NCBI RefSeq assembly: GCF_000015205.1
Contig: NC_008701.1
Span: 372,001-436,000 of the forward strand
Length of the DNA: 64,000 nt
Direction: 5' to 3'
Source: Pyrobaculum islandicum DSM 4184
GTDB lineage: Archaea; Thermoproteota; Thermoprotei; Thermoproteales; Thermoproteaceae
In this document: positions 1 to 64,000 of the stretch, one piece after another
Position numbering within the stretch: position 1 is the first letter of the stretch
Layout of the letters: every line of letters begins with the position of its first letter
The notes under the pieces: model-generated
The model's input: only the letters and a program-made list of their open reading frames with translations
Told to the model about the DNA's origin: nothing
The model's database searches: none
Position numbers and translations under genes: made by a program

Positions 1-207
1 ATTCTCGGCGGCAGAGTTGGAACAAGATGGGGGCATACAGAGCTTGCGCTTATATTAGCCAACGCGGCCGGGATACCTCCGGCTTTGGCTATAATAGAGG
101 CGTTAGGCGATTATCAAGAAGCTATGCCACTAGAAGAGGCTAAAGAGTTGGCATCTATACTGGGGATACCTCTTGTCACAAGTAGGGAAATTAGACCTTT
201 AGCTTAA
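1..207 (+). CDS. ribB: 3,4-dihydroxy-2-butanone 4-phosphate synthase, C-terminal fragment
   Basis: The first 68 codons of the window are open in frame 1 and end at TAA 205-207; the start lies outside the window. The peptide contains a GHTELAL motif followed by an alanine-rich helix, matching the conserved GHTEA region near the C terminus of RibB, which converts ribulose 5-phosphate to the four-carbon riboflavin precursor. The end (PLEEAKELASILGIP) also fits that family. No GTP cyclohydrolase II domain follows, so this is a stand-alone RibB rather than a RibBA fusion. A structured repeat begins 18 bases after the stop. Confidence 0.7.
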   Translation: MLGGRVGTRWGHTELALILANAAGIPPALAIIEALGDYQEAMPLEEAKELASILGIPLVTSREIRPLA

Positions 208-224
208 GTTCCACGACCCGTCTG

Positions 225-410
225 TCCCTAGGCCGTTATGCCTAGGGACTTTCTCCTTGCCCACGCCTTCACGGGCATCTATGATGCCTCCGGCGTGGGG
301 TCATCGGGCATGGGGCTGGACGGCGCGCGGCCCTCCGCGAGCGTCTTCGGAGCAGAGCCCCTCATTTAGGGAGGGGCGTGTACATGTATTTAAGTCTTCT
401 GCCTGTATTC
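225..410 (+). repeat. Structured repeat, copy A (hairpin plus about 160 bp conserved unit)
   Basis: A 9-bp hairpin (225-233 pairing with 240-248) is followed by a GC-rich stretch that closely matches 32040-32200. Shared blocks include TTTCTCCT, GCCC, GGCGTGGG, TCGGGCATGGGG, CAGAGCCCCTCATTT and TTTAAGTCTTCTG. The hairpin stems of the two copies differ in sequence but both pair perfectly. Indels between the copies shift all reading frames, so conserved coding is unlikely and the short reading frames here are probably not genes. It may be the end of an IS200/IS605-type element, or its guide-RNA-like segment, left after loss of the transposase gene. That assignment is an inference. Confidence 0.55.
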
Positions 411-529
411 ACAGCAACCGCTTCCTGCTCATGCGGGGTTTCCACCGCGGAAGTCTCGGCCGTTGTCTCTTTAATGTCACGTAATATACTCTATCTTTAC
501 TGTCTCAACCTTGGCTTATGTTCTTTGTT

Positions 530-955
530 TTATGGCTTAAAGTGTCTACGAAGTCTAAGCTTTATCTTTGTTAATTTAGTCTCCTTAACAAACTCGATAA
601 CATATGGAGCTAAACGTTTAACCTCACTTTTTGAAACTGTATACCAAACTGGACATGTCCTATCTATATCTACTTTCTCTCCGTCGAAAATAAGTGGATA
701 TAAACGACAGCCGATGGGCCTTATGTCGTATATCTTACACATCTTGGTGTCTGGGTCGTAGAATACACAGTGGCCATTCACGTTTTTCAGCCTATATACG
801 CCGTCGCGCTCCTCTGCAAAATCCTCTAACTTATAGCCCTTTGATGTTATCCGCAGTATATCTTCGACAAGGAGCTCCATTTCAGTACCTATACAACAGA
901 TGCCACATTTAATACAGCGAAATTTTACCTCAAACCAACTGGCGTCTTCCCACAT
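530..955 (-). CDS. YkgJ-type cysteine-cluster (putative zinc/iron-chelating) protein
   Basis: A 141-residue protein with a CxxCxxCC cluster at C14, C17, C20 and C21, and later cysteines in NGHCVF, KMCKIY and IGCRLYPL. This spacing is typical of the YkgJ/UPF0153 family, in which a second CxxxxxCxxY block follows the N-terminal cluster. The family is predicted to bind zinc or an iron-sulfur cluster; no reaction is firmly established. It is transcribed divergently from the geranylgeranyl reductase, across 57 bp holding an AT-rich box on each side. The ATG at 955 lies about 25 nt from the A/T tract, consistent with a leaderless transcript. Confidence 0.75.
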
Positions 956-1012
956 TGTTTACGACTCTCCAACAGTGGAAAAAATATTTTTTGAAATAAA
1001 AACAGCGACAAT

Positions 1013-2101
1013 GTGATATATGACGTTATAATAGTAGGAGCTGGGCCCGCCGGCTCTACGGCTGCGTTAATGGCAAGAAGACTCGGGCTAAAGACGTTGG
1101 TAATAGATAGGGCGCAACCGCCGCGCGAAAAGCCTTGTGGAGGGGGGCTAACGCCACGTACGTGGAAACTATTGGAGAGACTTGGCATAGAGTATCCTGT
1201 ATATGGCTCTTGTAAAAGTATAGAGACTAGAGCGGCAGGCTATCGCCATGTGTTAAAAAAAGAGCCTATACTTATCACCAGAAGGCCGGACTTCGATTAC
1301 GCCATACTTAAACAAAGCGGCGTAGATTTTATAAAAGACCATATATTAGGCGTAAGAGAGGGAGGTGTAGTTGGTAGAGCTGGCGAATACCAGGGCAGAG
1401 TTATAATAGGCGCCGACGGCTCGACAAGCGTAGTGGCAAAATCTATAGGCGTAAGAAATTTCCGCGGTGAGAAAAGCCACGCCATCGCATATGTGACAAT
1501 CGCCAAAGGGCCTACTTCCGATATATGTGTGATAGACTTTGACGCCGTGGTAAACAATACTGGGAGAGTTGGCTACGCTTGGATTTTCCCCTTAGACCAA
1601 GGCGCTAATATCGGCGCAGGTGTGGGGTGGGGTAAATGGCTAGACCTCAGAAAGTTGGTTGTTGAATATGCAGAGAAAGAAGGCTATAAGCCAGGCCCAG
1701 TACTAGGCCACCCAATATCTCTAGGCTACATAGCCGGCTTGGGGAGGCGAAATGTAATACTTGCAGGAGAGGCGGCGGGTTTTGTCGACGCCACAACAGG
1801 AGAAGGCATCTATTACGCTATAGCAACTGGAGCCTTGGCAGCAGTAGCGGCATATACTGCGCTTAAGATATATGGCAATGAGAAATGGACTTTTGACATA
1901 TATAGCGAACTAGCTAAGCCATATGTAGAAGAAGTTAAAAAGACAAGATGGCTTTCACATATGGCGAGAACCCTCGGCGCAAGGAGATGGGTAGTTAAAC
2001 TATTAGGTAGGCGGTTGGTTGAGTTATATTCGAGAGTGTACACAGGCGAAGCAACCTATAGCCTAACGCTAAAACCTGTGGAAAGACGGCTAAAGCTCTA
2101 A
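1013..2101 (+). CDS. Geranylgeranyl reductase family FAD-dependent oxidoreductase
   Basis: A 362-residue flavoprotein. The N terminus has the Rossmann FAD motif GAGPAG (residues 9-14), then CGGGLTPR near 42-49, a hallmark of archaeal geranylgeranyl reductases. The second FAD-binding block ([19 protein letters not shown]) lies near residues 250-270. Members saturate the geranylgeranyl chains of archaeal membrane lipids or related isoprenoids; which substrate this copy uses cannot be read from sequence. The start is GTG at 1013, which places the FAD motif correctly. The 3' end overlaps the convergent nicotinate phosphoribosyltransferase gene by 12 bp. Confidence 0.85.
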
Positions 2102-3250
2102 TTCTTTCAACTGTCTCAACACATACTCCCTAATCTCTATATCGCTGGGGATACCTCTCATAAGTTTTCCATCTTCTATCCACTTAATTAATAGAGGTTC
2201 TCCACATGGCGGCGGCTCATCCCACCGCACAACTACATGTCTAGACCCACACTTATATATCTGCTTAAAACCAGGGAGTTTGCCCCTTTTGGTAATTGGA
2301 ACCCACCTCCCCTCTACCTCAACCTCCACAATATCCATAGATAAGTCTACAGAAGGCGGAAAGGCGATTGATGTGCCGACACCAAATCCATCAGCTACAT
2401 CTCTTAACATCGCTATCTGAGACTCGTCTAACCCTCCGCTGACGAAAATCTTGACATCTTTATACCCATGTAGGTCTAGAGTCCACCTCACCTCCTCTAC
2501 AATACGCCTTATGTTCCCACGTCTGCTACCCGGCGTGTCTAACCTAACGCCATAGAGCCGGTTTCCCAACAACCTAGCGGCTATCAAGGCCTCCTCTCTC
2601 TCGTCTAAAAACGTGTCTACAAGTATAATACGGGGTACGTCTTGAGGCATTGTCTTATCAAACCATAGCCAAGCAAGTGTGTGATCTCCCATCAACGCCC
2701 TAAAGATTATCATTAGGGCGTGGGGCATTGTGCCCGACGGTTTGATTCCAATCATTTCAGCCCCTAGTACTGTAGCCACGCCGTCGCAACCGCCTATATA
2801 GGCGGCTCGGTCGGCCATAGGTTGAACAGCTGGATGCAAAGCTCTGGCGCCAAAGAAAAGACATGTTTTATCGCCAGCTAATTTCTTAATACGCGCAGCT
2901 TTAGTAGATATACTTGAGTAATGACGTAAAATTCCTAAAATTGCCGTCTCTAATATTGCAAACTCTAAATATGGGCCCTCTATTACCATTACAGGCTCGT
3001 TTTCATAAAAGGCCGTCCCCTCCGGCAGAGCGTATACAGTGACCTTTCTATTTTTTAACAACTCTAGAACCTCCTTTAAGCCAGTAAACAACGCCCATTT
3101 ATACCCCCTTGGGAGAGACGCTACGTGAAACTCGGCTCTTACTCTTACGTCAGAAAGACCGGCGTTTTTTAAAACTTCAACTGTCCTGAGAAAATATACA
3201 TCTGCAGTCCTACCCAACGAAATGTCTTGAGGAGAAGCTACATGAAACAT
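2090..3250 (-). CDS. pncB: Nicotinate phosphoribosyltransferase-like protein
   Basis: A 386-residue protein opening with [13 protein letters not shown] and DVYFLRT, the usual start of archaeal NAPRTases. Later motifs include [13 protein letters not shown] and [10 protein letters not shown], and a barrel with [15 protein letters not shown] and VSGGLDES. The enzyme makes nicotinate mononucleotide from nicotinate and PRPP for NAD salvage. The C terminus holds spaced cysteines (YKCGSRH, PPPCGEP) that could form a small zinc site. A nicotinamidase-like gene at 28802-29407 could supply its substrate, though it is not linked. Only 14 bp separate its ATG from the divergent XPD start, so the promoters must lie inside the opposing coding regions. 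Confidence 0.82.
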
Positions 3251-3264
3251 TAAAGATAAAGGTA

Positions 3265-5025
3265 TTGCCGAGTTTTAAAACTGTGGAGCTTTTTCCATAT
3301 GAGGAATTTAGGCCTTACCAACGTGAGATCTATGAGAAAACATACACTACCTTACTTACTGGGGGGACTCTTTTAATTAATGCACCTACAGGTCTTGGCA
3401 AAACAGCCGCAGTTATAAGCGCCGCGGCGAAATATATCTTAGAAACCGGCGGCGTAGTACACTATACAGTTAGAACAAGGACAGAGCTAGAGCCCCCCGT
3501 GAGAGAGTTGGCAAATATAATGAGGCGGGGAGTGGAGTTAGACTATGTAGTTATCAAGAGTAGACAAGACATGTGTTGTTACCAACAACTGAAGAAGCTC
3601 GACTACTTAGAGTTTCTGGCAGAGTGTAATCTCCTCAAAAGTATGGACAAATGTGTATACTATCCGCCAAGAGATGTAAGCATTCCCTTAAAAAACGTCT
3701 CGGCCTACATAAAGTTTCTCTGTACTGCATATAGTTGTCCTTATGAATATGCAAAAGCTAGGCTAAATCGTGCAAAACTCATAATTTCTACCTATTACTA
3801 TATACTGGGACGAGAACATATAGATCTAAAAGATAGAGCTGTAATAATAGATGAGGCACACTCTATATTTGATGCAGTAATACATTTATATACAGTTAAA
3901 GTATCGGAAACAGATGTTAAATCCGCATATAGAGAGGCGAAAAAATACGGCTTTTTAGAAGAAGCTAGCAAAATATATGCCTTACTCACATTTATTAGAA
4001 AAATGTCGGGCGTTGTAGATTTAGGAGATCTCCTAGGCATCGTCGAAGATTTAGACCTAGAAAACGCCATATGGGAAATTATAAAGAAGAAAACAGATGA
4101 GAAGATAAATCCATATACGCCGTTGATACTACTTAGAGAGTTAAAAAATGCGTTGAAAAGCAGAATAAAATACTTCTCTGAGATACGCGGCGAAGATGCC
4201 ACAAAAGTTTTAGTTCTCCAACCGCTTGACCCCACGTCGTTAGTAAAAGAAAAGCTAAAAGAGGCAAAAAGCGTTATTTACATAAGTGGGACATTGCCGA
4301 TATCGCTTTTTTCTACAACTCTAGGTCTGATAAAATACAGCCATATAGATATATCATTTAGTGAGTATATCCCACGTCAAAACTATCTATCGATAGTAGA
4401 TTTGGGCGTTACGACAAAATTTACAGAAAGGAGCGAGGATATGTACGTCAAAATAGCGCAGAGAATAGCCGATATAATCAACATATCTCCCGGAGGGGTC
4501 TTGGCGGTGTTTCCTTCATATGAGGTATTAAAAGGCGTTAGGAAGTACCTGAGTATTTCAATACCACATTGGTACGAGGGGAGCCAGGAGGTGGATTTAC
4601 ATAATCTCCCAGATAGATTTTTCATAGGGGCAGTGGCCAGAGGTAGATATGCAGAAGGCGTTGAGTATGTACGAGACGGAAAGAACCTCCTCAGTACAGT
4701 AGCAGTAGTCGGAGTACCATATCCTGAGCCGTCGCCATATTTAGAAAAAAGAGTAGAGTCATTAAGGCCACGTCTGGGAGAAAAAGCGTGGAACTCTGTG
4801 TACCTCTATTATGCAATTATCGCCGTTAGACAAGCAATAGGCCGGCTATTTAGAGGACCTGGAGATAGAGGCGTATTGATATTTTTAGATAGACGCTATG
4901 CCGAACCAGACATATGGAGTAGTCTTTCAGATATATTAAGCGGTTCTCTAATAGTAAACGAGCTAGGCGAGGCCAAAGAGAATATTATACACTTCTTCAC
5001 CTCCGTGTTAAAAGTCGCCAAATAG
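3265..5025 (+). CDS. xpd: XPD/Rad3-type superfamily 2 DNA helicase (Fe-S)
   Basis: A 586-residue helicase. Walker A is APTGLGKT (40-47) and the DEAH box is at 196-199. Between them lies a cysteine-rich insert (C104, C105, C121, C130, C153, C158) that would hold the 4Fe-4S cluster typical of XPD. The C-terminal half has the helicase domain 2 motif [15 protein letters not shown], with conserved Q and R residues. XPD is a 5'-3' helicase implicated in nucleotide excision repair. The TTG at 3265 gives [19 protein letters not shown]; an in-frame GTG at 3283 (MELFPYEEF) is a credible alternative. The 3' end overlaps the convergent proline-rich protein gene by 29 bp. Confidence 0.88.
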
Positions 5026-5455
5026 CTACAGCAATTATAATAATCGCAGCATTTGTGCCGGCTATTGAAATAGCGAGTAAAGAAATACCCAAAGTCTCAT
5101 TAAATACTGAGAATACGGCAGTGATGACACCCATTAACGCCGCCACCATTGCAATAATTATACCAACGAGGGGGAGCGGCTGAGTCTTCTCTGCCTGCTT
5201 CAAAGGTCTCTTAGTTATCTGCGTCTCTTGTTGGGGGGCCAACGGCGGAGGAGGCGGAGGGGGGGTCGTTCTCTGAGTTCTAACAGTAGCTGATGGCATT
5301 GGATAGCCCGGCGGAGGAGGCGGCGGCGGGATTGGCTGTTGATACTGTATAGGCGGGGGAGGCGGAGGAGGAGGTGGTATTGGCTGCACAGGAGGTGGCC
5401 GTGGCGGAGGTGGTCTTCTAAGCGGCTTCTCTTGCTCCTTATCATCTACGGCCAT
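4997..5455 (-). CDS. Proline-rich protein with C-terminal membrane segments
   Basis: A 152-residue protein with two parts. Residues 1-90 are dominated by runs of proline with glutamine and arginine ([18 protein letters not shown]). Residues 95-148 form two predicted transmembrane helices (LPLVGIIIAMVAALMGVITA, and a second ending [12 protein letters not shown]). It probably anchors in the cytoplasmic membrane with an extended proline-rich arm. I do not recognise a named family. The DNA of the arm is a purine/pyrimidine-biased, low-complexity run prone to length variation. It lies between XPD (overlapping) and the topoisomerase, with no obvious functional link to either. Confidence 0.6.
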   Translation of the reverse strand: MAVDDKEQEKPLRRPPPPRPPPVQPIPPPPPPPPPIQYQQPIPPPPPPPGYPMPSATVRTQRTTPPPPPPPLAPQQETQITKRPLKQAEKTQPLPLVGIIIAMVAALMGVITAVFSVFNETLGISLLAISIAGTNAAIIIIAVAIWRLLTRR

Positions 5456-5523
5456 ACGTTCCCCTATGTCTCATTATATAAATGTTTCTACAACTGCTTA
5501 AATACGCCAACGCGTCTTGATAT

Positions 5524-7338
5524 GTGATTTTGATTGTTGCTGAAAAGAGGTCTGTAGCTCAAGCAATCGCCAGATATCTAGGGGGGACGTATAAAGTGGA
5601 AAAAATCTATGGAGTATCTGCCTATAGGTTTCTATATGGCAATAGAGAGGCCGTGGCGCTTGGCCTCAGCGGCCATATCATGGACTACGATTTTACAGCT
5701 AGACAAAACGTGTGGAGTTGGCTACCTCCAGAAGAGCTCTTTAAGACAAGCCCCATACTTGTCCTCCGAGAAGAGGCTATTAAATACGTAAGAGCGCTTA
5801 GATCTCTAGCTCGTAAAGCCGAAGAAGTCTACCTAGCTCTTGATGCCGATTCAGAAGGCGAAGCAATATCATATGAGGTTGCACTAGTGGTAAGACTTGT
5901 AAATAAAAATGTAAAGATATACAGAGTACGTTTCAATGCTGTCACATATAAAGATATAAAAATAGCATTTCAAAATCCGACAAAACTCGATTTAAAACAG
6001 GTAGAGAAAGTTTTTTCAAGAATGCAAATAGATCTAACACTTGGTGCTGTATTTACGAGATTTCTAACTCTGACTGTGAGAGATTTGTTAGAGAAAGGCC
6101 AATTCTTGAGCTACGGCCCTTGTCAAACCCCCGTTCTCGGCATAGTCGTCACCAGAGAGCTACAACGGAGAAACTTCAAGCCTGAGAAATACTATGTAAT
6201 TAAGGCCGTCGTTGAAATAAGAGGCTATAAAATCGAGATGTCAGCTGATGTTAGATTTAAAACTAGGAAAGAGGCCGAGGCCGTTGCGACTACAATTAAA
6301 CGCGGTGTTGTAAAAGCCGCCATATATAGACCACATTATATACAACCTCCCGAACCTCTAGAAACCGTAGAATTAGAAAGGAGAGCAAGCAGATGGCTTG
6401 GGATAAACTCCAAGAAAACTCTCGACATAGCCGAAGAGCTCTACCGCGCGGGGTATATATCATACCCTAGGACAGAGACAACTATATATCCACCAACGTT
6501 AAATTTACGAGAGATTTTACAAGAGTTAATAAGGGGAGAGCATAGCCGGTATGTAGAAGAGCTTCTACTACGTGGTTTCAGGCCTACTAGAGGAGATTCA
6601 GACGATGGGGCACATCCGCCCATCTATCCAACAAAAGGAGCTACAAAAAGCGAGATATATAAGACCTTTGGAAAAATAGGCGATAACGCTTGGGCAATTT
6701 ACGACTTTGTAGTACGTCACTTTTTGGCCACTTTAAGCCCGCCGGCGCAAGTTGAAAAACAAAAGATTGTCGTAGATTTTGGAAAAATACAGCTTGAGGT
6801 AGAGGGCCAGAGGACAATAGACGAGGGCTACTGGAGGATATACCCCTGGGAGAGACAATCTGATAGGCCTCTTCCACGTGTATATGTCGGCGACGAAGTA
6901 CATGCAATTAAAGTGGAGGTAGTGGAGCGAGAAACCGAGCCCCCTCCGCCGATGTCAGAATCCGAGCTACTCGCCTTAATGAAGAAATATGGCATAGGCA
7001 CAGACGCCACAATGCAAGACCACATCTATACCAATATAAAGAGAGGTTATATGAAGCTCCAAAAGGGTAAATGCATACCTACAAAACTCGGGGAGACTCT
7101 GGCAATAACGTTGTTTCAATATACGCCGGAGCTTATAGAGCCCACAGTACGCGCCAGAATAGAAAGAGCCATACAGGGCATTGTTAAAAACGGCATTTCT
7201 CCCAACAGGTTAATTCAGGAGATAAAATCTGAATTTGAGAAGTATTACAATGATCTCAAGAAACATAGAGATGAAATAAGAAGAGCCCTAGAAACGGTTT
7301 TAAACTCTAAAGCTAGGGAAAGGAGTGGAACATATTGA
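5524..7338 (+). CDS. topA: Type IA DNA topoisomerase
   Basis: A 604-residue enzyme. The TOPRIM domain shows E7 and the acidic triad D107-A-D109-S-E111 (ALDADSEGE). The catalytic tyrosine is Y314 in ISYPRTET. A conserved GIGTDATM-like loop occurs near residue 490. Type IA enzymes relax negative supercoils and resolve single-strand links through a 5'-phosphotyrosine. No C-terminal zinc fingers and no reverse-gyrase helicase domain are present, so it resembles compact archaeal TopA/Top3. The start is GTG at 5524. It overlaps the following dph2 gene by 14 bp, suggesting one transcript. Confidence 0.9.
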   Translation: MILIVAEKRSVAQAIARYLGGTYKVEKIYGVSAYRFLYGNREAVALGLSGHIMDYDFTARQNVWSWLPPEELFKTSPILVLREEAIKYVRALRSLARKAEEVYLALDADSEGEAISYEVALVVRLVNKNVKIYRVRFNAVTYKDIKIAFQNPTKLDLKQVEKVFSRMQIDLTLGAVFTRFLTLTVRDLLEKGQFLSYGPCQTPVLGIVVTRELQRRNFKPEKYYVIKAVVEIRGYKIEMSADVRFKTRKEAEAVATTIKRGVVKAAIYRPHYIQPPEPLETVELERRASRWLGINSKKTLDIAEELYRAGYISYPRTETTIYPPTLNLREILQELIRGEHSRYVEELLLRGFRPTRGDSDDGAHPPIYPTKGATKSEIYKTFGKIGDNAWAIYDFVVRHFLATLSPPAQVEKQKIVVDFGKIQLEVEGQRTIDEGYWRIYPWERQSDRPLPRVYVGDEVHAIKVEVVERETEPPPPMSESELLALMKKYGIGTDATMQDHIYTNIKRGYMKLQKGKCIPTKLGETLAITLFQYTPELIEPTVRARIERAIQGIVKNGISPNRLIQEIKSEFEKYYNDLKKHRDEIRRALETVLNSKARERSGTY

Positions 7339-8236
7339 GGTACACCCTTTTGTATGGAAGGCGGGGCCAGACACGTTAATAGAGGCCCCACCAGGTTTTA
7401 AATGGGTGGCGATGGAAATAGCCCGTAAGACTGGGGCGACGGTATCTGGTAGACCGGTATGGGGTGCGTGCGACATAAGACCAGACCCACGCTTTAGGAA
7501 GATATTCCACTTGGGACATAGCGTGCCCCCCAATGTAGCTTATCTCCTACAGAAAAATCTCGGCGGCGAAATAGAGAGAGTAGAACAAGACTTTTACAGA
7601 TTTAAAACCGACGGTACAGAGATTTACTTCATTCCTGTGTACTACAAGCCGCCTCCAGATCTCCCGAGGCTTGAGAAAGTGGGAAAGATATACTTCCCCC
7701 TGCCCTATAGGAAAATAGCAGAGGTAATACACAAAGAGACAGGGTTTCCTATTGCTAGAGACCCCGTCACGGGATGTTGGGTGGGAGAGCAACCTGGCGA
7801 CGTAGCATATGTAGTGTCCACAGGGCTTTTCTACCCGCTTACGTTGAAATTCTTCTACCCAGATACAACAGTTTATCTAGTAGATCCATTTCGCAGAGAG
7901 GTCAAAGATATTGAGCCAGAGTTTATGAGATTGATAAAACTGAAGGCACGCGCGCATATATCTACGCCAAAGCGTGTCGCCGTGTTGTTAACTACGAAGC
8001 CAGGCCAAAGACAAGATGACAAAGCTTTGGAACTCTCGTCGCGGGGACTAGTTATGGTACTACTAGATGAGATCTCCCCGGAATATATTGACGATTTACA
8101 ATTTGACCTAGTTGTAAATACCGCATGCCCACGTATAGGTATAGATGACATAGATAGAATCAAAACACCGATTTTGAACTACTATGAATATAAAAGAGGC
8201 GTCATTGATCCAAGACTTTCAATTAAGCTTATATAA
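7325..8236 (+). CDS. dph2: 2-(3-amino-3-carboxypropyl)histidine synthase (diphthamide synthesis)
   Basis: A 303-residue protein with three well-spaced cysteines, C49 (VWGACDIR), C151 (VTGCWVG) and C268 (VNTACPRIG). These match the three ligands of the unusual radical 4Fe-4S cluster in archaeal Dph2. The enzyme moves the aminocarboxypropyl group of S-adenosylmethionine to a histidine of elongation factor 2, the first step of diphthamide formation. The target, EF-2, is not in the window. The GTG start at 7325 overlaps the topoisomerase stop, implying coupled expression. Confidence 0.87.
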   Translation: MEHIEVHPFVWKAGPDTLIEAPPGFKWVAMEIARKTGATVSGRPVWGACDIRPDPRFRKIFHLGHSVPPNVAYLLQKNLGGEIERVEQDFYRFKTDGTEIYFIPVYYKPPPDLPRLEKVGKIYFPLPYRKIAEVIHKETGFPIARDPVTGCWVGEQPGDVAYVVSTGLFYPLTLKFFYPDTTVYLVDPFRREVKDIEPEFMRLIKLKARAHISTPKRVAVLLTTKPGQRQDDKALELSSRGLVMVLLDEISPEYIDDLQFDLVVNTACPRIGIDDIDRIKTPILNYYEYKRGVIDPRLSIKLI

Positions 8237-8300
8237 CAGAGAGAAGAGAAAGCCTCATAAACCGATTAATAGATAAAAAACTTGATATAAATACTATTCG

Positions 8301-8603
8301 GTGAAGTTTAAATGTCCAGTATGTGGGAAAGAGGTAAACCTAGAACCCAGATTGGAAGGAGAGCCAATAGGCGGTCTATATGAGGTAATAGTACAACACG
8401 AAAGACATTTCGTAAAGGTGTATATAGACAAAAGTGGTTTTATAAGACGAGTTTTCCCAATAGAACATCTCGTTATAATAGATCCTCCGCAATACACTAT
8501 ATATATATACGAAGATAGAGCGGAAATAATAGATCACACCGGAAACATATACATAACAGACTCAGACTATTTATTAAGTGTCGTAAAAAAGATAATAAAG
8601 TAA
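8301..8603 (+). CDS. Small zinc-ribbon hypothetical protein
   Basis: A 100-residue protein of unknown function. Residues 1-10 give one CPVCG knuckle (C5, C8) but I see no second CxxC pair, so a metal site would need a partner or dimer. The rest is charged and beta-rich with several tyrosines (YTIYIYEDRAEIID). GTG at 8301 is chosen because it puts the knuckle at the N terminus. It stands alone, 64 bp after dph2 and before a relic-filled gap. Codon use resembles its core neighbours, so it is probably a real lineage-specific gene. Confidence 0.6.
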   Translation: MKFKCPVCGKEVNLEPRLEGEPIGGLYEVIVQHERHFVKVYIDKSGFIRRVFPIEHLVIIDPPQYTIYIYEDRAEIIDHTGNIYITDSDYLLSVVKKIIK

Positions 8604-8640
8604 TCAATATAGTACAGTCATAGATAGCCCCCTTGCGACG

Positions 8641-8940
8641 CCGGTCCTCCCGGGAGGGCTCGCCCAAAGTCGAGGGCCCTGGGCAAGAGAGTCTGGGCCA
8701 CTGGGGTCTGGTAACGGCCCCCTCGGTGGTGAGCTTGGGCCCCTCTTGCCTCGTGACTTCCTTAAGCGATCTCTCGACGTTCTCCTCGACAGCCAACTGC
8801 ATTCTCGTCACGAGGTCTAGGATTTCCGGTCTCTCTTCGACAAGACGCCATGGTATCTTTAGATTCCGTAGACGTACATGGCTATGTCTAGTGGCAGAGT
8901 CGAAATTTCTGTTGGTTATGAAGACTACAGGAGACCACAC
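8641..8940 (-). pseudogene. Relic of a repeated Thermoproteales protein family (DUF3782-like)
   Basis: Read on the minus strand from GTG 8940, about 100 residues look like protein: IPWRLVEERPEILDLVTRM, then QLAVEENVERSLKEVTRQ and LTTEGAV. The rest of the frame degenerates into low-quality sequence running into the preceding gene. The same motif string (LD-VTR--LAVE--V-R-L-K, then LTTEE) recurs at 11124-11260. From memory it resembles the N terminus of DUF3782-type proteins, some with a PD-(D/E)XK-like domain; that is unverified. The remainder of the 8604-9079 gap holds GC-rich palindromic sequence around 8650-8720 and no other gene that I can support. Confidence 0.45.
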
Positions 8941-9079
8941 TAAAAGTTATAATATCAGCTTCAATTAGGCGTAGCCGTATGCTCGGATATTCTGTAAGGT
9001 AATCGAAAGAGTGGAGACGCGTCTCTCCCACGCCACATTTTAGCTCTCAGGCTTAAATTGTGGCGCCGGGATTAACTAC

Positions 9080-10651
9080 GTGGAAAAAATAGGCGTAGTT
9101 GTCAAATCGCCCTCTATATACTACTATATATTTAGACCATTTCGAGGCGTTGAAATAGATGTCGGCTCTTTTGTAGCTACAGAGGTAGATGGACTACGCG
9201 TCATTTCTCGCATCACAGCTATTAGACACAGAAATGCCGCGACAGATCCAAGACTTATCGCACAGTTTGACGACGAGAATGTAATAAGGGAAATTAAGGA
9301 GACTCTAGGCATAGAAGACGTCTTGTATTACACAGAGGCGAGAGCTGTCGTATTAGGCGCTAGAGTCGGACGTAGGATATTGAAACCTCAAAAGCCAGTG
9401 AAACCTCTCAGCTACGTCTATAGAATTGTAGAACGTGAATTAGAAGAGTTTTTCGCACCGCCTGAAGACGGAACGTATATCACTATAGGTAGAATAAGGG
9501 GCACGAACATATCTGCAAAAATCAACGCCGAAAAACTAGTTACTCACCACTGCGCTATATTAGCCAGCACAGGAGCTGGGAAGAGTTGGCTCGCAGGAGT
9601 CATAATAGAACGCCTTAGTCTCCTAGACATACCAATAATAGTTGTTGACCCACATGGCGAATACTCGGCAATGTCTATACCTCTGACAGAAGAGGGAAAA
9701 GCCGTCGCAGAAAAAGTAAGGATATATGTAGTGGGGAAAGTAGATACTAGACCCGTAGACGACGCATTTGAAAAAAGATATGGCACAAGGCGTGTGTATA
9801 CAAGGATCGGGATAAACCCAAGAAGTTTACCTCTACGCACACTTGAAAAACTTCTTGACATATTATACGGGCTCACAGACGCACAGAAGAGAATTCTAGA
9901 AGAGGGTTGGCAAGTTGCTACAAACTACGGCGAGAGACAGCCCCTTACTACAGTTGAGGAATTGATACGAGAGGTTTTAGAAGGGGGCAAACACGCGGCG
10001 CCTCCCGGCTACGCTGGCGAAATGGCGCTCCGCGGATTAGAGGGTAGACTCAGATCTCTTTTCTATACAAGCCCTATATTCATAACTAGATATGGAGAGG
10101 TGTACCAAGGAGAGCCTATTAAGTTAATTGACCCACAATCTTTTGTCACCACGCCTGCTCTGCATATTTTGGACATATCTGGACTAGACAGCGTTGACCA
10201 ACAACTGTTTCTAGCCGTATTTCTAGATCAGATATACAGAGTTGCGACACAAAGGAAAAACCTCACAACTTTTATCGTAATAGAGGAGGCTCATATTTTC
10301 GCCCCATCTACCCCCAACGCGCTTAGTAAAAACTATGTTGTGAAAATAGCGAGAGAAGGTAGAAAGTTTGGACTCGGCCTCTGTCTCATCACACAAAGAC
10401 CCACTAAACTAGACCAAGACGTAGTTTCACAAGCTATGACCCAAATATTCAAAAGAATGATTAACCCAAGCGACTTAAAGTACGTAGCTACAGTTGCGGA
10501 ACATCTCGAAGATCCACGTCCATTACGGACGTTAGATGAAACAGAGGCTATGATTACAGGGATCTCTGTGCCCGTGCCTCTACTAATTGTCGTCGGTCAA
10601 AGATGGACACACCATGGGGGAATAACTCCTAGAATTAAGAGGGAGATGTAG
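9080..10651 (+). CDS. herA: HerA-type DNA helicase/translocase
   Basis: A 523-residue ATPase. A beta-barrel (HAS-barrel-like) N-terminal domain covers about 1-130, followed by Walker A ASTGAGKS (162-169), HGEYSA, a Walker B FIVIEEAHIFAP, and a motif with TQRPTKLDQDVVSQ. HerA is a hexameric bipolar translocase that works with NurA nuclease and Mre11/Rad50 in DNA end resection. None of those partners is next to this gene, unlike many archaea. The GTG start at 9080 keeps the barrel complete. Upstream lies a gap of 476 bp carrying a gene relic. Confidence 0.88.
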   Translation: MEKIGVVVKSPSIYYYIFRPFRGVEIDVGSFVATEVDGLRVISRITAIRHRNAATDPRLIAQFDDENVIREIKETLGIEDVLYYTEARAVVLGARVGRRILKPQKPVKPLSYVYRIVERELEEFFAPPEDGTYITIGRIRGTNISAKINAEKLVTHHCAILASTGAGKSWLAGVIIERLSLLDIPIIVVDPHGEYSAMSIPLTEEGKAVAEKVRIYVVGKVDTRPVDDAFEKRYGTRRVYTRIGINPRSLPLRTLEKLLDILYGLTDAQKRILEEGWQVATNYGERQPLTTVEELIREVLEGGKHAAPPGYAGEMALRGLEGRLRSLFYTSPIFITRYGEVYQGEPIKLIDPQSFVTTPALHILDISGLDSVDQQLFLAVFLDQIYRVATQRKNLTTFIVIEEAHIFAPSTPNALSKNYVVKIAREGRKFGLGLCLITQRPTKLDQDVVSQAMTQIFKRMINPSDLKYVATVAEHLEDPRPLRTLDETEAMITGISVPVPLLIVVGQRWTHHGGITPRIKREM

Positions 10652-10670
10652 ATAGATATATAGGATTTAC

Positions 10671-11050
10671 TTGTATCCCCTTCGCGGCGCCGGCTCTCTG
10701 GGAGCTGGGGCGGGCCCGCCCCTTGCCGACGCGCCCTGGTTGACGGTCGCGCTCAACGTCGGCATTACAATGGCGATACTATACACAAGAAGGTGGGCCT
10801 ATTCGGTGGAGGGGGTCGGCGTTGCTAGACACGTCGCGGCGGTCTTGGCCACCGTCGCTAAACTGCCGTGGTAAACAACGCGCTCGTCCTTGCCTGCGCC
10901 GTAAACATACCACTACTACCGCCCCAAGCCCTACTCCCACTGGCAATACCCATCGTGGCGTTGACAATAGACGCCGTGAGAAGGGTAGAACAAACCCGCT
11001 TCCCCCTACTTATATTTAAAAACACCCGACTCTCGGGTCTATATCTTTTT
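10671..11050 (+). pseudogene. Decayed membrane-protein coding region
   Basis: Two overlapping short frames. The first (10671-10874) includes a hydrophobic stretch WLTVALNVGITMAILY and ends TVAKLPW. The second begins at GTG 10868 with NNALVLACAVNIPLLPPQ, then LLPLAIPIVALTIDAVRR. Together they resemble two or three membrane helices of a larger transport-like protein broken by frameshifts. I cannot name the family. The stretch is much GC-richer than HerA and EF-1-alpha on either side. It could instead be two tiny genuine membrane proteins with coupled translation, but nothing supports that. Confidence 0.3.
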
Positions 11051-11123
11051 ACTTTTTCTCTACAACGCAACTACGAACGCATACAGAACACTAAAAGTGA
11101 AAATCCCATAGCAGTTAGGGGGA

Positions 11124-11260
11124 CTAGACGTCCTCGACTCTGTGACGCGCAGACACTTAGCAGTGGAAAAGTATGTCAAAAGACTGTTGAAAAAGTCACG
11201 GGACGAAAGGAGCCCAGACTAACGACAGAGGAAATAGATCGGTTTGCCCACGCCAGATAA
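11124..11260 (+). pseudogene. Second relic of the LD-VTR/LTTEE family
   Basis: Translation in one frame gives LDVLDSVTRRHLAVEKYVKR followed by LLKK; after a frameshift in the A-run near 11190 it continues VTGRKEPRLTTEEIDRFAHA. This aligns with the minus-strand relic at 8641-8940 (LDLVTRMQLAVEENVERSL, then KEVTRQEGPKLTTE). The two pieces are clearly homologous and both broken, so a mobile or expandable family once occupied both sides of herA. No full-length copy exists in this window. Confidence 0.45.
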
Positions 11261-11288
11261 GCGTGAGCTAGCGAACTTGTGCAAGAAT

Positions 11289-12623
11289 TTACTTAATCTG
11301 CACTTGCGCAGGCTTTACCTCAATTATCTGGCCAGCCGCAATAGTTCTGCCCATGTCGCGGAGAGCAAAGCGGCCAAGCGCTGGGAATTCACTGAACTTC
11401 TCCGCAACTACAGGCTTCAGAGGCTTAATCTTTACAATTGCCACATCGCCCTGCTTTATAAATTGAGGCTTTTGTTCAACTGCTTGACCAGTGCGTGGGT
11501 CGAGTTTAGATACAAGCTCTACAATTTGGACAGGTACCGTGGCTGTATGTATATGCATAACTGGCGCGTAGCCTGGGCCTATAGCTGTGGGATGCCATAG
11601 TATAACTACACGGGCTACTATCTCTTCAGCGACAGTCGGGACGTTGTCTACTTTACCTAATACATCTCCACGTCTTACATCCTCTTTGCTTATACCTCTC
11701 ACGTTAACACCTATATTATCGCCTGGTTGCGCTTGCTCAAGTTTCATGTGGTGAGTCTCTATAGATCTCACGTCGCCTACCTTAGCAGGAGGTACTATGA
11801 CAACTCTATCGCCAACCTTTAACACGCCGGTCTCAACTCTACCAACTACCACAGTGCCCGCGCCTGTAATTGTAAATACGTCTTGTATCGGCATTCTAAG
11901 CGGTTTGTCAACAGGTCTTGGAGGCGGTTGGAAGGTATCAAGAGCTTCAAGTAGCGTGGGCCCGTTATACCACGGCGTGTTGGAAGACTTAGTTTTGACG
12001 TTATCTCCCTTTATCGCACTTACTGGGATAAAGTGTATTTTGCTTGGGTCGTAGCCCAATAGTTTTAATAACTTAGAGACTTCGGCTTTAATCTGTTCAT
12101 ACCTCTTCTGGTCGTAGTTTACAATATCCATCTTATTAACAGCAACTACTATTTGTTGAACACCCAATGTCCTAATGAGAAATAGATGTTCTCTGCCCTG
12201 TCCCTGAGGCCCTATGGCTGTTTCAAACTCTCCAGGACGTGCAGAAATTACAAAGAGAGCTGCATCTGCTTGGCTAGCTCCAACAATCATGTTCTTTATG
12301 AAGTCTCTATGGCCAGGTAAGTCGATGATTGTAATGAATAATTTATTAGTCTCAAAACCCACGTGTGTAGCCTCGATAGTTACGCCGCGTTCACGCTCTT
12401 CCTTAAATCTATCAAGAATCCATGCAAAAGCGAAGTCTTCCTTCCCCATCTTTTTAGCCATCTCTTCAATTTCCTTAAACGCTTTTTCATCTACATAACC
12501 TGTCTCATATAGTAGACGGCCTACCAATGTCGATTTGCCATTGTCAACGTGGCCAATAACTGCTAGGTTTAAGTGCGGCTTTTGTAGAGCTGTTGGTTTT
12601 GGTGGTAATATTATCGACGGCAT
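11289..12623 (-). CDS. tuf: Translation elongation factor 1-alpha
   Basis: A 444-residue GTPase. G1 is GHVDNGKS (24-31), followed by DLPGHRD (G3) and NKMD (G4), then two beta-barrel domains containing DVFTITGAGTVVVGRVETG and the basic end of domain III. It delivers aminoacyl-tRNA to the ribosome. The full length matches archaeal EF-1A. It is monocistronic here; TTTATAA about 25 nt upstream of the ATG fits a strong leaderless promoter, as expected for one of the most abundant proteins. It is divergent from the L34e gene. Confidence 0.97.
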   Translation of the reverse strand: MPSIILPPKPTALQKPHLNLAVIGHVDNGKSTLVGRLLYETGYVDEKAFKEIEEMAKKMGKEDFAFAWILDRFKEERERGVTIEATHVGFETNKLFITIIDLPGHRDFIKNMIVGASQADAALFVISARPGEFETAIGPQGQGREHLFLIRTLGVQQIVVAVNKMDIVNYDQKRYEQIKAEVSKLLKLLGYDPSKIHFIPVSAIKGDNVKTKSSNTPWYNGPTLLEALDTFQPPPRPVDKPLRMPIQDVFTITGAGTVVVGRVETGVLKVGDRVVIVPPAKVGDVRSIETHHMKLEQAQPGDNIGVNVRGISKEDVRRGDVLGKVDNVPTVAEEIVARVVILWHPTAIGPGYAPVMHIHTATVPVQIVELVSKLDPRTGQAVEQKPQFIKQGDVAIVKIKPLKPVVAEKFSEFPALGRFALRDMGRTIAAGQIIEVKPAQVQIK

Positions 12624-12639
12624 AGGCGGCTTTTATTCT

Positions 12640-12692
12640 TATTCTTATAAATTTTTCGAGCTTTAAATACCAAAGTTTTTAAACTGAAGTAA
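12640..12692. promoter_or_regulatory. Divergent core promoters of EF-1-alpha and L34e
   Basis: The 79 bp between the two starts holds two separate TATA-like boxes: TTATAAATTT near 12646-12655, about 25 nt upstream of the EF-1-alpha ATG on the minus strand, and TTTTTAAAC near 12675-12684, about 25 nt upstream of the L34e ATG on the plus strand. Both spacings suit leaderless transcripts beginning at or next to the start codon. Confidence 0.55.
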
Positions 12693-12702
12693 ATCTCAGC
12701 AT

Positions 12703-12957
12703 ATGCCGCGGCCTGCATATCGCTCTAGAAGTCTTAGGAGAGTAAAAGTGAGGACTCCAGGCGGTAGGACCGTAGTACATTATGAAAAAAGAGCGAAGGG
12801 CGTCCCCAAATGTCCCGTGACTAATCTGCCGCTAGGAGGTATGAACCATAAAGTATACAGATTTGGCATATCGATAAGAGCGCCCAGTAGACCATATGGA
12901 GGCGTTTTTTCTCATAAAGTCTTAGCTAGGGCGTTGAGACTGGCCGTGAGAGGATAG
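12703..12957 (+). CDS. rpl34e: Ribosomal protein L34e
   Basis: An 84-residue basic protein starting [20 protein letters not shown], with [20 protein letters not shown] and [17 protein letters not shown]. These are the conserved stretches of archaeal/eukaryotic L34e of the large subunit. It is followed after 6 bp by cmk, a pairing found in many archaea (L34e, then cytidylate kinase). The ATG lies about 25 nt after a TATA-like TTTTTAAA. Confidence 0.93.
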
Positions 12958-12963
12958 ACATAC

Positions 12964-13518
12964 ATGGTTGTTATAGCTATCTCTGGACAGCCAGGTAGCG
13001 GAAAGACTACAGTAGCTAGAGAGGTAGCTAGGGTGTTAAATTTACCACTTGTCTCATCCGGGTCACTTTTCAGAGAGTTGGCGGCCAAAATGGGCATAGA
13101 TTTCATAGAGTTTCATAAATATGCCGAGAAAAACCCCGATATTGACAAGGTAGTAGACTCCATGGCTATAGAAAGAGCGAAAGCCGGTAACGTAGTTCTC
13201 GAAGGCCATCTAGCGGCGTGGATTGTGCGACCTTATGCGGACATATGTATATACTTAAAGGCATCTAGCGAAATACGTGCAAGACGAATTTCTATACGTG
13301 ACAAAAAAAGCTTCGAAGATGCTCTACGGGAGGTAAGAGAGCGTGAGGAACTTAATAGGAGGCGATATCTTTCTCTCTACAATATAGACATCAACGACCT
13401 CTCGGTGTTCGATCTTGTCTTAGACACTTCATATCTCTCTATAAACGATGCCATTAGAATTAGCTTAGACTACATTTGCACAGTGTTGGGATTTAAGTAC
13501 TCCAGAAAATTCTGTTGA
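12964..13518 (+). CDS. cmk: Cytidylate kinase
   Basis: A 184-residue P-loop kinase: GQPGSGKTT at residues 8-16, SSGSLFRELA (substrate lid region), LEGHLAAWIV and the arginine-rich segment RARRISIRDKKS. It phosphorylates CMP/dCMP. Length and motifs fit the short archaeal Cmk2 form. It sits 6 bp after L34e and is probably cotranscribed. The C terminus (GFKYSRKFC) is slightly extended. Confidence 0.88.
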   Translation: MVVIAISGQPGSGKTTVAREVARVLNLPLVSSGSLFRELAAKMGIDFIEFHKYAEKNPDIDKVVDSMAIERAKAGNVVLEGHLAAWIVRPYADICIYLKASSEIRARRISIRDKKSFEDALREVREREELNRRRYLSLYNIDINDLSVFDLVLDTSYLSINDAIRISLDYICTVLGFKYSRKFC

Positions 13519-13570
13519 TATTCGACAAATACAATAAATACGCATTTAATATATCACATTTCCAGCTACT

Positions 13571-14620
13571 ATGAAGTTCTTGCTTCGATGCAAACCCAAT
13601 ACGAAAAAACCGCCGACAGGGAAAAGAGTTGCAATAATAGGCGCAGGGCCTGCGGGCCTAGGCGCTGCAGGCGTGTTGTTATGCGACGGACATGAAGTCC
13701 ATATATACGACGCATTGCCCGAGCCCGGAGGGCTGTTGATATTTGGCATTCCACCTTTTAGGGTCCCAAGAGAGAGCGTGAGAGAGGGGGTGAGGGAGCT
13801 GATAGAAGCCGGCGCGAAGTTTTACACATCTACGTTTGTATACTGCGGCGAGAAACCACATGAACACGAGGCTCTCCTATTAGTGAAAGAGTTTGTAAAT
13901 CTTGAGGATCTTGTAAAGAGATACGACGCCGTTATAATTACGACCGGGACTTGGAAGAGTAGATCGTTAGGCGTGCCAGGGGAGAATTTACAGGGGGTTT
14001 ACAAAGCGCTTGACTACCTCTTTAGAATCTACGCCAATCAGTTGGGGTATCTACCTAAAGAAAAAGTCTATCCAACTGGAAAGAAGGTGTTAGTAGTAGG
14101 CGGAGGCTTGACTGCCGTAGACGCCGCAATTGAGGCCAGGCTACAAGGCGCAGAAAAAGTAGTAGTCGCCTATAGGCGTACTATTAACGAGGCGCCTGCC
14201 GGCAAGAAGACTATAGAAACTGAGCTTATAGCGAGAGGCATAGAGTTTCGAGAGTTAATAAACCCCGTGGCTTTCCTAGGCAGAGAAAAAGTGGAAAAAG
14301 TCCGGTTCATAAAGATGAGACTAGGGCCGCCAGATAAATCTGGTAGGCCCAGGCCTGAGCCTGTGCCAGGCAGCGAGTTTGAAGAAGAATTCGACACCGT
14401 GTTAATAGCCATAGGCGAGGAGCCAACGCCGCCAGGGCCCTGCCTAGGTATAGAATTTAACCCCGACGGCACCATCAAGGTAGATGAAAAAATGCAAACA
14501 ACTCACCGCGGCATCTTTGCAGCAGGAGACGTAGTTACAGGGCCTTCTCTCATTGGCAAGGCATTAGGCTCCGGGATGAAAGCTGCACAATTTGTAAACG
14601 AATATCTCTCCTCCCACTGA
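13571..14620 (+). CDS. FAD/NAD(P)-dependent oxidoreductase, glutamate synthase small-subunit type
   Basis: A 349-residue flavoprotein with GAGPAG (24-29) for FAD, PEPGGLLIFGIP typical of GltD-like proteins, a second Rossmann motif VVGGGLTAVDAA near 174 for NAD(P), and a C-terminal FAD block (GIFAAGDVVTGPSLIGKALG). The N-terminal Fe-S domain of bacterial GltD is missing, as in archaeal stand-alone forms also annotated as ferredoxin:NADP oxidoreductase or sulfide dehydrogenase alpha subunit. No partner subunit is adjacent, so the electron partner is unknown. Its end abuts the convergent fibrillarin gene. Confidence 0.8.
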   Translation: MKFLLRCKPNTKKPPTGKRVAIIGAGPAGLGAAGVLLCDGHEVHIYDALPEPGGLLIFGIPPFRVPRESVREGVRELIEAGAKFYTSTFVYCGEKPHEHEALLLVKEFVNLEDLVKRYDAVIITTGTWKSRSLGVPGENLQGVYKALDYLFRIYANQLGYLPKEKVYPTGKKVLVVGGGLTAVDAAIEARLQGAEKVVVAYRRTINEAPAGKKTIETELIARGIEFRELINPVAFLGREKVEKVRFIKMRLGPPDKSGRPRPEPVPGSEFEEEFDTVLIAIGEEPTPPGPCLGIEFNPDGTIKVDEKMQTTHRGIFAAGDVVTGPSLIGKALGSGMKAAQFVNEYLSSH

Positions 14621-15328
14621 CTACTTCTTTTTAGCTATGACCATCGCATGTGCTGTATCATAAGGCTCTAAGTGGACAGTCTCAAGAATTTCAAACCCCC
14701 TTTCTTTTAGCGTGTTTATCTCTTGTTTAAACGTCTCAGTTGCCGGGGCTGTCACATCAATACTCATGGCTTTTATCACTAACATGACGTAGCCGCCAGG
14801 CTTAAGGAAGTAGTCGGCGTTGTCTGCAAGTATTTTTGCTTGCGCCGGCTGTGCCACGTCAATGTAGACGACGTCTACGCCTTTTACATAATGTGCGTAT
14901 TGGTATGGAAATCTGGCATCACCTAAAATCGGTACTACATTTCTTCTGCCCTGGTCTACCAATTTTTCTATAAATTCTCTGAAGACCCGTGGCGAAAATT
15001 CCACAGAGTATATCAGACCCCTCTCTCCCACTATGTCACTTATATGGCTTGGCGTCGTACCAGAGGCAGCGCCTAGATAAAGCATGTGCGTACCCTCTTG
15101 AATTGGGATAAATTTTATGCCATTGACTATTGCGGCAGCAAGCTTAGAGCGATAGGGGTTCCATTCTCTATATTCCTCATCTCTCCATTTTATCAACCTC
15201 TCCCCATACACTCTCTTGCCTGGAGTTAGATTTTTCGTCGCCAGACGCTCAGTCCCATCTTCGAATTTAACTACATATACGCCGAAGTGATGTTCATGTT
15301 TACGCACATCTACCACTTCAATAGACAT
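14621..15328 (-). CDS. flpA: Fibrillarin-like rRNA/tRNA 2'-O-methyltransferase
   Basis: About 235 residues, with the SAM-binding region [35 protein letters not shown] and [14 protein letters not shown], all diagnostic of archaeal fibrillarin. It is the catalytic subunit of C/D box sRNPs and methylates the 2'-OH of RNA. I use ATG 15328 ([18 protein letters not shown]), which begins like known fibrillarins; an in-frame GTG at 15343 would add five residues. It lies 52 bp after its partner nop5, the usual operon. A candidate guide sRNA is at 37709-37757. Confidence 0.95.
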
Positions 15329-15380
15329 GGAAAAATACGTCACTTTACGATTTATATACTTATCGCCGTGGCGGATATAA

Positions 15381-16643
15381 TCAGCGCCGTCCTCTCCTAG
15401 GCGGAGGCGGTCTCTTCCCCCCTCCGCTTGGAGGAGGCGGCGGTGGAGGCGGGGTCTTTGTAGCCGGTTGCTGAGGGGTCTTGGGAGGCGGCTTTGCGTA
15501 GAGAGTCTTGATCTCTTGTATTCTTTTCATTAGTTCCTCCTTTAGTCTGGGGGCGATGAAATTACCAGTAAAAGCGTCGGCTTTAGCCGCAATCGCCAAC
15601 TTAGCCGCAAGAGCTCTCGCTATCTTACCTCTCTGCCACCTCGGCGATCTAAAGATCTCGGGATATTGGAATATTACGCCGTGTTTAGGAGGCTTCCCTC
15701 CAGTACGTAAAGCTCTAAATAAAGCCTTCTCAGCGCCGAGAACCTGTATTGTAGATGCGGGAAGAAACGCCATCCTCGTCAGCCCACCGGCAAGTTTTAT
15801 CAATCTGGCGCCTAACAACGGCCCGACTAACTCCCTTATGTTAGGCGCAACCTCTTTCATTGCCTCGTCAATATATGTAGCCAAGCTTTCTCTATATGAC
15901 TCCAGTTTGATAAACGCCTCTGCGTACGATTTTAACTGAGCTAAATCCCACTCTGACATCTCAGCGCCTATGCTTTTCTTTGCAGACTCGACTATTTTCT
16001 TCACTCTCTCCGCAGGCATATCCGGAAATACCTTCCTTATACTCTCCTCGCTTATCCCAGATCTATGTCCTATATAGTACACTATCCTTACATACTCCTT
16101 ATTGTCTCTCACCAACTCCTCCAACTCAGGAAAGTGCAAGCCGTACCACTCTCTAATTCTTGACGCTATTAGATTCAGTATTTTATCTACATCATCAAGT
16201 GTACTAATAGCTTGGGCAATAAATAGGTCTCTCTTTTCAACAGCTTGTCTTAGCTTACGCCTGGTTACCAAATCGCTTATTTCAAATAGGTAGTTTCTAT
16301 AATCTTCCCAGCTTAAGCCCAACGCCTGGAGGTACTTAGAAAAGTTTTGTCTAAATGTCGTGAGCACGGGGGAGGGGCTCTCGGCCACGATCTCTACGCC
16401 CTTGATAACAGACACAAGCTTCCTCGCAAGCTCAGGATCCTCTACCACGATTTTCTGCGCCTTTGTCTTCACCCTCTCGATTATTGTAAGGAGTTCTGGT
16501 ACGTAATTTGACTTTTCAAGTTCTATCAATCTCTCAGCTACTAGGTCGGGTTTTCTCTCATAAAACACCTTATCTACGAGATTTCCCGTCTCGTCAAGCG
16601 CGAAAAACCCCAGTACATCTGTCGCTATGTATATTTTCGTCAT
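15381..16643 (-). CDS. nop5: Nop5/Nop56/58 family C/D box sRNP scaffold protein
   Basis: A 420-residue protein with an N-terminal domain, a coiled-coil middle, and the Nop domain with [22 protein letters not shown], then [19 protein letters not shown] and KHGVIFQ. It bridges fibrillarin and L7Ae on C/D box guide RNAs. The C-terminal tail is unusual: about 35 residues of proline runs with glycine and arginine instead of the lysine/glutamate tail common in other archaea. The partner fibrillarin gene follows directly. Confidence 0.95.
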
Positions 16644-16664
16644 TAAGCCCTTTGAAAAATATAC

Positions 16665-18488
16665 TTAAAAATATAACTCAGAGAGGGCACGTCTTACGTC
16701 TTCTACATCAATCCTCCCTCTGTATCTCCTCATGACCTCGCCTAAAGCCCTGTCTTTCCCAACCTCCCGCACCACCTCTCCCACCACTTTTTTCACCTCT
16801 TCATAAGACATTCTAACTAAGCCCAACCTCTTAGCAACTTCCTCCGCAGACTCCCCAGCTTTCATATTTCTAAGCACCTCTTCTACAGCCTCCTTTGTGA
16901 TAATCTTTTTCTCAAGAGCCTCGAGAACTGAGGCAATTTTCTCGTCTGTTATCTCAACGCCCTCCCTAGCGAGAGCTCTAGAAATATTTAGAAGAATAGT
17001 GGCAATTTGTTGAGGCGGCACTTTATATTTCGAGACGTAGTCTTCAAATTTCTCCAAGTATGGAGATTTAATAAGCTGAAGTGCCAAATCTTTACTAAGG
17101 CCTAGCGACGTTAATTCTGACAGCTTCCCCTCTAGACTTACCTTTGCGATCTCCTCAGACTTTTTTAAAATTTCAAAGGTGATTCTAATTGGCGGAATAT
17201 CAGTCTCAGGGTACATCCTCGCGGCACCAGGCCTTGGCCTTAGAAAACGCGTCGTGCCGTCCGGATTAGCCCCCCTCGTTTCCTCTGGCACGCCTTGTAA
17301 AGCGGTATTTAGCCTATCAACTACAACAGTAGCTGCTTCCTCTAACTCCCTATCGTCTACGCCCATGAGTAATATGAAAGACTCGACGCCAAGTTTACTT
17401 ATTATATCTCTCACCTCCTCTGCCGTTATTCCATATCCAGGAAGCTCGTCGCTGTGAAGAAGACCGCCTAACTCTGTCCAGGCTCTTACATAATCAGCAA
17501 GCTCTGTGCCAAAGCGCCGGCCAGGTTGCACCTCAACTCCAAAGATCTTCTGAAAGCCGGGCGTTTTGACCGCCACCACCTTACCCCCTGTCTCAAGCAC
17601 CCTCTTTACAATCTTCGACTTTGTGTTTGTAAACACTTGAGTAACATCGACAGTAGAAAGCTCTAGTTTGCCCACTCCCCTTCTCCTCAACTCTTCAGAA
17701 ATCTTCAGAAGACTGAGCTGTCTCTGTACTTCATACTCTATGACTTTCGGTATCAAGGAGAGGTCGGGCACCCCCTTAATCTCAGTTTTGGCACCTCCGG
17801 CAATTGAGACATTTACATCTTGTCTAACTGTGCCGAGACCTCTCTTAGCTCTCCCCGTGATTTTTACACTATATCCAATGATCCAAGCCACCTCCTCAAC
17901 TTGTTGTGGCGGGTAAGACATAGGCTCTGTGGCAATCTCTATGAGGGGTATCCCCAATCTATCAAGCCTGTAGACAACTGTCTTCCCCTCCTCCGCTATT
18001 TTCCTAGCGGCGTCTTCTTCAAGCGCTATAGTCTCTACGCCGATATCATAGCCAAGAATCTTCTTCTTGCCGCCGTATGCGATCAACATCGTCCGTTGGA
18101 AGCCGGAGACATTAGAGCCGTCTATCACAATCTTCCTCATTACGTGTATCTCGTCGAAAATTTTTGCATTAAACATCTTAGCAACTGCGACAGCTGTGGC
18201 AAGCGCCTCCTCGTCTGGAAGATGCGGCGGCTCTTCATCTAGTTCCACTAGACAGGTAGTGTCGCGATAGCCCTCGTAAATATACCGCCTCCTTTTCCTC
18301 ACCTCCCACAACACAGCTGGGTCAACGGCGCCGAGCTCGCTTACAGATAGGTGTAGCCTCCTCTCTATTCTAAAGTGGGGCTCGTCGTCTCTCAACACAG
18401 GGGGGCAGTGGCAGAAGAGCTTACGTTTAGTGTTTAACTGGATATGTATTTCAAGACCTACCTTTAGGCCAAGCGACCTATAGTCCAC
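16665..18488 (-). CDS. gatE: Glu-tRNA(Gln) amidotransferase subunit E
   Basis: A 607-residue protein opening LGLKVGLEIHIQLNTKRKLFC, with FCHCPP zinc-type cysteines, IDGSNVSGFQRTMLIA, and an inserted GAD-type domain near 300-400 as in AspRS. This insert separates GatE from bacterial GatB. The C-terminal YqeY/helical tail recruits tRNA. With GatD (not nearby) it converts Glu-tRNA(Gln) to Gln-tRNA(Gln), the only archaeal route to Gln-tRNA(Gln). A tRNA-Gln(UUG) gene is at 39219-39327. The GTG start at 18488 is 32 bp from the divergent ksgA. Confidence 0.94.
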   Translation of the reverse strand: MDYRSLGLKVGLEIHIQLNTKRKLFCHCPPVLRDDEPHFRIERRLHLSVSELGAVDPAVLWEVRKRRRYIYEGYRDTTCLVELDEEPPHLPDEEALATAVAVAKMFNAKIFDEIHVMRKIVIDGSNVSGFQRTMLIAYGGKKKILGYDIGVETIALEEDAARKIAEEGKTVVYRLDRLGIPLIEIATEPMSYPPQQVEEVAWIIGYSVKITGRAKRGLGTVRQDVNVSIAGGAKTEIKGVPDLSLIPKVIEYEVQRQLSLLKISEELRRRGVGKLELSTVDVTQVFTNTKSKIVKRVLETGGKVVAVKTPGFQKIFGVEVQPGRRFGTELADYVRAWTELGGLLHSDELPGYGITAEEVRDIISKLGVESFILLMGVDDRELEEAATVVVDRLNTALQGVPEETRGANPDGTTRFLRPRPGAARMYPETDIPPIRITFEILKKSEEIAKVSLEGKLSELTSLGLSKDLALQLIKSPYLEKFEDYVSKYKVPPQQIATILLNISRALAREGVEITDEKIASVLEALEKKIITKEAVEEVLRNMKAGESAEEVAKRLGLVRMSYEEVKKVVGEVVREVGKDRALGEVMRRYRGRIDVEDVRRALSELYF

Positions 18489-18520
18489 ATGGCGATATAA
18501 ATATTGGGTTTAAATATATC

Positions 18521-19228
18521 GTGGGAAAGAGGCGGTGGAGTCAACATTTCTTAAGAGATACGTCAGTGGCGCAGTTTATAACAGAGCTTGTCCCAAGCGG
18601 ACTTGACATAATTGAAGTCGGGCCGGGGAGGGGGGCTTTAACATTACCTCTAGCAGAGAAGTCAAAAACTATATACGCCATCGAAATCGACCCAACGCTA
18701 GCGGAGTTTTTAAAGAGACAAGCCCCTCCAAACGTCGTAGTAATTGTAGGCGACGCGCTTGAGATAGAGTGGCCTAGGGCAGACTTCTTTGTGTCAAACA
18801 TCCCATATTCTATAACCTCCCCGCTACTTCTAAAACTCGCCAAATACAGACTCCCGGCGGTAGTTACTATACAGAAGGAGGTCGCCGAAAGACTTGTAGC
18901 TGCGCCAGGTACTGAAAACTACGGGAGGCTAACTGTGGCAATTCGGTGTCACTACGACGTAGAAGTGTTACGTATACTCCCACCCCATGTATTCAGCCCG
19001 CCGCCTAAGGTTTATTCCGCCGTGGTGCGTCTCACGCCGAGGCGGCCTTGTGTAGAAGATTTTGAAAACTTCCAACGATTTACAGCTCGGCTTTTTTCAA
19101 CACGTAGAAAAACTCTCCGCCGTCTGAAACTTGGAGAGACAGAAAAGCGGGTGTACCAACTCACACTTGAGGAAATAGTTGAACTATATAAAAAACACTT
19201 CGACACGACAGAAACGTGCCGCTCTTAA
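18521..19228 (+). CDS. ksgA: 16S rRNA dimethyladenosine transferase (KsgA/Dim1)
   Basis: A 235-residue methyltransferase: QHFLRD at the N terminus, VGPGRGALT (SAM motif I), IEIDPTL, VSNIPYSITSPLL (the NxPY catalytic motif IV), and FSPPPKVYSAVVRL near the C terminus. It dimethylates two adjacent adenosines in the last helix of 16S rRNA. It is shorter than bacterial KsgA, as in other crenarchaea. It overlaps the RNase Z start by 13 bp, which suggests translational coupling. Confidence 0.93.
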   Translation: MGKRRWSQHFLRDTSVAQFITELVPSGLDIIEVGPGRGALTLPLAEKSKTIYAIEIDPTLAEFLKRQAPPNVVVIVGDALEIEWPRADFFVSNIPYSITSPLLLKLAKYRLPAVVTIQKEVAERLVAAPGTENYGRLTVAIRCHYDVEVLRILPPHVFSPPPKVYSAVVRLTPRRPCVEDFENFQRFTARLFSTRRKTLRRLKLGETEKRVYQLTLEEIVELYKKHFDTTETCRS

Positions 19229-20079
19229 AACTCGTATTTCTAGGCACAGGCGGCGCAGTGCCTAAATCAGATAGAATGTTGCCAACTATATACCTAGAGG
19301 ATTGGCTAGGCCATAGAGTTTTACTCGACGCAGGAGAGGGGGCTCAATATAGACTGTTGCAAATAGACGTCTCCCCCGCCTCTCTCACCCTAGTCGCAAT
19401 TACACATCAACACGAAGACCACACATTAGGCCTACCCGGTTTAGTAATCACTAACAAGTTTCTGGGCGGAAAATTGAAAGTACTAGCTCCGAGATCTATG
19501 CATAAGATCTTAGAGAGACTTGGCGTTGAGGTAAGCGACAGCTACGAAGAGGGGCGCTTCAAAATAACATGCGTAGAGGTGTGCCACACTGTAGACGCGT
19601 GTGGGTGGCTCTTTCAATGGGACGTCGGCTATAAGCTAGATCTTTCTAAAGTCGCCGGATTGCCCAAGTGGGCGCTTACGAATTTAATAAGAGGAGAGGC
19701 TGTGAAAGTAGGCGGTAGGTTAATAACCCCAGAAGAGGTGGCAGATCTTACACATAAGAGATTCCGCCGGCTGTTATACACTGGAGATACTGCGCCGTGC
19801 CCCCAGATGTGGAAAACCGTCGGCGAGGTAGACGTGTTAATACACGAGGCCACTTTTGCCGACGACGTAGAACCTCAAAAAGCACATGACGAGGGCCATT
19901 CAACAGTGGCAGACGCCGTTGAGGCCGCAAAGACGCTTAAAGCTGACGTACTTATACTTACACATATAAGCGCTAGATACCCCAGTAAAGAGAGACATAA
20001 AGCTCTAGCCGACGCCGTTAAGCCGCCGCCTCATATCTATATCCCCGACGACTTTGACACATTGCTTATCAAACTTTAA
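19216..20079 (+). CDS. rnz: Ribonuclease Z (tRNA 3'-endonuclease)
   Basis: A 287-residue metallo-beta-lactamase fold protein with the HxHxDH zinc motif THQHEDHTLG (H64, H66, D68, H69), then YTGDTAPC, IHEATFAD, EGHSTVADA and LTHISARYP, the expected set for tRNase Z. It removes 3' trailers from pre-tRNAs; the tRNA genes here encode no CCA, so 3' processing plus CCA addition is required. The GTG start at 19216 overlaps ksgA. The end overlaps the convergent methyltransferase gene by 11 bp. Confidence 0.93.
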   Translation: MPLLKLVFLGTGGAVPKSDRMLPTIYLEDWLGHRVLLDAGEGAQYRLLQIDVSPASLTLVAITHQHEDHTLGLPGLVITNKFLGGKLKVLAPRSMHKILERLGVEVSDSYEEGRFKITCVEVCHTVDACGWLFQWDVGYKLDLSKVAGLPKWALTNLIRGEAVKVGGRLITPEEVADLTHKRFRRLLYTGDTAPCPQMWKTVGEVDVLIHEATFADDVEPQKAHDEGHSTVADAVEAAKTLKADVLILTHISARYPSKERHKALADAVKPPPHIYIPDDFDTLLIKL

Positions 20080-20815
20080 CTGCGACATAAATAACTGTGG
20101 TGGCAAAAGGCGCAAAACGCTTCAACAGATCTAGTTTTTCAAAAAACTTAAGCCTAAACCGCTTTTGTAAAAACCTAGAGGGGAGGGGCGGGAATAAATA
20201 TATCGGCCTAGCATCTATTATTTCAAGCCCGGCTTTCCTCAACGCAGATTTGACATAGAAGTACGAGTAGTAGTTGAAGGGCAGTTCGCTATCGACAGAC
20301 TCCCAAACTCCTCTTACAACGCCGCGGAGAAGGGCATCTTTAAACTTGCCAACCCCTTGGAACAGCAGGTATTCGTACAACATATCTAGACACACGGCGT
20401 TGTCTATATCTGTGATAAAGATGCCGCCTTTCTTAAGCACGTGCGCCACGGAGGCAAACGCACTCTCTAGGTTATGTAAGTGGTTGTAGACGCTGCCGAG
20501 CGCCGTCACTGCGTCAAATCTACGAGCCCTAATAGGCAACATGGCGGCGTCGCCCTGTATTCTATCGCCACATCTACACACTTTCAAAGACTCGACAGAG
20601 ATGTCTAGAGGGATCACTGTGGCGCCCCTGGCCTGCATATAGAGACTCCAAAACCCCGTGCCAGCCCCCACGTCGAGGATATACATACCTCTTTTGATAT
20701 ATACGTCTAACACCTCGCCTAACTTTCTATACAACGTCCTATAGTACCACGTCCCTAGGTATTTATCTACATAGAGACGGGCTACTGTATCGTAATAATC
20801 GGCGACCGCCTTCAC
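20069..20815 (-). CDS. Class I SAM-dependent methyltransferase
   Basis: A 248-residue protein with VGAGTGFWSLYMQARG (motif I), VIPLDISVESL and AVTALGSVYNHL, typical of small-molecule-type methyltransferases of the UbiE/Methyltransf_11 group. The substrate cannot be inferred. It starts inside the last four bases of the upstream PilT-type ATPase gene (ATG overlap), so both are likely made from one mRNA, but that does not define its role. Confidence 0.72.
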   Translation of the reverse strand: MKAVADYYDTVARLYVDKYLGTWYYRTLYRKLGEVLDVYIKRGMYILDVGAGTGFWSLYMQARGATVIPLDISVESLKVCRCGDRIQGDAAMLPIRARRFDAVTALGSVYNHLHNLESAFASVAHVLKKGGIFITDIDNAVCLDMLYEYLLFQGVGKFKDALLRGVVRGVWESVDSELPFNYYSYFYVKSALRKAGLEIIDARPIYLFPPLPSRFLQKRFRLKFFEKLDLLKRFAPFATTVIYVAVKV

Positions 20816-22374
20816 CTTGGCTCTATTCTAAAATCTAGCGATAGTTTCCTACGTAGTTTCTCTAACTTAGCAACCCCCCTCGAGAGGACAACGCCGAGGT
20901 ACTCCTCAGGCACCTTGATCACAATTAGGCCGTCTCTCTCCTCAAGCTTAATCTCGCCAGGGGGCACGTAGCGCTTCAAGGCGGAGACCACCATGGAATA
21001 TATCTTGCGGCTCGGCGCCCTCTCCCCGCCCCTCTTCACTGGCACCACGAAGGTCTCCTCGCCAAAGACGTAGATCTCGTACTCCACCTCGTCTGTGAGG
21101 AAGTCCTTGACTAAGATAACAGGCCTGGCGAGATCCTCCTCCCTCATCCCCGCCGGCACCTTTACCACCATAGAGAGGGCGTATATCTTCTTCACCTCGC
21201 CGTCTTTCATAAAGATCACCGTGTCAATTATGGAGGGGATCATGCCCAGCTCCACCCTCCTGATAAACCTCTGGATGGCGTCTATAGGCGAGGTGGCGTG
21301 GACAACCCCCACCATCCCCACCCCCGCCAGCCTGAGGTCCACGTAGAGCTGGAAGTCCGCCGTGTCCCTCATCTCGTCGAAGATAGTATAGTCTGGCCGC
21401 GACAGGAGGAGGATGTCGTGAACCTCCTCAGATGTGGCCAAGTTCTTCGAGATCTGCGTAATGGCGGGGCTCAGAGTCATATCTCTCGGCGACTCCAACG
21501 TCTTCACAATCTTGCCCTTGCTCAGGTAGAACTCCGCGAGGGCCTGGGCGAAGGTGGTCTTGCCCGCTCCAGGCGCCCCCGCGATCAATATACCCTCGGC
21601 GCTTTTCTCAAGCCGCTCCAACACCCTGGGGTCAAGCCCGTAGTCTTCTATGCTCTTCCTAACCACAGGTTTTGTAGCTGTGATCTCCAATCTTTCAGAC
21701 ACCGGCGGAAAAACTACGACTATTCTATGCTCCTTATGTTGTATAATCATCGAATGGGGGCGCCTGATCTCAATCCTCGTCTTTGAATTCAGACGAGACG
21801 CCTCAGAGACGAGCTCTCTAACTATTGTATACAGTTGCTTTCTCGTAAGAGGCTCTGGAGACAGTTGGACAAAACGCCAACTGCCCGGCTTGCCGACTTT
21901 GCCAAAAGGCGGCAAGCCCTCTTTTAAATGCACAGACATTACATCCTTAGAAAAAAACTTCTCTATCGTCAAAACGTCGCGCGGTTTGCCTAGATATATA
22001 GTTCTAATCCCCTGCACAACCGCGGCGTCTCTAGACAATTCGTCACTTGTCACATAGATACAGTTATTCTCTTTCGCAAACCTCCTAGCATACATATCTA
22101 ACTCACTTGGGTCTACCCTCCTATCTATAGAAACAACCTCTATCTTTACAAAGTCCGAAAGCCCCAGCTTCTCCACAGACTCAAACAAATCTTTCAACTC
22201 CTCCACGCCAATTATCCCAACCCCATCCCCCTGTCTTGCAAGAGAAGAGAAATACTCCGCCATTTCAGAGAGGAGAAAGAGAGTGCCCCTAAGCCTCCCC
22301 CCAAGTATCGCCTCTTTTAACGAGCCGTCTAACACCACCGAGCTGTCAGCTATGTATTTATCCACCGCCAACAC
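20812..22374 (-). CDS. PIN-domain/PilT-type ATPase with C-terminal KH domain
   Basis: A 520-residue fusion. Residues 1-150 are a PIN nuclease-like domain (D10, and SDELSRDAA near 110-118). The middle is a PilT/VirB11-type ATPase with Walker A GAPGAGKTT (266-274), a Walker B-like FDEMRDTADFQLYVDLRLAG and VGVVHATSPIDA. The C terminus looks like a KH RNA-binding module (GVVLSRGVAKLEKLRRKL). This PIN-ATPase-KH architecture is conserved in archaea and its function is poorly known; an RNA-processing or degradation role is an inference. It shares 38 bp of divergent upstream DNA with the THUMP methyltransferase. Confidence 0.85.
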   Translation of the reverse strand: MLAVDKYIADSSVVLDGSLKEAILGGRLRGTLFLLSEMAEYFSSLARQGDGVGIIGVEELKDLFESVEKLGLSDFVKIEVVSIDRRVDPSELDMYARRFAKENNCIYVTSDELSRDAAVVQGIRTIYLGKPRDVLTIEKFFSKDVMSVHLKEGLPPFGKVGKPGSWRFVQLSPEPLTRKQLYTIVRELVSEASRLNSKTRIEIRRPHSMIIQHKEHRIVVVFPPVSERLEITATKPVVRKSIEDYGLDPRVLERLEKSAEGILIAGAPGAGKTTFAQALAEFYLSKGKIVKTLESPRDMTLSPAITQISKNLATSEEVHDILLLSRPDYTIFDEMRDTADFQLYVDLRLAGVGMVGVVHATSPIDAIQRFIRRVELGMIPSIIDTVIFMKDGEVKKIYALSMVVKVPAGMREEDLARPVILVKDFLTDEVEYEIYVFGEETFVVPVKRGGERAPSRKIYSMVVSALKRYVPPGEIKLEERDGLIVIKVPEEYLGVVLSRGVAKLEKLRRKLSLDFRIEPR

Positions 22375-22412
22375 ACATACAAGTCTATATAAAATCTTTT
22401 AGCAGATAGCCC

Positions 22413-23417
22413 GTGCGATATTTAATAACTACAGTCCCAGGACTCGAAGACTTTGTAATAGAAGAATCGGCGGAGCGGCTCTCGGCAAAAACTGCAAAAG
22501 CCATATACATGACAGGACGCGTAATCGTAGAGACAGAGGCAGAACCACACGCCCTATACAGTTTAAAAACTGCAGAGAGGTTCGGCATATTCCTAGGCGA
22601 GGGGCTAGCAGAGACACTACAAGAGGTGGTAAACACGGCGTCGACATATCTACCACACGTCTTGAAATACCTCACAAAAAACACAACCGTAGGCATACGT
22701 TGCGAAAGAGTAGGCCAACACCCCTTCACCTCACGCGACGTAGAGAGAGAAGTGGGGAGGTGGCTAAAGGAGAGGGGGTACGTCATCAGCCTAGTCGACC
22801 CAGACGTCGAGATAAACGTCGACGTAGTACACAACTACGTCACAGTCTGGATCACCGTAGCTAAAAAAAGCCTCAAAGACAGGCCCTGGCGCGCCTATGA
22901 GCACTACGCCAGCCTAAACCCCATAATCGCCCACGCCATGGCCAGACTCGCCAAGCCAGCCCCCGGGGAGACCATATGCGATCTGACATGCGGCGGCGGA
23001 ACCATAGCCGCAGAGGCGGCCGAATACGCCCCCTGGGCCAGATACATATGCGTAGACATATCCCTAAAACACATAAAAGGCGCCGCCTTAAACACGGCGC
23101 GGTACCCCCAGGTAGACCTCCTCTGGTTCGACTCCACCAAACTACATAGAGCAATACGCCCCATATGCGACAAATACATATTCAACCCCCCATACGGCTT
23201 CAGAATACCCGGCAAGATAGGAAAGCTATACCACCTCCTCGGAAAAGCCATGCGCAAACTCACCCGCCACTGCGCCACCTACGTCACAATAACCCCCAGA
23301 CACAAAACCTTCACAAGCCAAGTAGGAGGCGAGATAATCATGAGAAGAGTCATATACCAAGGAGGCCTATACAGCAGCATCATAGTGGGGAGAATATGCC
23401 CCACCTCGTCCCCCTAA
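22413..23417 (+). CDS. THUMP-domain RNA (guanine-N2) methyltransferase
   Basis: A 334-residue protein. The N-terminal region (PGLEDFVIEESAERL) and about 60-150 fit a ferredoxin-like plus THUMP tRNA-binding module. The catalytic half has CDLTCGGGTIAAEAA (SAM motif I), VDISLKHIKGA and the NPPYGFRIPGKIGKLYHLLG motif. Trm14/TrmN-type enzymes methylate N2 of guanosine 6 in tRNA; Trm-G10 is the alternative. Codons shift to a C-rich style in the second half. It starts at GTG 22413. The Trm14 versus Trm-G10 choice is unresolved. Confidence 0.85.
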   Translation: MRYLITTVPGLEDFVIEESAERLSAKTAKAIYMTGRVIVETEAEPHALYSLKTAERFGIFLGEGLAETLQEVVNTASTYLPHVLKYLTKNTTVGIRCERVGQHPFTSRDVEREVGRWLKERGYVISLVDPDVEINVDVVHNYVTVWITVAKKSLKDRPWRAYEHYASLNPIIAHAMARLAKPAPGETICDLTCGGGTIAAEAAEYAPWARYICVDISLKHIKGAALNTARYPQVDLLWFDSTKLHRAIRPICDKYIFNPPYGFRIPGKIGKLYHLLGKAMRKLTRHCATYVTITPRHKTFTSQVGGEIIMRRVIYQGGLYSSIIVGRICPTSSP

Positions 23418-23600
23418 CTCTCTCTTGGCCCCTCCCTGGGGGACTCAAGGGCCCGCCCCGGGCACGCCGGGACGAGGGGGCGGCTCACCCGGGGAACGTG
23501 GCGCCAAGTCATTAACTTTCCCCGTCTTCGCGCCCCCGTCTGCCGCCCCGGGACCAAGTAGATGTCGTTCATGTGAAGAGTGTAGTTACGAGGTTAAGGG
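23418..23600 (+). other. GC-rich intergenic stretch with potential RNA structure
   Basis: No gene is supported. The sequence can form a long imperfect stem: GACGAGGGGGCG near 23470-23481 against CGCCCCCGTC near 23529-23540, closing a loop with CACCCGGGG and CCCCG sub-elements. It directly follows the methyltransferase stop, so it could be a 3' untranslated structure, an independent RNA, or the GC-rich end of a lost mobile element. I could not match it to SRP RNA or RNase P RNA. Confidence 0.25.
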
Positions 23601-23917
23601 AGGTATGGGCGTAATACTGTTTATGGTCGGGCTTGCCGTCGTGGCGGCCAGCGATGCCGCGTCGACTCCGCCGAATCCCACGTGCAGAAGGCGCTAGCCG
23701 CCGTCCAGAATCTTCTTCGCCGCGCTTGGCCAGTACATTGCCAATGCAGAGGCGACGTATTCAATGGCCATCGCCGCCTCCCAGGCGCGTACCCTCCAGC
23801 GGGGGGCCGCGGCACCGGCTGACGACGTAGTACGCCCTCTGGAGGGCGTCCACCAGCGCAGCCACCAGCTGCCTCACGGGGAGAGACCTCGGCACAAGCC
23901 GCCTAACCCTCACGTGC
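23601..23917 (-). pseudogene. Decayed gene of unknown family
   Basis: On the minus strand, VRVRRLVPRSLPVRQLVAAL and then VDALQRAYYVVSR is followed, after a frame change in a G/C run, by EAAMAIEYVASALAMYWPSA and AKKILDGG before a stop. These pieces look protein-like (amphipathic helices, normal composition) but no single frame joins them. The first piece resembles the repeated PaREP-type proteins known from Pyrobaculum, an impression from memory only. It ends next to the EamA transporter gene. Confidence 0.35.
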
Positions 23918-24787
23918 TCACGTTCTCTTCTTCGCCTTCGCAACCTCCTCAAGAACAGCCATTACTCCGCCAATGATTATTAACGCGCCTCCCAACATCG
24001 CTGTCTTAGCCGGGACCTGCCCCAGGAAGATGTAGGCAAAGAGCGTCGCGAATACAGGGTCTAAATAGCTAAGGATCGAAGCTGTGTGAATGCTTATCTT
24101 CCTTAAGCTGTCGTACCATAGGAATAAAGCCAGTAGTGTATTTACTAAAGCCGAAACTAGCACAATAGCTATATTGTAAGCGTTAAGCTCGAAATGCAGG
24201 ATTAGTAGAAATGGGGAGGTGATGGCGGTCGATATCAAAGTCTGGCAAAGCACCAACTCCAGCGGATTAGTCAATTTACCAACAGATAACTTGTTAAACA
24301 CTATTAGCAAGCCGTAGCTCACTCCGCTGAGAATCGCCAAAATAAGCCCTAAGCTCGCGCCAGCCCCCTCCGAAACCATCGTCACAAATGGATTTATTAT
24401 GACGGAAAGGCCGGCGAACGAAATCGCTGCAGACAGCAGTTTAACCCTACTCAATTTTTCACCGACGAAGTGCATCACGAACATGGAGAAGACGGGCCCC
24501 GTGTAGTAGATCATAACAGCTATAGAAACTGGGAGCATCGCCACGGAGTAGAATAGGAAGATCCAGTTAAGCGCCAAAAACACGCCTGAAGCCGCGATGA
24601 ACCTATCCCTCAACAGCTGGACCTTGACGTTTCTGAGGAGCAAGAGCAGAGAGAGGGCTGTGAAGAAGACTCTGAAAAATACAAACACGGGAGACGGCAG
24701 GCCGGAGTATATGGAGAGTATAGATACGCTTCCCCAGATCGCTGTGGTTACAACCATTTCGAGCACGCCCTCCGCCTTTTTATTCAT
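23918..24787 (-). CDS. EamA (DMT superfamily) transporter
   Basis: A 289-residue membrane protein with about ten hydrophobic helices in two EamA repeats: TTAIWGSVSILSIY near the N terminus, and the second repeat with VSYGLLIVFNKL, SILSYLDPVFATLFAYIFLG and AMLGGALIIIGGVMAVLEE. DMT/EamA proteins export or import small metabolites such as amino acids. Its ATG lies inside the last four bases of the upstream regulator-methyltransferase gene, so the two are almost surely co-expressed. The exported compound might be made or modified by that methyltransferase, which is an inference. Confidence 0.85.
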   Translation of the reverse strand: MNKKAEGVLEMVVTTAIWGSVSILSIYSGLPSPVFVFFRVFFTALSLLLLLRNVKVQLLRDRFIAASGVFLALNWIFLFYSVAMLPVSIAVMIYYTGPVFSMFVMHFVGEKLSRVKLLSAAISFAGLSVIINPFVTMVSEGAGASLGLILAILSGVSYGLLIVFNKLSVGKLTNPLELVLCQTLISTAITSPFLLILHFELNAYNIAIVLVSALVNTLLALFLWYDSLRKISIHTASILSYLDPVFATLFAYIFLGQVPAKTAMLGGALIIIGGVMAVLEEVAKAKKRT

Positions 24788-26334
24788 ACCCTTCTAAACA
24801 CCAACACGTGAGTCCCACCACCCAGCTTCCCCTCGCCCGTCGAATAGATTTTGTAGTGAGATTCAAGTCTCAGCCCACGCTCGGCGGCTTCGGAGATGAA
24901 CTTCGCAACGGAAGTCTTCCTCTCTTCGATAACGCCTAGTAATAGCGATGTCAGCTCTAGGTGGTAGAAGTTCAGGAAGGCCTTTTCCTCGTCAACTCTA
25001 TTCTCATCCTTTGTCCCCTCGCTAATATCGACGTAAACCTTAGATAAAATGTTTAGCGCAACTCTCAATTTCCCCTCAACAGCCGCGTTGTAGGCTGAAA
25101 GCAACTCCTCTCGAAAAGTCTCCAGCGGTATATCGAGCAAATACACCAAGTGGTGCTTAACCACGTTCAACTTCCTCGCCCTTTCACTGGCAAAGTCGTC
25201 TATAAACTCGTCAGCCACTATCAAAACCCCTCCCCTACTCAGCCGGCTGGAGGTCAGCTCGAGGAAGTTGTCTATGTGGTGGGAGGAGCCGAATGAGATA
25301 ATCGCATCCGTTTTCTCCGGTAATTCATTAAGCGTTGGGAATGTGGAGATCGCTTTAAATAAGTTAGAAGTCTCTACGCAGGTTATGCCTAAATCCAATA
25401 TCTCCGTCAGCATCCTCTCATGATATGCCGGGCCGCAGCCTAAGCTCACAACGTCTCTGATACCCCTCTTCTCCAACTCATATGCGACGTAGACTGCTTG
25501 TTCCGCGTAGCCTGGGTGTAGCGGCTCATACAAAAGGTATTTTAGTGGATCTATATTCCGCTCAAATGATGATCTTCTTAATAACGCGTTTTGGCTGAAC
25601 TTTCTCACGCCTTCCTTTATCGCCTTGGGAATTGTCAACTTCCCCCTAAGCGTTAGGATTTCCGCATTAAGCACATCGGCAGTTAAACTCTCCTCTAACC
25701 CCTCAACCGTTTGGAGATTATTTACTGCGTCGATTAGCATCTTTAAAAATTTGTTTTCAACGTTCTCGTCATATATTAAATCTCTATATCTGGGAATACT
25801 TACTTTCCTTGTGTTTTTATACTCGATTGTTGGTAATTCATCTTTTGAGCCATAGATTAATGTTACGATGGCCTCCGCGTCGTCTCCTACGGCCATGTAG
25901 AGGTGCTCCCTGCCTCCGTAGAACTTCGCAAAATCTCCCTCGCCAACTAACGACAGCTTGTCCCTGCTCCCGACGATCATCACCCCTTTAATAACTTGCA
26001 CTACTTCCATTGGCGAGTTCCTGTGGGGTTCAGAGCGCTTTATCGCGTTGGAGCGCAGCTTCATTAGGTATACCTCCTTGTTCTCTACACGCTCTATCAA
26101 TCGAACTTCAACCCCCTCGTCTTTAACAACTATGTCGTATGTCACGAGTTCGCCAAAGGGAACGCCTAAGGCGTTGGCGATGGCCCAGAGCGTGTTGATG
26201 GAGGGGCTTATCTTGTCATTTTCTATCTCCCACAAAGTCGATTTCGAGACACCCGCCAACCTAGCTAACCGCGAAAGGCTGAGGCCCTTTCTCCTCCTCA
26301 GCTCAGACAATCTATTCCCAAGCTTATACTCCAT
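24784..26334 (-). CDS. HTH-cupin-methyltransferase fusion regulator
   Basis: A 516-residue three-part protein. Residues 1-62 are an XRE-type helix-turn-helix (LSELRRRKGLSLSRLARLAG, then VSKSTLWEIEN). Residues about 70-165 form a cupin-like small-molecule sensor (MEVVQVIKGVMIVG, DFAKFYGGREHL). Residues about 270-516 are a class I SAM methyltransferase with VSLGCGPAYHERML, AIISFGSSHHIDNF and GGVLIVADEF. HTH-cupin regulators are common; a fused full methyltransferase is not one I know. It is translationally coupled to the EamA transporter. TTCGAA-type palindromes lie upstream (26354-26477), one between the TATA-like box and the start, suggesting autorepression. Confidence 0.8.
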   Translation of the reverse strand: MEYKLGNRLSELRRRKGLSLSRLARLAGVSKSTLWEIENDKISPSINTLWAIANALGVPFGELVTYDIVVKDEGVEVRLIERVENKEVYLMKLRSNAIKRSEPHRNSPMEVVQVIKGVMIVGSRDKLSLVGEGDFAKFYGGREHLYMAVGDDAEAIVTLIYGSKDELPTIEYKNTRKVSIPRYRDLIYDENVENKFLKMLIDAVNNLQTVEGLEESLTADVLNAEILTLRGKLTIPKAIKEGVRKFSQNALLRRSSFERNIDPLKYLLYEPLHPGYAEQAVYVAYELEKRGIRDVVSLGCGPAYHERMLTEILDLGITCVETSNLFKAISTFPTLNELPEKTDAIISFGSSHHIDNFLELTSSRLSRGGVLIVADEFIDDFASERARKLNVVKHHLVYLLDIPLETFREELLSAYNAAVEGKLRVALNILSKVYVDISEGTKDENRVDEEKAFLNFYHLELTSLLLGVIEERKTSVAKFISEAAERGLRLESHYKIYSTGEGKLGGGTHVLVFRRV

Positions 26335-26353
26335 AGCCGCTTAGGTTTGATAT

Positions 26354-26477
26354 TTCGAACTTAAAAGAATTACGCCTAGCAGATCTACTGCCTAGATTAA
26401 CGGGGATTTGTTCGAACCATGAAACGAGCAGGACTTCGGCGGCCTAGATCTCCACAAACCCGTTCGATAATACGAAC
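26354..26477. promoter_or_regulatory. Cluster of TTCGAA-type palindromes, candidate operators
   Basis: Three related sites precede the HTH-cupin-methyltransferase gene: TTCGAA at 26354-26359, GTTCGAAC at 26410-26417, and GTTCG-N6-CGAAC at 26462-26477. The first sits between a TTTTAAG box (about 26361-26367) and the ATG at 26334, where binding would block transcription initiation. Spacings of about 56 and 55 bp separate site centres. The remainder of 26335-26756 contains a nucleotidyltransferase relic and no other gene. Confidence 0.4.
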
Positions 26478-26540
26478 CCTTCTGCCTCTGCTCGGGGCCA
26501 GCCACGCGAAGCTACACAGGGGCTTCAGCGCTTCTGTAGA

Positions 26541-26723
26541 CTAGACCATTACGTATTCCCTATCGGTTGCCCTTCGCGCAATGAGGATGTCGATGTCACT
26601 CACAACAGCGTACCTCGACAGAGCCCACACGAAGACCCTCGGCGCCTGGGTCGAAGCACTTACGTCTTTAACGAGCTCAGCAACGGATCTGCAACCCCTG
26701 AGGAAGCACGAGTCAGTAGAAAC
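26541..26723 (-). pseudogene. Relic of a minimal nucleotidyltransferase (MNT) domain
   Basis: The minus-strand frame ending at TAG 26541 reads VAELVKDVSASTQAPRVFVW followed by ALSRYAVVSDIDILIARRAT. This follows the MNT pattern (F-GS-A-G---SDIDLLV), but the GS motif is replaced by AL, the start is lost and the frame stops about 17 residues after the metal-binding SDID. MNT proteins usually pair with HEPN partners as toxin-antitoxin modules; no HEPN gene is present. I consider it a dead remnant. Confidence 0.5.
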
Positions 26724-26756
26724 TCAAGCGTGCTCTATGAGGAGGCTGTGGAGTGA

Positions 26757-28109
26757 TCAGCGCTCGGCTGTGTATGTGGCGAGTTGGCAGTACTGAGATG
26801 TGGCTTTGGCGCCGGGCTTTGGCTCCCATGTTATCCCTCTCGTGTCTCTCGCCACTATGACAAAGGTGTAGAGGCCGTGCTTCGTGGCGTTAAACGGCAC
26901 CTCGACTCTGAAGTACCACATGCCTCCGTTTTCCACAGCCACGCCTTCGCAGAACCAGCCGGTTTGATTACCCAACGTGTAGAAACTTCGCCTCACATAC
27001 GCAGAGGTTGGAACATCGTAGAAGACTGCCACTGGATAGCACCACCGGGTGTAGTTAAACGGCGCCATGGCCCCCTCCACGTACCCCTCGGCGATGAAGT
27101 ACGTCCCGTTGTAGGCCGGCGGCTTGATCCAGCGAACCCACTTAGACACCATGTAGATTGTCATGTGGGCTTCAGAGCCGTTATACACTATGCCGACAGA
27201 GACGTAGTTGTTGCAAGGGTCGAGGAGAGAGCGTCGGTGGCCCCAGTTGGCGTGCGAATCGTTGTAGACCATTGACCTTATCGACCCAACGATGAAGTCT
27301 GTCATGTTGAAGTTGCCACATCTAACGGGTTTGCCGTTTAGGAGACATCTCGCCATTGCGCCGTTTTCCTCCGCGGCGTATTTCCCGCCGTCTAGCTTCG
27401 TGTAGTAGTAGATGGGGTGTCTCCCCTCCGCGTCGTAGTGGCTGTAGATGCCGGTCTTCAACATGTATTCGGCGCGGTACTGCGGGGTCTTGAGGGGAAT
27501 CCACCTGACCGGCGGGACGCCCTCCCTCTCCCTAATCTGGTTGAGGTACTCCAGGGCGAGTCTCCGTAGGCCGCTGGGGGTCCCGTTGTAGGTCTCCTCC
27601 GGCGGCGTGGGCGGCAGGAGGTAGCGGGCCGTGACCACTCCGCTGTAGCTTCCACAGGGCGTCTCCAGCACAAAGGTGTAGTTTACGGCCGGGGCGCCGC
27701 CGAGGTACGGGAGGTACACCGTCGCGTTCCCAGCCACCTCATATACCCGGCCCCCCACCCTCAAAACGCCGCGCGGCACACCCCTCAACTCCACGCGCAC
27801 CGGCACCTCAGACCCCGCGAAGGACACATACCTGCTGTAGTTCACCTCAGCTCTACACGCCCCCGGCGACACCCCCGCCGCCGCCCTCCGCAGATCCTCC
27901 GCCCACCGGCGGACGAGAGAAGTCACGTTAAGGCCGTGTGTTACAAGGCCAGGCGTGGAGTTGTAGAGCCCGCCCTCGGGCACGAGCTTGAGGTGCTTAA
28001 CCAAGTCGAGGAGCCGCGCGGCAAACAGATGTGCGTACCCATACAGCCAAGAACCGCCCATGAGGTAGAGCGCCAGGGCCAGGAGGAGGATCAAGACAAG
28101 CCGCCTCAT
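26757..28109 (-). CDS. Secreted CAP/SCP-domain protein
   Basis: About 450 residues from ATG 28109 (MRRLVLILLLALALYLMGGS), a clear signal peptide or N-terminal anchor; the longer upstream frame lacks this feature and runs into the next gene. A beta-rich region follows (about 80-180). A CAP-like domain then shows LRRLALEYLNQIREREGVPP, IYSHYDAEGRHP, AAEENGA and NWGHRRSLLDPCNNYVSVGI, near the family's HNxxR, GEN and GHxxNxL elements. The C terminus is another beta-rich module. Many NxT/NxS sequons suggest heavy N-glycosylation, fitting STT3 in this genome. The function outside the cell is unknown. Confidence 0.72.
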   Translation of the reverse strand: MRRLVLILLLALALYLMGGSWLYGYAHLFAARLLDLVKHLKLVPEGGLYNSTPGLVTHGLNVTSLVRRWAEDLRRAAAGVSPGACRAEVNYSRYVSFAGSEVPVRVELRGVPRGVLRVGGRVYEVAGNATVYLPYLGGAPAVNYTFVLETPCGSYSGVVTARYLLPPTPPEETYNGTPSGLRRLALEYLNQIREREGVPPVRWIPLKTPQYRAEYMLKTGIYSHYDAEGRHPIYYYTKLDGGKYAAEENGAMARCLLNGKPVRCGNFNMTDFIVGSIRSMVYNDSHANWGHRRSLLDPCNNYVSVGIVYNGSEAHMTIYMVSKWVRWIKPPAYNGTYFIAEGYVEGAMAPFNYTRWCYPVAVFYDVPTSAYVRRSFYTLGNQTGWFCEGVAVENGGMWYFRVEVPFNATKHGLYTFVIVARDTRGITWEPKPGAKATSQYCQLATYTAER

Positions 28110-28161
28110 GTAATACGCAGAACGGAGGCCTTGTATAAGGCGCGCGCCGCCATCCGCGAGC

Positions 28162-28821
28162 CTATAGTGGGGAGAGTGCGTCCCACGTGAGTAGGAAGAC
28201 AAACGACGCCAGAGGCACAAGCACGTTGTCGTCTATAGGCGGGAACTCAAACCTCTCCACAAAGCTGGCCAAGACCGCCGCGACCGCCCCCGCGGCCCCT
28301 AGGTAGTGCCAGCCGATGGGTATGGAAACAGCCGCCATGGCTAAATTGCCCACCCAGTGCTTCGTCCTCCTCCCAAACAGGAGGTTTCTTACGACGCCCG
28401 TGGCCGAGTCGCCCACGGCCATAAAGAGCGCCGGCACAACGCCCAAGCGCCAGTCCCCCAAAAGGCCCCAGCTCGCGGCCACCACGACCCCCCACATAAC
28501 TGCGAAGGAGACCTCGTACATATTGCCGGGGTCTTGAAACCACCAGAGGAGCCGGCCGGTCCTATGCGGTATGTAGAGCAACACAGCGATTAAAAACGCT
28601 GTGGCCGCGGGAACCACCCAGCTTGAAAAACTTGGGACCAACACCGCCACTACGCCGCCGGCTAGCACGTGGATAACCTTCCGGTTGAAATACACCGCCC
28701 TCATGTGCCCTAGGCGAGACAGCGGCTTATAGAGCCACCTCGTCAACCCAAGGGCTACGAAGGCGACCCAGGCGCCGAGCGCAGAGGCTAACGCCAGGTC
28801 GTTATACAAACTCGACACCAT
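28162..28821 (-). CDS. Dolichol kinase/CTP:phosphatidate cytidylyltransferase-like membrane protein
   Basis: A 219-residue protein with six or seven hydrophobic helices. Motifs RKVIHVLAGG (near 47-56), VALFMAVGDSATGVVRN-like ALFMAVGDSATGVV (about 130-145) and FGRRTKHWVGNLAM match the SEC59/DGK1/VTE5 group, which uses CTP or other NTPs to phosphorylate lipid alcohols. In archaea a dolichol or geranylgeraniol kinase role would support N-glycosylation or isoprenoid salvage; that is inferred. It overlaps pncA by 20 bp, and the CAP protein gene starts 52 bp downstream on the same strand. Confidence 0.75.
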   Translation of the reverse strand: MVSSLYNDLALASALGAWVAFVALGLTRWLYKPLSRLGHMRAVYFNRKVIHVLAGGVVAVLVPSFSSWVVPAATAFLIAVLLYIPHRTGRLLWWFQDPGNMYEVSFAVMWGVVVAASWGLLGDWRLGVVPALFMAVGDSATGVVRNLLFGRRTKHWVGNLAMAAVSIPIGWHYLGAAGAVAAVLASFVERFEFPPIDDNVLVPLASFVFLLTWDALSPL

Positions 28822-29407
28822 CTGTCTTGGTGAGGGTCACGCGGTAGAGAAAGTCCATCTGCCTGAGGGCGGCGGCGTAGTCGAACTCGTTCAGCGCCGC
28901 CACCGCGTCGACGGGCACCACCACGTCGTAGAGCCTCAGCCTAGCGCTGGCAACCGTGTGGAGGACGCAGATGTTGGCCACAGTCCCCGTGACCACTAAG
29001 TGCTGGACGCCGTACATCCGGAGTATGTGGTCGAGAGGCGTGCCGAAGAAGGCGTCGTACCTCATCTTCTCCACTACTATGTCCCCCTCCCTGGGCTTCA
29101 GCTCGTCTACGATCTCCCAGCCCCAGGTGCCCCTAATGACGTGGGGCCCCCAGATGGGAAACTCCACCGGGTCGTCCCCGTAGTGTGTGTCCTTTGTGTA
29201 TATCACCCGCACGCCGCTCCTCCTCGCCCTCTCCAAGAGGGAGACGATCCTCGGGATGATCTCGCGGGAGGAAGGCGCGTACAGCCTCCCGTTGGGGTGG
29301 GCAAAGTCGTTTTGCATATCTACGACAATTACGGCGGCTCTTTTAGATGGGATAGAGACTCTATCGACGATATTCACCCTGGGCACGCGGACGTAATCAG
29401 GCAACAT
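28802..29407 (-). CDS. pncA: Nicotinamidase/isochorismatase family hydrolase
   Basis: A 201-residue cysteine hydrolase with the catalytic triad D30 (VVDMQNDF), K114 (VVEKMRYDAF) and C147 (GTVANICVLHT). The cis-peptide region TGTVANIC and a nearby metal-site stretch support nicotinamidase over other isochorismatases. It would turn nicotinamide into nicotinate for the pncB-like enzyme at 2090-3250. I use ATG 29407 (MLPDYVRVPRVN), because the upstream in-frame ATGs at 29446 and 29425 lie on or beyond the TATA box (29424-29433). It shares that box with ridA. Confidence 0.8.
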   Translation of the reverse strand: MLPDYVRVPRVNIVDRVSIPSKRAAVIVVDMQNDFAHPNGRLYAPSSREIIPRIVSLLERARRSGVRVIYTKDTHYGDDPVEFPIWGPHVIRGTWGWEIVDELKPREGDIVVEKMRYDAFFGTPLDHILRMYGVQHLVVTGTVANICVLHTVASARLRLYDVVVPVDAVAALNEFDYAAALRQMDFLYRVTLTKTDGVEFV

Positions 29408-29423
29408 GTCAAAACTCCGAAGC

Positions 29424-29433
29424 ATATTTAAAT
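29424..29433. promoter_or_regulatory. Shared palindromic TATA box for pncA and ridA
   Basis: ATATTTAAAT is its own reverse complement. Its centre lies about 25 nt upstream of the ridA ATG (29455) on the plus strand and about 23 nt upstream of the pncA ATG (29407) on the minus strand, the right distance for leaderless transcription in both directions. No other TATA-like element fits either gene. Confidence 0.5.
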
Positions 29434-29454
29434 CTATATCAACCACTTTGAGAT

Positions 29455-29829
29455 ATGAAAGAAGTCATCTACACAGAAAACGCCCCCAAGCCCATCGGGC
29501 CCTACTCCCAAGCTATTAAAGTAGGGAATATGTTGTTCGTCTCCGGCCAGATACCGGTGGACCCAAAGACTGGGGAGGTGGTAAAGGGCGGGATAAGAGA
29601 GCAGACCAGACAAGTCATGGAGAACATAAAAGCGGTGCTGGAGGCCGCCGGCTACACCCTAGAGGACGTAGTGATGGCCTTCGTCTTCCTCGCAGACCTC
29701 AACACATTCCAGGAATACAACGAGGTCTACAGCCAGTACTTCAAAAAGCCCCCCGCCCGCGTCACAGTACAAGCCGCCCGCTTGCCAAAAGACGTATTAA
29801 TAGAGGTGGCAGTTATAGCCGTGAGGTGA
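29455..29829 (+). CDS. ridA: RidA/YjgF family enamine/imine deaminase
   Basis: A 124-residue protein with [20 protein letters not shown] (residues 12-31), [13 protein letters not shown], and [15 protein letters not shown] containing the conserved arginine near residue 106. RidA trimers hydrolyse reactive enamines/imines made by PLP enzymes. The length and motifs are canonical. The ATG at 29455 follows the shared TATA box by about 25 nt. Confidence 0.93.
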
Positions 29830-29851
29830 CGAAGACTCGCAGCGCTGAGAG

Positions 29852-30166
29852 GTGAAGACGAACCGGGTTCCGACCGTCTTCATAATCGGAGGCGGGAGGG
29901 AGGCCATGCTCTGCGCCAAGAAGATAGGCGCGGTGCATATAGACCACTACGCGGAGGTCAACCCAGAGGAGATAGACGGCGGGATCCAGGCACACGTCGA
30001 GGACCCAAACCTCGCCATCCTCCTCCTAGACGCCGCCGAGAAGATATACCTCTACCCCGAATTCGCCCAGCTACTCCCCAGCCTCCCCCGGGACAGGGTA
30101 GTCGTGGTGGCGCCGGAGGGCCACCCCCTCTGCGCCGAGTATAGATGCGGAGATCCCTGTTCATAG
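29852..30166 (+). CDS. Hypothetical protein with Rossmann-like start
   Basis: A 104-residue protein of unknown function. It begins (GTG 29852) TNRVPTVFIIGGGREAMLCA, a beta-strand and glycine-rich turn like a dinucleotide or nucleotide site, followed by AILLLDAAEKIYLYPEFAQL and PRDRVVVVAPEGH. It overlaps the next gene by 22 bp and both share GC-rich codon use, so they probably act together. It follows ridA by 22 bp, possibly on the same transcript. I recognise no family. Confidence 0.5.
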   Translation: MKTNRVPTVFIIGGGREAMLCAKKIGAVHIDHYAEVNPEEIDGGIQAHVEDPNLAILLLDAAEKIYLYPEFAQLLPSLPRDRVVVVAPEGHPLCAEYRCGDPCS

Positions 30167-30762
30167 CCACCACATCCCTCACGAGGTCAGGCGTCGAGGC
30201 CTGCACAGACTTCCTAGAGGCAACCGCGCCGAGGCTTGGCGAGTTCTGGCTACCACTCCCTAGGGAGCTCTGCGCCGGCCGGCCAGTAGACCTAGGCCCC
30301 CTGGAGAAGTACCTAGAGCCCCTCCTAGCCCTCTACCACGAGGTAGAGGCAGACTGGCGTTGCTACGGCTCCGCCGAGGACCTCCGGCGGAGGGAGATGG
30401 CCACGGCCAAACTAGCCGCCTTGGTCATAAAGGCGAGGGTATATGGGAAAATCGACCTAAGGGAGTGGGACGCCTACTTCAGCCGCCCGCCGAGCCCCCC
30501 GCCCACCCCCTCCCTCGTCTTCGGCGCCGTGGGAGGAGAGGAGCTCGTGATATGCGGAGCCTACCCGCCCAACCCAATAGAAGCCGCACACGAGCTGTGG
30601 CACACCCTCACCCCACAGAAGAAGACAGAACTAGCCATGTGGATCACCAAATTCATAGCACATATAGTAGACAGCATAAACCTCGACGAGGCATACCACA
30701 AACTCATAAGAGAAGGCTGGGAAAACGCATACAAGACAATACTAGGCAACTCGGGGCCATAA
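30145..30762 (+). CDS. Hypothetical protein, family with a relic elsewhere in the window
   Basis: A 205-residue protein I cannot place. It starts MRRSLFIATTSLTRSGVEAC, has a proline-rich middle (SRPPSPPPTP), a HELWHTL motif that could bind a metal, and a C-terminal helical block (IAHIVDSINLDEAYHKLIRE). The last block recurs nearly unchanged in a broken copy at 36956-37198, showing that this is a real, once duplicated family. The HELWH string recalls a zincin HExxH but lacks the second histidine at the right place (HELWH does satisfy HExxH), so a metallopeptidase is possible but unproven. Confidence 0.55.
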   Translation: MRRSLFIATTSLTRSGVEACTDFLEATAPRLGEFWLPLPRELCAGRPVDLGPLEKYLEPLLALYHEVEADWRCYGSAEDLRRREMATAKLAALVIKARVYGKIDLREWDAYFSRPPSPPPTPSLVFGAVGGEELVICGAYPPNPIEAAHELWHTLTPQKKTELAMWITKFIAHIVDSINLDEAYHKLIREGWENAYKTILGNSGP

Positions 30763-30895
30763 CCAAAGTGGTGAGGAAAAATTTCCCACTTAGCGGCGCA
30801 TAACGACCAGTATACACAGTGAATGGGGTAGATCACGCCAATTAGATATTGCATAGGAAATGTGATGCTTATATATTTACCCTAGCTTTCATAGT

Positions 30896-31231
30896 ATGAA
30901 GTATATTGCTTTGTTATTATCAGCTATATACATTTATGGAACCACCGTAACCGCAACTTAGCACTTTGAGAGCTACGGCGTGACAGTTGATGTAAAATAC
31001 GCAGCAGATATAGAATCCACTATCTCAAAATCCTACATATTGTGGCCCGGAGAGGAGATTGCGCTCTCGTTACAGCCAAAGAGCGGTAAATTAACGCTAG
31101 ACATATCTGTGAGACAAGACGTGCCTCTGATAGGTGGCCTACACCTCAGCCGCGAAATTGACATAAAGCCCGACAAGCGGCGCGAAATTGAATACGGCGT
31201 GTTACCAGGTATGACCCCCTCCCCGCCCTGA
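30896..31231 (+). pseudogene. Broken secreted-protein gene (in-frame TAG, truncated by hairpin repeat)
   Basis: From ATG 30896 the frame encodes a signal-peptide-like start MKYIALLLSAIYIYGTTVTA, then TAG at 30959-30961, then continues in the same frame as HFESYGVTVDVKYAADIEST to YGVLPGM, where the hairpin repeat at 31221-31240 begins and the frame ends at once. A TATA-like TTATATATTTA lies about 25 nt upstream. The gene thus has a premature stop and a lost 3' end. Without the stop it would be a small secreted beta-rich protein. Read-through of TAG is conceivable but no pyrrolysine machinery is visible. Confidence 0.5.
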
Positions 31232-31260
31232 AGGGCGGGGCTTGTTGTTTACGCTGTCAC
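31221..31260 (+). repeat. Orphan IS200/IS605-like terminal hairpin, copy 1
   Basis: CCCCGCCCT-GA-AGGGCGGGG (31221-31240) is a near-perfect hairpin followed by GCTTGTTGTTTACGCTGTCAC. The same hairpin core and tail recur at 32377 and 44092. Such imperfect palindromes mark the ends of IS200/IS605 elements, where TnpA binds; no transposase gene is attached here. It interrupts the broken secreted-protein gene. Confidence 0.5.
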
Positions 31261-31353
31261 AAAGCGTTAGGTGTGGCCGAAGTTTAAAAGCCACGCGGCC
31301 TCTACGCCGCCGCGTGATAGCAAAATTTTTAAAATATAGACGACACTCCGTTT

Positions 31354-31494
31354 GTGGAGGAGCTTCCGCGAGAGGTGGAGCTTCTGCTCGAGGCGTATAG
31401 GGAGGCTAAGAGGCCCCAGATCAAGATAGGTTACATCAGGGTGAAGAGGGTAGTGGGTGTTTTCTATGGCGTTGAGGGTGAGGATAAGACTTAG
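31354..31494 (+). CDS. Small protein upstream of aspartic protease
   Basis: A 46-codon frame, VEELPREVELLLEAYREAKR then PQIKIGYIRVKRVVG, ending KT. It has a normal amphipathic helix plus basic strand and overlaps the start of the aspartic-protease-like gene by 29 bp. A TATA-like AAATTTTTAAAATATA lies about 25 nt before the GTG at 31354. Compact small-protein plus protease-like pairs occur repeatedly in Pyrobaculum and related genomes as I recall; a toxin-antitoxin-type pair is a guess. No family name can be given. Confidence 0.5.
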   Translation: MEELPREVELLLEAYREAKRPQIKIGYIRVKRVVGVFYGVEGEDKT

Positions 31495-31879
31495 GGCCGG
31501 AAGGCGCGAGGTCGAGACCTCCGCGCTTGTAAACACCGGCTTTGAGTCCTCTGCTCCTGACGTGGCGGTTCCCGTAGAGGTGGCTAGGAGGCTCGGCTTG
31601 TGGCCTCCCAAGTCGGCCAGAGTCGTGTCGGCCGATACGGGCGGCGGCGAGGTTGAGATGGTGTATATTGAGGCAGGCGCTGAGATCGAAGTGGAGGGGA
31701 GGCGGGCCTCTGTAAACATACTCGTGAACCCCTACATCGACGAGGTTTTAATAAGCGACTTCCTAGCTGGGGAGCTGGGCATCGTCATACTCGACGCGAA
31801 GAGGGGGCACTGGCGTTTTAAAGATGAGGAGACGTTGAGGAGCTCCGTAGAGCCGCAACGCTGGCCCCGCCGCGGCTAA
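31466..31879 (+). CDS. Retropepsin-like aspartic protease family protein
   Basis: A 137-residue protein from ATG 31466 (an in-frame GTG lies at 31457). ALVNTGFESSAPDVAVPVEV corresponds to the single-domain clan AA pattern V-D-T-G-F followed by a hydrophobic strand, but the catalytic aspartate is replaced by asparagine (VNTGF). VNILVNPYIDEVLISDFLAG provides the second conserved hydrophobic-glycine region, LLG-like. With Asn in place of Asp it may be inactive and work in binding. It overlaps the preceding small gene and is framed by IS-like hairpins at 31221 and 32020. Confidence 0.6.
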   Translation: MALRVRIRLRAGRREVETSALVNTGFESSAPDVAVPVEVARRLGLWPPKSARVVSADTGGGEVEMVYIEAGAEIEVEGRRASVNILVNPYIDEVLISDFLAGELGIVILDAKRGHWRFKDEETLRSSVEPQRWPRRG

Positions 31880-32019
31880 ACCCAACAGTTGGCCTAATTC
31901 CAGTAGCTGAAAGAAATTAAATCAGACTTTATTCTACATGAGCTGAGTGGTACTCTACGGTAAATAGAAAGGCCTTATTCATGGAGACAAGCCTCAAACA
32001 CCGCCTCAACGACCGCGCT

Positions 32020-32330
32020 CCCCGCCCTGAAGGGCGGGGTTTCTCCTCGCCCAAGCCGTCGTGGACATCCAGCATGCCTCGGGCGTGGGTCGTCGGGCAT
32101 GGGGCCGGACGACACACGGCCCTTCTCCAGACACGACCGGGACAGAGCCCCTCATTTGGGGAGAGGCGTACGCGTTTAAGTCTTCTGTCTACATCCCTTC
32201 CCAGGTCTCGGCCGCTGCCCGGGGTTGGTGGGCCGCGTCGGGGCGGGTATCGCGGCGGGGCGTCCCCCCGCGGGGGCCATCTGCCGTTGACCCGCCGCAT
32301 GGCGCGCACCGCTGTTTAAGCCCTTCTCTG
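32020..32330 (+). repeat. Structured repeat, copy B
   Basis: A hairpin (32020-32028 with 32031-32039) is followed by a unit matching copy A (225-410): TTTCTCCTCGCCCAAGCC, GGCGTGGGTCGTCGGGCATG, CAGAGCCCCTCATTTGGGGA and TTTAAGTCTTCTGTCTAC. The 3' part (32200-32330) is very GC-rich with further palindromes (GGGGCGTCCCCCCGCGGGGG). No frame is conserved between copies. A second orphan hairpin lies 45 bp downstream, so copy B could be an internally deleted element bounded by both. The remainder of 31880-32414 holds no gene that I can support. Confidence 0.55.
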
Positions 32331-32376
32331 CCTTCTTCACCGATCTGCCGTGAAAAATATACTCGTACCCACCCCC

Positions 32377-32412
32377 CGCCCTAAAGGGCGAGGCTTATCG
32401 TTTGCGTTATCA
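32377..32412 (+). repeat. Orphan IS200/IS605-like terminal hairpin, copy 2
   Basis: CGCCCT-AA-AGGGCG (32377-32390) followed by AGGCTTATCGTTTGCGTTAT and CAC. It shares the core palindrome and the GCTT-T-GT...TCAC tail with copies at 31221 and 44092. It lies just past the stop of the winged-helix gene on the opposite strand. Confidence 0.45.
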
Positions 32413-32414
32413 CG

Positions 32415-32690
32415 CTACTTCCTCTTTACGTCTCTAGGCTCCTCTCCCGTTAGTTCTTTTATAAGCTGGGCAAGCCTAGCCGCGGCCTCTGCCCCCTTGG
32501 GCGTCAGTCTCAGCTCCTCGTCGCCCGTTACGAACCCCCTCTCTTTTAGATACTCCACGTATTGCTGAAAGCGGCTGTAGCTCACCCCGGACAGCAACGC
32601 CGCCTCTCTCCTGCTACGTCCATCTGCGAGAAGGAGCAGGATTTTCGTCACAACGTGGAGATCAGGATAGAATCTCCCTCGCCTTTTCAT
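32415..32690 (-). CDS. Winged-helix DNA-binding protein
   Basis: A 91-residue basic protein. LHVVTKILLLLADGRSRREA and ALLSGVSYSRFQQYVEYLKE, then GFVTGDEELRLTPKGAEAAA form helix-turn-helix plus wing, the PadR/MarR-like or archaeal single-domain wHTH pattern. Its ATG region overlaps the upstream membrane-protein gene by 29 bp, so it is expressed with it and may control the same locus or sense membrane state through it. GC-rich codons match the surrounding accessory block. Confidence 0.65.
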   Translation of the reverse strand: MKRRGRFYPDLHVVTKILLLLADGRSRREAALLSGVSYSRFQQYVEYLKERGFVTGDEELRLTPKGAEAAARLAQLIKELTGEEPRDVKRK

Positions 32691-33279
32691 AAAACACCTC
32701 GGCCCTCCTAGCCAGCTCGGCTGACCGCATCACAAGCCTCCACGCCAGGACCAACGCCACCGCCAAGGCGCTGTAGAAGGAGGCGGCCCACAGAGCCGTG
32801 TACAAAACCCAGCCGGCTGACCCCCAGAACACGTCCCCCGTCGCAACCGCTATGAACCTCCCTCCCGGGGCCACGCTCCCCACGGCCCTTACGTGCAACA
32901 CCACCTCTGTTACGTTGCCGACGGGAAACGCCGGAGCTCCCTCAACCACCATCAGGGGAGTTGTGTAGAGATACAGCGAGGTGGTTGCGACAAACGCAAG
33001 CGCCGCGTAGGACGCGACGTACAAAACAGGAGCCGCGACGCAGACACCCCCGCGTCTGTGGAACAGCTCCAGCAGATCCAGCCCCCCGGCCCCCTTCCTC
33101 CCGGGGAGAAGGCCGACAACCGCGGTGGCCACCGCCGAGGCGGCCGTGGCCAGAAAGACAAAGCCCCCCACGGCGCCTCCAACATAGAGGAGGAACAAGA
33201 CAGGCAACAGCCACACGTGAACCAGGGTTAGGTAGAGGAGGGGAGGAGCCCACCTGCACAGACGGAAAAGTAGAGACAT
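32662..33279 (-). CDS. Polytopic membrane protein paired with winged-helix regulator
   Basis: About 205 residues from ATG 33279 (MSLLFRLCRWAPPLLYLTLV); a TTG ten codons earlier is possible. Five hydrophobic segments are visible, including VFLATAASAVATAVVGLLPG and LVLAWRLVMR near the end, with a glycosylatable outer loop (VGNVTEVVLHVRAVG). No enzyme motif is present. Overlap with the winged-helix gene suggests a coupled pair, like anti-sigma-style or membrane-tethered regulation in archaea. I recognise no family. Confidence 0.55.
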   Translation of the reverse strand: MSLLFRLCRWAPPLLYLTLVHVWLLPVLFLLYVGGAVGGFVFLATAASAVATAVVGLLPGRKGAGGLDLLELFHRRGGVCVAAPVLYVASYAALAFVATTSLYLYTTPLMVVEGAPAFPVGNVTEVVLHVRAVGSVAPGGRFIAVATGDVFWGSAGWVLYTALWAASFYSALAVALVLAWRLVMRSAELARRAEVFYEKAREILS

Positions 33280-33383
33280 GGAACGGAGAGGAGCTCTACT
33301 TAATAACATTTACAGAAAAACAAACCGAGACGTCGAGAAAAAAGATGGGTTTTTGGAGAGACATTATTACCAGTAGTATAGCG

Positions 33384-33806
33384 TTAGCGTGCCCGAATAT
33401 CACCGGCCTGGCCGGCGCCCTCTGCGCCGCCTTTCCACTCGATTATACCCCTAGACCAGATCCTGCCGCCGTCTATCACCAGAAGTGTGCCGTTTGGTAA
33501 CAATTTGAACTCGACTCGTCTGGCCTCACCCCCTCTCATGACTATCTTAACTACAGCAATGGGCCTCCCACCCTCTAGCAATACGGCGGAGCCGTTTGGC
33601 AACAGCCTTACCTCAACCTTCTTAACCCCCTCCTTTAGGTTCAGCGCAACTGTGTGTACACCGCCCTGGGGATCTACCATCTTCACAACCCCGTTCTCAT
33701 ATGTGTACGTCACCTTAAACACGCCAGCGCTCAGAGCAACGGCCATCACCGCGGCCGCCAACGCGGCGAGCGCCGCCAGCTTGACCGTTTGGGATTTCTT
33801 TTCCAT
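33384..33806 (-). CDS. Membrane-anchored or secreted small protein (paralogous promoter and N terminus with 34228-35781)
   Basis: About 140 residues from ATG 33806: MEKKSQTVKLAALAALAAAV forms a single N-terminal helix, then TYTYENGVVKMVDPQGGVHT and two similar repeats (VRLLPNGSAVLLEGGRPIAV, FKLLPNGTLLVIDGGRIWSR). The two LLPNG repeats imply a beta-hairpin or small beta-propeller-like fold outside the membrane. ATG 33806 is chosen because its position relative to the TATA box equals that of the GTG start of the next gene. The frame continues upstream but that part overlaps the promoter. Confidence 0.6.
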   Translation of the reverse strand: MEKKSQTVKLAALAALAAAVMAVALSAGVFKVTYTYENGVVKMVDPQGGVHTVALNLKEGVKKVEVRLLPNGSAVLLEGGRPIAVVKIVMRGGEARRVEFKLLPNGTLLVIDGGRIWSRGIIEWKGGAEGAGQAGDIRAR

Positions 33807-33823
33807 GCCCGCCATTGTGCCGG

Positions 33824-33884
33824 GACATATAAGCTTTGCATACTCCAAGTCTACAACAGCGGCGGAGATACAACGTAAAACACA
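33824..33884 (-). promoter_or_regulatory. Duplicated promoter/upstream element, copy 1
   Basis: On the minus strand, a conserved block (33841-33884) is followed by a TATA-like GCTTATATG (33825-33834) about 25 nt before the ATG at 33806. The block is almost identical to 35816-35857, upstream of the next secreted-protein gene, with the same spacing. Confidence 0.5.
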
Positions 33885-34227
33885 GGAGAGAGCCGTCACA
33901 ACGACGTGCCCCGCCTTAGCCGCAGATACCGGCGCCAGCGCCGCCTGCGCAGAACACGGCGACACGCCGACATGTCGCCAATCGATATTCCAAACTGGCG
34001 CCGGCTGTAGCCGCAATTCCACTCCCAACGCCCACGTGAAAACGCCGCTCCACAAGAGGGCTCCAGGCGCGTTGGCCGGCGCCTCTGAGAGCCGCCTCTC
34101 TCGCACCACCAAAGCCGTGTACCCCGTCTCGCAACCCGCCGTCTTCCTTTCTTCGCCTCCCACTTGGCCAAAACGCATCTCTACCCACCGCCGGCCCCCT
34201 TCGACGAAAAGAGGAAAAGGGAGGGGT

Positions 34228-35781
34228 TTATCTAGCCTCTATGTATATGCCGGAGGGTACTTGATAGAGGCATGTGTTGCCCCAGATGTCTGTCGCGGTG
34301 TATTGGTATTTGCTCACGGCGGCGTATATATACTCAGGGACGTTGTAGTCGGTGGGGACGTCGGGGTGGTCGCCGTAGTTTTTTATCGAGCCTAAGACGT
34401 ACATCGTGGCGCCCTGTATAGAAAGCGATATGTCTATGCCGGGGAATACGTCTTTAGGCAAAACCGCTGGAACAGGCACTCTCGCCAACACGGCCAACAC
34501 CACGGCGCCCACTGGAATACCCACTTCAAAATCTGCCTCACATCTGTCGAAATAGGGAAATATCTCGTTGAACTGTATATGCTCGCCGGGCTGAAGAGCC
34601 CCGTCTGAAAGCGCCGTGTTGGAAATGACGAGCTGTTGTTTATCTACCCCGCCATAGAAGAGGTTGGCGACTTCCTGGGGCAGACCAAAATCTTTCCCAC
34701 TTACGATCGTGCTACCGCTGATGTAGATATCGGCTATGTAGAAGTAGTTCTCCTCTTGTATGTAGTCTCTGCCTAAGACGCCTTCGTAGTAGACGTCGTA
34801 CGAGGCGAAGACGGGCCTCCCCCATATCCAAATCCAGCCAGATCTAGTGGGGCCGAGGAACAGCCCGTTTGCTAAAAAGTACTGCCGGCCTCCCCAACTC
34901 CAGCCAGCTAAGCTAATTGAGGGTCCGTAGTCGCCCGGAACCGCTAGAGCGGCGCCGACGGCAACTTGCGAAGTTGCAGGTAAAGTGCCAATGGCAACCC
35001 CTACGGACCCGCTGTAGGTATAGTTGTTAACTGCCATAATGACGGGTATTTTCATATACAGCTTGCCGTTGTAGGTTGTGAAGTACGTAGAGGGAAGTAC
35101 TGAGGTTAAGTTCTCCACACCTACCCAAGCCTTTCTATACCAGCAGATAAACGCCGGGGGATCTGGACTTACTACTTCACACCACGTGTCTTTCGGCGGC
35201 TCGACATACGGCAGCTTCATCGAGAGAGGTGTAAAGCTGTAGCTCGTAAACAGCCCCCTCTTCTCTTCTCTATCTACCTTAACCACGTGCCCCCTCCACT
35301 CCCCCCTGCCCTTTGCTATATGTAGCGTGTATATCAACTCTCTATCTCCCCTAACCACCTTGGCTGGGTGGTAGTCTAGGAAGTAGGTGGTGTAGAACAG
35401 GGGCTTTCCGCTGGTTTTGTTTATAACTGCCAGGCTGACGATAAGCGCTGTGAAGAAGTCCTCGGGGTCGTGCCCCCTAGCCTTTAGTAATTCAGTCCAG
35501 TTCCTAGCCACGTCGGCTAGGGCGCCGGCTGATATGTGTACAGAGCCCCGCGTAGGCCCTGAGAAAACTACAGCCTCCCCATCCGGCGTGACGGCTCTTA
35601 TGAAGACGGCGGCTACCACATCGGGTCTTGTAAAGAGGTCGCTCTTCTTGACGCCGGCCTCGTAGAGCTCAAACCTCAGCGTGATCCCCGGGCTAGGCGT
35701 CTGAAACCCCAACATCACAAAGGCAACAGCCGCCAAAGCCGCCAACACCACCAGCTTTATTATCTGAGGCTTCGGAGCCAC
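34228..35781 (-). CDS. Large secreted or membrane-anchored hypothetical protein
   Basis: A 517-residue protein from GTG 35781. The N-terminal helix (MAPKPQIIKLVVLAALAAVA) resembles that of the 33384-33806 protein. The rest is beta-rich with many aromatic residues and several NxS/T sites, and contains two cysteines close together (DTWCEVV, PAFICWYRK) that might form a disulfide. No catalytic motif or known domain was seen. Shared promoter and leader with its neighbour suggest duplication of the regulatory end, with unrelated bodies. Possibly an S-layer-associated or extracellular protein. Confidence 0.6.
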   Translation of the reverse strand: MAPKPQIIKLVVLAALAAVAFVMLGFQTPSPGITLRFELYEAGVKKSDLFTRPDVVAAVFIRAVTPDGEAVVFSGPTRGSVHISAGALADVARNWTELLKARGHDPEDFFTALIVSLAVINKTSGKPLFYTTYFLDYHPAKVVRGDRELIYTLHIAKGRGEWRGHVVKVDREEKRGLFTSYSFTPLSMKLPYVEPPKDTWCEVVSPDPPAFICWYRKAWVGVENLTSVLPSTYFTTYNGKLYMKIPVIMAVNNYTYSGSVGVAIGTLPATSQVAVGAALAVPGDYGPSISLAGWSWGGRQYFLANGLFLGPTRSGWIWIWGRPVFASYDVYYEGVLGRDYIQEENYFYIADIYISGSTIVSGKDFGLPQEVANLFYGGVDKQQLVISNTALSDGALQPGEHIQFNEIFPYFDRCEADFEVGIPVGAVVLAVLARVPVPAVLPKDVFPGIDISLSIQGATMYVLGSIKNYGDHPDVPTDYNVPEYIYAAVSKYQYTATDIWGNTCLYQVPSGIYIEAR

Positions 35782-35800
35782 GCCAGCCGCTATGCCGGGA

Positions 35801-35857
35801 TATATAAGCCTTGTCTACTCCAAGTCTACAACAGCAGCAGAGATACAACGTAAAACA
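35801..35857 (-). promoter_or_regulatory. Duplicated promoter/upstream element, copy 2
   Basis: TATATAAG (35801-35808, read as CTTATATA on the minus strand) lies about 24 nt upstream of the GTG at 35781. Upstream of it, 35816-35857 repeats the block found at 33841-33884 with only a few differences. The same arrangement at both genes suggests co-regulation. Confidence 0.5.
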
Positions 35858-35861
35858 ACAA

Positions 35862-36123
35862 ATAGGACGGGGCGGTAGGTGCTACCCCGTCTAGACCCGC
35901 GGCGCGATGCTCTCTCACATTCATCCAGCGGCGCCGGCGTCTCAGCCGCAACCGCGGCTCGGCGTGATCGATTCACGACGCCGGCGTCATCCCAGGCGCG
36001 TAACTAGAAGACCTCGGATCCCCTCCCCCCGAACACCGCCGATGGCCGCTGGTGACTTCGCCGTGGACTGGCAGAGCCTCGTGGGGGGGGGGGGGGGGCG
36101 TAGGTGCGCGATAGGTGCGCGGC
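35862..36123. other. Intergenic GC-rich region with a 16-G homopolymer
   Basis: No gene is supported. The notable element is an uninterrupted run of 16 G at 36083-36098, about 26 bp before the stop of the nitrilase-TrmO relic. Upstream, 35930-36000 is rich in CGCCGG-type short palindromes. Runs of this length are unstable in replication and might vary within the population. Confidence 0.5.
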
Positions 36124-36947
36124 TCAGCGGCTTGGGCCTAGCCACCTGGGGAGCCCGCCGCGTGTCTCTTTGAAAAACTCCTCGAACCAGTCGGGAGTTC
36201 TGAACTCGTTGACAACGTCGAGGTGGTCGTAGGGCTTTATGTCCAACACGGGGCTCCCGCTCCACGCATCGAGACCTAGGACTCTGAGCCTGGGCGGGTC
36301 CACCTCCACGATCTTGACTATGGAGAGAGCGATGGGGTTAGGCCTCTGTGTGAAGCGCGTTGCGAATATGCCCACCTCGGGGAAGTCCTCCCGGCCCCAG
36401 GGCCTCAGCCTCAGCTTGACGCCTGGGGTTTCATGGAAGAGCCATATTATGAAGGCGTGGCTGTACTCCTCAAGCCTCCCAGGCCCCTCCACATACTCGT
36501 CGAAAACCCTAATCACAGACACGAAGTCGTACTTATCCACCCGCCCCAGCCGCCCGTCCGCGTAGCGGTAGCCGGCGCCAAGCGCCGCCGCGACGCGCAC
36601 AGAGTTTTCAAACGCCCGGACAAGCCCTATCGCCCTCCAGAGTCCCCGCCGATCTGCGGAAACGCTGGCGGGGTTGACTATCACCTCCGCCCCCGCCGCC
36701 GCCACCGCGCAAGCTCCGGGGAGAGCAAGTCTACACATACCAGACAGCAAACTGCGAACTCCCCGGCCCTAAACAGCGCCAGCCCCCCCGGCGAAACCCA
36801 GCCCCTCTCCCCCGTAGCCGCCGAGAGAAACACCTTCTCACCCCACGTCAAGAGGCCGCCCCTACCCACCACGGGGCAGACGTTGACAACCGCGCCACCT
36901 CGCCTAACCGCGAGACCCCCCACCACCAGCGCCGACACAACCCCCAA
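36124..36947 (-). pseudogene. Decayed, fused copy of the nitrilase-TrmO pair
   Basis: Two overlapping minus frames make up this relic. The upstream one (36681-36947) matches the middle of the intact nitrilase at 37947 (CPVVGRGGLLTWGEKVFLSA, LVCVDLLSPELA). A frameshift leads into 36124-36750: EVIVNPASVSADRRGLWRAI and FENSVRVAAALGAGYRYADG, then directly LGRVDKYDFVSVIRVFDEYV, the TrmO body through to its end. About 60 nitrilase N-terminal residues (with the catalytic Glu), about 70 C-terminal residues and about 20 TrmO N-terminal residues are missing. The TrmO portion alone is intact enough that a truncated fusion product might still be made. Confidence 0.75.
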
Positions 36948-36955
36948 ACCCCCTC

Positions 36956-37198
36956 GAGTTCGCCAGCGACGCTTGGCCCCTCCTCCCGCCCGAGGCGAAG
37001 CTAGAGCTAGCCAAGTGGGTGGTGGAATACGTCACACAGATCGTAGACAGCATAAACCTAGACGAGGCTTACCACAAGATAACAAGACTCGGGTGGACAC
37101 AAGCCTACAGGAGGCTGAAGCCAAAGACAAGATGGCCGGCAGAAACAACCGAGCAGAAAACCCAAAGAGCAACCCATGTTGTTTTAATACGAAAGTGA
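36956..37198 (+). pseudogene. C-terminal relic of the 30145-30762 gene family
   Basis: The plus frame reads LLPPEAKLELAKWVVEYVTQ then IVDSINLDEAYHKITRLGWT, which aligns with LTPQKKTELAMWITKFIAHI and VDSINLDEAYHKLIREGWEN of the gene at 30145. No start and no N-terminal two thirds remain; it begins beside the nitrilase relic. Its end (TGA 37196-37198) lies before tRNA-Thr. This is a duplicated fragment, not an active gene. Confidence 0.65.
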
Positions 37199-37289
37199 CG
37201 TATTTTGAGGGGAATTGCGGAACATAAGCGATGTTTTACACGTGGTAATACGACAAACGAAAAACCGATATTACTATACAGGGAGCTAA

Positions 37290-37363
37290 AGCCCCGGCCG
37301 GGATTCGAACCCGGGACCTCCTCATTACCAGTGAGGCGCTCCACCAGGCTGAGCTACCGGGGC
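37290..37363 (-). tRNA. tRNA-Thr (GGT anticodon), no intron
   Basis: The minus strand folds as a 74-nt cloverleaf: acceptor GCCCCGG/CCGGGGC, D arm GCTCAGCCTGGTGGAGC, anticodon stem CCTCA/TGAGG with loop CTGGTAA (anticodon GGT), T arm CCGGG-TTCGAAT-CCCGG, discriminator T. CCA is not encoded. A TTAAAAATTTT box lies about 25 nt upstream. This is the only intron-free tRNA among the five in the window. Confidence 0.93.
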
Positions 37364-37708
37364 AGGATAGAAAATGGCAAGACCTTAAAAATTTTGTCTC
37401 CTCTGCCAGTGCGAAGTCGCTCAATCATAGCCCCCCGGCGCCCTCCCCCGCTAATCCACAGCCTTTTGGGCCAAACGCCTAGATCCGGTGTTGTTATAGC
37501 TTTTCGTGTTCGGCAGAATCGCCCCCGGTCTCCGCCGTCTCTTCTCCCCTGCCTTCGCCGCCGCCTCCTCGGCTTCTAGCCATAATTGTAGGGGCCTTCT
37601 AGCCTTGTAGTGGCGCATGTACACTCTATGGTGCTAGTAGCGAGCGTCTTGTAGGGCGGGGGTCTAGACCTTGAAAAGTTAAATATAAGACGCCGTATAG
37701 ATGGCGTA
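37364..37708. other. Intergenic region before the sRNA candidate
   Basis: No gene is seen in these 345 bases. They contain the tRNA-Thr promoter at 37382-37395, C-rich sequence at 37435-37590, and a TATA-like TTAAATATAAG at 37679-37689 that would place a transcription start at about 37708, immediately before the C box of the candidate sRNA. Confidence 0.4.
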
Positions 37709-37757
37709 GTGATGATCTCTTCGCTGCGCGGAGTTGTGACCATTCCGGCGGAGCTGA
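37709..37757 (+). ncRNA. Candidate C/D box guide sRNA
   Basis: C box GTGATGA (37709-37715), a 13-14-nt guide, a D'-like CGGA (about 37729-37732), a C'-like GTTGTGA (about 37733-37739), a second guide of 14 nt, and D box CTGA (37754-37757). The total of 49 nt and the spacing are typical of archaeal double-guide sRNAs, and a TATA-like box sits 25 nt upstream. Fibrillarin and Nop5 in this window would be its protein partners. C and D are exact; D' and C' are imperfect. Confidence 0.45.
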
Positions 37758-37783
37758 CACATTGTTTTATACTATAAAGGTAG

Positions 37784-37898
37784 TGGGGCCGCCGGGATTT
37801 GAACCCGGGATCACCGGCGTGCTGGCATCTACGGGGTTTGTCCCCAGGCCGGCCTCAGGGGGCTACGCCCAATCCTAGCCAGGCTAGACTACGGCCCC
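37784..37898 (-). tRNA. tRNA-Pro (GGG anticodon) with two introns
   Basis: Acceptor GGGGCCG/CGGCCCC with discriminator A, D arm GTCTAGCCTGGCTAGGAT, T arm CCGGG-TTCAAAT-CCCGG. The anticodon stem CCGGC/GCCGG holds CTGGGG (anticodon GGG) and an insertion of about 22 nt at the canonical position 37/38. A further 18 nt (starting GGGCGTAGCCC) separates the D arm from the anticodon stem. Removing about 40 nt from 115 leaves a 75-nt tRNA. Exact splice sites need bulge-helix-bulge analysis. Confidence 0.8.
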
Positions 37899-37946
37899 TT
37901 TGCTTTATTGGGTGGAGTTTATTAACTTTTCTATAGTTCACTCGGT

Positions 37947-38708
37947 GTGAGGATTGCTCTTGTCCAAATGCCTAGGGTTGGGCTTGGGGAGGGGGTTCGC
38001 TGGCTTCTGGAGCGGTTGCCTAGGGCTGATGTGGTGGTTTTGCCGGAGTATTGGCTTGGGAGGTCTGTGTTGGATGAAGAGGGCTTGCGCAGGCTTGTGG
38101 GGGCTTTTGTGGATGTGGCTTCTGCTGTGGGCGGGGTTGTTGTGGCTGGCGGCGTGGCTGTGGCTGTTGGGTCGTCTGTGAGGGGGGTTTGTCCGGTGGT
38201 GGGGCGGGAGGGGCTTTTGACTTGGGGTGAGAAGATCTTCCCGTCGGCTGCCACGGGGGAGAGGGGGTGGCTGTCTCCCGGCTCTAGGCTTGCGCTTTTT
38301 GCCGTCTCGGGGTGGGCTGTGGGGTGTTTGATTTGCATAGATCTCATGTATCCGGAGCTCGTGCGGAGGCTTGCGTTGGCGGGGGCTGAGCTAGTTGTAA
38401 ATCCCGCGAGTATATCTGCCGACAGGAGAGGGCTCTGGGGGGCTGTGGGCCTTGTGCGCGCCTTTGAGAATTCGATCTACGTCGCCTCTGCGGTGGGGAC
38501 GGGTTTTGAATATGCCGACGGCAGGCCTGTGGCAGGCGGCTCTTACGTGGCTTCTCCTAACGGCGGCTTTAGAAGCTTTGGTTCTGAGGCTGGGGTTTAT
38601 GTAGCTGAGCTTGATCGTGGGGAGGTTCTTCAAGCTAGGGCTAGGAGGAGGTATTTAGACGATGTAAAGGCCGTGGGGGGCGTTGATTTAAATATCTATG
38701 GTCTATAG
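37947..38708 (+). CDS. Carbon-nitrogen hydrolase (nitrilase superfamily)
   Basis: A 253-residue protein with the Glu-Lys-Cys set: E in VVVLPEYWLG, K in LTWGEKIFPS, and C in GCLICIDLMYPE. The last block RAFENSIYVASA is also family-typical. Members hydrolyse amides or nitriles; the substrate cannot be inferred. The GTG start at 37947 gives MRIALVQMPR, the normal N terminus. TrmO follows after 5 bp. A decayed inverted copy of the same pair is at 36124-36947. Confidence 0.85.
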   Translation: MRIALVQMPRVGLGEGVRWLLERLPRADVVVLPEYWLGRSVLDEEGLRRLVGAFVDVASAVGGVVVAGGVAVAVGSSVRGVCPVVGREGLLTWGEKIFPSAATGERGWLSPGSRLALFAVSGWAVGCLICIDLMYPELVRRLALAGAELVVNPASISADRRGLWGAVGLVRAFENSIYVASAVGTGFEYADGRPVAGGSYVASPNGGFRSFGSEAGVYVAELDRGEVLQARARRRYLDDVKAVGGVDLNIYGL

Positions 38709-38713
38709 ACGCT

Positions 38714-39202
38714 ATGTCGTGTCCGATTTGCGTCAGGCCTATAGGAGTTGTTGAAGTGGGTCTGCCTAGGTGGGGCAGTGTGGATAGGTTCGACTTTGTG
38801 TCTGTGATTAGGGTGTTCGACGAGTATGTGGATGGCCTTGTGGGGCTTGAGGAGTACAGCCACGCCTTTATCCTCTGGCATTTCCACGAGGCAGGGGCGC
38901 CGCGTCTTAGGCTGAGGCCGTGGGGGAGGGAGGATCTTCCCGAGGTGGGGATATTTGCCACGCGGTTTCCGCAGCGCCCCAACGCGCTGGCGCTTACGAT
39001 TGTGAAGATAGTGGAGGTGGATCCGCCTAGGGTCAGAGTGCTTGGGCTAGATGCTTGGAGTGGCAGCCCGGTGTTAGATATCAAGCCTTATGACCACCTC
39101 GATGTGGTTAACGAGTTCCGTACGCCGGATTGGGTCGAGGAGTTTTTCAGGGGGTCTGCCGATAAGTTCCCCCGCTGGCTGGGGCCTGCTAGGAAGACGT
39201 AG
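38714..39202 (+). CDS. TrmO/TsaA-type tRNA methyltransferase (VirR/YaeB family)
   Basis: A 162-residue beta-barrel protein: CVRPIGVVEVG at the N terminus, EEYSHAFILWHFHEA, RPWGREDLPEVGIFATRFPQ followed by RPNALALT, and LDAWSGSPVLDIKPYDH. These are the signature motifs of TrmO (m6t6A37 tRNA methyltransferase). Bacterial TrmO methylates N6 of t6A in ANN-decoding tRNAs; the archaeal role is assumed similar. It starts 5 bp after the nitrilase stop. A cysteine-rich MSCPICVRP start is slightly unusual. Confidence 0.87.
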   Translation: MSCPICVRPIGVVEVGLPRWGSVDRFDFVSVIRVFDEYVDGLVGLEEYSHAFILWHFHEAGAPRLRLRPWGREDLPEVGIFATRFPQRPNALALTIVKIVEVDPPRVRVLGLDAWSGSPVLDIKPYDHLDVVNEFRTPDWVEEFFRGSADKFPRWLGPARKT

Positions 39203-39218
39203 TGTAGAAAGATAATGG

Positions 39219-39327
39219 TAGCCCGGCCGGGATTCGAACCCGGGCCACGGGTTGTGGGTGCCGGCGGCACTGTCCAAAGCCCCGCATCCCAAGCCGGGTT
39301 GTCCTTTGGCCGCTAGACGACCGGGCT
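39219..39327 (-). tRNA. tRNA-Gln (TTG anticodon) with introns
   Basis: Acceptor AGCCCGG/CCGGGCT, discriminator A, D arm GTCTAGCGGCCAAAGGAC, T arm CCGGG-TTCGAAT-CCCGG. The loop CTTTGG gives anticodon TTG (Gln). After it comes a hairpin insertion (GTGCC-GCC-GGCAC) at 37/38. A second insertion of about 15 nt (near ACCCGGCTTGGGATG) lies just before the anticodon stem. Subtracting about 35 nt from 109 leaves 74. The stem pairing at position 31-39 is imperfect in my fold, so boundaries are uncertain. Confidence 0.75.
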
Positions 39328-39365
39328 CGTCTATATCTTGGTTGTGGGTTTTAAGTTTTTTGTCT

Positions 39366-40457
39366 CTATTGCCAGCCTGTGGCTGGCTTTAGTGTTGTGC
39401 CGGCGGGGATTCTGGCGCCGCGTGGTATTAATGCGCCGAGTTTGTAATATGTCCTGCCTCTTACTTCTACGGGCTCTAGCCTTTCTCTTCCCTCTCTCAA
39501 TACCGCCATTGTGACTACGTTAGGCTCTAATACGGCCTCCTCTCCGACTATGCTGTATGAGATAAATGAGGCTCTTCCTATAGTCGCCTTTCTGCCTATT
39601 AGGCTGTGGCTTATTTCCGCAGCGCTTCCTACCACGGCGTCTTCTTCTATATAGGCGTAGTTACGGATTAGTGTGTGGCTTCCTACGAAGGTTTTTTTGC
39701 CGATGTATGCCGGGCCTTTTACTACTGCATAATGGTCTATCTCTGCGCCTTCTTCTACTATGACGGGGCCTTCTATTATTGCAGTGGGGCTTATCTTTGT
39801 ATTGCTTGCTATGTAGGTGTGTTTCGGCGCGATGTATTCAAGGAGTTGTAGTATGTCCTCTGGGTAGTTTACGTCATGCCAGACGCCGCTCCAGGGGATT
39901 GTGGCTATTTTCTTAGTTTTCGCCGCCTCGTTTAATGTTTCGTAAAACGTGGCTTGTAGTATTGTCTTTATTATGTCTCGTGGGAGTAGGGCTACGCCGC
40001 CGAAGATCCACTGGCTTTCTCCGCCTATTCTAGCCAGTAGGCCCCCGGCCTTTGTCTCTACAGCCCCGTAGCCTTTTGTCGCTTTTTTTGGCACTATGAG
40101 TATTGCGCCGTCTGCTCCCGTCGATATTGTGCCTTCTACTAATGCTCTGAAGGCGGAGGGGTCTACATATACGTCTCCATACGCCAGGAGGATGTGTGTT
40201 TCGGCGCCTAGGTGGGTCTCTGCGGCAGCGATGGCTTGTTCTATTCCCTGGCCTCGCTCTTCTACATATATATAGGGCCCTCGCTCTGGGTGGGGAGATA
40301 CTATATACACTCTGCCGAAGATAGCTAGGAGGGGGTCTGCGACATATTGATAGAGTCTTTTTCCGCCGACTTCTATATAGGTCTTTGGGAGGGGGCCGGT
40401 GAGTTTTTCAAAAAGCCCCGGCTTTCCGCCTGCCAATACAACTGGTGCTATCTTCAT
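39366..40457 (-). CDS. Bifunctional-type sugar nucleotidyltransferase (GlmU-like)
   Basis: About 363 residues from ATG 40457. The N-terminal nucleotidyltransferase has PVVLAGGKPGLFEKLTGPLP, YGDVYVDP and IFGGVALLP. From about residue 225, hexapeptide left-handed beta-helix repeats follow (IIEGPVIVEEGAEIDHYAVV, YIGKKTFVGSHTLI). This fits archaeal GlmU, which acetylates GlcN-1-P and forms UDP-GlcNAc, or a related sugar-1-P nucleotidyltransferase. The ATG begins directly after the glmS stop, so an operon with the preceding enzyme of the pathway is clear. A longer in-frame start at 40484 lies inside glmS and is less likely. Confidence 0.8.
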   Translation of the reverse strand: MKIAPVVLAGGKPGLFEKLTGPLPKTYIEVGGKRLYQYVADPLLAIFGRVYIVSPHPERGPYIYVEERGQGIEQAIAAAETHLGAETHILLAYGDVYVDPSAFRALVEGTISTGADGAILIVPKKATKGYGAVETKAGGLLARIGGESQWIFGGVALLPRDIIKTILQATFYETLNEAAKTKKIATIPWSGVWHDVNYPEDILQLLEYIAPKHTYIASNTKISPTAIIEGPVIVEEGAEIDHYAVVKGPAYIGKKTFVGSHTLIRNYAYIEEDAVVGSAAEISHSLIGRKATIGRASFISYSIVGEEAVLEPNVVTMAVLREGRERLEPVEVRGRTYYKLGALIPRGARIPAGTTLKPATGWQ

Positions 40458-40458
40458 A

Positions 40459-42270
40459 CTACTCCACGGTGACGGTTTTTGCAAGGTTTCTAGGCTTGTC
40501 TGGGTCGTAGCCTTTTTCCACGGCGGTGAAATATGCCAGTAGTTGGAGAGGCACTATATGTAATATAGGCGCGGTGAGTTCTCCCAATTCTGGCACCTCT
40601 ATGGCGTAGTCTAGTCTTTTGGCAATGTCGCTTTTCATAGGCACTGTGCCTATTGTGTAAGCGCCTCTGGCTTTCATTTCCGCCACGTTGCTTAACGTCT
40701 TTTCTCTTGTGTTTGGGTCTGAAAACACAAAGAGGACGGGGAAGCCCTCTTCTACTAACGCGATGGGGCCGTGTTTTGATTCCCCCGCTGGGTAGGCCTC
40801 GGCATGTATATACGCCACTTCTTTTAATTTTAGAGCGCCCTCCATAGCCACTGGCAACGCCGCGCCTCTGCCTAGATAATAAGCGCTTGGCTTATTCTTA
40901 AGTCTCTTTGCTAGGTCTTTTGCCGCGCCTGCTGTATTTTCTAGTGTTTTTCTCACAAGGTCGGGCAGCGCCTTTATCTCCCGCTCCATGGGGGCTGTAT
41001 CGTAGCCTAGTGTTTTTAACGCTGCTACATAAAGCGCCGAGAGGGTGGCTACTTGTGTGGTAAAGGTCTTTGTGGCGGCTACGCCTATCTCTGGGCCGGC
41101 ACGTGTGTAGATAACCGCGTCGCTTTCTCTAGATATTGTACTACCGACGACGTTTGTCACAGCTAGAACTCTGACGCCTTTTTCCCTCATCGTTCTCACC
41201 GCTTTTATTGTGTCTATAGTTTCGCCTGATTGTGAAATTGCGACTGCCACATCGCCTTTGTCAAAAAGCTGTTCATATGTGGCGTATTCAGAAGCTACTA
41301 TTGGAACTGGAGTCACTTTTATACGTAGTAGCAATTGTAGGAAGGCGAGGCCGGCGTGAAGTGACGAGCCGGCGCCGACTATGTAGACATTTCTGGCAGA
41401 GAGCAAAGTGTTTGCGGCAGTTTCTAACAAAGGCCACTCAAGCCCTGCGACAGTCGTGGCCAAAGACTCGGGCTGTTCATATATCTCTTTTAACATAAAG
41501 TGTGGATAGCCGCCTTTTGTAGCCATTTCTGCACTCCAGGGGATCTCCTCTATGCGGCTGGATACGTCTTGTGACACTCCGTCTGCTTCAATATACACCT
41601 GGGTGGGGGTTATGTAGCCGTACTCCCCATCTCTTACCGCTATGACTCTTCTCGTGTAGTCGAGGACTGTTGGTATATCGCTGGCAATTATATTAAAGCC
41701 GTCGCCGACGCCAATTATAAGGGGAGATAGATTTCTGGCGAAGTATATTACCTTTGGATTTTCCGCATCTATCAAAGCCACGGCGTAGGCCCCCCTTATT
41801 TTTGAAATAGCTTTTTTAAAGGCTGTAAAGGTGTCTACGCCTTGTCTCTTATACTCCTCGACGAGGTGTGCAATAACCTCGGTGTCCGTTTCAGAACGGA
41901 ATACGTGCCCCTTGGCCAAGAGCTCCTCCTTTAATTCGGCGTAGTTTTCTATAATGCCGTTGTGAACTACAGCAATTATGCCGCCGCAGTCTATATGGGG
42001 GTGGGCGTTAGATTGGTCAGGCTTTCCATGGGTAGCCCAGCGGGTATGCGCCACACCGGCTGTGCCTTGTATAGAGTCAAAGTTGTACCGCGCGGCCACC
42101 TCTGCGACTTTTCCCGCGTCTTTCCTAACTATTAACAGCCCTCTGTCTACTACGGCGATGCCGGCTGAGTCGTATCCCCTGTATTCAAGCCTTTCTAAAG
42201 CTCTTCTCAATATTTCGCCTAAGTTTCTCCTAGGCCTCTCGGCAAATACTATACCAAAAATACCACACAT
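40459..42270 (-). CDS. glmS: Glutamine:fructose-6-phosphate aminotransferase (isomerizing)
   Basis: A 603-residue enzyme. The N-terminal Cys2 (MCGIFGIVFAERPRRNLG) is the Ntn glutaminase nucleophile, followed by RLEYRGYDSAGIA and THGKPDQSNAHPH. Two SIS isomerase domains follow, with SQSGETIDTIKA, ATKTFTTQ, and EVAYIHAEAYPAGESKHGP near the C terminus, which ends VTVE. It makes GlcN-6-P, the first step to UDP-GlcNAc. It forms an operon with the GlmU-like gene, and its product line may feed STT3 glycosylation. Confidence 0.95.
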   Translation of the reverse strand: MCGIFGIVFAERPRRNLGEILRRALERLEYRGYDSAGIAVVDRGLLIVRKDAGKVAEVAARYNFDSIQGTAGVAHTRWATHGKPDQSNAHPHIDCGGIIAVVHNGIIENYAELKEELLAKGHVFRSETDTEVIAHLVEEYKRQGVDTFTAFKKAISKIRGAYAVALIDAENPKVIYFARNLSPLIIGVGDGFNIIASDIPTVLDYTRRVIAVRDGEYGYITPTQVYIEADGVSQDVSSRIEEIPWSAEMATKGGYPHFMLKEIYEQPESLATTVAGLEWPLLETAANTLLSARNVYIVGAGSSLHAGLAFLQLLLRIKVTPVPIVASEYATYEQLFDKGDVAVAISQSGETIDTIKAVRTMREKGVRVLAVTNVVGSTISRESDAVIYTRAGPEIGVAATKTFTTQVATLSALYVAALKTLGYDTAPMEREIKALPDLVRKTLENTAGAAKDLAKRLKNKPSAYYLGRGAALPVAMEGALKLKEVAYIHAEAYPAGESKHGPIALVEEGFPVLFVFSDPNTREKTLSNVAEMKARGAYTIGTVPMKSDIAKRLDYAIEVPELGELTAPILHIVPLQLLAYFTAVEKGYDPDKPRNLAKTVTVE

Positions 42271-42411
42271 AGGCTTAGTCTATTTATTGTTACATTTAAT
42301 AGTTTTTCATAGACATCGGCCTTAGACAATTTATCGTCGTCTAGCTCGGCTTTGGGCAGGGCTGTAGTAATGGACGCTTAGGGCTATAGACTCAGTGCCG
42401 CTGAAGGGCGC

Positions 42412-43362
42412 TCATCTCTCGCCTGAACCTCTACTCATCACCTCTATAGCTCTACAAGGCACGTTTATATTGTTGCAACTGCCAAGTACATAAACAACGC
42501 TGGGTTTTAGAAGCTGTATGAGTTGTCGTAGAGGCCTATGTCTGTCGTATATTGGGGCTTTGATGTGGGCTCCTGCTGCGTATTTATGCCCGCCTCCTCC
42601 CATACGTGTTGCAACTTCTGTACAATCGTATGGGCTATCTCTATGCGCGCCGCAGTATAGCCTGTAGACTCTCCAACCTCGTCTAACTAGTATATTTACA
42701 AATTTTACGCCCTTTTTCTCAAGCTCTATCGTGAGTAGACGGTAGGATATGCCTAAGCGTATGGGGCTGTATATAAATAGGGTCTCCTCTGCCGGCAGTT
42801 TTGTAGCTATTTCTTGGATTTGTCTATTCCTCTCTAAACCTCTCTGGGCAAGCGATTTCAAAGGCTCCTCTTCTAATGCAACAAGTCCAGCTTTTGCAAG
42901 TTTTTCTACCGCGGCCAACTTCTCTCTTCTGTCGGCGTATCTAATCGCGAGATCTAGAAGCCTCACTCTGGGGTCTGTTATATTGGCTGTATCTGTTTGT
43001 ATAGCGGCGTCTACCAACTGCTTAGCCGCCTCGTCGTTTTCTAAGCCAAGTGCTTTAGCTGCCAATAGCGCTGATGCGGGGGCCTCTGGGTCGTAAAACT
43101 CCACTTCTGCACAGGGCTTGTTAGTCTTGTGGTGATCTGCCCTCACTCTTACTCTGCCTGGACAGGGGAGGTCTGCCACAAAATCCCACCTCGTTAGTCT
43201 AATCCACCATTTTTTTACGTCGGCTGGCCCCGCCAGTACGACCGCCCCCCGTGGATTAGCTCTTTTAAAAAGAGCTGCAGACGCTATCCCGTCTACATCT
43301 CCCACGTCACACAACGCGAGAGGTCTGCCAGTTAGTTTAGCTATGATTACAGTAAGGAGCAT
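42412..43362 (-). CDS. DHH-family phosphoesterase (RecJ/nanoRNase-like)
   Basis: A 316-residue protein. LCDVGDVDGIASAALFKR is the DHH motif I region (D-x-D-G), RVRADHHKTN is the DHH motif itself, and VATRMGGGGHKYAAGAH is the DHHA1 glycine motif. DHH proteins degrade short oligonucleotides, hydrolyse pAp or cyclic dinucleotides, or act as RecJ/GAN-like nucleases. It is too short for full RecJ; a nanoRNase or GAN-like role is plausible. Divergent from the RNase H-like protein gene over 43 bp. Confidence 0.8.
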   Translation of the reverse strand: MLLTVIIAKLTGRPLALCDVGDVDGIASAALFKRANPRGAVVLAGPADVKKWWIRLTRWDFVADLPCPGRVRVRADHHKTNKPCAEVEFYDPEAPASALLAAKALGLENDEAAKQLVDAAIQTDTANITDPRVRLLDLAIRYADRREKLAAVEKLAKAGLVALEEEPLKSLAQRGLERNRQIQEIATKLPAEETLFIYSPIRLGISYRLLTIELEKKGVKFVNILVRRGWRVYRLYCGAHRDSPYDCTEVATRMGGGGHKYAAGAHIKAPIYDRHRPLRQLIQLLKPSVVYVLGSCNNINVPCRAIEVMSRGSGER

Positions 43363-43405
43363 ACGCCGCCGTTAGATATATATTTATTTAATTTTATCTA
43401 CAGCG

Positions 43406-43939
43406 TTGAGGCTGGGGTTCTTGGGGAGGAGGAGTCTCTTTGAAGTCGTAAGGAGGGTATCGTTTAACATAGCTCTTTTTGAGCGGGGGGATATAACTAT
43501 TGTCGATGCTAAACTTAGAGAAGGGGGAGATATCGTATTACATTGCGACAGCTATCGTTGTGTTGCACAAGAGTTGTTTACTCTCTTGCCTAAACTACTT
43601 GGAGGTGGAAAGGTGGGGGTGGACCTCGGCACGTCTAGAAACGGCATGGCTTATGTATGGAGAGGAGAGCCTATTCTCCACGCCGTATTAGACTGGAAGA
43701 CTGTAGAAGAGATTTTAAGAAATATTGGGCCTCTCCAGATTTACATAGGCTCTTCTCCTTACGTCGACGTTAAAAAAGCGGCTACGCTTGTCGGATGCCG
43801 CGAAGTGCGGCTTGTGGACGAGCTAGCCGCAGGTTGGACAAGAAGGTGGCTTAAGGCAAAATATCCAGAGTTGGAGGAAGACGAAATAGATGCGCTAGCG
43901 TTTACATATCACGACGGAGTGGCTGTATCTCTATGTTGA
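43406..43939 (+). CDS. Conserved protein with RNase H/RuvC-like fold motifs
   Basis: A 177-residue protein. KVGVDLGTSRNGMAYVW (D73 in the first strand) is followed by VRLVDELAAGW (E139) and EEDEIDALAFTYHDG (D162). The D-x-G-x-S/T strand, the middle Glu and the C-terminal D-A-L-A pattern fit RuvC/YqgF-like nucleases. The N-terminal 65 residues are an extra domain I do not know. The TTG start at 43406 gives the full frame. It is divergent from the DHH phosphoesterase gene, and shared nucleic-acid metabolism is possible. Confidence 0.6.
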   Translation: MRLGFLGRRSLFEVVRRVSFNIALFERGDITIVDAKLREGGDIVLHCDSYRCVAQELFTLLPKLLGGGKVGVDLGTSRNGMAYVWRGEPILHAVLDWKTVEEILRNIGPLQIYIGSSPYVDVKKAATLVGCREVRLVDELAAGWTRRWLKAKYPELEEDEIDALAFTYHDGVAVSLC

Positions 43940-44091
43940 CAACTCACCACTAAAGTCCCCCGCTTGCGCCCTTCACCGACGGCCTGGCTGTCACTGGCAC
44001 GAGGCCGGCGCTCTTCGAAGAGTCTCCGAATTGTAGCGTCTATATCTAAGCCTTCACAACTCTGCTAAATACAATCCGCCGGGGTAAAGCC

Positions 44092-44118
44092 CGCCCTAAA
44101 GGGCGAGGCTTGTCGCAG
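44092..44118 (+). repeat. Orphan IS200/IS605-like terminal hairpin, copy 3
   Basis: CGCCCT-AA-AGGGCG (44092-44105), then AGGCTTGTCGCAGTTGTCAC, again sharing the core and tail with 31221 and 32377. The gap 43940-44483 contains only this hairpin and one weak frame at 44150-44365. Confidence 0.45.
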
Positions 44119-44149
44119 TTGTCACTACATAAGTTTCAACATTTTCATA

Positions 44150-44365
44150 ATGTATATCTCAAGGGAAAAAGTTTCGCAAAGACTCCCCAATCTCTTTTAT
44201 AAGCCCTGTTTTCGGCCAAGGGAGATTGCGGTGGGCGTGTATTTCTCGTCCTTTGTTTTAACTTCTGGCTCTACACAACTCTACAGAGGCCGGGGTTATA
44301 ACTCCGCTGTTTCTAAACTAGCAGACATAGCCTTAGGTGTTAACCCCGGCGAGGGGTTTTCGTAG
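44150..44365 (+). CDS. Doubtful small ORF after hairpin repeat
   Basis: A 71-codon frame starting MYISREKVSQRLPNLFYKPC and ending LADIALGVNPGEGFS. Composition is reasonable and it follows a hairpin repeat by 32 bp, but there is no recognisable domain, no clear promoter spacing and no neighbour to support it. It may be the C-terminal part of an old gene. I include it with low confidence. Confidence 0.2.
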   Translation: MYISREKVSQRLPNLFYKPCFRPREIAVGVYFSSFVLTSGSTQLYRGRGYNSAVSKLADIALGVNPGEGFS

Positions 44366-44483
44366 CGAAAATCTGCGTGCGTGGGCAGATCGCCTCTCGC
44401 ATGTTCAAAGGCTGTAATCTATCGATAGGTGTAAGACTAGTATTATCTAGGAAACTTTAATAAGCCGGATATGTCTTTTGTCA

Positions 44484-44654
44484 GTGTTTGTTGTGAAATG
44501 CGATTCATGTGGATTTATACTATATAAGGGGCCGGAGCCTAAGACTGTAGAAGCTGTCTATAAAATGTGGGGTGGAGTCTGCCCCAAGTGTCTCTCGCCG
44601 CTGGAGAGGAAGCCGATAAAAATAGCCATAGGCTTAAAGAGAGCGGCACGTTAA
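44484..44654 (+). CDS. Small zinc-ribbon protein
   Basis: A 56-residue protein: CDSCG near the N terminus and CPKC (GGVCPKCLSPLERK) about 25 residues later make one complete zinc ribbon, with a basic C terminus (IKIAIGLKRAAR). GTG at 44484 is about 27 nt after TTTAATAAG, implying a leaderless start; a GTG at 44493 would trim three residues. It precedes STT3 by 28 bp with its own promoter between, so linkage is weak. Lineage-conserved small zinc ribbons of this type often act in RNA or transcription, with no proof here. Confidence 0.65.
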   Translation: MFVVKCDSCGFILYKGPEPKTVEAVYKMWGGVCPKCLSPLERKPIKIAIGLKRAAR

Positions 44655-44682
44655 AGATATATTAGGGGCCGTTCCGTCCGTC

Positions 44683-47028
44683 ATGGACAGGAAAGGGAAA
44701 CTTCTACTTGCCGTGCCAGCCCTATTGGCGGCGTTTGCCATCGCTCTCTACGCCAGGATGTATAGGGTGTTTCTCTGGGGGTGGTGGCTGGACGAGTTTG
44801 ACCCCTACATAAGGTACTACCTGGCCAAGTACACTCTTGAGCATGGCGTTGGGTGGTGGTGGGGCGGTGCGCAGTTTACCCAGTTCTGGCACCCCTACGG
44901 CGTAGACTGGGGCAGAGTACTCCTCCCGGGCACCTCCCTCTACGGCCTCTTTGTCTACGCCCTCCTACGCCCCTTCGGGGTAGATCTGTGGCACGCCGTC
45001 ATAGCGGCTCCGGCGATAATGAACTCTCTGGCTGTCTTTTCCATGTTCTACCTGGGGTATAGGGTTGGGAGCGAGTTGGGTATACCAAACGGCGGGGTTA
45101 GAGTTGGCCTAGCCGCCGCGTTGCTCACTGCCATAGCGCCGGCCTTCGTCGAACGCGGCTTTGCCGCTTGGTTCGACGACGAGCCGATAAGTCTCTTCCT
45201 AATCCCCCTGGGCCTTGCCCTGTTGATAGACGGCCTTAGGAGGCCGTGGACTGGGGCTCTGGCAGGCGCCGCGTTGGGCTACGTGGTGTGGACGTGGGGC
45301 GGGCACTTCTACGTCTGGAACTTAGTCGGCCTATACGCCATGGTCCTCCCCGCCTACTACTACCTAAAGCTCGCCCTGGCGAAGCCGGGGAAGAAGAGCA
45401 GACCCCCGGAGCTCCCCTTCGACGCGAGGAACTTCTTCCTGTCCTACCTCCTATTCTACGTGGTATACGCGGCCTTTGTGGCGGCTATACCTAGATACGG
45501 CGTACACACGGTGGCGAGCGCCTTCAACATCCTGCCGACTTTCGGCCTCGCCTCGGCAGCGTTGACGTGGGCGCTTGGCTTAAAGCTCGGCGCCGCCAAA
45601 ACCGCTGAGTTACTGAGGCGCTACATATGGGCTGTCGCAGGCGTGGTGGCCGTCGGCGTGGCGGTGTTCGCAGCGGCTATCGCGGCTGGGCTCATCGGCG
45701 GGAAGTTCCTCGCCACCCTTCTGCCCTTCGGCAGATCGGCGATCGTGGCCAGCGTCGCGGAACACTCGACAACTCAGTTTATACAGATCTTGAGTAGGTA
45801 CGGCCCCATAATCCCGTTCATAGTTGCCTCTCTGCCGTATCTCTTCACGCCCAGCGGCCTGCTGGCGCTGTCTTACCTAGTTACTGCTGGCTACTCCGCC
45901 GCCACCATGGTCCGCCTCCTCGTGCTTCTAGCGCCTGCCGCGTTGCTCGCAACGGCCGTAGGCATGGTTAAGCTCGTCGACAACAGGAGGTTTGGCCACA
46001 TCGTAATGGCGGCGGCCGTGGTCTCCACTGTGATGCTGTTCTCCGCCGTAATGCCAACCGTCTCGCAAGGCCAGGGCTTTGTTCAAGGCCTCGCTAGGCA
46101 ACCTACCCAGATCGCCACCTCCGCTGTGGGAGTGGTGAGCGACGACTTCGTAGACGCCTTGATGTGGCTTAAGACCCGTCTGCCGCCTTACGAGCCCGTG
46201 GCGTCGTGGTGGGACTACGGCTACTGGATATCTGTCGTCGGGAACAAGACAAGCCTCGCCGACAACTCGACGATAAACGCGACACAGATAGGCAAGATAG
46301 GCCTCGCATTTATGGCGCCGCCTCAGATAGGCGCCGCCATATTTACGAGGCAGTTCGGCACCAAGTATGTCCTCGCCATCATGCCCTACGCCATATACCC
46401 TGTCACCTTGTCCACAGGCCAGCAAGTGCCTCTCCTCGTACACGAGTATCCGCCGGGCGGCGACTTCTTAAAGTCCTACTGGATGACGAAGATAGCTCTG
46501 GAGAACGTGGGCTACGCCGCGGATGTGTTAAAGGCGCGCGGCATGAGCCCCGAGGACTACATATACACGAGGGTGATGTCTTTCCCAGGTCCTCCGCCTA
46601 ACACGGCGTACGCCTACTTCACCATCGGGGGTAGCTACTACCCCGTCCCGCTGGATTTAAACAGGACGTTGTACGCCATGCTCTTCTCCAAGGAAAGGTT
46701 CTTCCCCATATATGGCAACTACAGCCAGTTCCTCCCCTGGATCTTCGAGGGCGTGGAGCAACCAGGCGGGGGCTTCACGTCATTTAGATCTCTGAGGCTC
46801 GTCGGCGGCAACGTCTATCTGCCGACCGACATAACGCCGCAGCTCCAGAGCTTGGGGGCCTACGTGATCAAGGGCTGGGACCGCGGCGGGGTAGACGTCG
46901 TCGTTGACCCATTGACGAACACCACCCAGAGGATCCCCCTGGTTACGGCCGACCCGCGGCCTCTGAGGCTTGTATACGTCTCCAAGCCCTACGGCTGGGT
47001 GGTGGTGTACGAGGTGGAGGGGAGTTAA
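44683..47028 (+). CDS. aglB: Oligosaccharyltransferase STT3/AglB
   Basis: A 781-residue membrane protein. About 12-13 transmembrane helices fill the first 450 residues, with WWLDEFDPYIRYYLAKY (first acidic motif) and the FDDEP motif near 165-170. The hallmark WWDYG motif is at 509-513, in WWDYGYWISVVGN, followed by a soluble C-terminal domain. It transfers a lipid-linked glycan to Asn in N-x-S/T sequons on the outer face. Likely targets include the sequon-rich secreted proteins in this window. Its ATG lies about 25 nt after AAGATATATT. Confidence 0.95.
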   Translation: MDRKGKLLLAVPALLAAFAIALYARMYRVFLWGWWLDEFDPYIRYYLAKYTLEHGVGWWWGGAQFTQFWHPYGVDWGRVLLPGTSLYGLFVYALLRPFGVDLWHAVIAAPAIMNSLAVFSMFYLGYRVGSELGIPNGGVRVGLAAALLTAIAPAFVERGFAAWFDDEPISLFLIPLGLALLIDGLRRPWTGALAGAALGYVVWTWGGHFYVWNLVGLYAMVLPAYYYLKLALAKPGKKSRPPELPFDARNFFLSYLLFYVVYAAFVAAIPRYGVHTVASAFNILPTFGLASAALTWALGLKLGAAKTAELLRRYIWAVAGVVAVGVAVFAAAIAAGLIGGKFLATLLPFGRSAIVASVAEHSTTQFIQILSRYGPIIPFIVASLPYLFTPSGLLALSYLVTAGYSAATMVRLLVLLAPAALLATAVGMVKLVDNRRFGHIVMAAAVVSTVMLFSAVMPTVSQGQGFVQGLARQPTQIATSAVGVVSDDFVDALMWLKTRLPPYEPVASWWDYGYWISVVGNKTSLADNSTINATQIGKIGLAFMAPPQIGAAIFTRQFGTKYVLAIMPYAIYPVTLSTGQQVPLLVHEYPPGGDFLKSYWMTKIALENVGYAADVLKARGMSPEDYIYTRVMSFPGPPPNTAYAYFTIGGSYYPVPLDLNRTLYAMLFSKERFFPIYGNYSQFLPWIFEGVEQPGGGFTSFRSLRLVGGNVYLPTDITPQLQSLGAYVIKGWDRGGVDVVVDPLTNTTQRIPLVTADPRPLRLVYVSKPYGWVVVYEVEGS

Positions 47029-47249
47029 GGCCCTCCGAGGAGGTCTTTCAGAATTCTCTCCTTTGTCTCCTCTCTGACGGGAAGTGCGCCCGTCGACAGC
47101 TTCTGTAGGATTCTATACCTCTGGTATTTATCCTCTGGGGAGTACTTCGGCGGATGTGGCACCTTGACGGGGCCTCCGCACCTGGGGCACTTCTCCTTAG
47201 ACAGCGTGTAGGCCCCACATTTTGTGCAACGCCTCAGGAGTGACCTCAT
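47025..47249 (-). CDS. nop10: H/ACA RNP component Nop10
   Basis: A 74-residue protein: RCTKCGAYTLSKEKCPRCGG forms the single zinc ribbon, then PVKVPHPPKYSPEDKYQRYR, the conserved linker that binds Cbf5. It is longer by about a dozen residues at the C terminus than the shortest archaeal Nop10. It overlaps aIF2-alpha by 4 bp, the standard archaeal arrangement, and the STT3 stop by 4 bp on the other strand. Confidence 0.94.
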   Translation of the reverse strand: MRSLLRRCTKCGAYTLSKEKCPRCGGPVKVPHPPKYSPEDKYQRYRILQKLSTGALPVREETKERILKDLLGGP

Positions 47250-48040
47250 TCTAGGCGCTGCACCGTGGCTATTACTTTGTGCTTCTTCTGTAGCGTCTGT
47301 AGTATGTTTGCCAGCTCTGTGAAGGCGGCCTCCACCTGCTTAGGCGCCTGGCCTACAAGGTCTATGCGGTACCTCGGGGGCCCCACCACGTATATCTTCA
47401 CAGAAACGCTGGGGTATTTCTCATGTAGGGTTTTCGCCAGCTCCGCTAGGGCGGCTTTTATCCTCTCCGCCCCGTCGCCCTCGACGCTGACGGCCTTTAT
47501 TATGCCGGATATCTTGGTGGGGGGTATCTCCACCTGTTGTCTCGCAAGCTCCACAATCTGCTCCTTGAGCTGGGGGTCTAGCTCCAGGTCATCTAGGACG
47601 TGGGGGCCGGTTTTCACGACCTCTTCAAACACCTTGAAGGGGTCTCCGAACTGCTCCTCCAGGTACCACAGCGCCTTAAGCGCCTCCTCCGGCGGCCTGC
47701 CCAGCTTCTTCATGGCTATCTCGAGCATCTTGAGCACTCTGACCTTGTGGCGGTAGAGCAAGAGCTTCTTCTCCTTCTCGTCGACGCGGACGCGCTTTAG
47801 CGACACTTCCACGACTCTCATCCTCGGGTTTACGCTAATTACCTTAAACACTGTCTTATTCCCCTCCTTCACGTAGTCTCTAATCGAGTGGAACCAAGAC
47901 TGTATAATCTCTTGCGTAGGCGCGAAGGCCTCCAGCTCGTATTCATCAAGGTAAATGTATGCGCCGTGTTCAGCTATTTTTTTGACGGTACCAATTACCA
48001 GCTCTCCGACGTCTGGGAGATCTTTCTTAACCAGTTTCAT
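47246..48040 (-). CDS. Translation initiation factor aIF2, alpha subunit
   Basis: A 264-residue protein. An N-terminal S1 domain (DVGELVIGTVKKIAEHGAYI, YLDEYELEAFAP) is followed by a helical domain and the C-terminal alpha-beta domain that contacts aIF2-gamma (YRIDLVGQAPKQVEAAF). It joins the heterotrimer that brings initiator tRNA to the small subunit. The start at 48040 gives MKLVKKDLPDVGE. It sits between S27e and nop10 in a conserved operon. Confidence 0.94.
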   Translation of the reverse strand: MKLVKKDLPDVGELVIGTVKKIAEHGAYIYLDEYELEAFAPTQEIIQSWFHSIRDYVKEGNKTVFKVISVNPRMRVVEVSLKRVRVDEKEKKLLLYRHKVRVLKMLEIAMKKLGRPPEEALKALWYLEEQFGDPFKVFEEVVKTGPHVLDDLELDPQLKEQIVELARQQVEIPPTKISGIIKAVSVEGDGAERIKAALAELAKTLHEKYPSVSVKIYVVGPPRYRIDLVGQAPKQVEAAFTELANILQTLQKKHKVIATVQRLE

Positions 48041-48075
48041 AAGGCGATGGGGGTATTTGGTATAAATCTGTTTAG

Positions 48076-48279
48076 CTATTCTAGTATTTTCACTACGTGT
48101 CCCGCAAGTCTAGCTTTTCCACCGGTTGGCTCGGCGAGTACTCTGCCACAAACTAAACAGCGCACTACCATAGCCGCGTGGGAAAATACTACTTGTTCAT
48201 TTCCACAGTCTGGACATCTGACTTTTATAAACTTAGACCGAGGTTGTGGGATTAAGACCTTGCTAAATTTAACTGGCAT
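48076..48279 (-). CDS. rps27e: Ribosomal protein S27e
   Basis: A 67-residue zinc-ribbon protein with [17 protein letters not shown] and [20 protein letters not shown], the four-cysteine zinc ribbon of S27e. It starts 1 bp after L44e and leads into aIF2-alpha after 35 bp. Small-subunit component. All residues of the family pattern are present. Confidence 0.95.
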
Positions 48280-48280
48280 A

Positions 48281-48556
48281 CTATACTAGCTCTACTTTCT
48301 TCATTCTACCAAGACTTCTCACAGTTTTATAACCGCATTTAGTACATGTAAAGACGAGAGTCACTTTCTTATTTACTTTTGCAAAACGTTTTTGCTTAGG
48401 CTTTGGAGTAGAGCCGTACCCCTTTAGTTTTCTCTCATATCTTCTCTGGCCTTCTGCTAAAGTGCGCCTCTGGCCGGCGTGGTAGTGAGATACTGTGTGT
48501 TTTGTATAAGTGTTGCAACGTGGGCAGTACTTATTAACAGACTTGGGAAATTTCAT
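48281..48556 (-). CDS. rpl44e: Ribosomal protein L44e
   Basis: A 91-residue protein from ATG 48556 ([20 protein letters not shown]). [30 protein letters not shown] and the C-terminal [20 protein letters not shown] are classic L44e, with two CxxC pairs forming a zinc ribbon. A longer frame upstream to 48679 has no family similarity and runs into the GINS gene, so I reject it. Confidence 0.95.
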
Positions 48557-48656
48557 CAACCAACGCTGGAATTGAGTAAAAAATAAATCTTTCGCGCCGT
48601 AGGTCTCCTGACAAACATGGAAAACTAGCTCCTCCCAATGGCGCTCTGACAAAGTC

Positions 48657-49133
48657 TTATGGAAACCTCTTTGCCACACCCCTCTCCTCTAGATCTTTGG
48701 CGTCTCTCGCCGGTAGCTTAGCTAAATCTCCTTTGGCAAAGGGGCCTATTTGGATAAACTCCTCTGTTACTATGGCTGGGTGAGACACCAAAAATTGGAC
48801 CACCACGTAGTTCTGTGATTTCTTCCTCTGCGGGCTGGCTTGTCTTATCTTAAGCAGGGGGCCTATTAGTCTCTCCTCTTCTGCAGTCATGTTACTAGGA
48901 GTTCTACCCTGGCTGAGCTCCCATAGTATTTTCTTAATTCTAAGGTCTACAATAGCTAATAGAGTCGAGATTATGTGGTCTTTTACTTTGTCTTGGAGAC
49001 TCTGGGGAAGGGGCGAGTTTTGTAGCTCTTTTATAAACCGTTCGGCCACTTCTGCGTATGAGCTGTAGGGGGGTTCTGTTAATAGGCGTGAATTTACCTC
49101 CGCCGTAAGCCAAAGTCTTAGTTTCTCAATCAT
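48657..49133 (-). CDS. GINS complex subunit (archaeal Gins51/Gins23-type)
   Basis: A 158-residue protein. Residues 1-110 are largely helical ([40 protein letters not shown]), with a C-terminal beta domain that has [24 protein letters not shown] activates the MCM helicase. Identification rests on position next to priS and pcna plus the helical-then-beta layout; sequence alone is weak. It overlaps priS by 8 bp. Confidence 0.8.
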
Positions 49134-50064
49134 ATATTTTACCTATTTCTTGCAGTTCTAAATATATTGCAAGATATGCAGGAAGTACTTTTACATCGCC
49201 TTCTCTAGCATTTATTTTTTCAAATAAGACAGCGCCTTCAAATGTCTTGTTAAATCTAAGTTTTAAGTTGCCCTTCTTAAAGACAATTGCGCGTTCTACA
49301 ATCTGCTCTACATCTTTTTCGAGGTCTTGTTGAGAGAGGGGGAGCGCCAACAGTCCTGTCTTTCCGTTTATAGAGCCGGGTACTCTAATTAGCCTGTGTA
49401 TATCCTGGGTAACAACTTCGTCTATTTCTATTTTTAAAGCTCTTGGGTCTTCAACTCCCTGTCTAATTCTAAAGAGGTTTCCGCCGACCTCCTCCTCGTA
49501 CAAAACGACTTTTTTCCTCCCCTTCTTTACGACGAAACGAGAGGGGTCGAAACCCACGGCCTTTAGGTAGTTGACAAGCTCTCTCCTCTCCTTAGCCCCT
49601 AATGTTAACACCTCCTCTTCAGACACATGTATGTGGAAACCTCTGTTGCCAGAAAACACAACACGCCTAGGCTTCAGCCCTAGCTCTCCTGTGAGGACGT
49701 CAATTAGCTTGTTGGCCTCTTCTTTTGCATCATTAAGACAAGCTATGGACACAAGTTTGCTTTCTCTACAAGCCTCTGTATCAAGGTGATCACCGTCTAT
49801 GTCAAATATTAAGTCTGCCCCCAGCCAGCCTTTTCGTTCCATATCTTCTTCGCCCGGCCTTTCGTAATATGCCGAAGAGTGGTATATATGTCTTGGCGTT
49901 TTTTCTATAACAAATTTTTTCAATTCTTCCAAAGTTTTGAAAGCTCTATGTCTAACTATACCGCCTTCAAAATATTGAAATGCAAACTCTCTTTTCTCGA
50001 CCGCGTCTATGTCAAATTTTGCATAATTCCGGTAGAAGTTGCGGAAAAAGACTTCGACGATCAC
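49126..50064 (-). CDS. priS: DNA primase small (catalytic) subunit
   Basis: A 312-residue enzyme. [14 protein letters not shown] holds the catalytic aspartates, preceded by the basic N-terminal region. Then [20 protein letters not shown] (the conserved SGxRGxH motif), and [20 protein letters not shown] near the C terminus. It starts replication primers with PriL, which is not here. Overlap with the pcna stop (4 bp) and the GINS start (8 bp) indicates tight coupling. Confidence 0.94.
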
Positions 50065-50810
50065 TCTACTCTAGGCGCTAGGAAGTAGGAGATTTTGCCG
50101 CCCGCGGGAATGTCGAAGGTCAACAGTAGGGGTTTCGCCGTTGCTAACTCAATTGTAACTATGTCGCTGATTTTAGACGTCTTTCCGACAATATCAACTA
50201 GATATTCCAGAGAGTATCGGGCGGAAGCAGGCTCTTTTACATCAAATTCGTAGACGAGCTCGCTGTTTTTATCAAGCTTAACTTCTACCTCGCCTTTATC
50301 GCTAGACGCCTTCATTAACAACGCCTCTTCATTAGCCTCAAATTTTATCTCATCTGCTATAGCATCTGCGTCTTTTACTGCAGAAGCTAAGACATCGCTG
50401 GCAGTTTTTACCATTGCCGTAAATACTACCTTTGGCGTTGGGAGGTCTTCGCTGACAACCTCTATCGTCGGTATTGTAATAGATCTCACAGATTTCCCAA
50501 CTAGTTTTATTCTCACTCTACCCTCCTCAATCTCCATAGATATCTTATCCCCCTTCTTAATCCGTCTCAAGACCTTCTTCAAGTCTTTGAAATTGAGGCC
50601 AATACGCAACTCCTCTACTTCTGGAAATTCTTCAAACGCCTCCTTGGGTATTGAAAGATCTACCATCGCAGTTCTAGATGCATCAAGTGCCCTGAGGTAA
50701 AGGCCGTCGCTTCTGACGATAAAACTTGCCTCCTCTACCAATACAGAAATTGAGTCTACTATATATGCAAATTCCTTGGCGTCTAGGTATGTTAATATGT
50801 GTTTCGACAT
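50061..50810 (-). CDS. pcn: Sliding clamp PCNA
   Basis: A 249-residue clamp. Motifs include [20 protein letters not shown], the interdomain region, [20 protein letters not shown], and the C-terminal [20 protein letters not shown] with PRVE. PCNA tethers polymerase, ligase and FEN1. Crenarchaea often carry three different PCNAs forming a heterotrimer; whether others exist elsewhere is not visible. It stands between tfs and priS. Confidence 0.95.
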
Positions 50811-50852
50811 GTTATTATATCACCACCCTATTTTTAAGTCTGTAGATTGGTA

Positions 50853-51185
50853 TTATTCGTATTCGCGCCATGTATATCCACATTTTGTACATCTGTAGAA
50901 ACGCGTTGGCGGCTCATCTGCCGCTCTAGTTTGTTGAACCCATACATAAGCCTCGTCGTGTCCACATTTGGGACATCCCCTAGTCTTAACCTTAGGCAGA
51001 TTTATTATATTATCAGACACCACTATGATAGTGTTTTTACTCTCTACAATAGACTTGCTCTGATATCTGTTTTTCGCATCGCCGCTAATCTCCTCTTCAT
51101 ATCCACATTTTGGACATCTCAATACGGTCTTATCCCCCTTTCTTACAGGGATTAACAAACTCTTGTCGTTAGGACAAAATCTCAT
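50853..51185 (-). CDS. tfs: Transcription cleavage factor TFS
   Basis: About 110 residues from ATG 51185 (MRFCPNDKSLLIPVRKGDKT). An N-terminal ribbon (CPNDKS, then LRCPKCGYEEE) and the TFIIS-type C-terminal ribbon with RGCPKCGHDEAYVW and the QTRAADEPPTRFYRCTKCGY motif, including the catalytic acidic pair. It stimulates RNA cleavage by backtracked RNA polymerase. The longer frame to 51227 is less likely, as a TATATAAAT box lies about 25 nt upstream of 51185. Confidence 0.93.
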   Translation of the reverse strand: MRFCPNDKSLLIPVRKGDKTVLRCPKCGYEEEISGDAKNRYQSKSIVESKNTIIVVSDNIINLPKVKTRGCPKCGHDEAYVWVQQTRAADEPPTRFYRCTKCGYTWREYE

Positions 51186-51258
51186 GCCGCTACAAACGAC
51201 GTGTGGTATATAAATTCTTTGAGACAAAAATCTTATAAATCGGGGCTATAACTGGGGC

Positions 51259-51735
51259 GTGACGTCAGTTAAAGAAGTTCCTGCCGATATGTTAATAGCT
51301 GAATTAGCTAAATATATAAAAGAGAATATACCGCAGGTAAAGCCGCCGGTATGGGCGCCTTTTGTAAAAACTGGGGCTAACAAAGAGAGGCCTCCTATGA
51401 ACGAAGACTGGTGGTATATAAGAGCAGCATCTATAATGAGAAAACTATACCTATATGGGCCTGTTGGCGTCGGTAGCTTAAGGACGGCCTATGGCTACAG
51501 GGCTAAGATAGGCGATAAGACAAGACCTGAAAGAACTAGAAAAGCGGGGGGCGCCATAATTAGAAAGATATTACAACAGCTTGAACAAGCTGGTCTAGTC
51601 GCTAAGACCAAACAGGGGAGAATATTGACTCCAGAGGGCAAGTCGCTTGTCGACAGGATAGCTGCAAAAATTGGAAGAGAGCTTACAAAGACAAGACCGG
51701 AGCTTTTGAAATACATCGCGCCGCCTAAGGAGTAA
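51259..51735 (+). CDS. rps19e: Ribosomal protein S19e
   Basis: A 158-residue protein: [40 protein letters not shown] and [14 protein letters not shown], and [20 protein letters not shown] are textbook S19e. GTG 51259 lies about 25 nt downstream of CTTATAAAT, so it is likely leaderless. PDCD5 begins at its stop. Confidence 0.96.
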
Positions 51736-52067
51736 TGGCTGAGGGGGGTTTTGAAGATAGAGAACTAGAGGAGATAAGGAGGAGGAAGCTGGAGGAGTTA
51801 CAAAAAAGGGCAGAGCTTGAGCGGCAGGCACAAATAGCGGCAGCTCAGAGAAGAGTTGCATTGAAAAGAATACTCACTCCTGAAGCTCTTGCAAGGTTAG
51901 ATAATATCAGAGTTGTGAGGCCTGAGCTGGCGGAAGCTCTTGAGCAACAGCTGATTGCTCTAGCTTCCTCTGGGAGAGTAAAAGTGCCTATAGATGATGA
52001 GACATTAAAGAAAATTTTAGAGGCTATCTATAGCCAGACACGCCGGGAGTATAGATTTCGTCTCTAA
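51735..52067 (+). CDS. PDCD5 family DNA-binding protein
   Basis: A 110-residue, highly charged protein ([20 protein letters not shown]) with [20 protein letters not shown], the three-helix bundle of the PDCD5/TFAR19 family. Its archaeal role is uncertain; it binds DNA or acts with ribosome genes. Order S19e, PDCD5, L39e is a conserved archaeal set. Confidence 0.9.
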
Positions 52068-52098
52068 AGTTTTTAAACTCTCTGATTAAAACACGGCC

Positions 52099-52254
52099 AT
52101 GGCCCGTAATAAGCCTCTTGGCAAAAAGTTAAGACTAGCCGCCGCGCTTAAGTCTAATAGAAACCCCCCTGTGTGGGTTGTTGTGAAAACTAAGAGAAGA
52201 GTCACTAGATCTCCCACACGTAGACACTGGCGTAGGACGAAGCTAAAGGCTTAG
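52099..52254 (+). CDS. rpl39e: Ribosomal protein L39e
   Basis: A 51-residue basic protein: [40 protein letters not shown] and [10 protein letters not shown], a complete L39e. It starts 31 bp after PDCD5. In most archaea L31e and aIF6 follow at once; here they are 11 kb away at 63128. Its stop overlaps the convergent GGGP synthase by 4 bp. Confidence 0.93.
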
Positions 52255-52979
52255 GCAGATTTTATTGCTCTTATTATCTCGCCGAGTTTCTCAGGTTTCT
52301 CCTCAGCTAAGGTCCCAGTTACTATCACATTTGGCTTCTCCCGCGCAATTGTATAAGCTACCTCTCCGCTTCTAATACCGCCGCCCACAATTAAAATTCT
52401 TGGAAAGACTCTTCTCGCGGCTCTTACCATCTCTGGGGGCGCTGGCTGAGGCGCCCCGCTGCCAGCTTCTAAATACACCGCCTTAAAACCTATGTAATTT
52501 GCAGCTAATGCATATGCCATAACAATGTCGGGCCTTGTGTATGGTATTGGCTTACTCATTGAGACAAAACCTGCGGCGCCGCCGTCACCTATTATAATAT
52601 AAGCTGTTGATATAACTTCCAACTTGGGATAGTGCTTTGCCAATAGGACAGCGCCTTGTATCTGAGCCCCAATTATATAATAGGGGTCTAGCGAGTTTAG
52701 CACGCTGAGAAATAATACGCCATCTGCTTCGTCAGTGAGTTGCGAAATAGAGCCTGGGAAAATTACGACTGGGACGTGCGCTATTGATTTTATGTCTTTG
52801 ACAACTTGTGTAATCTGGCTCTCTCTAATGCCTAAAGATCCGCCGACTAGTATGCCGTCAGTCCCTGCCTCTAAAGCGTATTTAGCAATCTTTAGATAGT
52901 CAACTGATTTATCTGGGTCTATCAATGTGAAGTGTTTCGTACCCTCTACTAGATATTCATATAGTTTCATTGCCATCAA
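52251..52979 (-). CDS. Geranylgeranylglyceryl phosphate synthase
   Basis: A 242-residue TIM barrel. [10 protein letters not shown] near the N terminus, [43 protein letters not shown] and [12 protein letters not shown] are GGGPS motifs. It forms the first ether bond of archaeal lipids from G1P and geranylgeranyl-PP. The start is either ATG 52979 or the third-codon ATG; both overlap the Elf1 end. Confidence 0.95.
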
Positions 52980-53241
52980 CTCCTTCTTGTTTTCTTTGCA
53001 GTGGTGTTATTTTGCCCTCTAGATATAGGTCTACGAAAGCGTTATAGTAATCCACAGCCATCCACCCCGGCCGCTCTTCAAATTCGTAACGTAAGCCACA
53101 GTTGCCACATATTACTAAATAGCCGTTTTCTGTCTTTTTTACTGTAACTAATTGAGCGCCACAGTGGGGGCAGGTAAAGATTTTTGGTAATGTCTTCTTT
53201 AGCTTTGGAATTATCTTTCTAGTCTTTCTTCGTCTCCCCAT
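52957..53241 (-). CDS. Elf1-like zinc-ribbon transcription elongation factor
   Basis: A 94-residue protein: basic N terminus [20 protein letters not shown], then FTCPHCGAQ and [13 protein letters not shown], a zinc ribbon with the Elf1 layout, and [20 protein letters not shown] at the C terminus, also diagnostic of Elf1. It overlaps GGGP synthase by 23 bp, so both share a transcript. TTTATATTTA is about 25 nt upstream. Confidence 0.88.
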
Positions 53242-53365
53242 ATAACTCGTGGGGAGACCGTAAATATAAATATACGTCAGCTGTAGCGCCTTCGGTCACC
53301 AAATCACCGTAACCCTGACGGCATCACCATAGAGCACTTTATACAAATTTTAAAACTTTAGCGTA

Positions 53366-54595
53366 ATGAAACCTATGAGATATCTGTCTGGCTTAAACCC
53401 AGTTTATAAAGTGGCAGATATCTTACCACAAGTCAACAAAATAGAAGACGTGGAGAAAATCGCCGTATGGGATGCGGCAGGCCGCGTAGTTGCCAGAGAT
53501 GTTATAGCGCCTCACGACTATCCCCCATATCCTAGGGCCGCCTATGACGGCTATGCTGTTAACTCTAGCGCAACGCCGGGAAAGTTCAGAGTCGTCGGAA
53601 CTATTCTCGTAGGGCAATATAGGAGAGATATAGTATTGAATAGCGGCGAGGCCGCTTATGTCACGGTGGGAGCTTTTCTGCCTGAGGGCGCCGACGCTGT
53701 TGTGCCTGAGGAAGCTGTAAAAAGAGAGGGGGAGTACATTCTGGTAGATAGGAAGTTTGAAAAATACGCCAATGTAGACCCTCCTGGCTCATATGTACGT
53801 AAGGGTGTTGTATTATTAAAACAAGGCACTGTAGTCACGCCGTTTGATGTTGTAGGTCTTCTCGACGTCGGCATCACTACGCTATATGCATATAGAAGGG
53901 TACGCGTCGGCATTGTTACAACAGGCGATGAATTAATCGCCCCGCCTATCGATCCAGATACAGCTAGTGAACTAGTGTTACGTGGAAAGGTTATTGAATC
54001 GACGGGATCTCTAGTTGCGTGGTATATCCAGACGTTTATGCCATATGTAGAAGTTAGAGAAAAAATAATCACCGGAGATAGACACGAGGAGGTGCGAGCA
54101 GTAGTAGACAGATTTCTTAAGCTATACGATGCAGTTATTATAACCGGCGGCGCAGGGCCTAGCGAGATAGACCATTTTTACAAACTAGGCTTTGGGGGGC
54201 TTAGAGGATTTCGCATGAAGCCTGGAAGACCTACGAGTGTGGCAGTAGTAGGAGGGAAGCCTGTCTTTGGACTTTCCGGCTATCCGATAAGCGCACTTCA
54301 CGGCGTTATTAGAATCGTAGAGCCAGTTCTCAGATATATGGCGAATGTAAATAAAGCGCCAGGCCACGACTGGCATTATGCGGTAATTACACAAGATATA
54401 CAGGGCGAGATGGCTCAGATTGTGCGGGTAAAACTTGAGGTTACTGAAAGCGGACTTCATGCAATACCTATTAAGGCTAGACACCATAGTTTTACAGAGC
54501 CGGATGCGTGTGGTGTAGCTTTAATACCGCCGGGGGGCGTAAAAAGAGGAGATATAGTTCTAGTATTAACGTACCGCGATATTAGGAGAGGCTAG
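53366..54595 (+). CDS. moeA: Molybdopterin molybdenumtransferase MoeA
   Basis: A 409-residue protein. YPPYPRAAYDGYAVN is the domain-I start, GEAAYVTVGAFLPEGADAVV and PEEAVKREGEY follow, then VGIVTTGDELI, the MoCF motif TGGAGPSEIDHFY and GLSGYPISALHGVIRIVEPV. It inserts Mo or W into molybdopterin for oxotransferases and nitrate/sulfur enzymes. No other moa/mob gene is close. The 3' end overlaps the convergent phosphoribosyltransferase by 30 bp. Confidence 0.95.
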   Translation: MKPMRYLSGLNPVYKVADILPQVNKIEDVEKIAVWDAAGRVVARDVIAPHDYPPYPRAAYDGYAVNSSATPGKFRVVGTILVGQYRRDIVLNSGEAAYVTVGAFLPEGADAVVPEEAVKREGEYILVDRKFEKYANVDPPGSYVRKGVVLLKQGTVVTPFDVVGLLDVGITTLYAYRRVRVGIVTTGDELIAPPIDPDTASELVLRGKVIESTGSLVAWYIQTFMPYVEVREKIITGDRHEEVRAVVDRFLKLYDAVIITGGAGPSEIDHFYKLGFGGLRGFRMKPGRPTSVAVVGGKPVFGLSGYPISALHGVIRIVEPVLRYMANVNKAPGHDWHYAVITQDIQGEMAQIVRVKLEVTESGLHAIPIKARHHSFTEPDACGVALIPPGGVKRGDIVLVLTYRDIRRG

Positions 54596-55282
54596 ACATT
54601 TGCTAAGCTTAATATAGCCTCTTTTAACAAGCATATCCAAAGCGTACAGCATATAGCCAAATCTCTTCTCTACATATTCACTACCGTACCACTCTAGATG
54701 CGCTTGTATTAGTTCGTCAAGACACCACTCGGTTTTTCCAGTCTCTTTTACGATCTTCATAATAAAGCCTGTGGCATCTTCTACGGCATTCCATTGATAG
54801 GCAAACCAAATCCACTCTCTAACCTCTACTGCGTAGAAATCCGGCATAAATTTGGCAACGCTTGTTATTACCTGTAACGCGGCTGTCTTAACCTCTTTTG
54901 GTCTACAACACTCTTCGAGACTCTTTTTTGCAAGCTCGATACTATCGCCAGTGTCGACAATATCGTCTACTACCAACACTCTTTTACCACTTAGATCTAC
55001 GTTAATTGGATATTTCACATAAGCTTTCTCAGCGATTTGTGCAGCAGAAGGCCAATGTACCACTTGTACACTGAGGAGGTCGCTCACGCCAAGCCAATCA
55101 CAGAGAAGGCGCGCTGGTACATAACCGCCGCGGGCCACAGCTACTATTACGTCTGGTTGCCAGTTACTCTCTTTGATTTTCTCTGCTAATTTCCTACTCC
55201 ACTCAACAATTTCGTCAAATGTCACAACTTTTACAGGGATCTTAGGCACGTTGAGGTAAGTTCCTACCCAGTTTATATACAT
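54566..55282 (-). CDS. Purine-type phosphoribosyltransferase
   Basis: A 238-residue protein with DVIVAVARGGYVPARLLCDW and the PRPP motif KRVLVVDDIVDTGDSIELAK. The C-terminal 90 residues are an additional domain with WIWFAYQWNAVEDATGFIMK and a cysteine-poor helical end. It resembles the archaeal Gpt-like hypoxanthine/xanthine family; specificity is unresolved. A hypothetical-protein gene begins 9 bp upstream on the same strand. Confidence 0.82.
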   Translation of the reverse strand: MYINWVGTYLNVPKIPVKVVTFDEIVEWSRKLAEKIKESNWQPDVIVAVARGGYVPARLLCDWLGVSDLLSVQVVHWPSAAQIAEKAYVKYPINVDLSGKRVLVVDDIVDTGDSIELAKKSLEECCRPKEVKTAALQVITSVAKFMPDFYAVEVREWIWFAYQWNAVEDATGFIMKIVKETGKTEWCLDELIQAHLEWYGSEYVEKRFGYMLYALDMLVKRGYIKLSKCLASPNIAVR

Positions 55283-55291
55283 TCAAGAGTA

Positions 55292-56329
55292 TTATTTACA
55301 CGGCTCCACAGTTATAAACGTCGTACCGAAATTGCGACATTTAACTAAACCTTTAAATTCAAAATCCGATGTCCTAACAATACCGCACTCCATATCCACA
55401 CACTGGTTAAAGAGGAGGTTGCCCACTACACATCTATCGCCTTCGCATGATGCGTATTTAGCCCTCTTTCTTCCCCCGTCTACCATCATGTTTATATTGC
55501 CGGCTGCAATATACAGCCCTGCTACATTAAACGCAACGAGCCACCTTCCCATCACTTTTGCAACAATATATGGAAGAGCTCTCAACAGCCCCAAGTCTAC
55601 GGCAACGCCTCCTGGCATAACCACAGGATCTAATGCGGCATAGATCCCAAATAGAAGCAACCAACTCTCATAGCTCAGAGAAAGTCTCCATTTTAACGCG
55701 CTGTAGATGCCATATCGCATAGCTATAGCAAATCCAAGCCACGACTGGTCTATTACCTCAAGCACATCTCTAAACTTCAACAGCCCAAGAAGAGCTGCAG
55801 ATATCTTGTCTAGATTTGGCGGCGTGTAAAGCTTACGCTCTCTTAACCCCCTGGCAATTAATACACCAAGAGTCTCTCTACATCTTCGCAGAGCTATAGG
55901 CTCCCCCCTGCGGTAGATATCCCAAAGAGGACGTGACCCTTTAATAACAGCATATAGATATTCGGCGAGACAATCGCCACTATTTAACCTATCTGTTGCA
56001 TAAAGTTCAGAAATTCTAAGAGCTTTATTTAACCCCTCTGTAAAAACCTCACGGTAGAAAAACCTAGGTATTTCAGGAGGGTCGCTACAGAGATATAGCC
56101 CGCCAACTTTAACAGGACATCTCAAGGCGCGTCTAAATACAACCAATTTTTCGTTTAGATAGACGCCATCTTCTCTAATTTCTACTCTTCCCAATATACG
56201 ACTACCACCAAATTGTAACTTACTACTGTTGATATATAGCGTTTTACTAGGAGATATCTTGATAAAAATATCGGCGAGGTTATCAGCGTTCAAATCCTCG
56301 CTCATCAATCGCCACTCGCCTCTCGTCAC
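55292..56329 (-). CDS. Hypothetical protein with cysteine-rich C terminus
   Basis: A 345-residue protein of unknown function (338 from ATG 56305). The N-terminal third is beta-rich (TLYINSSKLQFGGSRILGRV), the middle is helical (KISAALLGLLKFRDVLEVID), followed by two hydrophobic stretches (PYIVAKVMGRWLVAFNVAGL, YIAAGNINMMV). Near the end lie CEGDRC, NQCVDMEC and VKC, possibly a metal site. It may couple to the phosphoribosyltransferase, starting an operon. I recognise no family. Confidence 0.55.
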   Translation of the reverse strand: MTRGEWRLMSEDLNADNLADIFIKISPSKTLYINSSKLQFGGSRILGRVEIREDGVYLNEKLVVFRRALRCPVKVGGLYLCSDPPEIPRFFYREVFTEGLNKALRISELYATDRLNSGDCLAEYLYAVIKGSRPLWDIYRRGEPIALRRCRETLGVLIARGLRERKLYTPPNLDKISAALLGLLKFRDVLEVIDQSWLGFAIAMRYGIYSALKWRLSLSYESWLLLFGIYAALDPVVMPGGVAVDLGLLRALPYIVAKVMGRWLVAFNVAGLYIAAGNINMMVDGGRKRAKYASCEGDRCVVGNLLFNQCVDMECGIVRTSDFEFKGLVKCRNFGTTFITVEPCK

Positions 56330-56440
56330 CCATAAAAAACAACACAGAAAGATAAAAATTAATACCTAGTTGCCGTATCCACACCATCATCGTGTCTAAC
56401 AACAACTCAGCCAGTGCAGACGTAACATATCAAAGAGACA

Positions 56441-56575
56441 CACAGAGATGTCGTAATAGCTCGCGAAGTACGGCTTTAAAAGGGAGCTACGTGCCGCCCG
56501 GCCCCACGTCCGAGGTTGCCGACAACGGCATAGGCGAGAAGGAGGTTTCTAGACATCGTCTAGGGATGGGCGGAC
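56441..56575 (+). pseudogene. TnpB C-terminal relic
   Basis: The plus strand reads HRDVVIAREVRL, then, after a frame change, LKGSYVPPGPTSEVADNGIG with EKEVSRHRL. This matches the end of TnpB proteins (HRD-N-A---RAL, then CAPPALCPxGPxVNDGIEEK) and the fuller relic at 62929. Only the region after the zinc ribbon is left. A palindrome (CTAGAC-ATC-GTCTAG) lies just downstream at about 56551-56565. Confidence 0.5.
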
Positions 56576-56580
56576 GAAAA

Positions 56581-56967
56581 TCAGACGTCTTTTTCTCTAG
56601 TATACAGCCATGTAAGCTTAGAGAGATCTATTCCCTCGCCGTGTTTTATAAGAGAGAGGACATTCCAGGTTATTACCCCTATGATGATGTGTCTACAAAT
56701 CTTTCCCCCTACTGTATTACCTTCACACGTACACTTAGCCCCATATTCGCCTACTGCGACATAATACCAAACATCTGGTTTTTTCCTTGATCTTACGGCC
56801 AGCCTTAGTCCAACTATCTTACTTCCTCTCTCAACTATTTCAACTATTCTCACAGTCTCAGGAGTTACATAGAAATATAGATCTAGAACCTTCTCTATCC
56901 TTATATCTAAAACTCTAGAGAGGGCCAATAGGAAGTTCTTAATCTGGTCATCAATTTGATACTGCAT
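56581..56967 (-). CDS. SWIM-type zinc finger protein
   Basis: A 128-residue protein. The segment CTCEGNTVGGKICRHIIIGV supplies the CxCx(n)CxH SWIM motif (residues about 93-108), after a beta-rich region (VGLRLAVRSRKKPDVWYYVA). SWIM proteins bind DNA or partner proteins; some archaeal forms act with RecA-family paralogues. A RecA-like ATPase gene is at 58275, which is suggestive. It overlaps the IMPase gene by 17 bp. Confidence 0.7.
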   Translation of the reverse strand: MQYQIDDQIKNFLLALSRVLDIRIEKVLDLYFYVTPETVRIVEIVERGSKIVGLRLAVRSRKKPDVWYYVAVGEYGAKCTCEGNTVGGKICRHIIIGVITWNVLSLIKHGEGIDLSKLTWLYTREKDV

Positions 56968-57703
56968 CTACAAAATCTTCATCTCCTGCTATAATAGAGA
57001 TTCTTGAATCTGGATATTGTTGTCCATAGATTACGTATTTAAAGCCGGGGATATATTTTGAAAACGTCAACGCCCCCGCGATATCTAATACACGTAACCT
57101 CCCTCTGAGGTCTACAAAGCCTTTTGCAATTCCTTCGGCTGTATATATTAGTTCTGCGGCAGAACTGCCCAAACTCCTCCCCTTTAGCCCCATTTTTCGC
57201 AAAATTTCACAAGTCTTGTCAGGAAATCCGTTGCTAATGGCTACAAAAACTATATTACTTTTCCTTCTTCTTTTGATAGGCCTTCCGTTTTTCCGAGCGC
57301 CGAGCTCTGGACTGGCAGTATATATATCTCCCATTGGTAAAATAGATACCGTTGCGTATTCTAAATCCCCAAGCGTTCCTTCTCTGTATTTTCCAGCTGC
57401 TAAAGAAATGGCAAAGATTGGTATCCCGACAGTATAGTTAAGCGAGCCGTCTAGCGGATCAAGAACAAACATATACCGCTCGTCTCCCCATCTATAGACC
57501 CCCCGCTCTTCTGCATATAGAACCCCGCCCTCTCTAAAGTTTTCTTTTAACATATAGTACACCAACTCCTCTATTGCTAAGTCGATTTCTCTAGTTACAT
57601 CATCTCCCTTGTCTAAAATAATTTCGACACCTCGACCTTTTTTGAAGCTATCGAGTAAGTATTGAGAAGCCCGCGCCACAACCGCCTCCAATATACCTAA
57701 CAC
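56951..57703 (-). CDS. Inositol monophosphatase/FBPase family phosphatase
   Basis: A 250-residue enzyme: motif DPLDGSLNYTVGIPIFAISL (catalytic metal site), YAEERGVYRWGDERYMFVLD and LDIAGALTFSKY. Archaeal IMPase family members dephosphorylate inositol-1-P or fructose-1,6-bisphosphate; specificity cannot be told. The starting ATG at 57703 begins MLGILEAVVARASQYL. It overlaps the SWIM gene downstream. Confidence 0.86.
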   Translation of the reverse strand: MLGILEAVVARASQYLLDSFKKGRGVEIILDKGDDVTREIDLAIEELVYYMLKENFREGGVLYAEERGVYRWGDERYMFVLDPLDGSLNYTVGIPIFAISLAAGKYREGTLGDLEYATVSILPMGDIYTASPELGARKNGRPIKRRRKSNIVFVAISNGFPDKTCEILRKMGLKGRSLGSSAAELIYTAEGIAKGFVDLRGRLRVLDIAGALTFSKYIPGFKYVIYGQQYPDSRISIIAGDEDFVDAVSN

Positions 57704-57909
57704 ATTTCCAACTTTTCTATATCTTATTTAAATAGTGCAGATGGATAGTCGCAGCAATTATAAACTTAGCTGTCTGACGACATATGGAAAAGCCAAAGAA
57801 GAGGTTTGTAATTGCGTCTATAGGGTTTTTTTAAAGCCGAATCCTTATATCAAGAAAAGTTTCTGAAAGCCAAGCCCCTTCTGTTGCCAACTCGAAGTCT
57901 ACTATATAA

Positions 57910-58266
57910 TCAACAAAATCTTGCGACACTAGCTACAGCGTTTATATAATCAACAACGTCATTGCCCAGAATTCTTTCTATGTCTCTGATGCCCGAAACC
58001 ACAAATACTTTGACTTTCATACGCCCAGAGTATATGTTATATATAGTTTCTATAATATCACGAAATGTCGTAGCTACTTTAACTCTATTTTCCTCTAACT
58101 CCACTGGGAGTGTTGTCTGCGGAAATAGCGAAAGGTAGAATAGATCACGCGTTGAAGCGAGCTCTTCTAATTTTTTCGCAAGCTTTCTCTTATCTGTCCC
58201 ATATATGCCTACTATCTGAGATTTGTATAGTTCCTCTACGCCAAGAAGCGTTGCGTCTTCAGGCAT
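57910..58266 (-). CDS. Hypothetical protein downstream of RecA-like ATPase
   Basis: About 118 residues from ATG 58266 (MPEDATLLGVEELYKSQIVG); a TTG start at 58284 would add six and overlap the ATPase stop. It shows an alternating helix/strand profile (RKLAKKLEELASTRDLFYLS, VKVFVVSGIRDIERILGNDV) and ends with a cysteine. It lies directly after the shifted ATPase end, so the two are likely cotranscribed. I do not recognise it. Confidence 0.5.
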   Translation of the reverse strand: MPEDATLLGVEELYKSQIVGIYGTDKRKLAKKLEELASTRDLFYLSLFPQTTLPVELEENRVKVATTFRDIIETIYNIYSGRMKVKVFVVSGIRDIERILGNDVVDYINAVASVARFC

Positions 58267-58274
58267 CGGCGACT

Positions 58275-58857
58275 TTATGACCAAGGGTTTTTATTCGGAT
58301 ATACGTAGACGAGCCCTATGCCCTCTAGAAAGTCGAAAAGAAAACGTTCACTAGGGGGCGCATGTCTAGATTTAACAAGATTTAAGATATCTAACTGTAT
58401 GGCCCAGTGCGTTTTCTTTACTCCACACTTTGACTAAGTTATCTGCTATGTAAAACACTTGCTTTGACACGCCCTCTACTACAGCTATGATTGGCATATC
58501 TTTAGAAAGCTGGTAGAGAAAGCCGTGAGCTAATTCTTCTAATTTCTCTTCATGTGGCGCAATCCCATTTATCGTATCTACTACTAGCGCCTCATATTCG
58601 TGGATATGGTCTGCAATAAACTTAGCTATATTCCCTCTAAAGGCTCTTGGGAAGTCGAATACATAGAATTTCTCGGCGTTGGCGCCAACTCTAGCAAAAG
58701 TCGTCTTTAGTATGTTTGGCGGTTCATTTGTACTAATCCACAGTATTCTATTTGTCACTTTGTCGGCAAGTTTAGCGGCAACGCTAGTCTTTCCGCTTCC
58801 AGGCGGCCCGTAGACTACAGTAAGGCCTCTAGAGGCCACTTCCTGAATTACAAACAC
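58275..58857 (-). CDS. RecA-superfamily ATPase, frameshifted near its C terminus
   Basis: The main frame (58372-58857) gives 161 residues with Walker A GPPGSGKTS (17-25) and Walker B-like ALVVDTING, and ends GHTVRYLKSC. Another frame across the stop continues VKSRHAPPSERFLFDFLEGI then GLVYVYPNKNPWS to a stop at 58275. KaiC/RadB-type ATPases end with a similar R-L-x-x-x-K-x-R-x-A-P-x-x-x-R-x-x-F-x-x-x-x-G-I pattern, so one indel near 58375-58390 seems to have broken the gene. A sequencing error, a true mutation or programmed frameshifting are all possible. Confidence 0.65.
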
Positions 58858-58878
58858 ATAGGTGCAACGGTGTATATT

Positions 58879-59304
58879 TTAAAATTTGCAACACGAACTG
58901 AGAGAAGACGCAAGTATCTTAAGCATGTAATTTTCCAAAACTCCTTTTGCTCTCTTGGCGAGACGCTCTGGATTTCTGCGTTCTTTCACCATAGGAGGCA
59001 CAAGAAATGCTTGTCGCTGTACCACCACTAGCTTGCCGACAGAGATGTTAAAAAGCCCTGCATTAAAGAGCTCCCCTAGTAGACAACTTAGACATTTGTA
59101 GAAACGTCTTGGTATATATACGACAACATCTCCATATATCGGAAACTCTACACAATCTTCACATACGCCCCCCTCTCTACACCACATGGCGTAAACAGCG
59201 CCGTTTTCAGTAACAGCCACGTGATAATCTCCTATCGAAGTTATACATTCGAAGTCCCTCCCCTTTATTAGAAAAACTGTTGAAAATATCTCGAACATAG
59301 ACAC
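58879..59304 (-). CDS. Hypothetical cysteine-containing protein
   Basis: A 141-residue protein: MSMFEIFSTVFLIKGRDFEC, then MWCREGGVCEDCVEFPIYGD, YKCLSCLLGELFNAGLFNIS, and a C terminus SSLSSCCKF. The paired cysteines (C-x6-C-x2-C; C-x2-C) suggest a zinc or Fe-S site. It is upstream of the RecA-like ATPase gene with 21 bp spacing, so they may act together. No known family is recognised. Confidence 0.5.
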   Translation of the reverse strand: MSMFEIFSTVFLIKGRDFECITSIGDYHVAVTENGAVYAMWCREGGVCEDCVEFPIYGDVVVYIPRRFYKCLSCLLGELFNAGLFNISVGKLVVVQRQAFLVPPMVKERRNPERLAKRAKGVLENYMLKILASSLSSCCKF

Positions 59305-59343
59305 TCTACCCTCTCATAGCAGTCTTAATAAGGATGTTGGGTA

Positions 59344-59440
<97 letters not shown>

Positions 59441-59500
59441 CGTAGATGTCCTACCCACACTTTTTAAGCTTTTTGCTAAAAGCACGATTAGAGAACGTAG

Positions 59501-59619
59501 CGGGCCCGGTGGGATTCGAACCCACGACCTACGGGTTTCTACGGGCGGCAACCGCCCCTAAGAGCCTCGGCAGGCCCGACTGGGTCCTCCGCCGCTCTAC
59601 CAGGCTGAGCTACGGGCCC
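59501..59619 (-). tRNA. tRNA-Lys (CTT anticodon) with two introns
   Basis: Acceptor GGGCCCG/CGGGCCC, discriminator G, D arm GCTCAGCCTGGTAGAGC, T arm GTGGG-TTCGAAT-CCCAC. Mature anticodon arm GCGG-G-CTCTTAA-CCCGT (anticodon CTT) forms after removal of 23 nt between positions 30 and 31 and 22 nt at the canonical 37/38. From 119 nt, 45 removed leaves 74, the expected length. Confidence 0.9.
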
Positions 59620-59739
59620 TGCATTCAAGAGTTGCCAACTTTATAAGCTTTTCTATATCTCTGATTCATCTCGGCATGTGTAAAACATAGACATCTACAA
59701 CCGCCAGAAACGTTTATATAGGGGGTCTCCTTGGGGTAG

Positions 59740-59979
59740 ATGGAACGAAGGCCAAAAAGAGGGCCGTTTCGTGGACGACGCAGCCCGTCTGGTCCGAAGC
59801 CTGTTAAAGAAGGAGATGTATTAGAGGTGGAAGTTATAGAAAAATCTAGAAAGGGCGATGGGGTTGCAAGAGTTGAAGGATTTGTAATATTTATACCAGG
59901 AGCAGAACCTGGCCAGAGAGTGAAGATACAGATAGAAAAAGTAGGCGGCACCTACGCGATAGGTAAGGTGGTCACCTGA
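59740..59979 (+). CDS. TRAM-domain RNA-binding protein
   Basis: A 79-residue protein: a basic N-terminal tail (ERRPKRGPFRGRRSPSGPKP) and a TRAM beta-barrel (LEVEVIEKSRKGDGVARVEG, FVIFIPGAEPGQRVKIQIEK). Stand-alone TRAM proteins are abundant RNA-binding chaperones in archaea. The ATG at 59740 follows TTTATATAG by about 25 nt. The end overlaps the convergent trpS by 8 bp. Confidence 0.9.
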   Translation: MERRPKRGPFRGRRSPSGPKPVKEGDVLEVEVIEKSRKGDGVARVEGFVIFIPGAEPGQRVKIQIEKVGGTYAIGKVVT

Positions 59980-61111
59980 GCTTGGCGCTTATACGGTACT
60001 CGTCGACTCTCCCGCGTGCTTTTTCTCTCCTCTCCCTATGATCTTTTAGAAACCTCGAGATCTTCTCGTAGAGTTTTAGTTTGCACTCTCCGCAAAGCAT
60101 AGCGCCCGACTTGCAGTCCTGCCGGATTTTCTCCACAGAGGCGTCGTCTGGGTCAAACAACATGTGGTAGTGGAAGACAGGACATATATCGGGGTTGCCG
60201 CCGTATTTACGTTGTTCCTCCGCCGTGGGCCGGCCCCCCGTGAAGGCGTTCATTATCTTCCTCTTTACGGTTTTCTCGTCGTCTGTTGTATATATTGCTG
60301 AGTCCGGGTTTGAGGCAGACATCTTGCTCTCCCCCGTAAGCGCCATTATGAACTTCGAGTATATGGTGGCGGGCTTGGGGTAGCCGAGGCTGTCCGCTAT
60401 ATCTCTGGCCAGCCTGAAGTAGGGGTCTTGATCTATGGCACATGGTATCAACACGGGGGTGGGCTGGCCGCGGAGCTCTGTGGGGAGGAATGCGACGGCT
60501 ATCTGCAGCGACGGGTAGAAGATAAGGCCTATGTTTGTGGAGTCGGTGAAGCCGAAGGTGGCCTTGACCGTGTTCCAGGTGAGCTTCTTGGCTACCCTCA
60601 CCGCGATGGGGTAGAGCGGCTCGATGTCTTTTGTGTCCACTATGAGGTGTAGTTTGTCGGGCGTGAAGCCCAAGGCAATTACGTCTAGGGCGTTTTCATA
60701 CGCCCAGCCGGTGGCCTCGTCTAGCTTCATCTCCGGGTCGTCGTAGAACTTCTCGTCGTCTGTCATCTGGAAGTAGACCTCAAGGTTGAACTTGTCCGAG
60801 AACCACTTCAGCAATATCCACGGGACCATGTGGCCTATGTGTACAGGCCCGCTTGGCCCTCTCCCCGTGTATAAAGCCCAGGGCTTCCCCTCGCCGTGCC
60901 ACTTCAAGATAGTGTCGAAGTCTCTATGGGCATAGAAGAACCCCCTTTTAATTAGTGGATGTACTTCGCCGGCATATTTCTCAAGCAACGCCACTTCGTC
61001 TGGTGTTAATCTCCTCGCACCAAAGTGTTTAAGAAGCTTATCGTAGTCTACCCTCCCCCTCACCTCCCAGGGCGTAACGACAAACTCTTCCTCATTTCCT
61101 CTTACGTCCAC
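59972..61111 (-). CDS. trpS: Tryptophanyl-tRNA synthetase
   Basis: A 379-residue class I synthetase: YTGRGPSGPVHIGHMVPWIL contains the HIGH motif, MTDDEKFYD follows, and KMSASNPDSAIYTTDD is the KMSKS motif. A cysteine set near the C terminus (CKSGAMLCGECKLKLYE) may bind zinc. The start is GTG 61111. Archaeal TrpRS of this size belongs to the eukaryote-like type. Confidence 0.93.
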   Translation of the reverse strand: MDVRGNEEEFVVTPWEVRGRVDYDKLLKHFGARRLTPDEVALLEKYAGEVHPLIKRGFFYAHRDFDTILKWHGEGKPWALYTGRGPSGPVHIGHMVPWILLKWFSDKFNLEVYFQMTDDEKFYDDPEMKLDEATGWAYENALDVIALGFTPDKLHLIVDTKDIEPLYPIAVRVAKKLTWNTVKATFGFTDSTNIGLIFYPSLQIAVAFLPTELRGQPTPVLIPCAIDQDPYFRLARDIADSLGYPKPATIYSKFIMALTGESKMSASNPDSAIYTTDDEKTVKRKIMNAFTGGRPTAEEQRKYGGNPDICPVFHYHMLFDPDDASVEKIRQDCKSGAMLCGECKLKLYEKISRFLKDHRERREKARGRVDEYRISAKLR

Positions 61112-61142
61112 CCCATGAGTTTTTGGTGCTTTTAGTCAGTAT

Positions 61143-61907
61143 TTAAGCTAAACCGCCGACGAGTCCCTTATCGATTAGATACGACACCGTCTGCACCCAG
61201 CCTGCGAGTCGGCCTAGCTTTCTATATGACAGCCCTCTGAGACAGCGCGAAGAGAGAGGACATGTCTCACATGTGTACTTGCGGCAGTAGTTTGCCCTTG
61301 GCGTCTCTCCGGCTAAGCCCAACTTTGGGGCAGTCCTCATGAAATGTTTATCTACGGGGGCAGATGTGACATCGCCTGTAAAAAGCAAAAAGAGGTCGGC
61401 GACTTTAGGGCCTACGCCTGCTATTTTAAGCAACTCCCCCCTACTGCGGGGTCTCCCCAGTCTTATATAATCCTCTATGGCTTGTGGAAGCCGCTGTAGT
61501 TGATAACTTCGCCCAATTTGAGACGCTATCTTTACAATCTCTCTCAAGTCTTCTGATAATGAAAAAATGCGACGTATCCACCGTAGGACATTAGTATGAT
61601 AGTTTGTATTTTGCGTTAAGAAAGCAGTTACAAAAAGAAGATCCTCATCTCCAGGCGAGATTGAAATGCCAATACAATCGCCGTATAACTCCACGAGCCT
61701 ATGTACTCTGTTGCGTAAATCGCCGTCTACATCATTTATATATCTCCAAGGGTTGTACCAACGGCCAGATATATACTGATCCTCCGACGCTTTTACGCCT
61801 TTTTTCACCCCAAAGATTTTTACATAATTCTCATCTAGTAGTGAAAGCGTAAGACTTGGATAAAGAGTGAGACTAAGACAGCGGTCTTCCCTACTGTGTC
61901 GCATCAT
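61143..61907 (-). CDS. HhH-GPD DNA glycosylase with Fe-S cluster (EndoIII/MutY group)
   Basis: A 254-residue protein. The helix-hairpin-helix LLKIAGVGPKVADLFLLF and the catalytic region SAPVDKHFMRTAPKLG are followed by YCRKYTCETCPLSSRC, the cysteine arrangement for the 4Fe-4S cluster (C-x4-C-x2-C-x5-C or similar). Its N-terminal 60 residues are unlike standard EndoIII. Substrate (oxidised pyrimidine, 8-oxoG or mismatched base) is not decided. It overlaps the radical SAM gene by 4 bp. Confidence 0.8.
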   Translation of the reverse strand: MMRHSREDRCLSLTLYPSLTLSLLDENYVKIFGVKKGVKASEDQYISGRWYNPWRYINDVDGDLRNRVHRLVELYGDCIGISISPGDEDLLFVTAFLTQNTNYHTNVLRWIRRIFSLSEDLREIVKIASQIGRSYQLQRLPQAIEDYIRLGRPRSRGELLKIAGVGPKVADLFLLFTGDVTSAPVDKHFMRTAPKLGLAGETPRANYCRKYTCETCPLSSRCLRGLSYRKLGRLAGWVQTVSYLIDKGLVGGLA

Positions 61908-62683
61908 ATCATAAAGGTGGGCACGCCACTTGGGGTCACTGCGTGAGTTGGCCTAAGTCCCCGCATCTCCATGAGTTTAACTACATGAGGATACAGTATT
62001 ACATATTCTACATCAATACATTGTGACAGCCGTTTGTCTATCTCTTCTAGAGTCTTCTCAAGCTGTCTTATGCTTTCATCTGTCGAAAATCCTAACATCG
62101 CCGCGGGATATACGTCTTGACAAGGCGTCATGCCGCTTTCTATCAAAAGTTGAATAGCCTCTATCTGTCTGTAGAAATAGACTCCAGGCGACCAAGTAAT
62201 TTTTTCAAATTCCCAAGGGGCGGCCCCCTTAATTGAAACTCTAACGACTGCGTTTGGCCTTGCCGCAAGCTCTTTCGCAACCGCCTTGTCTATGAGAATG
62301 CCGTTTGTCTCCACGATAAATACATAGTCTCTCAGCTCGTCTATTACTTTAATTAAATGCTTAGGCGCAATAAGGGGCTCGCCGCCGGAGATCCTCACTT
62401 GATTAAATCCCTTCTCTTTTACAATTTTTCTAAGCTTGTCTGCAACTTCGTATGGAGACATCCACGCCCCCGCCGTAAGTACATACGAAGTGTTTCTCCA
62501 CGCCCAACACATACCACACCGTAGGTTACAGCCGACAACGTCTGCTGTGGCAATACCTCCATACCATCTATCCGCTCTAAACCGTTTATACCGCCTATAT
62601 ATAACGCCATCTACTGTCTTCACAGCATACTTCTCCACAAGCGCAAGCAATTTCTCCGGATCTATCACATTAAATACTGTCAT
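61904..62683 (-). CDS. Radical SAM protein
   Basis: A 259-residue protein with the Fe-S cluster motif CNLRCGMC (C52, C56, C59) and the SAM-binding RISGGEPLIAPKHL and IVETNGILID region. The short C-terminal part suggests a small-substrate or activating enzyme, not a tRNA-modifying one. Substrate unknown. The overlap with the HhH glycosylase (4 bp) makes an operon, but a functional link is unclear. A TTTAATTTA lies about 25 nt before the start. Confidence 0.75.
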   Translation of the reverse strand: MTVFNVIDPEKLLALVEKYAVKTVDGVIYRRYKRFRADRWYGGIATADVVGCNLRCGMCWAWRNTSYVLTAGAWMSPYEVADKLRKIVKEKGFNQVRISGGEPLIAPKHLIKVIDELRDYVFIVETNGILIDKAVAKELAARPNAVVRVSIKGAAPWEFEKITWSPGVYFYRQIEAIQLLIESGMTPCQDVYPAAMLGFSTDESIRQLEKTLEEIDKRLSQCIDVEYVILYPHVVKLMEMRGLRPTHAVTPSGVPTFMI

Positions 62684-62928
62684 TGTATTTATTTAATTTA
62701 CTTTGCTTGAAAAATTTACAGAAGAACATATAATAAGGTATCTTCACAATATGTCGTGTATGAAATAAGTTTTCCTAAAAAGGGCGTAAAAGAAGTTAGA
62801 GAAAAAAGGCCAGAGCTATATTGGGGCTAACGGCTGAGCCACTAGGGTGAAGATCAAGTAAACCTCGTCCTTTTAATGCGGCAGAGTCTGTCACTGGTGG
62901 GGTCGTCGCTTTACCTGCCTCTAAACTT
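62684..62928. other. Intergenic stretch upstream of tnpB relic
   Basis: No gene is supported. The AT-rich part 62684-62760 contains the radical SAM promoter. From 62760 on, sequence may be the older, unrecognisable part of the adjoining tnpB relic. Confidence 0.35.
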
Positions 62929-63103
62929 CATGAGAAGAGAGACCGCAACGTAGCCGCGATGATAAACACCAAGAGAAGAGCCTTGGAGGTATTTACAAAA
63001 GGCTGTGCACCGCCGGCCCTATGCCCAGGCGGCCCGGCGTCAATGACGGCATAGAGGAGAAAGCCCCTAGGTGCTGCCGGCTGACGACGGCGGCTAAATT
63101 TTA
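62929..63103 (+). pseudogene. TnpB C-terminal relic
   Basis: The plus frame reads HEKRDRNVAAMINTKRRALE then VFTKGCAPPALCPGGPASMT, and in a second frame RPGVNDGIEEKAPRCCRL. TnpB of IS200/IS605-type elements ends DRD-NAA-NI-KRALE followed by GCAPPALCP-GP-VNDG-EEK, so this is a frameshifted remnant after the zinc ribbon. No start, RuvC motif or TnpA is nearby. A shorter homologous piece is at 56441-56575. Confidence 0.6.
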
Positions 63104-63127
63104 AAACGTCCCTTTTTCTGCTTAGCT

Positions 63128-63403
63128 GTGTCTGAGGAGAAGAAGGTCGTACTCACTAGGGAATATATAATTAACCTAAGGAGGGCGTATGTCGTTTCAA
63201 GAACTAAGAGGGCAAAGTATGCGGTTGGTTTAGTCAGAAGATTTATCGCCAGACATCTAAAGGTTGAGCCTAAGGCTGTGAAAATTGGACAGCGGTTAAA
63301 TATGGCGATATGGTCGCGTAGCATTGAAAAGCCGCCTAGAAAAGTCCACGTGGTTGTTGAGAAATATAGTGATGGCGTAGTAAAGGTAGAACTAAAAGAA
63401 TGA
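63128..63403 (+). CDS. rpl31e: Ribosomal protein L31e
   Basis: A 91-residue protein: [60 protein letters not shown], a complete L31e. The GTG start at 63128 is about 25 nt after AAATTTTAAAA. It is followed by aIF6, overlapping by 4 bp. It is separated from L39e, its usual neighbour, by 11 kb. Confidence 0.94.
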
Positions 63404-64000
63404 CCTTTGATATAGCTCCCGTCAGAATATTTGGAAGCCCCTCTGTGGGGGTATTCATAGCTACAAACAACACGGTAACATTTCTACCGCCTGATGCGCC
63501 TGAAAAAATTGACGATGTAGTGCGGAACACTCTCCGCACATCTATCGCCAGATTTACAGTTGCCAAATCTCCTTTACTTGGCATTTTTCTTGTACTGAAC
63601 GACAACGGCGTGTTACTTTCCGCATTAGCACTAGAGGAAGAGGTAAGACTTTTTAAAGCCCTTGGGTTGAATGTGGGTGTTGTAAATAGCAAGTACACAG
63701 CCATCTCTAACCTCATATTGGCGAACAATAAAGTGGCTGTCGTCTCGCCACTCTTAGAGCCTGAGGTACGGAAGATAATTGTAGACACCCTAGGCGTAGA
63801 GGTAATTGTAGACACAATAGCTGGCAACCCGCTTGTCGGCTCACTCGCAGTAGCTAACTCAAGAGGCGTCTTAGTGGCGCCTGAGGCTACAGACGAAGAC
63901 TTGAAAAAACTTTCGGAGTACTTCAAGACGAGAGTTGACGTAGGCACGGTTAATAAGGGGAGAAGCTTTATTAGAGGCGGCATTGTGGTTAATGACAACG
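63400..64000 (+). CDS. eif6: Translation factor aIF6 (partial, runs off window)
   Basis: Opens at ATG 63400 inside the L31e stop and stays open for about 200 codons to the window end. [86 protein letters not shown] and [14 protein letters not shown] are repeats of the pentein-fold aIF6. It keeps ribosomal subunits apart. About 10-20 residues remain beyond the window. Confidence 0.93.

Follow-up and report, generated by a model that had tools for sequence, protein, structure and literature searches.

Within a window of 64,000 nucleotides from Pyrobaculum islandicum DSM 4184, a single 516-residue open reading frame (24784–26334, minus strand) encodes, from amino- to carboxy-terminus, an XRE helix-turn-helix, a cupin and a methyltransferase-like half, and is directly followed by the gene for an EamA transporter. 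We lean towards regarding the pair as a local, self-regulated efflux valve, in which the methyltransferase-like half is probably non-catalytic.

Structure and distribution of the fusion-exporter pair

All features described below are on the minus strand of the window. The stop codon of the fusion gene and the start codon of the EamA gene share the sequence ATGA (24784–24787), a four-base overlap that would couple translation of the two proteins. The XRE/Cro-C1 DNA-binding domain comprises residues 1–65 (26140–26334), with a Pfam HTH_3 match at residues 10–63 (E-value 2.2e-14). It is followed by the cupin sensor domain, residues 66–165 (25840–26139), with strands between residues 69 and 160 in the AlphaFold model (pLDDT 88.6, pTM 0.88) and a weak, sub-threshold Pfam match to Cupin_2. 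The amino-terminal half of the model resembles the XRE-cupin structure 1y9q from V. cholerae (Foldseek TMt 0.79), which is also the best sequence match for the HTH-cupin part (profile E-value 8.7e-33 with alignment A3). This order of domains and the homology to 1y9q are those of XRE-cupin local repressors, and the protein is a putative member of that group. His104, Glu110 and His144 of the cupin are invariant in all aligned relatives and form a putative metal or ligand site. A sequence-only reading of the same DNA had described a three-part fusion overlapping an EamA gene, which the 516-residue frame, the HTH_3 match, the 1y9q-like cupin and the four-base overlap bear out. Its upper limit of 26477 lies beyond the start of the reading frame at 26334 and is the outer edge of a perfect palindrome (26462–26477).

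The transporter gene (23918–24787) encodes a protein of 289 residues with two EamA repeats (PF00892 in two stretches, E-value 1.8e-30). No substrate-specific family matches above its cut-off; the sub-threshold matches are to TIGR00950 (carboxylate/amino acid/amine transporter; 1e-23, below the curated cut-off), YddG and RarD. The protein is a probable amino-acid exporter.

When genome contigs were scanned, a single-protein query gave no matches and an alignment query succeeded. The concern that the fusion might be unique to this assembly can be set aside, as at least 14 genomes besides that of P. islandicum carry it. The 292 matches in the phylum were not all taken as fusions, most of them covering the HTH only. 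Among 41 relatives, seven others contain a full-length fusion at 53–86% identity, each with EamA directly downstream, and a ninth EamA-type fusion was found in genome G193, from another order, again directly followed by EamA. The linkage is thus present in all nine EamA-type cases (the window, the seven relatives and G193), and none of these genes, spanning 53–86% identity, contains a stop codon or truncation. An annotation or assembly accident was rejected, given recurrence at 53–86% identity in eight other genomes. Genome G010 contains a fusion at 34–36% identity with no adjacent EamA gene, while in G015 (L032:4998–5282) only the last 72 or so codons of the fusion and a broken EamA start remain; here the two seem to have decayed together.

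A second HTH-cupin copy in G002 (L033, G002:C1 2362611–2362937) is decayed and contains five TAA stops. The fusions of G002 and G006 (L023 and L024) differ only within codons 73–377, synonymous positions included, the remainder and the EamA genes being nearly identical. Their sequences suggest that these codons are a recombined tract, which fits the differences better than A-to-G hypermutation, considered for the recurrent His-to-Arg changes.

Elsewhere in the family the adjacent exporter differs. A version of 636–642 residues, from a sister family (G029 and G030), overlaps AzlC-AzlD. Versions of 538–672 residues are followed by AzlC, usually with AzlD, in Archaeoglobi (L133, L135 and L137, and with AzlC in L121/L065 and L070), gammaproteobacteria of the Thiotrichales type (L074, L118), Ca. 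Thiobius (L071), G785 (L125) and on a plasmid of Cereibacter azotoformans (L165). Shorter XRE-cupin relatives without a methyltransferase half are followed by AzlCD in Acinetobacter and Halomonas, among others, and in Campylobacterota by an EamA protein about 34–39% identical to that of the window. The Nautiliaceae relative has a YjeH-like exporter of methionine and branched-chain amino acids downstream (NF008245, 3e-78, just below cut-off), with EamA divergent. The proposal that the carboxy-terminal half of this relative is a further reduced methyltransferase was not upheld, hhalign aligning the HTH and cupin only. The tree of the HTH-cupin part is weakly supported at depth, and we claim no order for the exporter swaps. 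The SAM synthetase gene metK is a near neighbour of the fusion in Cocleimonas and Leucothrix (L072, L120), at a distance of two to three genes. The one relative in which the fusion is split, Cereibacter sphaeroides EBL0706 (L167:3902–8484), has an IS21 element inserted between the HTH-cupin and methyltransferase parts, and does not represent an ancestral two-gene state.

An enzyme fold with an eroding cofactor site

Behind a linker or helical segment (residues 166–265; 25540–25839), delimited from alignment A4 and the L133 model, lies a compact methyltransferase-like Rossmann core (residues 266–378; 25201–25539). Carboxy-terminal helices and strands beta6-beta7 complete this half (residues 379–516 and the stop codon; 24784–25200; alignments A1 and A4 and the model). 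Foldseek matches it to class I methyltransferases (E-value about 6e-7), with a Rossmann-like fold. DSSP assigns strands beta1, beta2 and beta4 to beta7, beta3 being absent, and the core motifs are GCGP at beta1, Glu321 at beta2, SHHI at beta4 and DEF at beta5. With the beta3 region deleted, the window protein does not have a complete SAM site of glycine motif I, acidic beta2 and beta3 adenine loop, and no Pfam methyltransferase model matches it at E<1. Motif I itself reads VACSP in G008 and VTCGP in G005, two orthologues. The earlier description of this half as a full SAM methyltransferase is therefore not retained, and in the structural model the SAM pocket looks incomplete.

Elsewhere in the family, motif I is shortened in L135, absent in L065 and L070 and replaced in L029 and L031. 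A Pfam methyltransferase domain scores above cut-off in L133, L125, L165, L074 and L071, and is absent from all EamA-type proteins tested and from G010, L029, L031, L135 and L070. The L133 model has the full strand order, with beta3 at residues 440–444. As the methyltransferase is intact in some Archaeoglobi and proteobacteria, the SAM site has eroded repeatedly, with the protein, operator and exporter persisting. In long forms, the cupin and the methyltransferase are separated by an additional alpha/beta domain (residues 185–263 of L133), lost in the Pyrobaculum type. On a plasmid of Streptomyces sp. NBC_01237 (L166:3446–6528), the methyltransferase part stands alone as a protein of 528 residues with an intact motif, its gene overlapping an ATP-grasp/PGM1_C gene; it is possibly an amino-acid or peptide methyltransferase. 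Given this standalone relative, enzymes probably exist in this family, and the relative suggests that the ancestor of the fused half was one of them.

The sequence-only reading had the protein methylate the molecule that it senses, and a bifunctional loop of this kind, in which one small molecule is sensed, methylated and exported through EamA, has a precedent in ArsRM, an HTH-methyltransferase fusion that is both regulator and enzyme (PMC10190100). The intact methyltransferase domains of bacterial and some archaeal members, and the enzyme ancestor suggested by the Streptomyces protein, point the same way. We nevertheless consider it improbable: the window protein has a compact or degenerate SAM site, and relatives with the remainder of the module in place have repeatedly lost the SAM motifs. 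Active methylation has the weakest case in the window protein, but is plausible for the intact relatives.

Selection on the methyltransferase core is weaker than on the HTH (dN/dS of 0.14–0.57 versus 0.0–0.08). These values are the highest or near-highest among the domains, yet remain below 1, as under purifying selection. An HH pair (residues 394–395) and the KT of an EERKT motif are kept in most members, including some that have no motif I, and the HH..Y and EE.KT residues are invariant across the nine EamA-type fusions. The dN/dS values and the variation of motif I together imply that the methyltransferase domain is constrained and its cofactor site is not; because the core is under purifying selection, an altered activity is also possible. 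That this half is a decaying passenger without a present role, attached to an ordinary XRE-cupin repressor, would agree with its high dN/dS, with in-frame deletions within this region in G016 and with plain XRE-cupin regulators of 176–183 residues that have the same type of exporter and operator. The lack of stops or truncations in nine genes diverged to 53–86% identity, the dN/dS below 1 and the invariant residues make this reading an unlikely one. Most simply, the half descends from a SAM-dependent methyltransferase, a captured enzyme reused for ligand sensing or assembly. In the window protein, this half probably senses a ligand and has no catalytic activity.

Operator palindromes and the proposed efflux valve

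A 16-bp palindrome, GTTC-N8-GAAC, is present at the promoters of fused and plain members of the family, in archaea and bacteria. The candidate promoter operator of the window, GTTCGAAATATCAAAC (26345–26360), matches seven of the eight consensus bases and lies directly behind a TATA-like TTTTAA (26361–26366). In this position, between TTTTAA and start codon, the palindrome is perfect in G002, G003, G004, G005, G006 and G008, and has one mismatch in the window and in G016. Promoter copies are also perfect in G010, G030 (two), L133, L135, L065, L070 and L071, and near-perfect in L074, L066, L103 and L126. Plasmids of Acinetobacter junii (L168:2933–2964) and Halomonas (L169:2940–2971) have a tandem pair of perfect palindromes before plain XRE-cupin-AzlCD operons. 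Further upstream in the window is a perfect palindrome, GTTCGTATTATCGAAC (26462–26477), which may be regulatory. It is one of three perfect matches to the stricter GTTCK-N6-MGAAC in the genome of P. islandicum, a number that indicates a local regulon.

A candidate operator also lies inside the coding sequence. At the codons for VRLIER, the window contains GTTCGATTGATAGAGC (26091–26106), again seven of eight, so that the promoter and VRLIER copies both depart from the consensus at a single base. In the other eight EamA-type genes compared, and likewise in G010 and four Archaeoglobi, the VRLIER copy has no mismatch; given the peptide and the codon usage of each gene, the chance of such a palindrome is 0.003–0.02 per gene. 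In G010 the peptide is altered to VLLIER and the palindrome retained. The bacterial L125 and L165, with similar peptides, have no intragenic palindrome. These codons are not simply among the most conserved of the gene: they do not fall in the top windows, and the half-sites are kept while the middle is not. A second intragenic palindrome, GTTCCCTTTGGCGAAC (26148–26163), at the VPFGEL codons, is perfect, and also occurs in G016 and the same four Archaeoglobi. Both the sharing of one palindrome by archaeal and bacterial members and the maintenance of the VRLIER copy despite free synonymous choice are unusual. The fusion thus has the adjacent transporter (in nine of nine EamA-type cases) and the nearby, conserved palindromic operator that characterize XRE-cupin repressors.

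We propose that the fusion protein would bind GTTC-N8-GAAC at one site between TATA box and start codon and at one or more sites within its own coding sequence. Once bound, it would repress the transcript, probably leaderless, for itself and, through overlapping translation, for EamA. Accumulation of a hydrophobic or sulfur amino acid, binding to the cupin, would release the protein and allow the exporter to be made; our best guess for this ligand, from the relatives, is methionine or a branched-chain amino acid. The compact carboxy-terminal half would serve as a second domain, ligand-sensing or dimer-transmitting. The likeliest mechanism is that the protein represses its own gene until an amino acid binds the cupin. 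XRE-cupin proteins are local repressors, one of them, PA1359, represses an RhtA-like DMT gene and the cupin of 1y9q holds D-methionine (PMC7901475). Of the three known methionine-exporter families, two are represented by YjeH and by BrnFE (which belongs to the AzlCD family), and both also export branched-chain amino acids (PMC8140960). The recurrence of the same switch, target site and pumps in distant archaea and bacteria would most likely reflect an overflow valve for methionine or branched-chain amino acids. The idea that the module senses a small molecule, controls its own operon and exports that molecule, already put forward by the sequence-only reading, is well supported by the linkage of fusion and exporter, the conserved operator and the known behaviour of XRE-cupin proteins.

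The methyltransferase-like half might instead sense SAM (or SAH), so that SAM would report methionine status and the cupin the free amino acid, the two jointly gating methionine efflux. Exporters of two methionine-export families adjoin relatives, class I SAM motifs are intact in L133, L125, L165, L074 and L071, metK is close to the fusion in Leucothrix and Cocleimonas, and the window protein retains GCGP and the acidic Glu321. Set against this, the SAM-binding elements erode (no beta3 or adenine loop in the window, VACSP and VTCGP in G008 and G005, none left in L065 and L070) and the metK neighbourhood is found in one order only; we regard SAM sensing by the window protein as rather doubtful. 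For the family as a whole we entertain, tentatively, an archaeal-bacterial group of transcription factors in which the cupin senses an amino acid and the captured methyltransferase fold SAM, gating efflux of methionine or branched-chain amino acids through a cross-domain palindrome and, in archaea, an intragenic operator. For the pair in the window, we keep to the amino-acid efflux valve with a probably non-catalytic methyltransferase-like half. Little is known of amino-acid overflow valves in hyperthermophilic archaea; this one would bring a regulator, an operator, an exporter and a probable class of ligand that are open to testing, and presents a three-part regulator in which an enzyme-derived domain repeatedly loses its cofactor site and the regulatory module persists.

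Relation to known systems

No description of this fusion architecture or of the combination was found in the open-licence literature. The nearest systems are the XRE-cupin local repressors (ErfA, PsdR, PauR and PA1359 of Pseudomonas, and 1y9q), which share the HTH-cupin arrangement and local control of an adjacent transporter; as presented in the parts of PMC7901475 consulted, they are bacterial only and have no methyltransferase half, and no intragenic operator is described. ArsRM of Brevundimonas, an ArsR-methyltransferase fusion, is likewise a regulator joined to a SAM methyltransferase and binds its own promoter, but it has an ArsR winged helix, uses arsenite as both ligand and substrate, is an active enzyme and has neither a cupin nor an amino-acid exporter (PMC10190100). 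With an XRE helix-turn-helix and no Pfam methyltransferase match, the window protein falls outside that type. BrnFE/AzlCD and YjeH provide substrate-induced efflux of methionine and branched-chain amino acids, and homologous exporters adjoin members of the present regulator family; BrnFE is under an Lrp-type regulator, the regulator of YjeH is stated to be unknown, and the window has EamA instead (PMC8140960). SahR and SamR regulate transcription in methionine and SAM metabolism, SahR responding to SAH and SamR possibly to SAM; both are ArsR-family proteins without an XRE-cupin, and what they control is biosynthesis and uptake, not export (PMC4239095). XRE-cupin regulators, HTH-methyltransferase fusions and the exporters are thus already known separately, whereas their combination, the cross-domain operator, the intragenic operator and the eroding enzyme domain look new.
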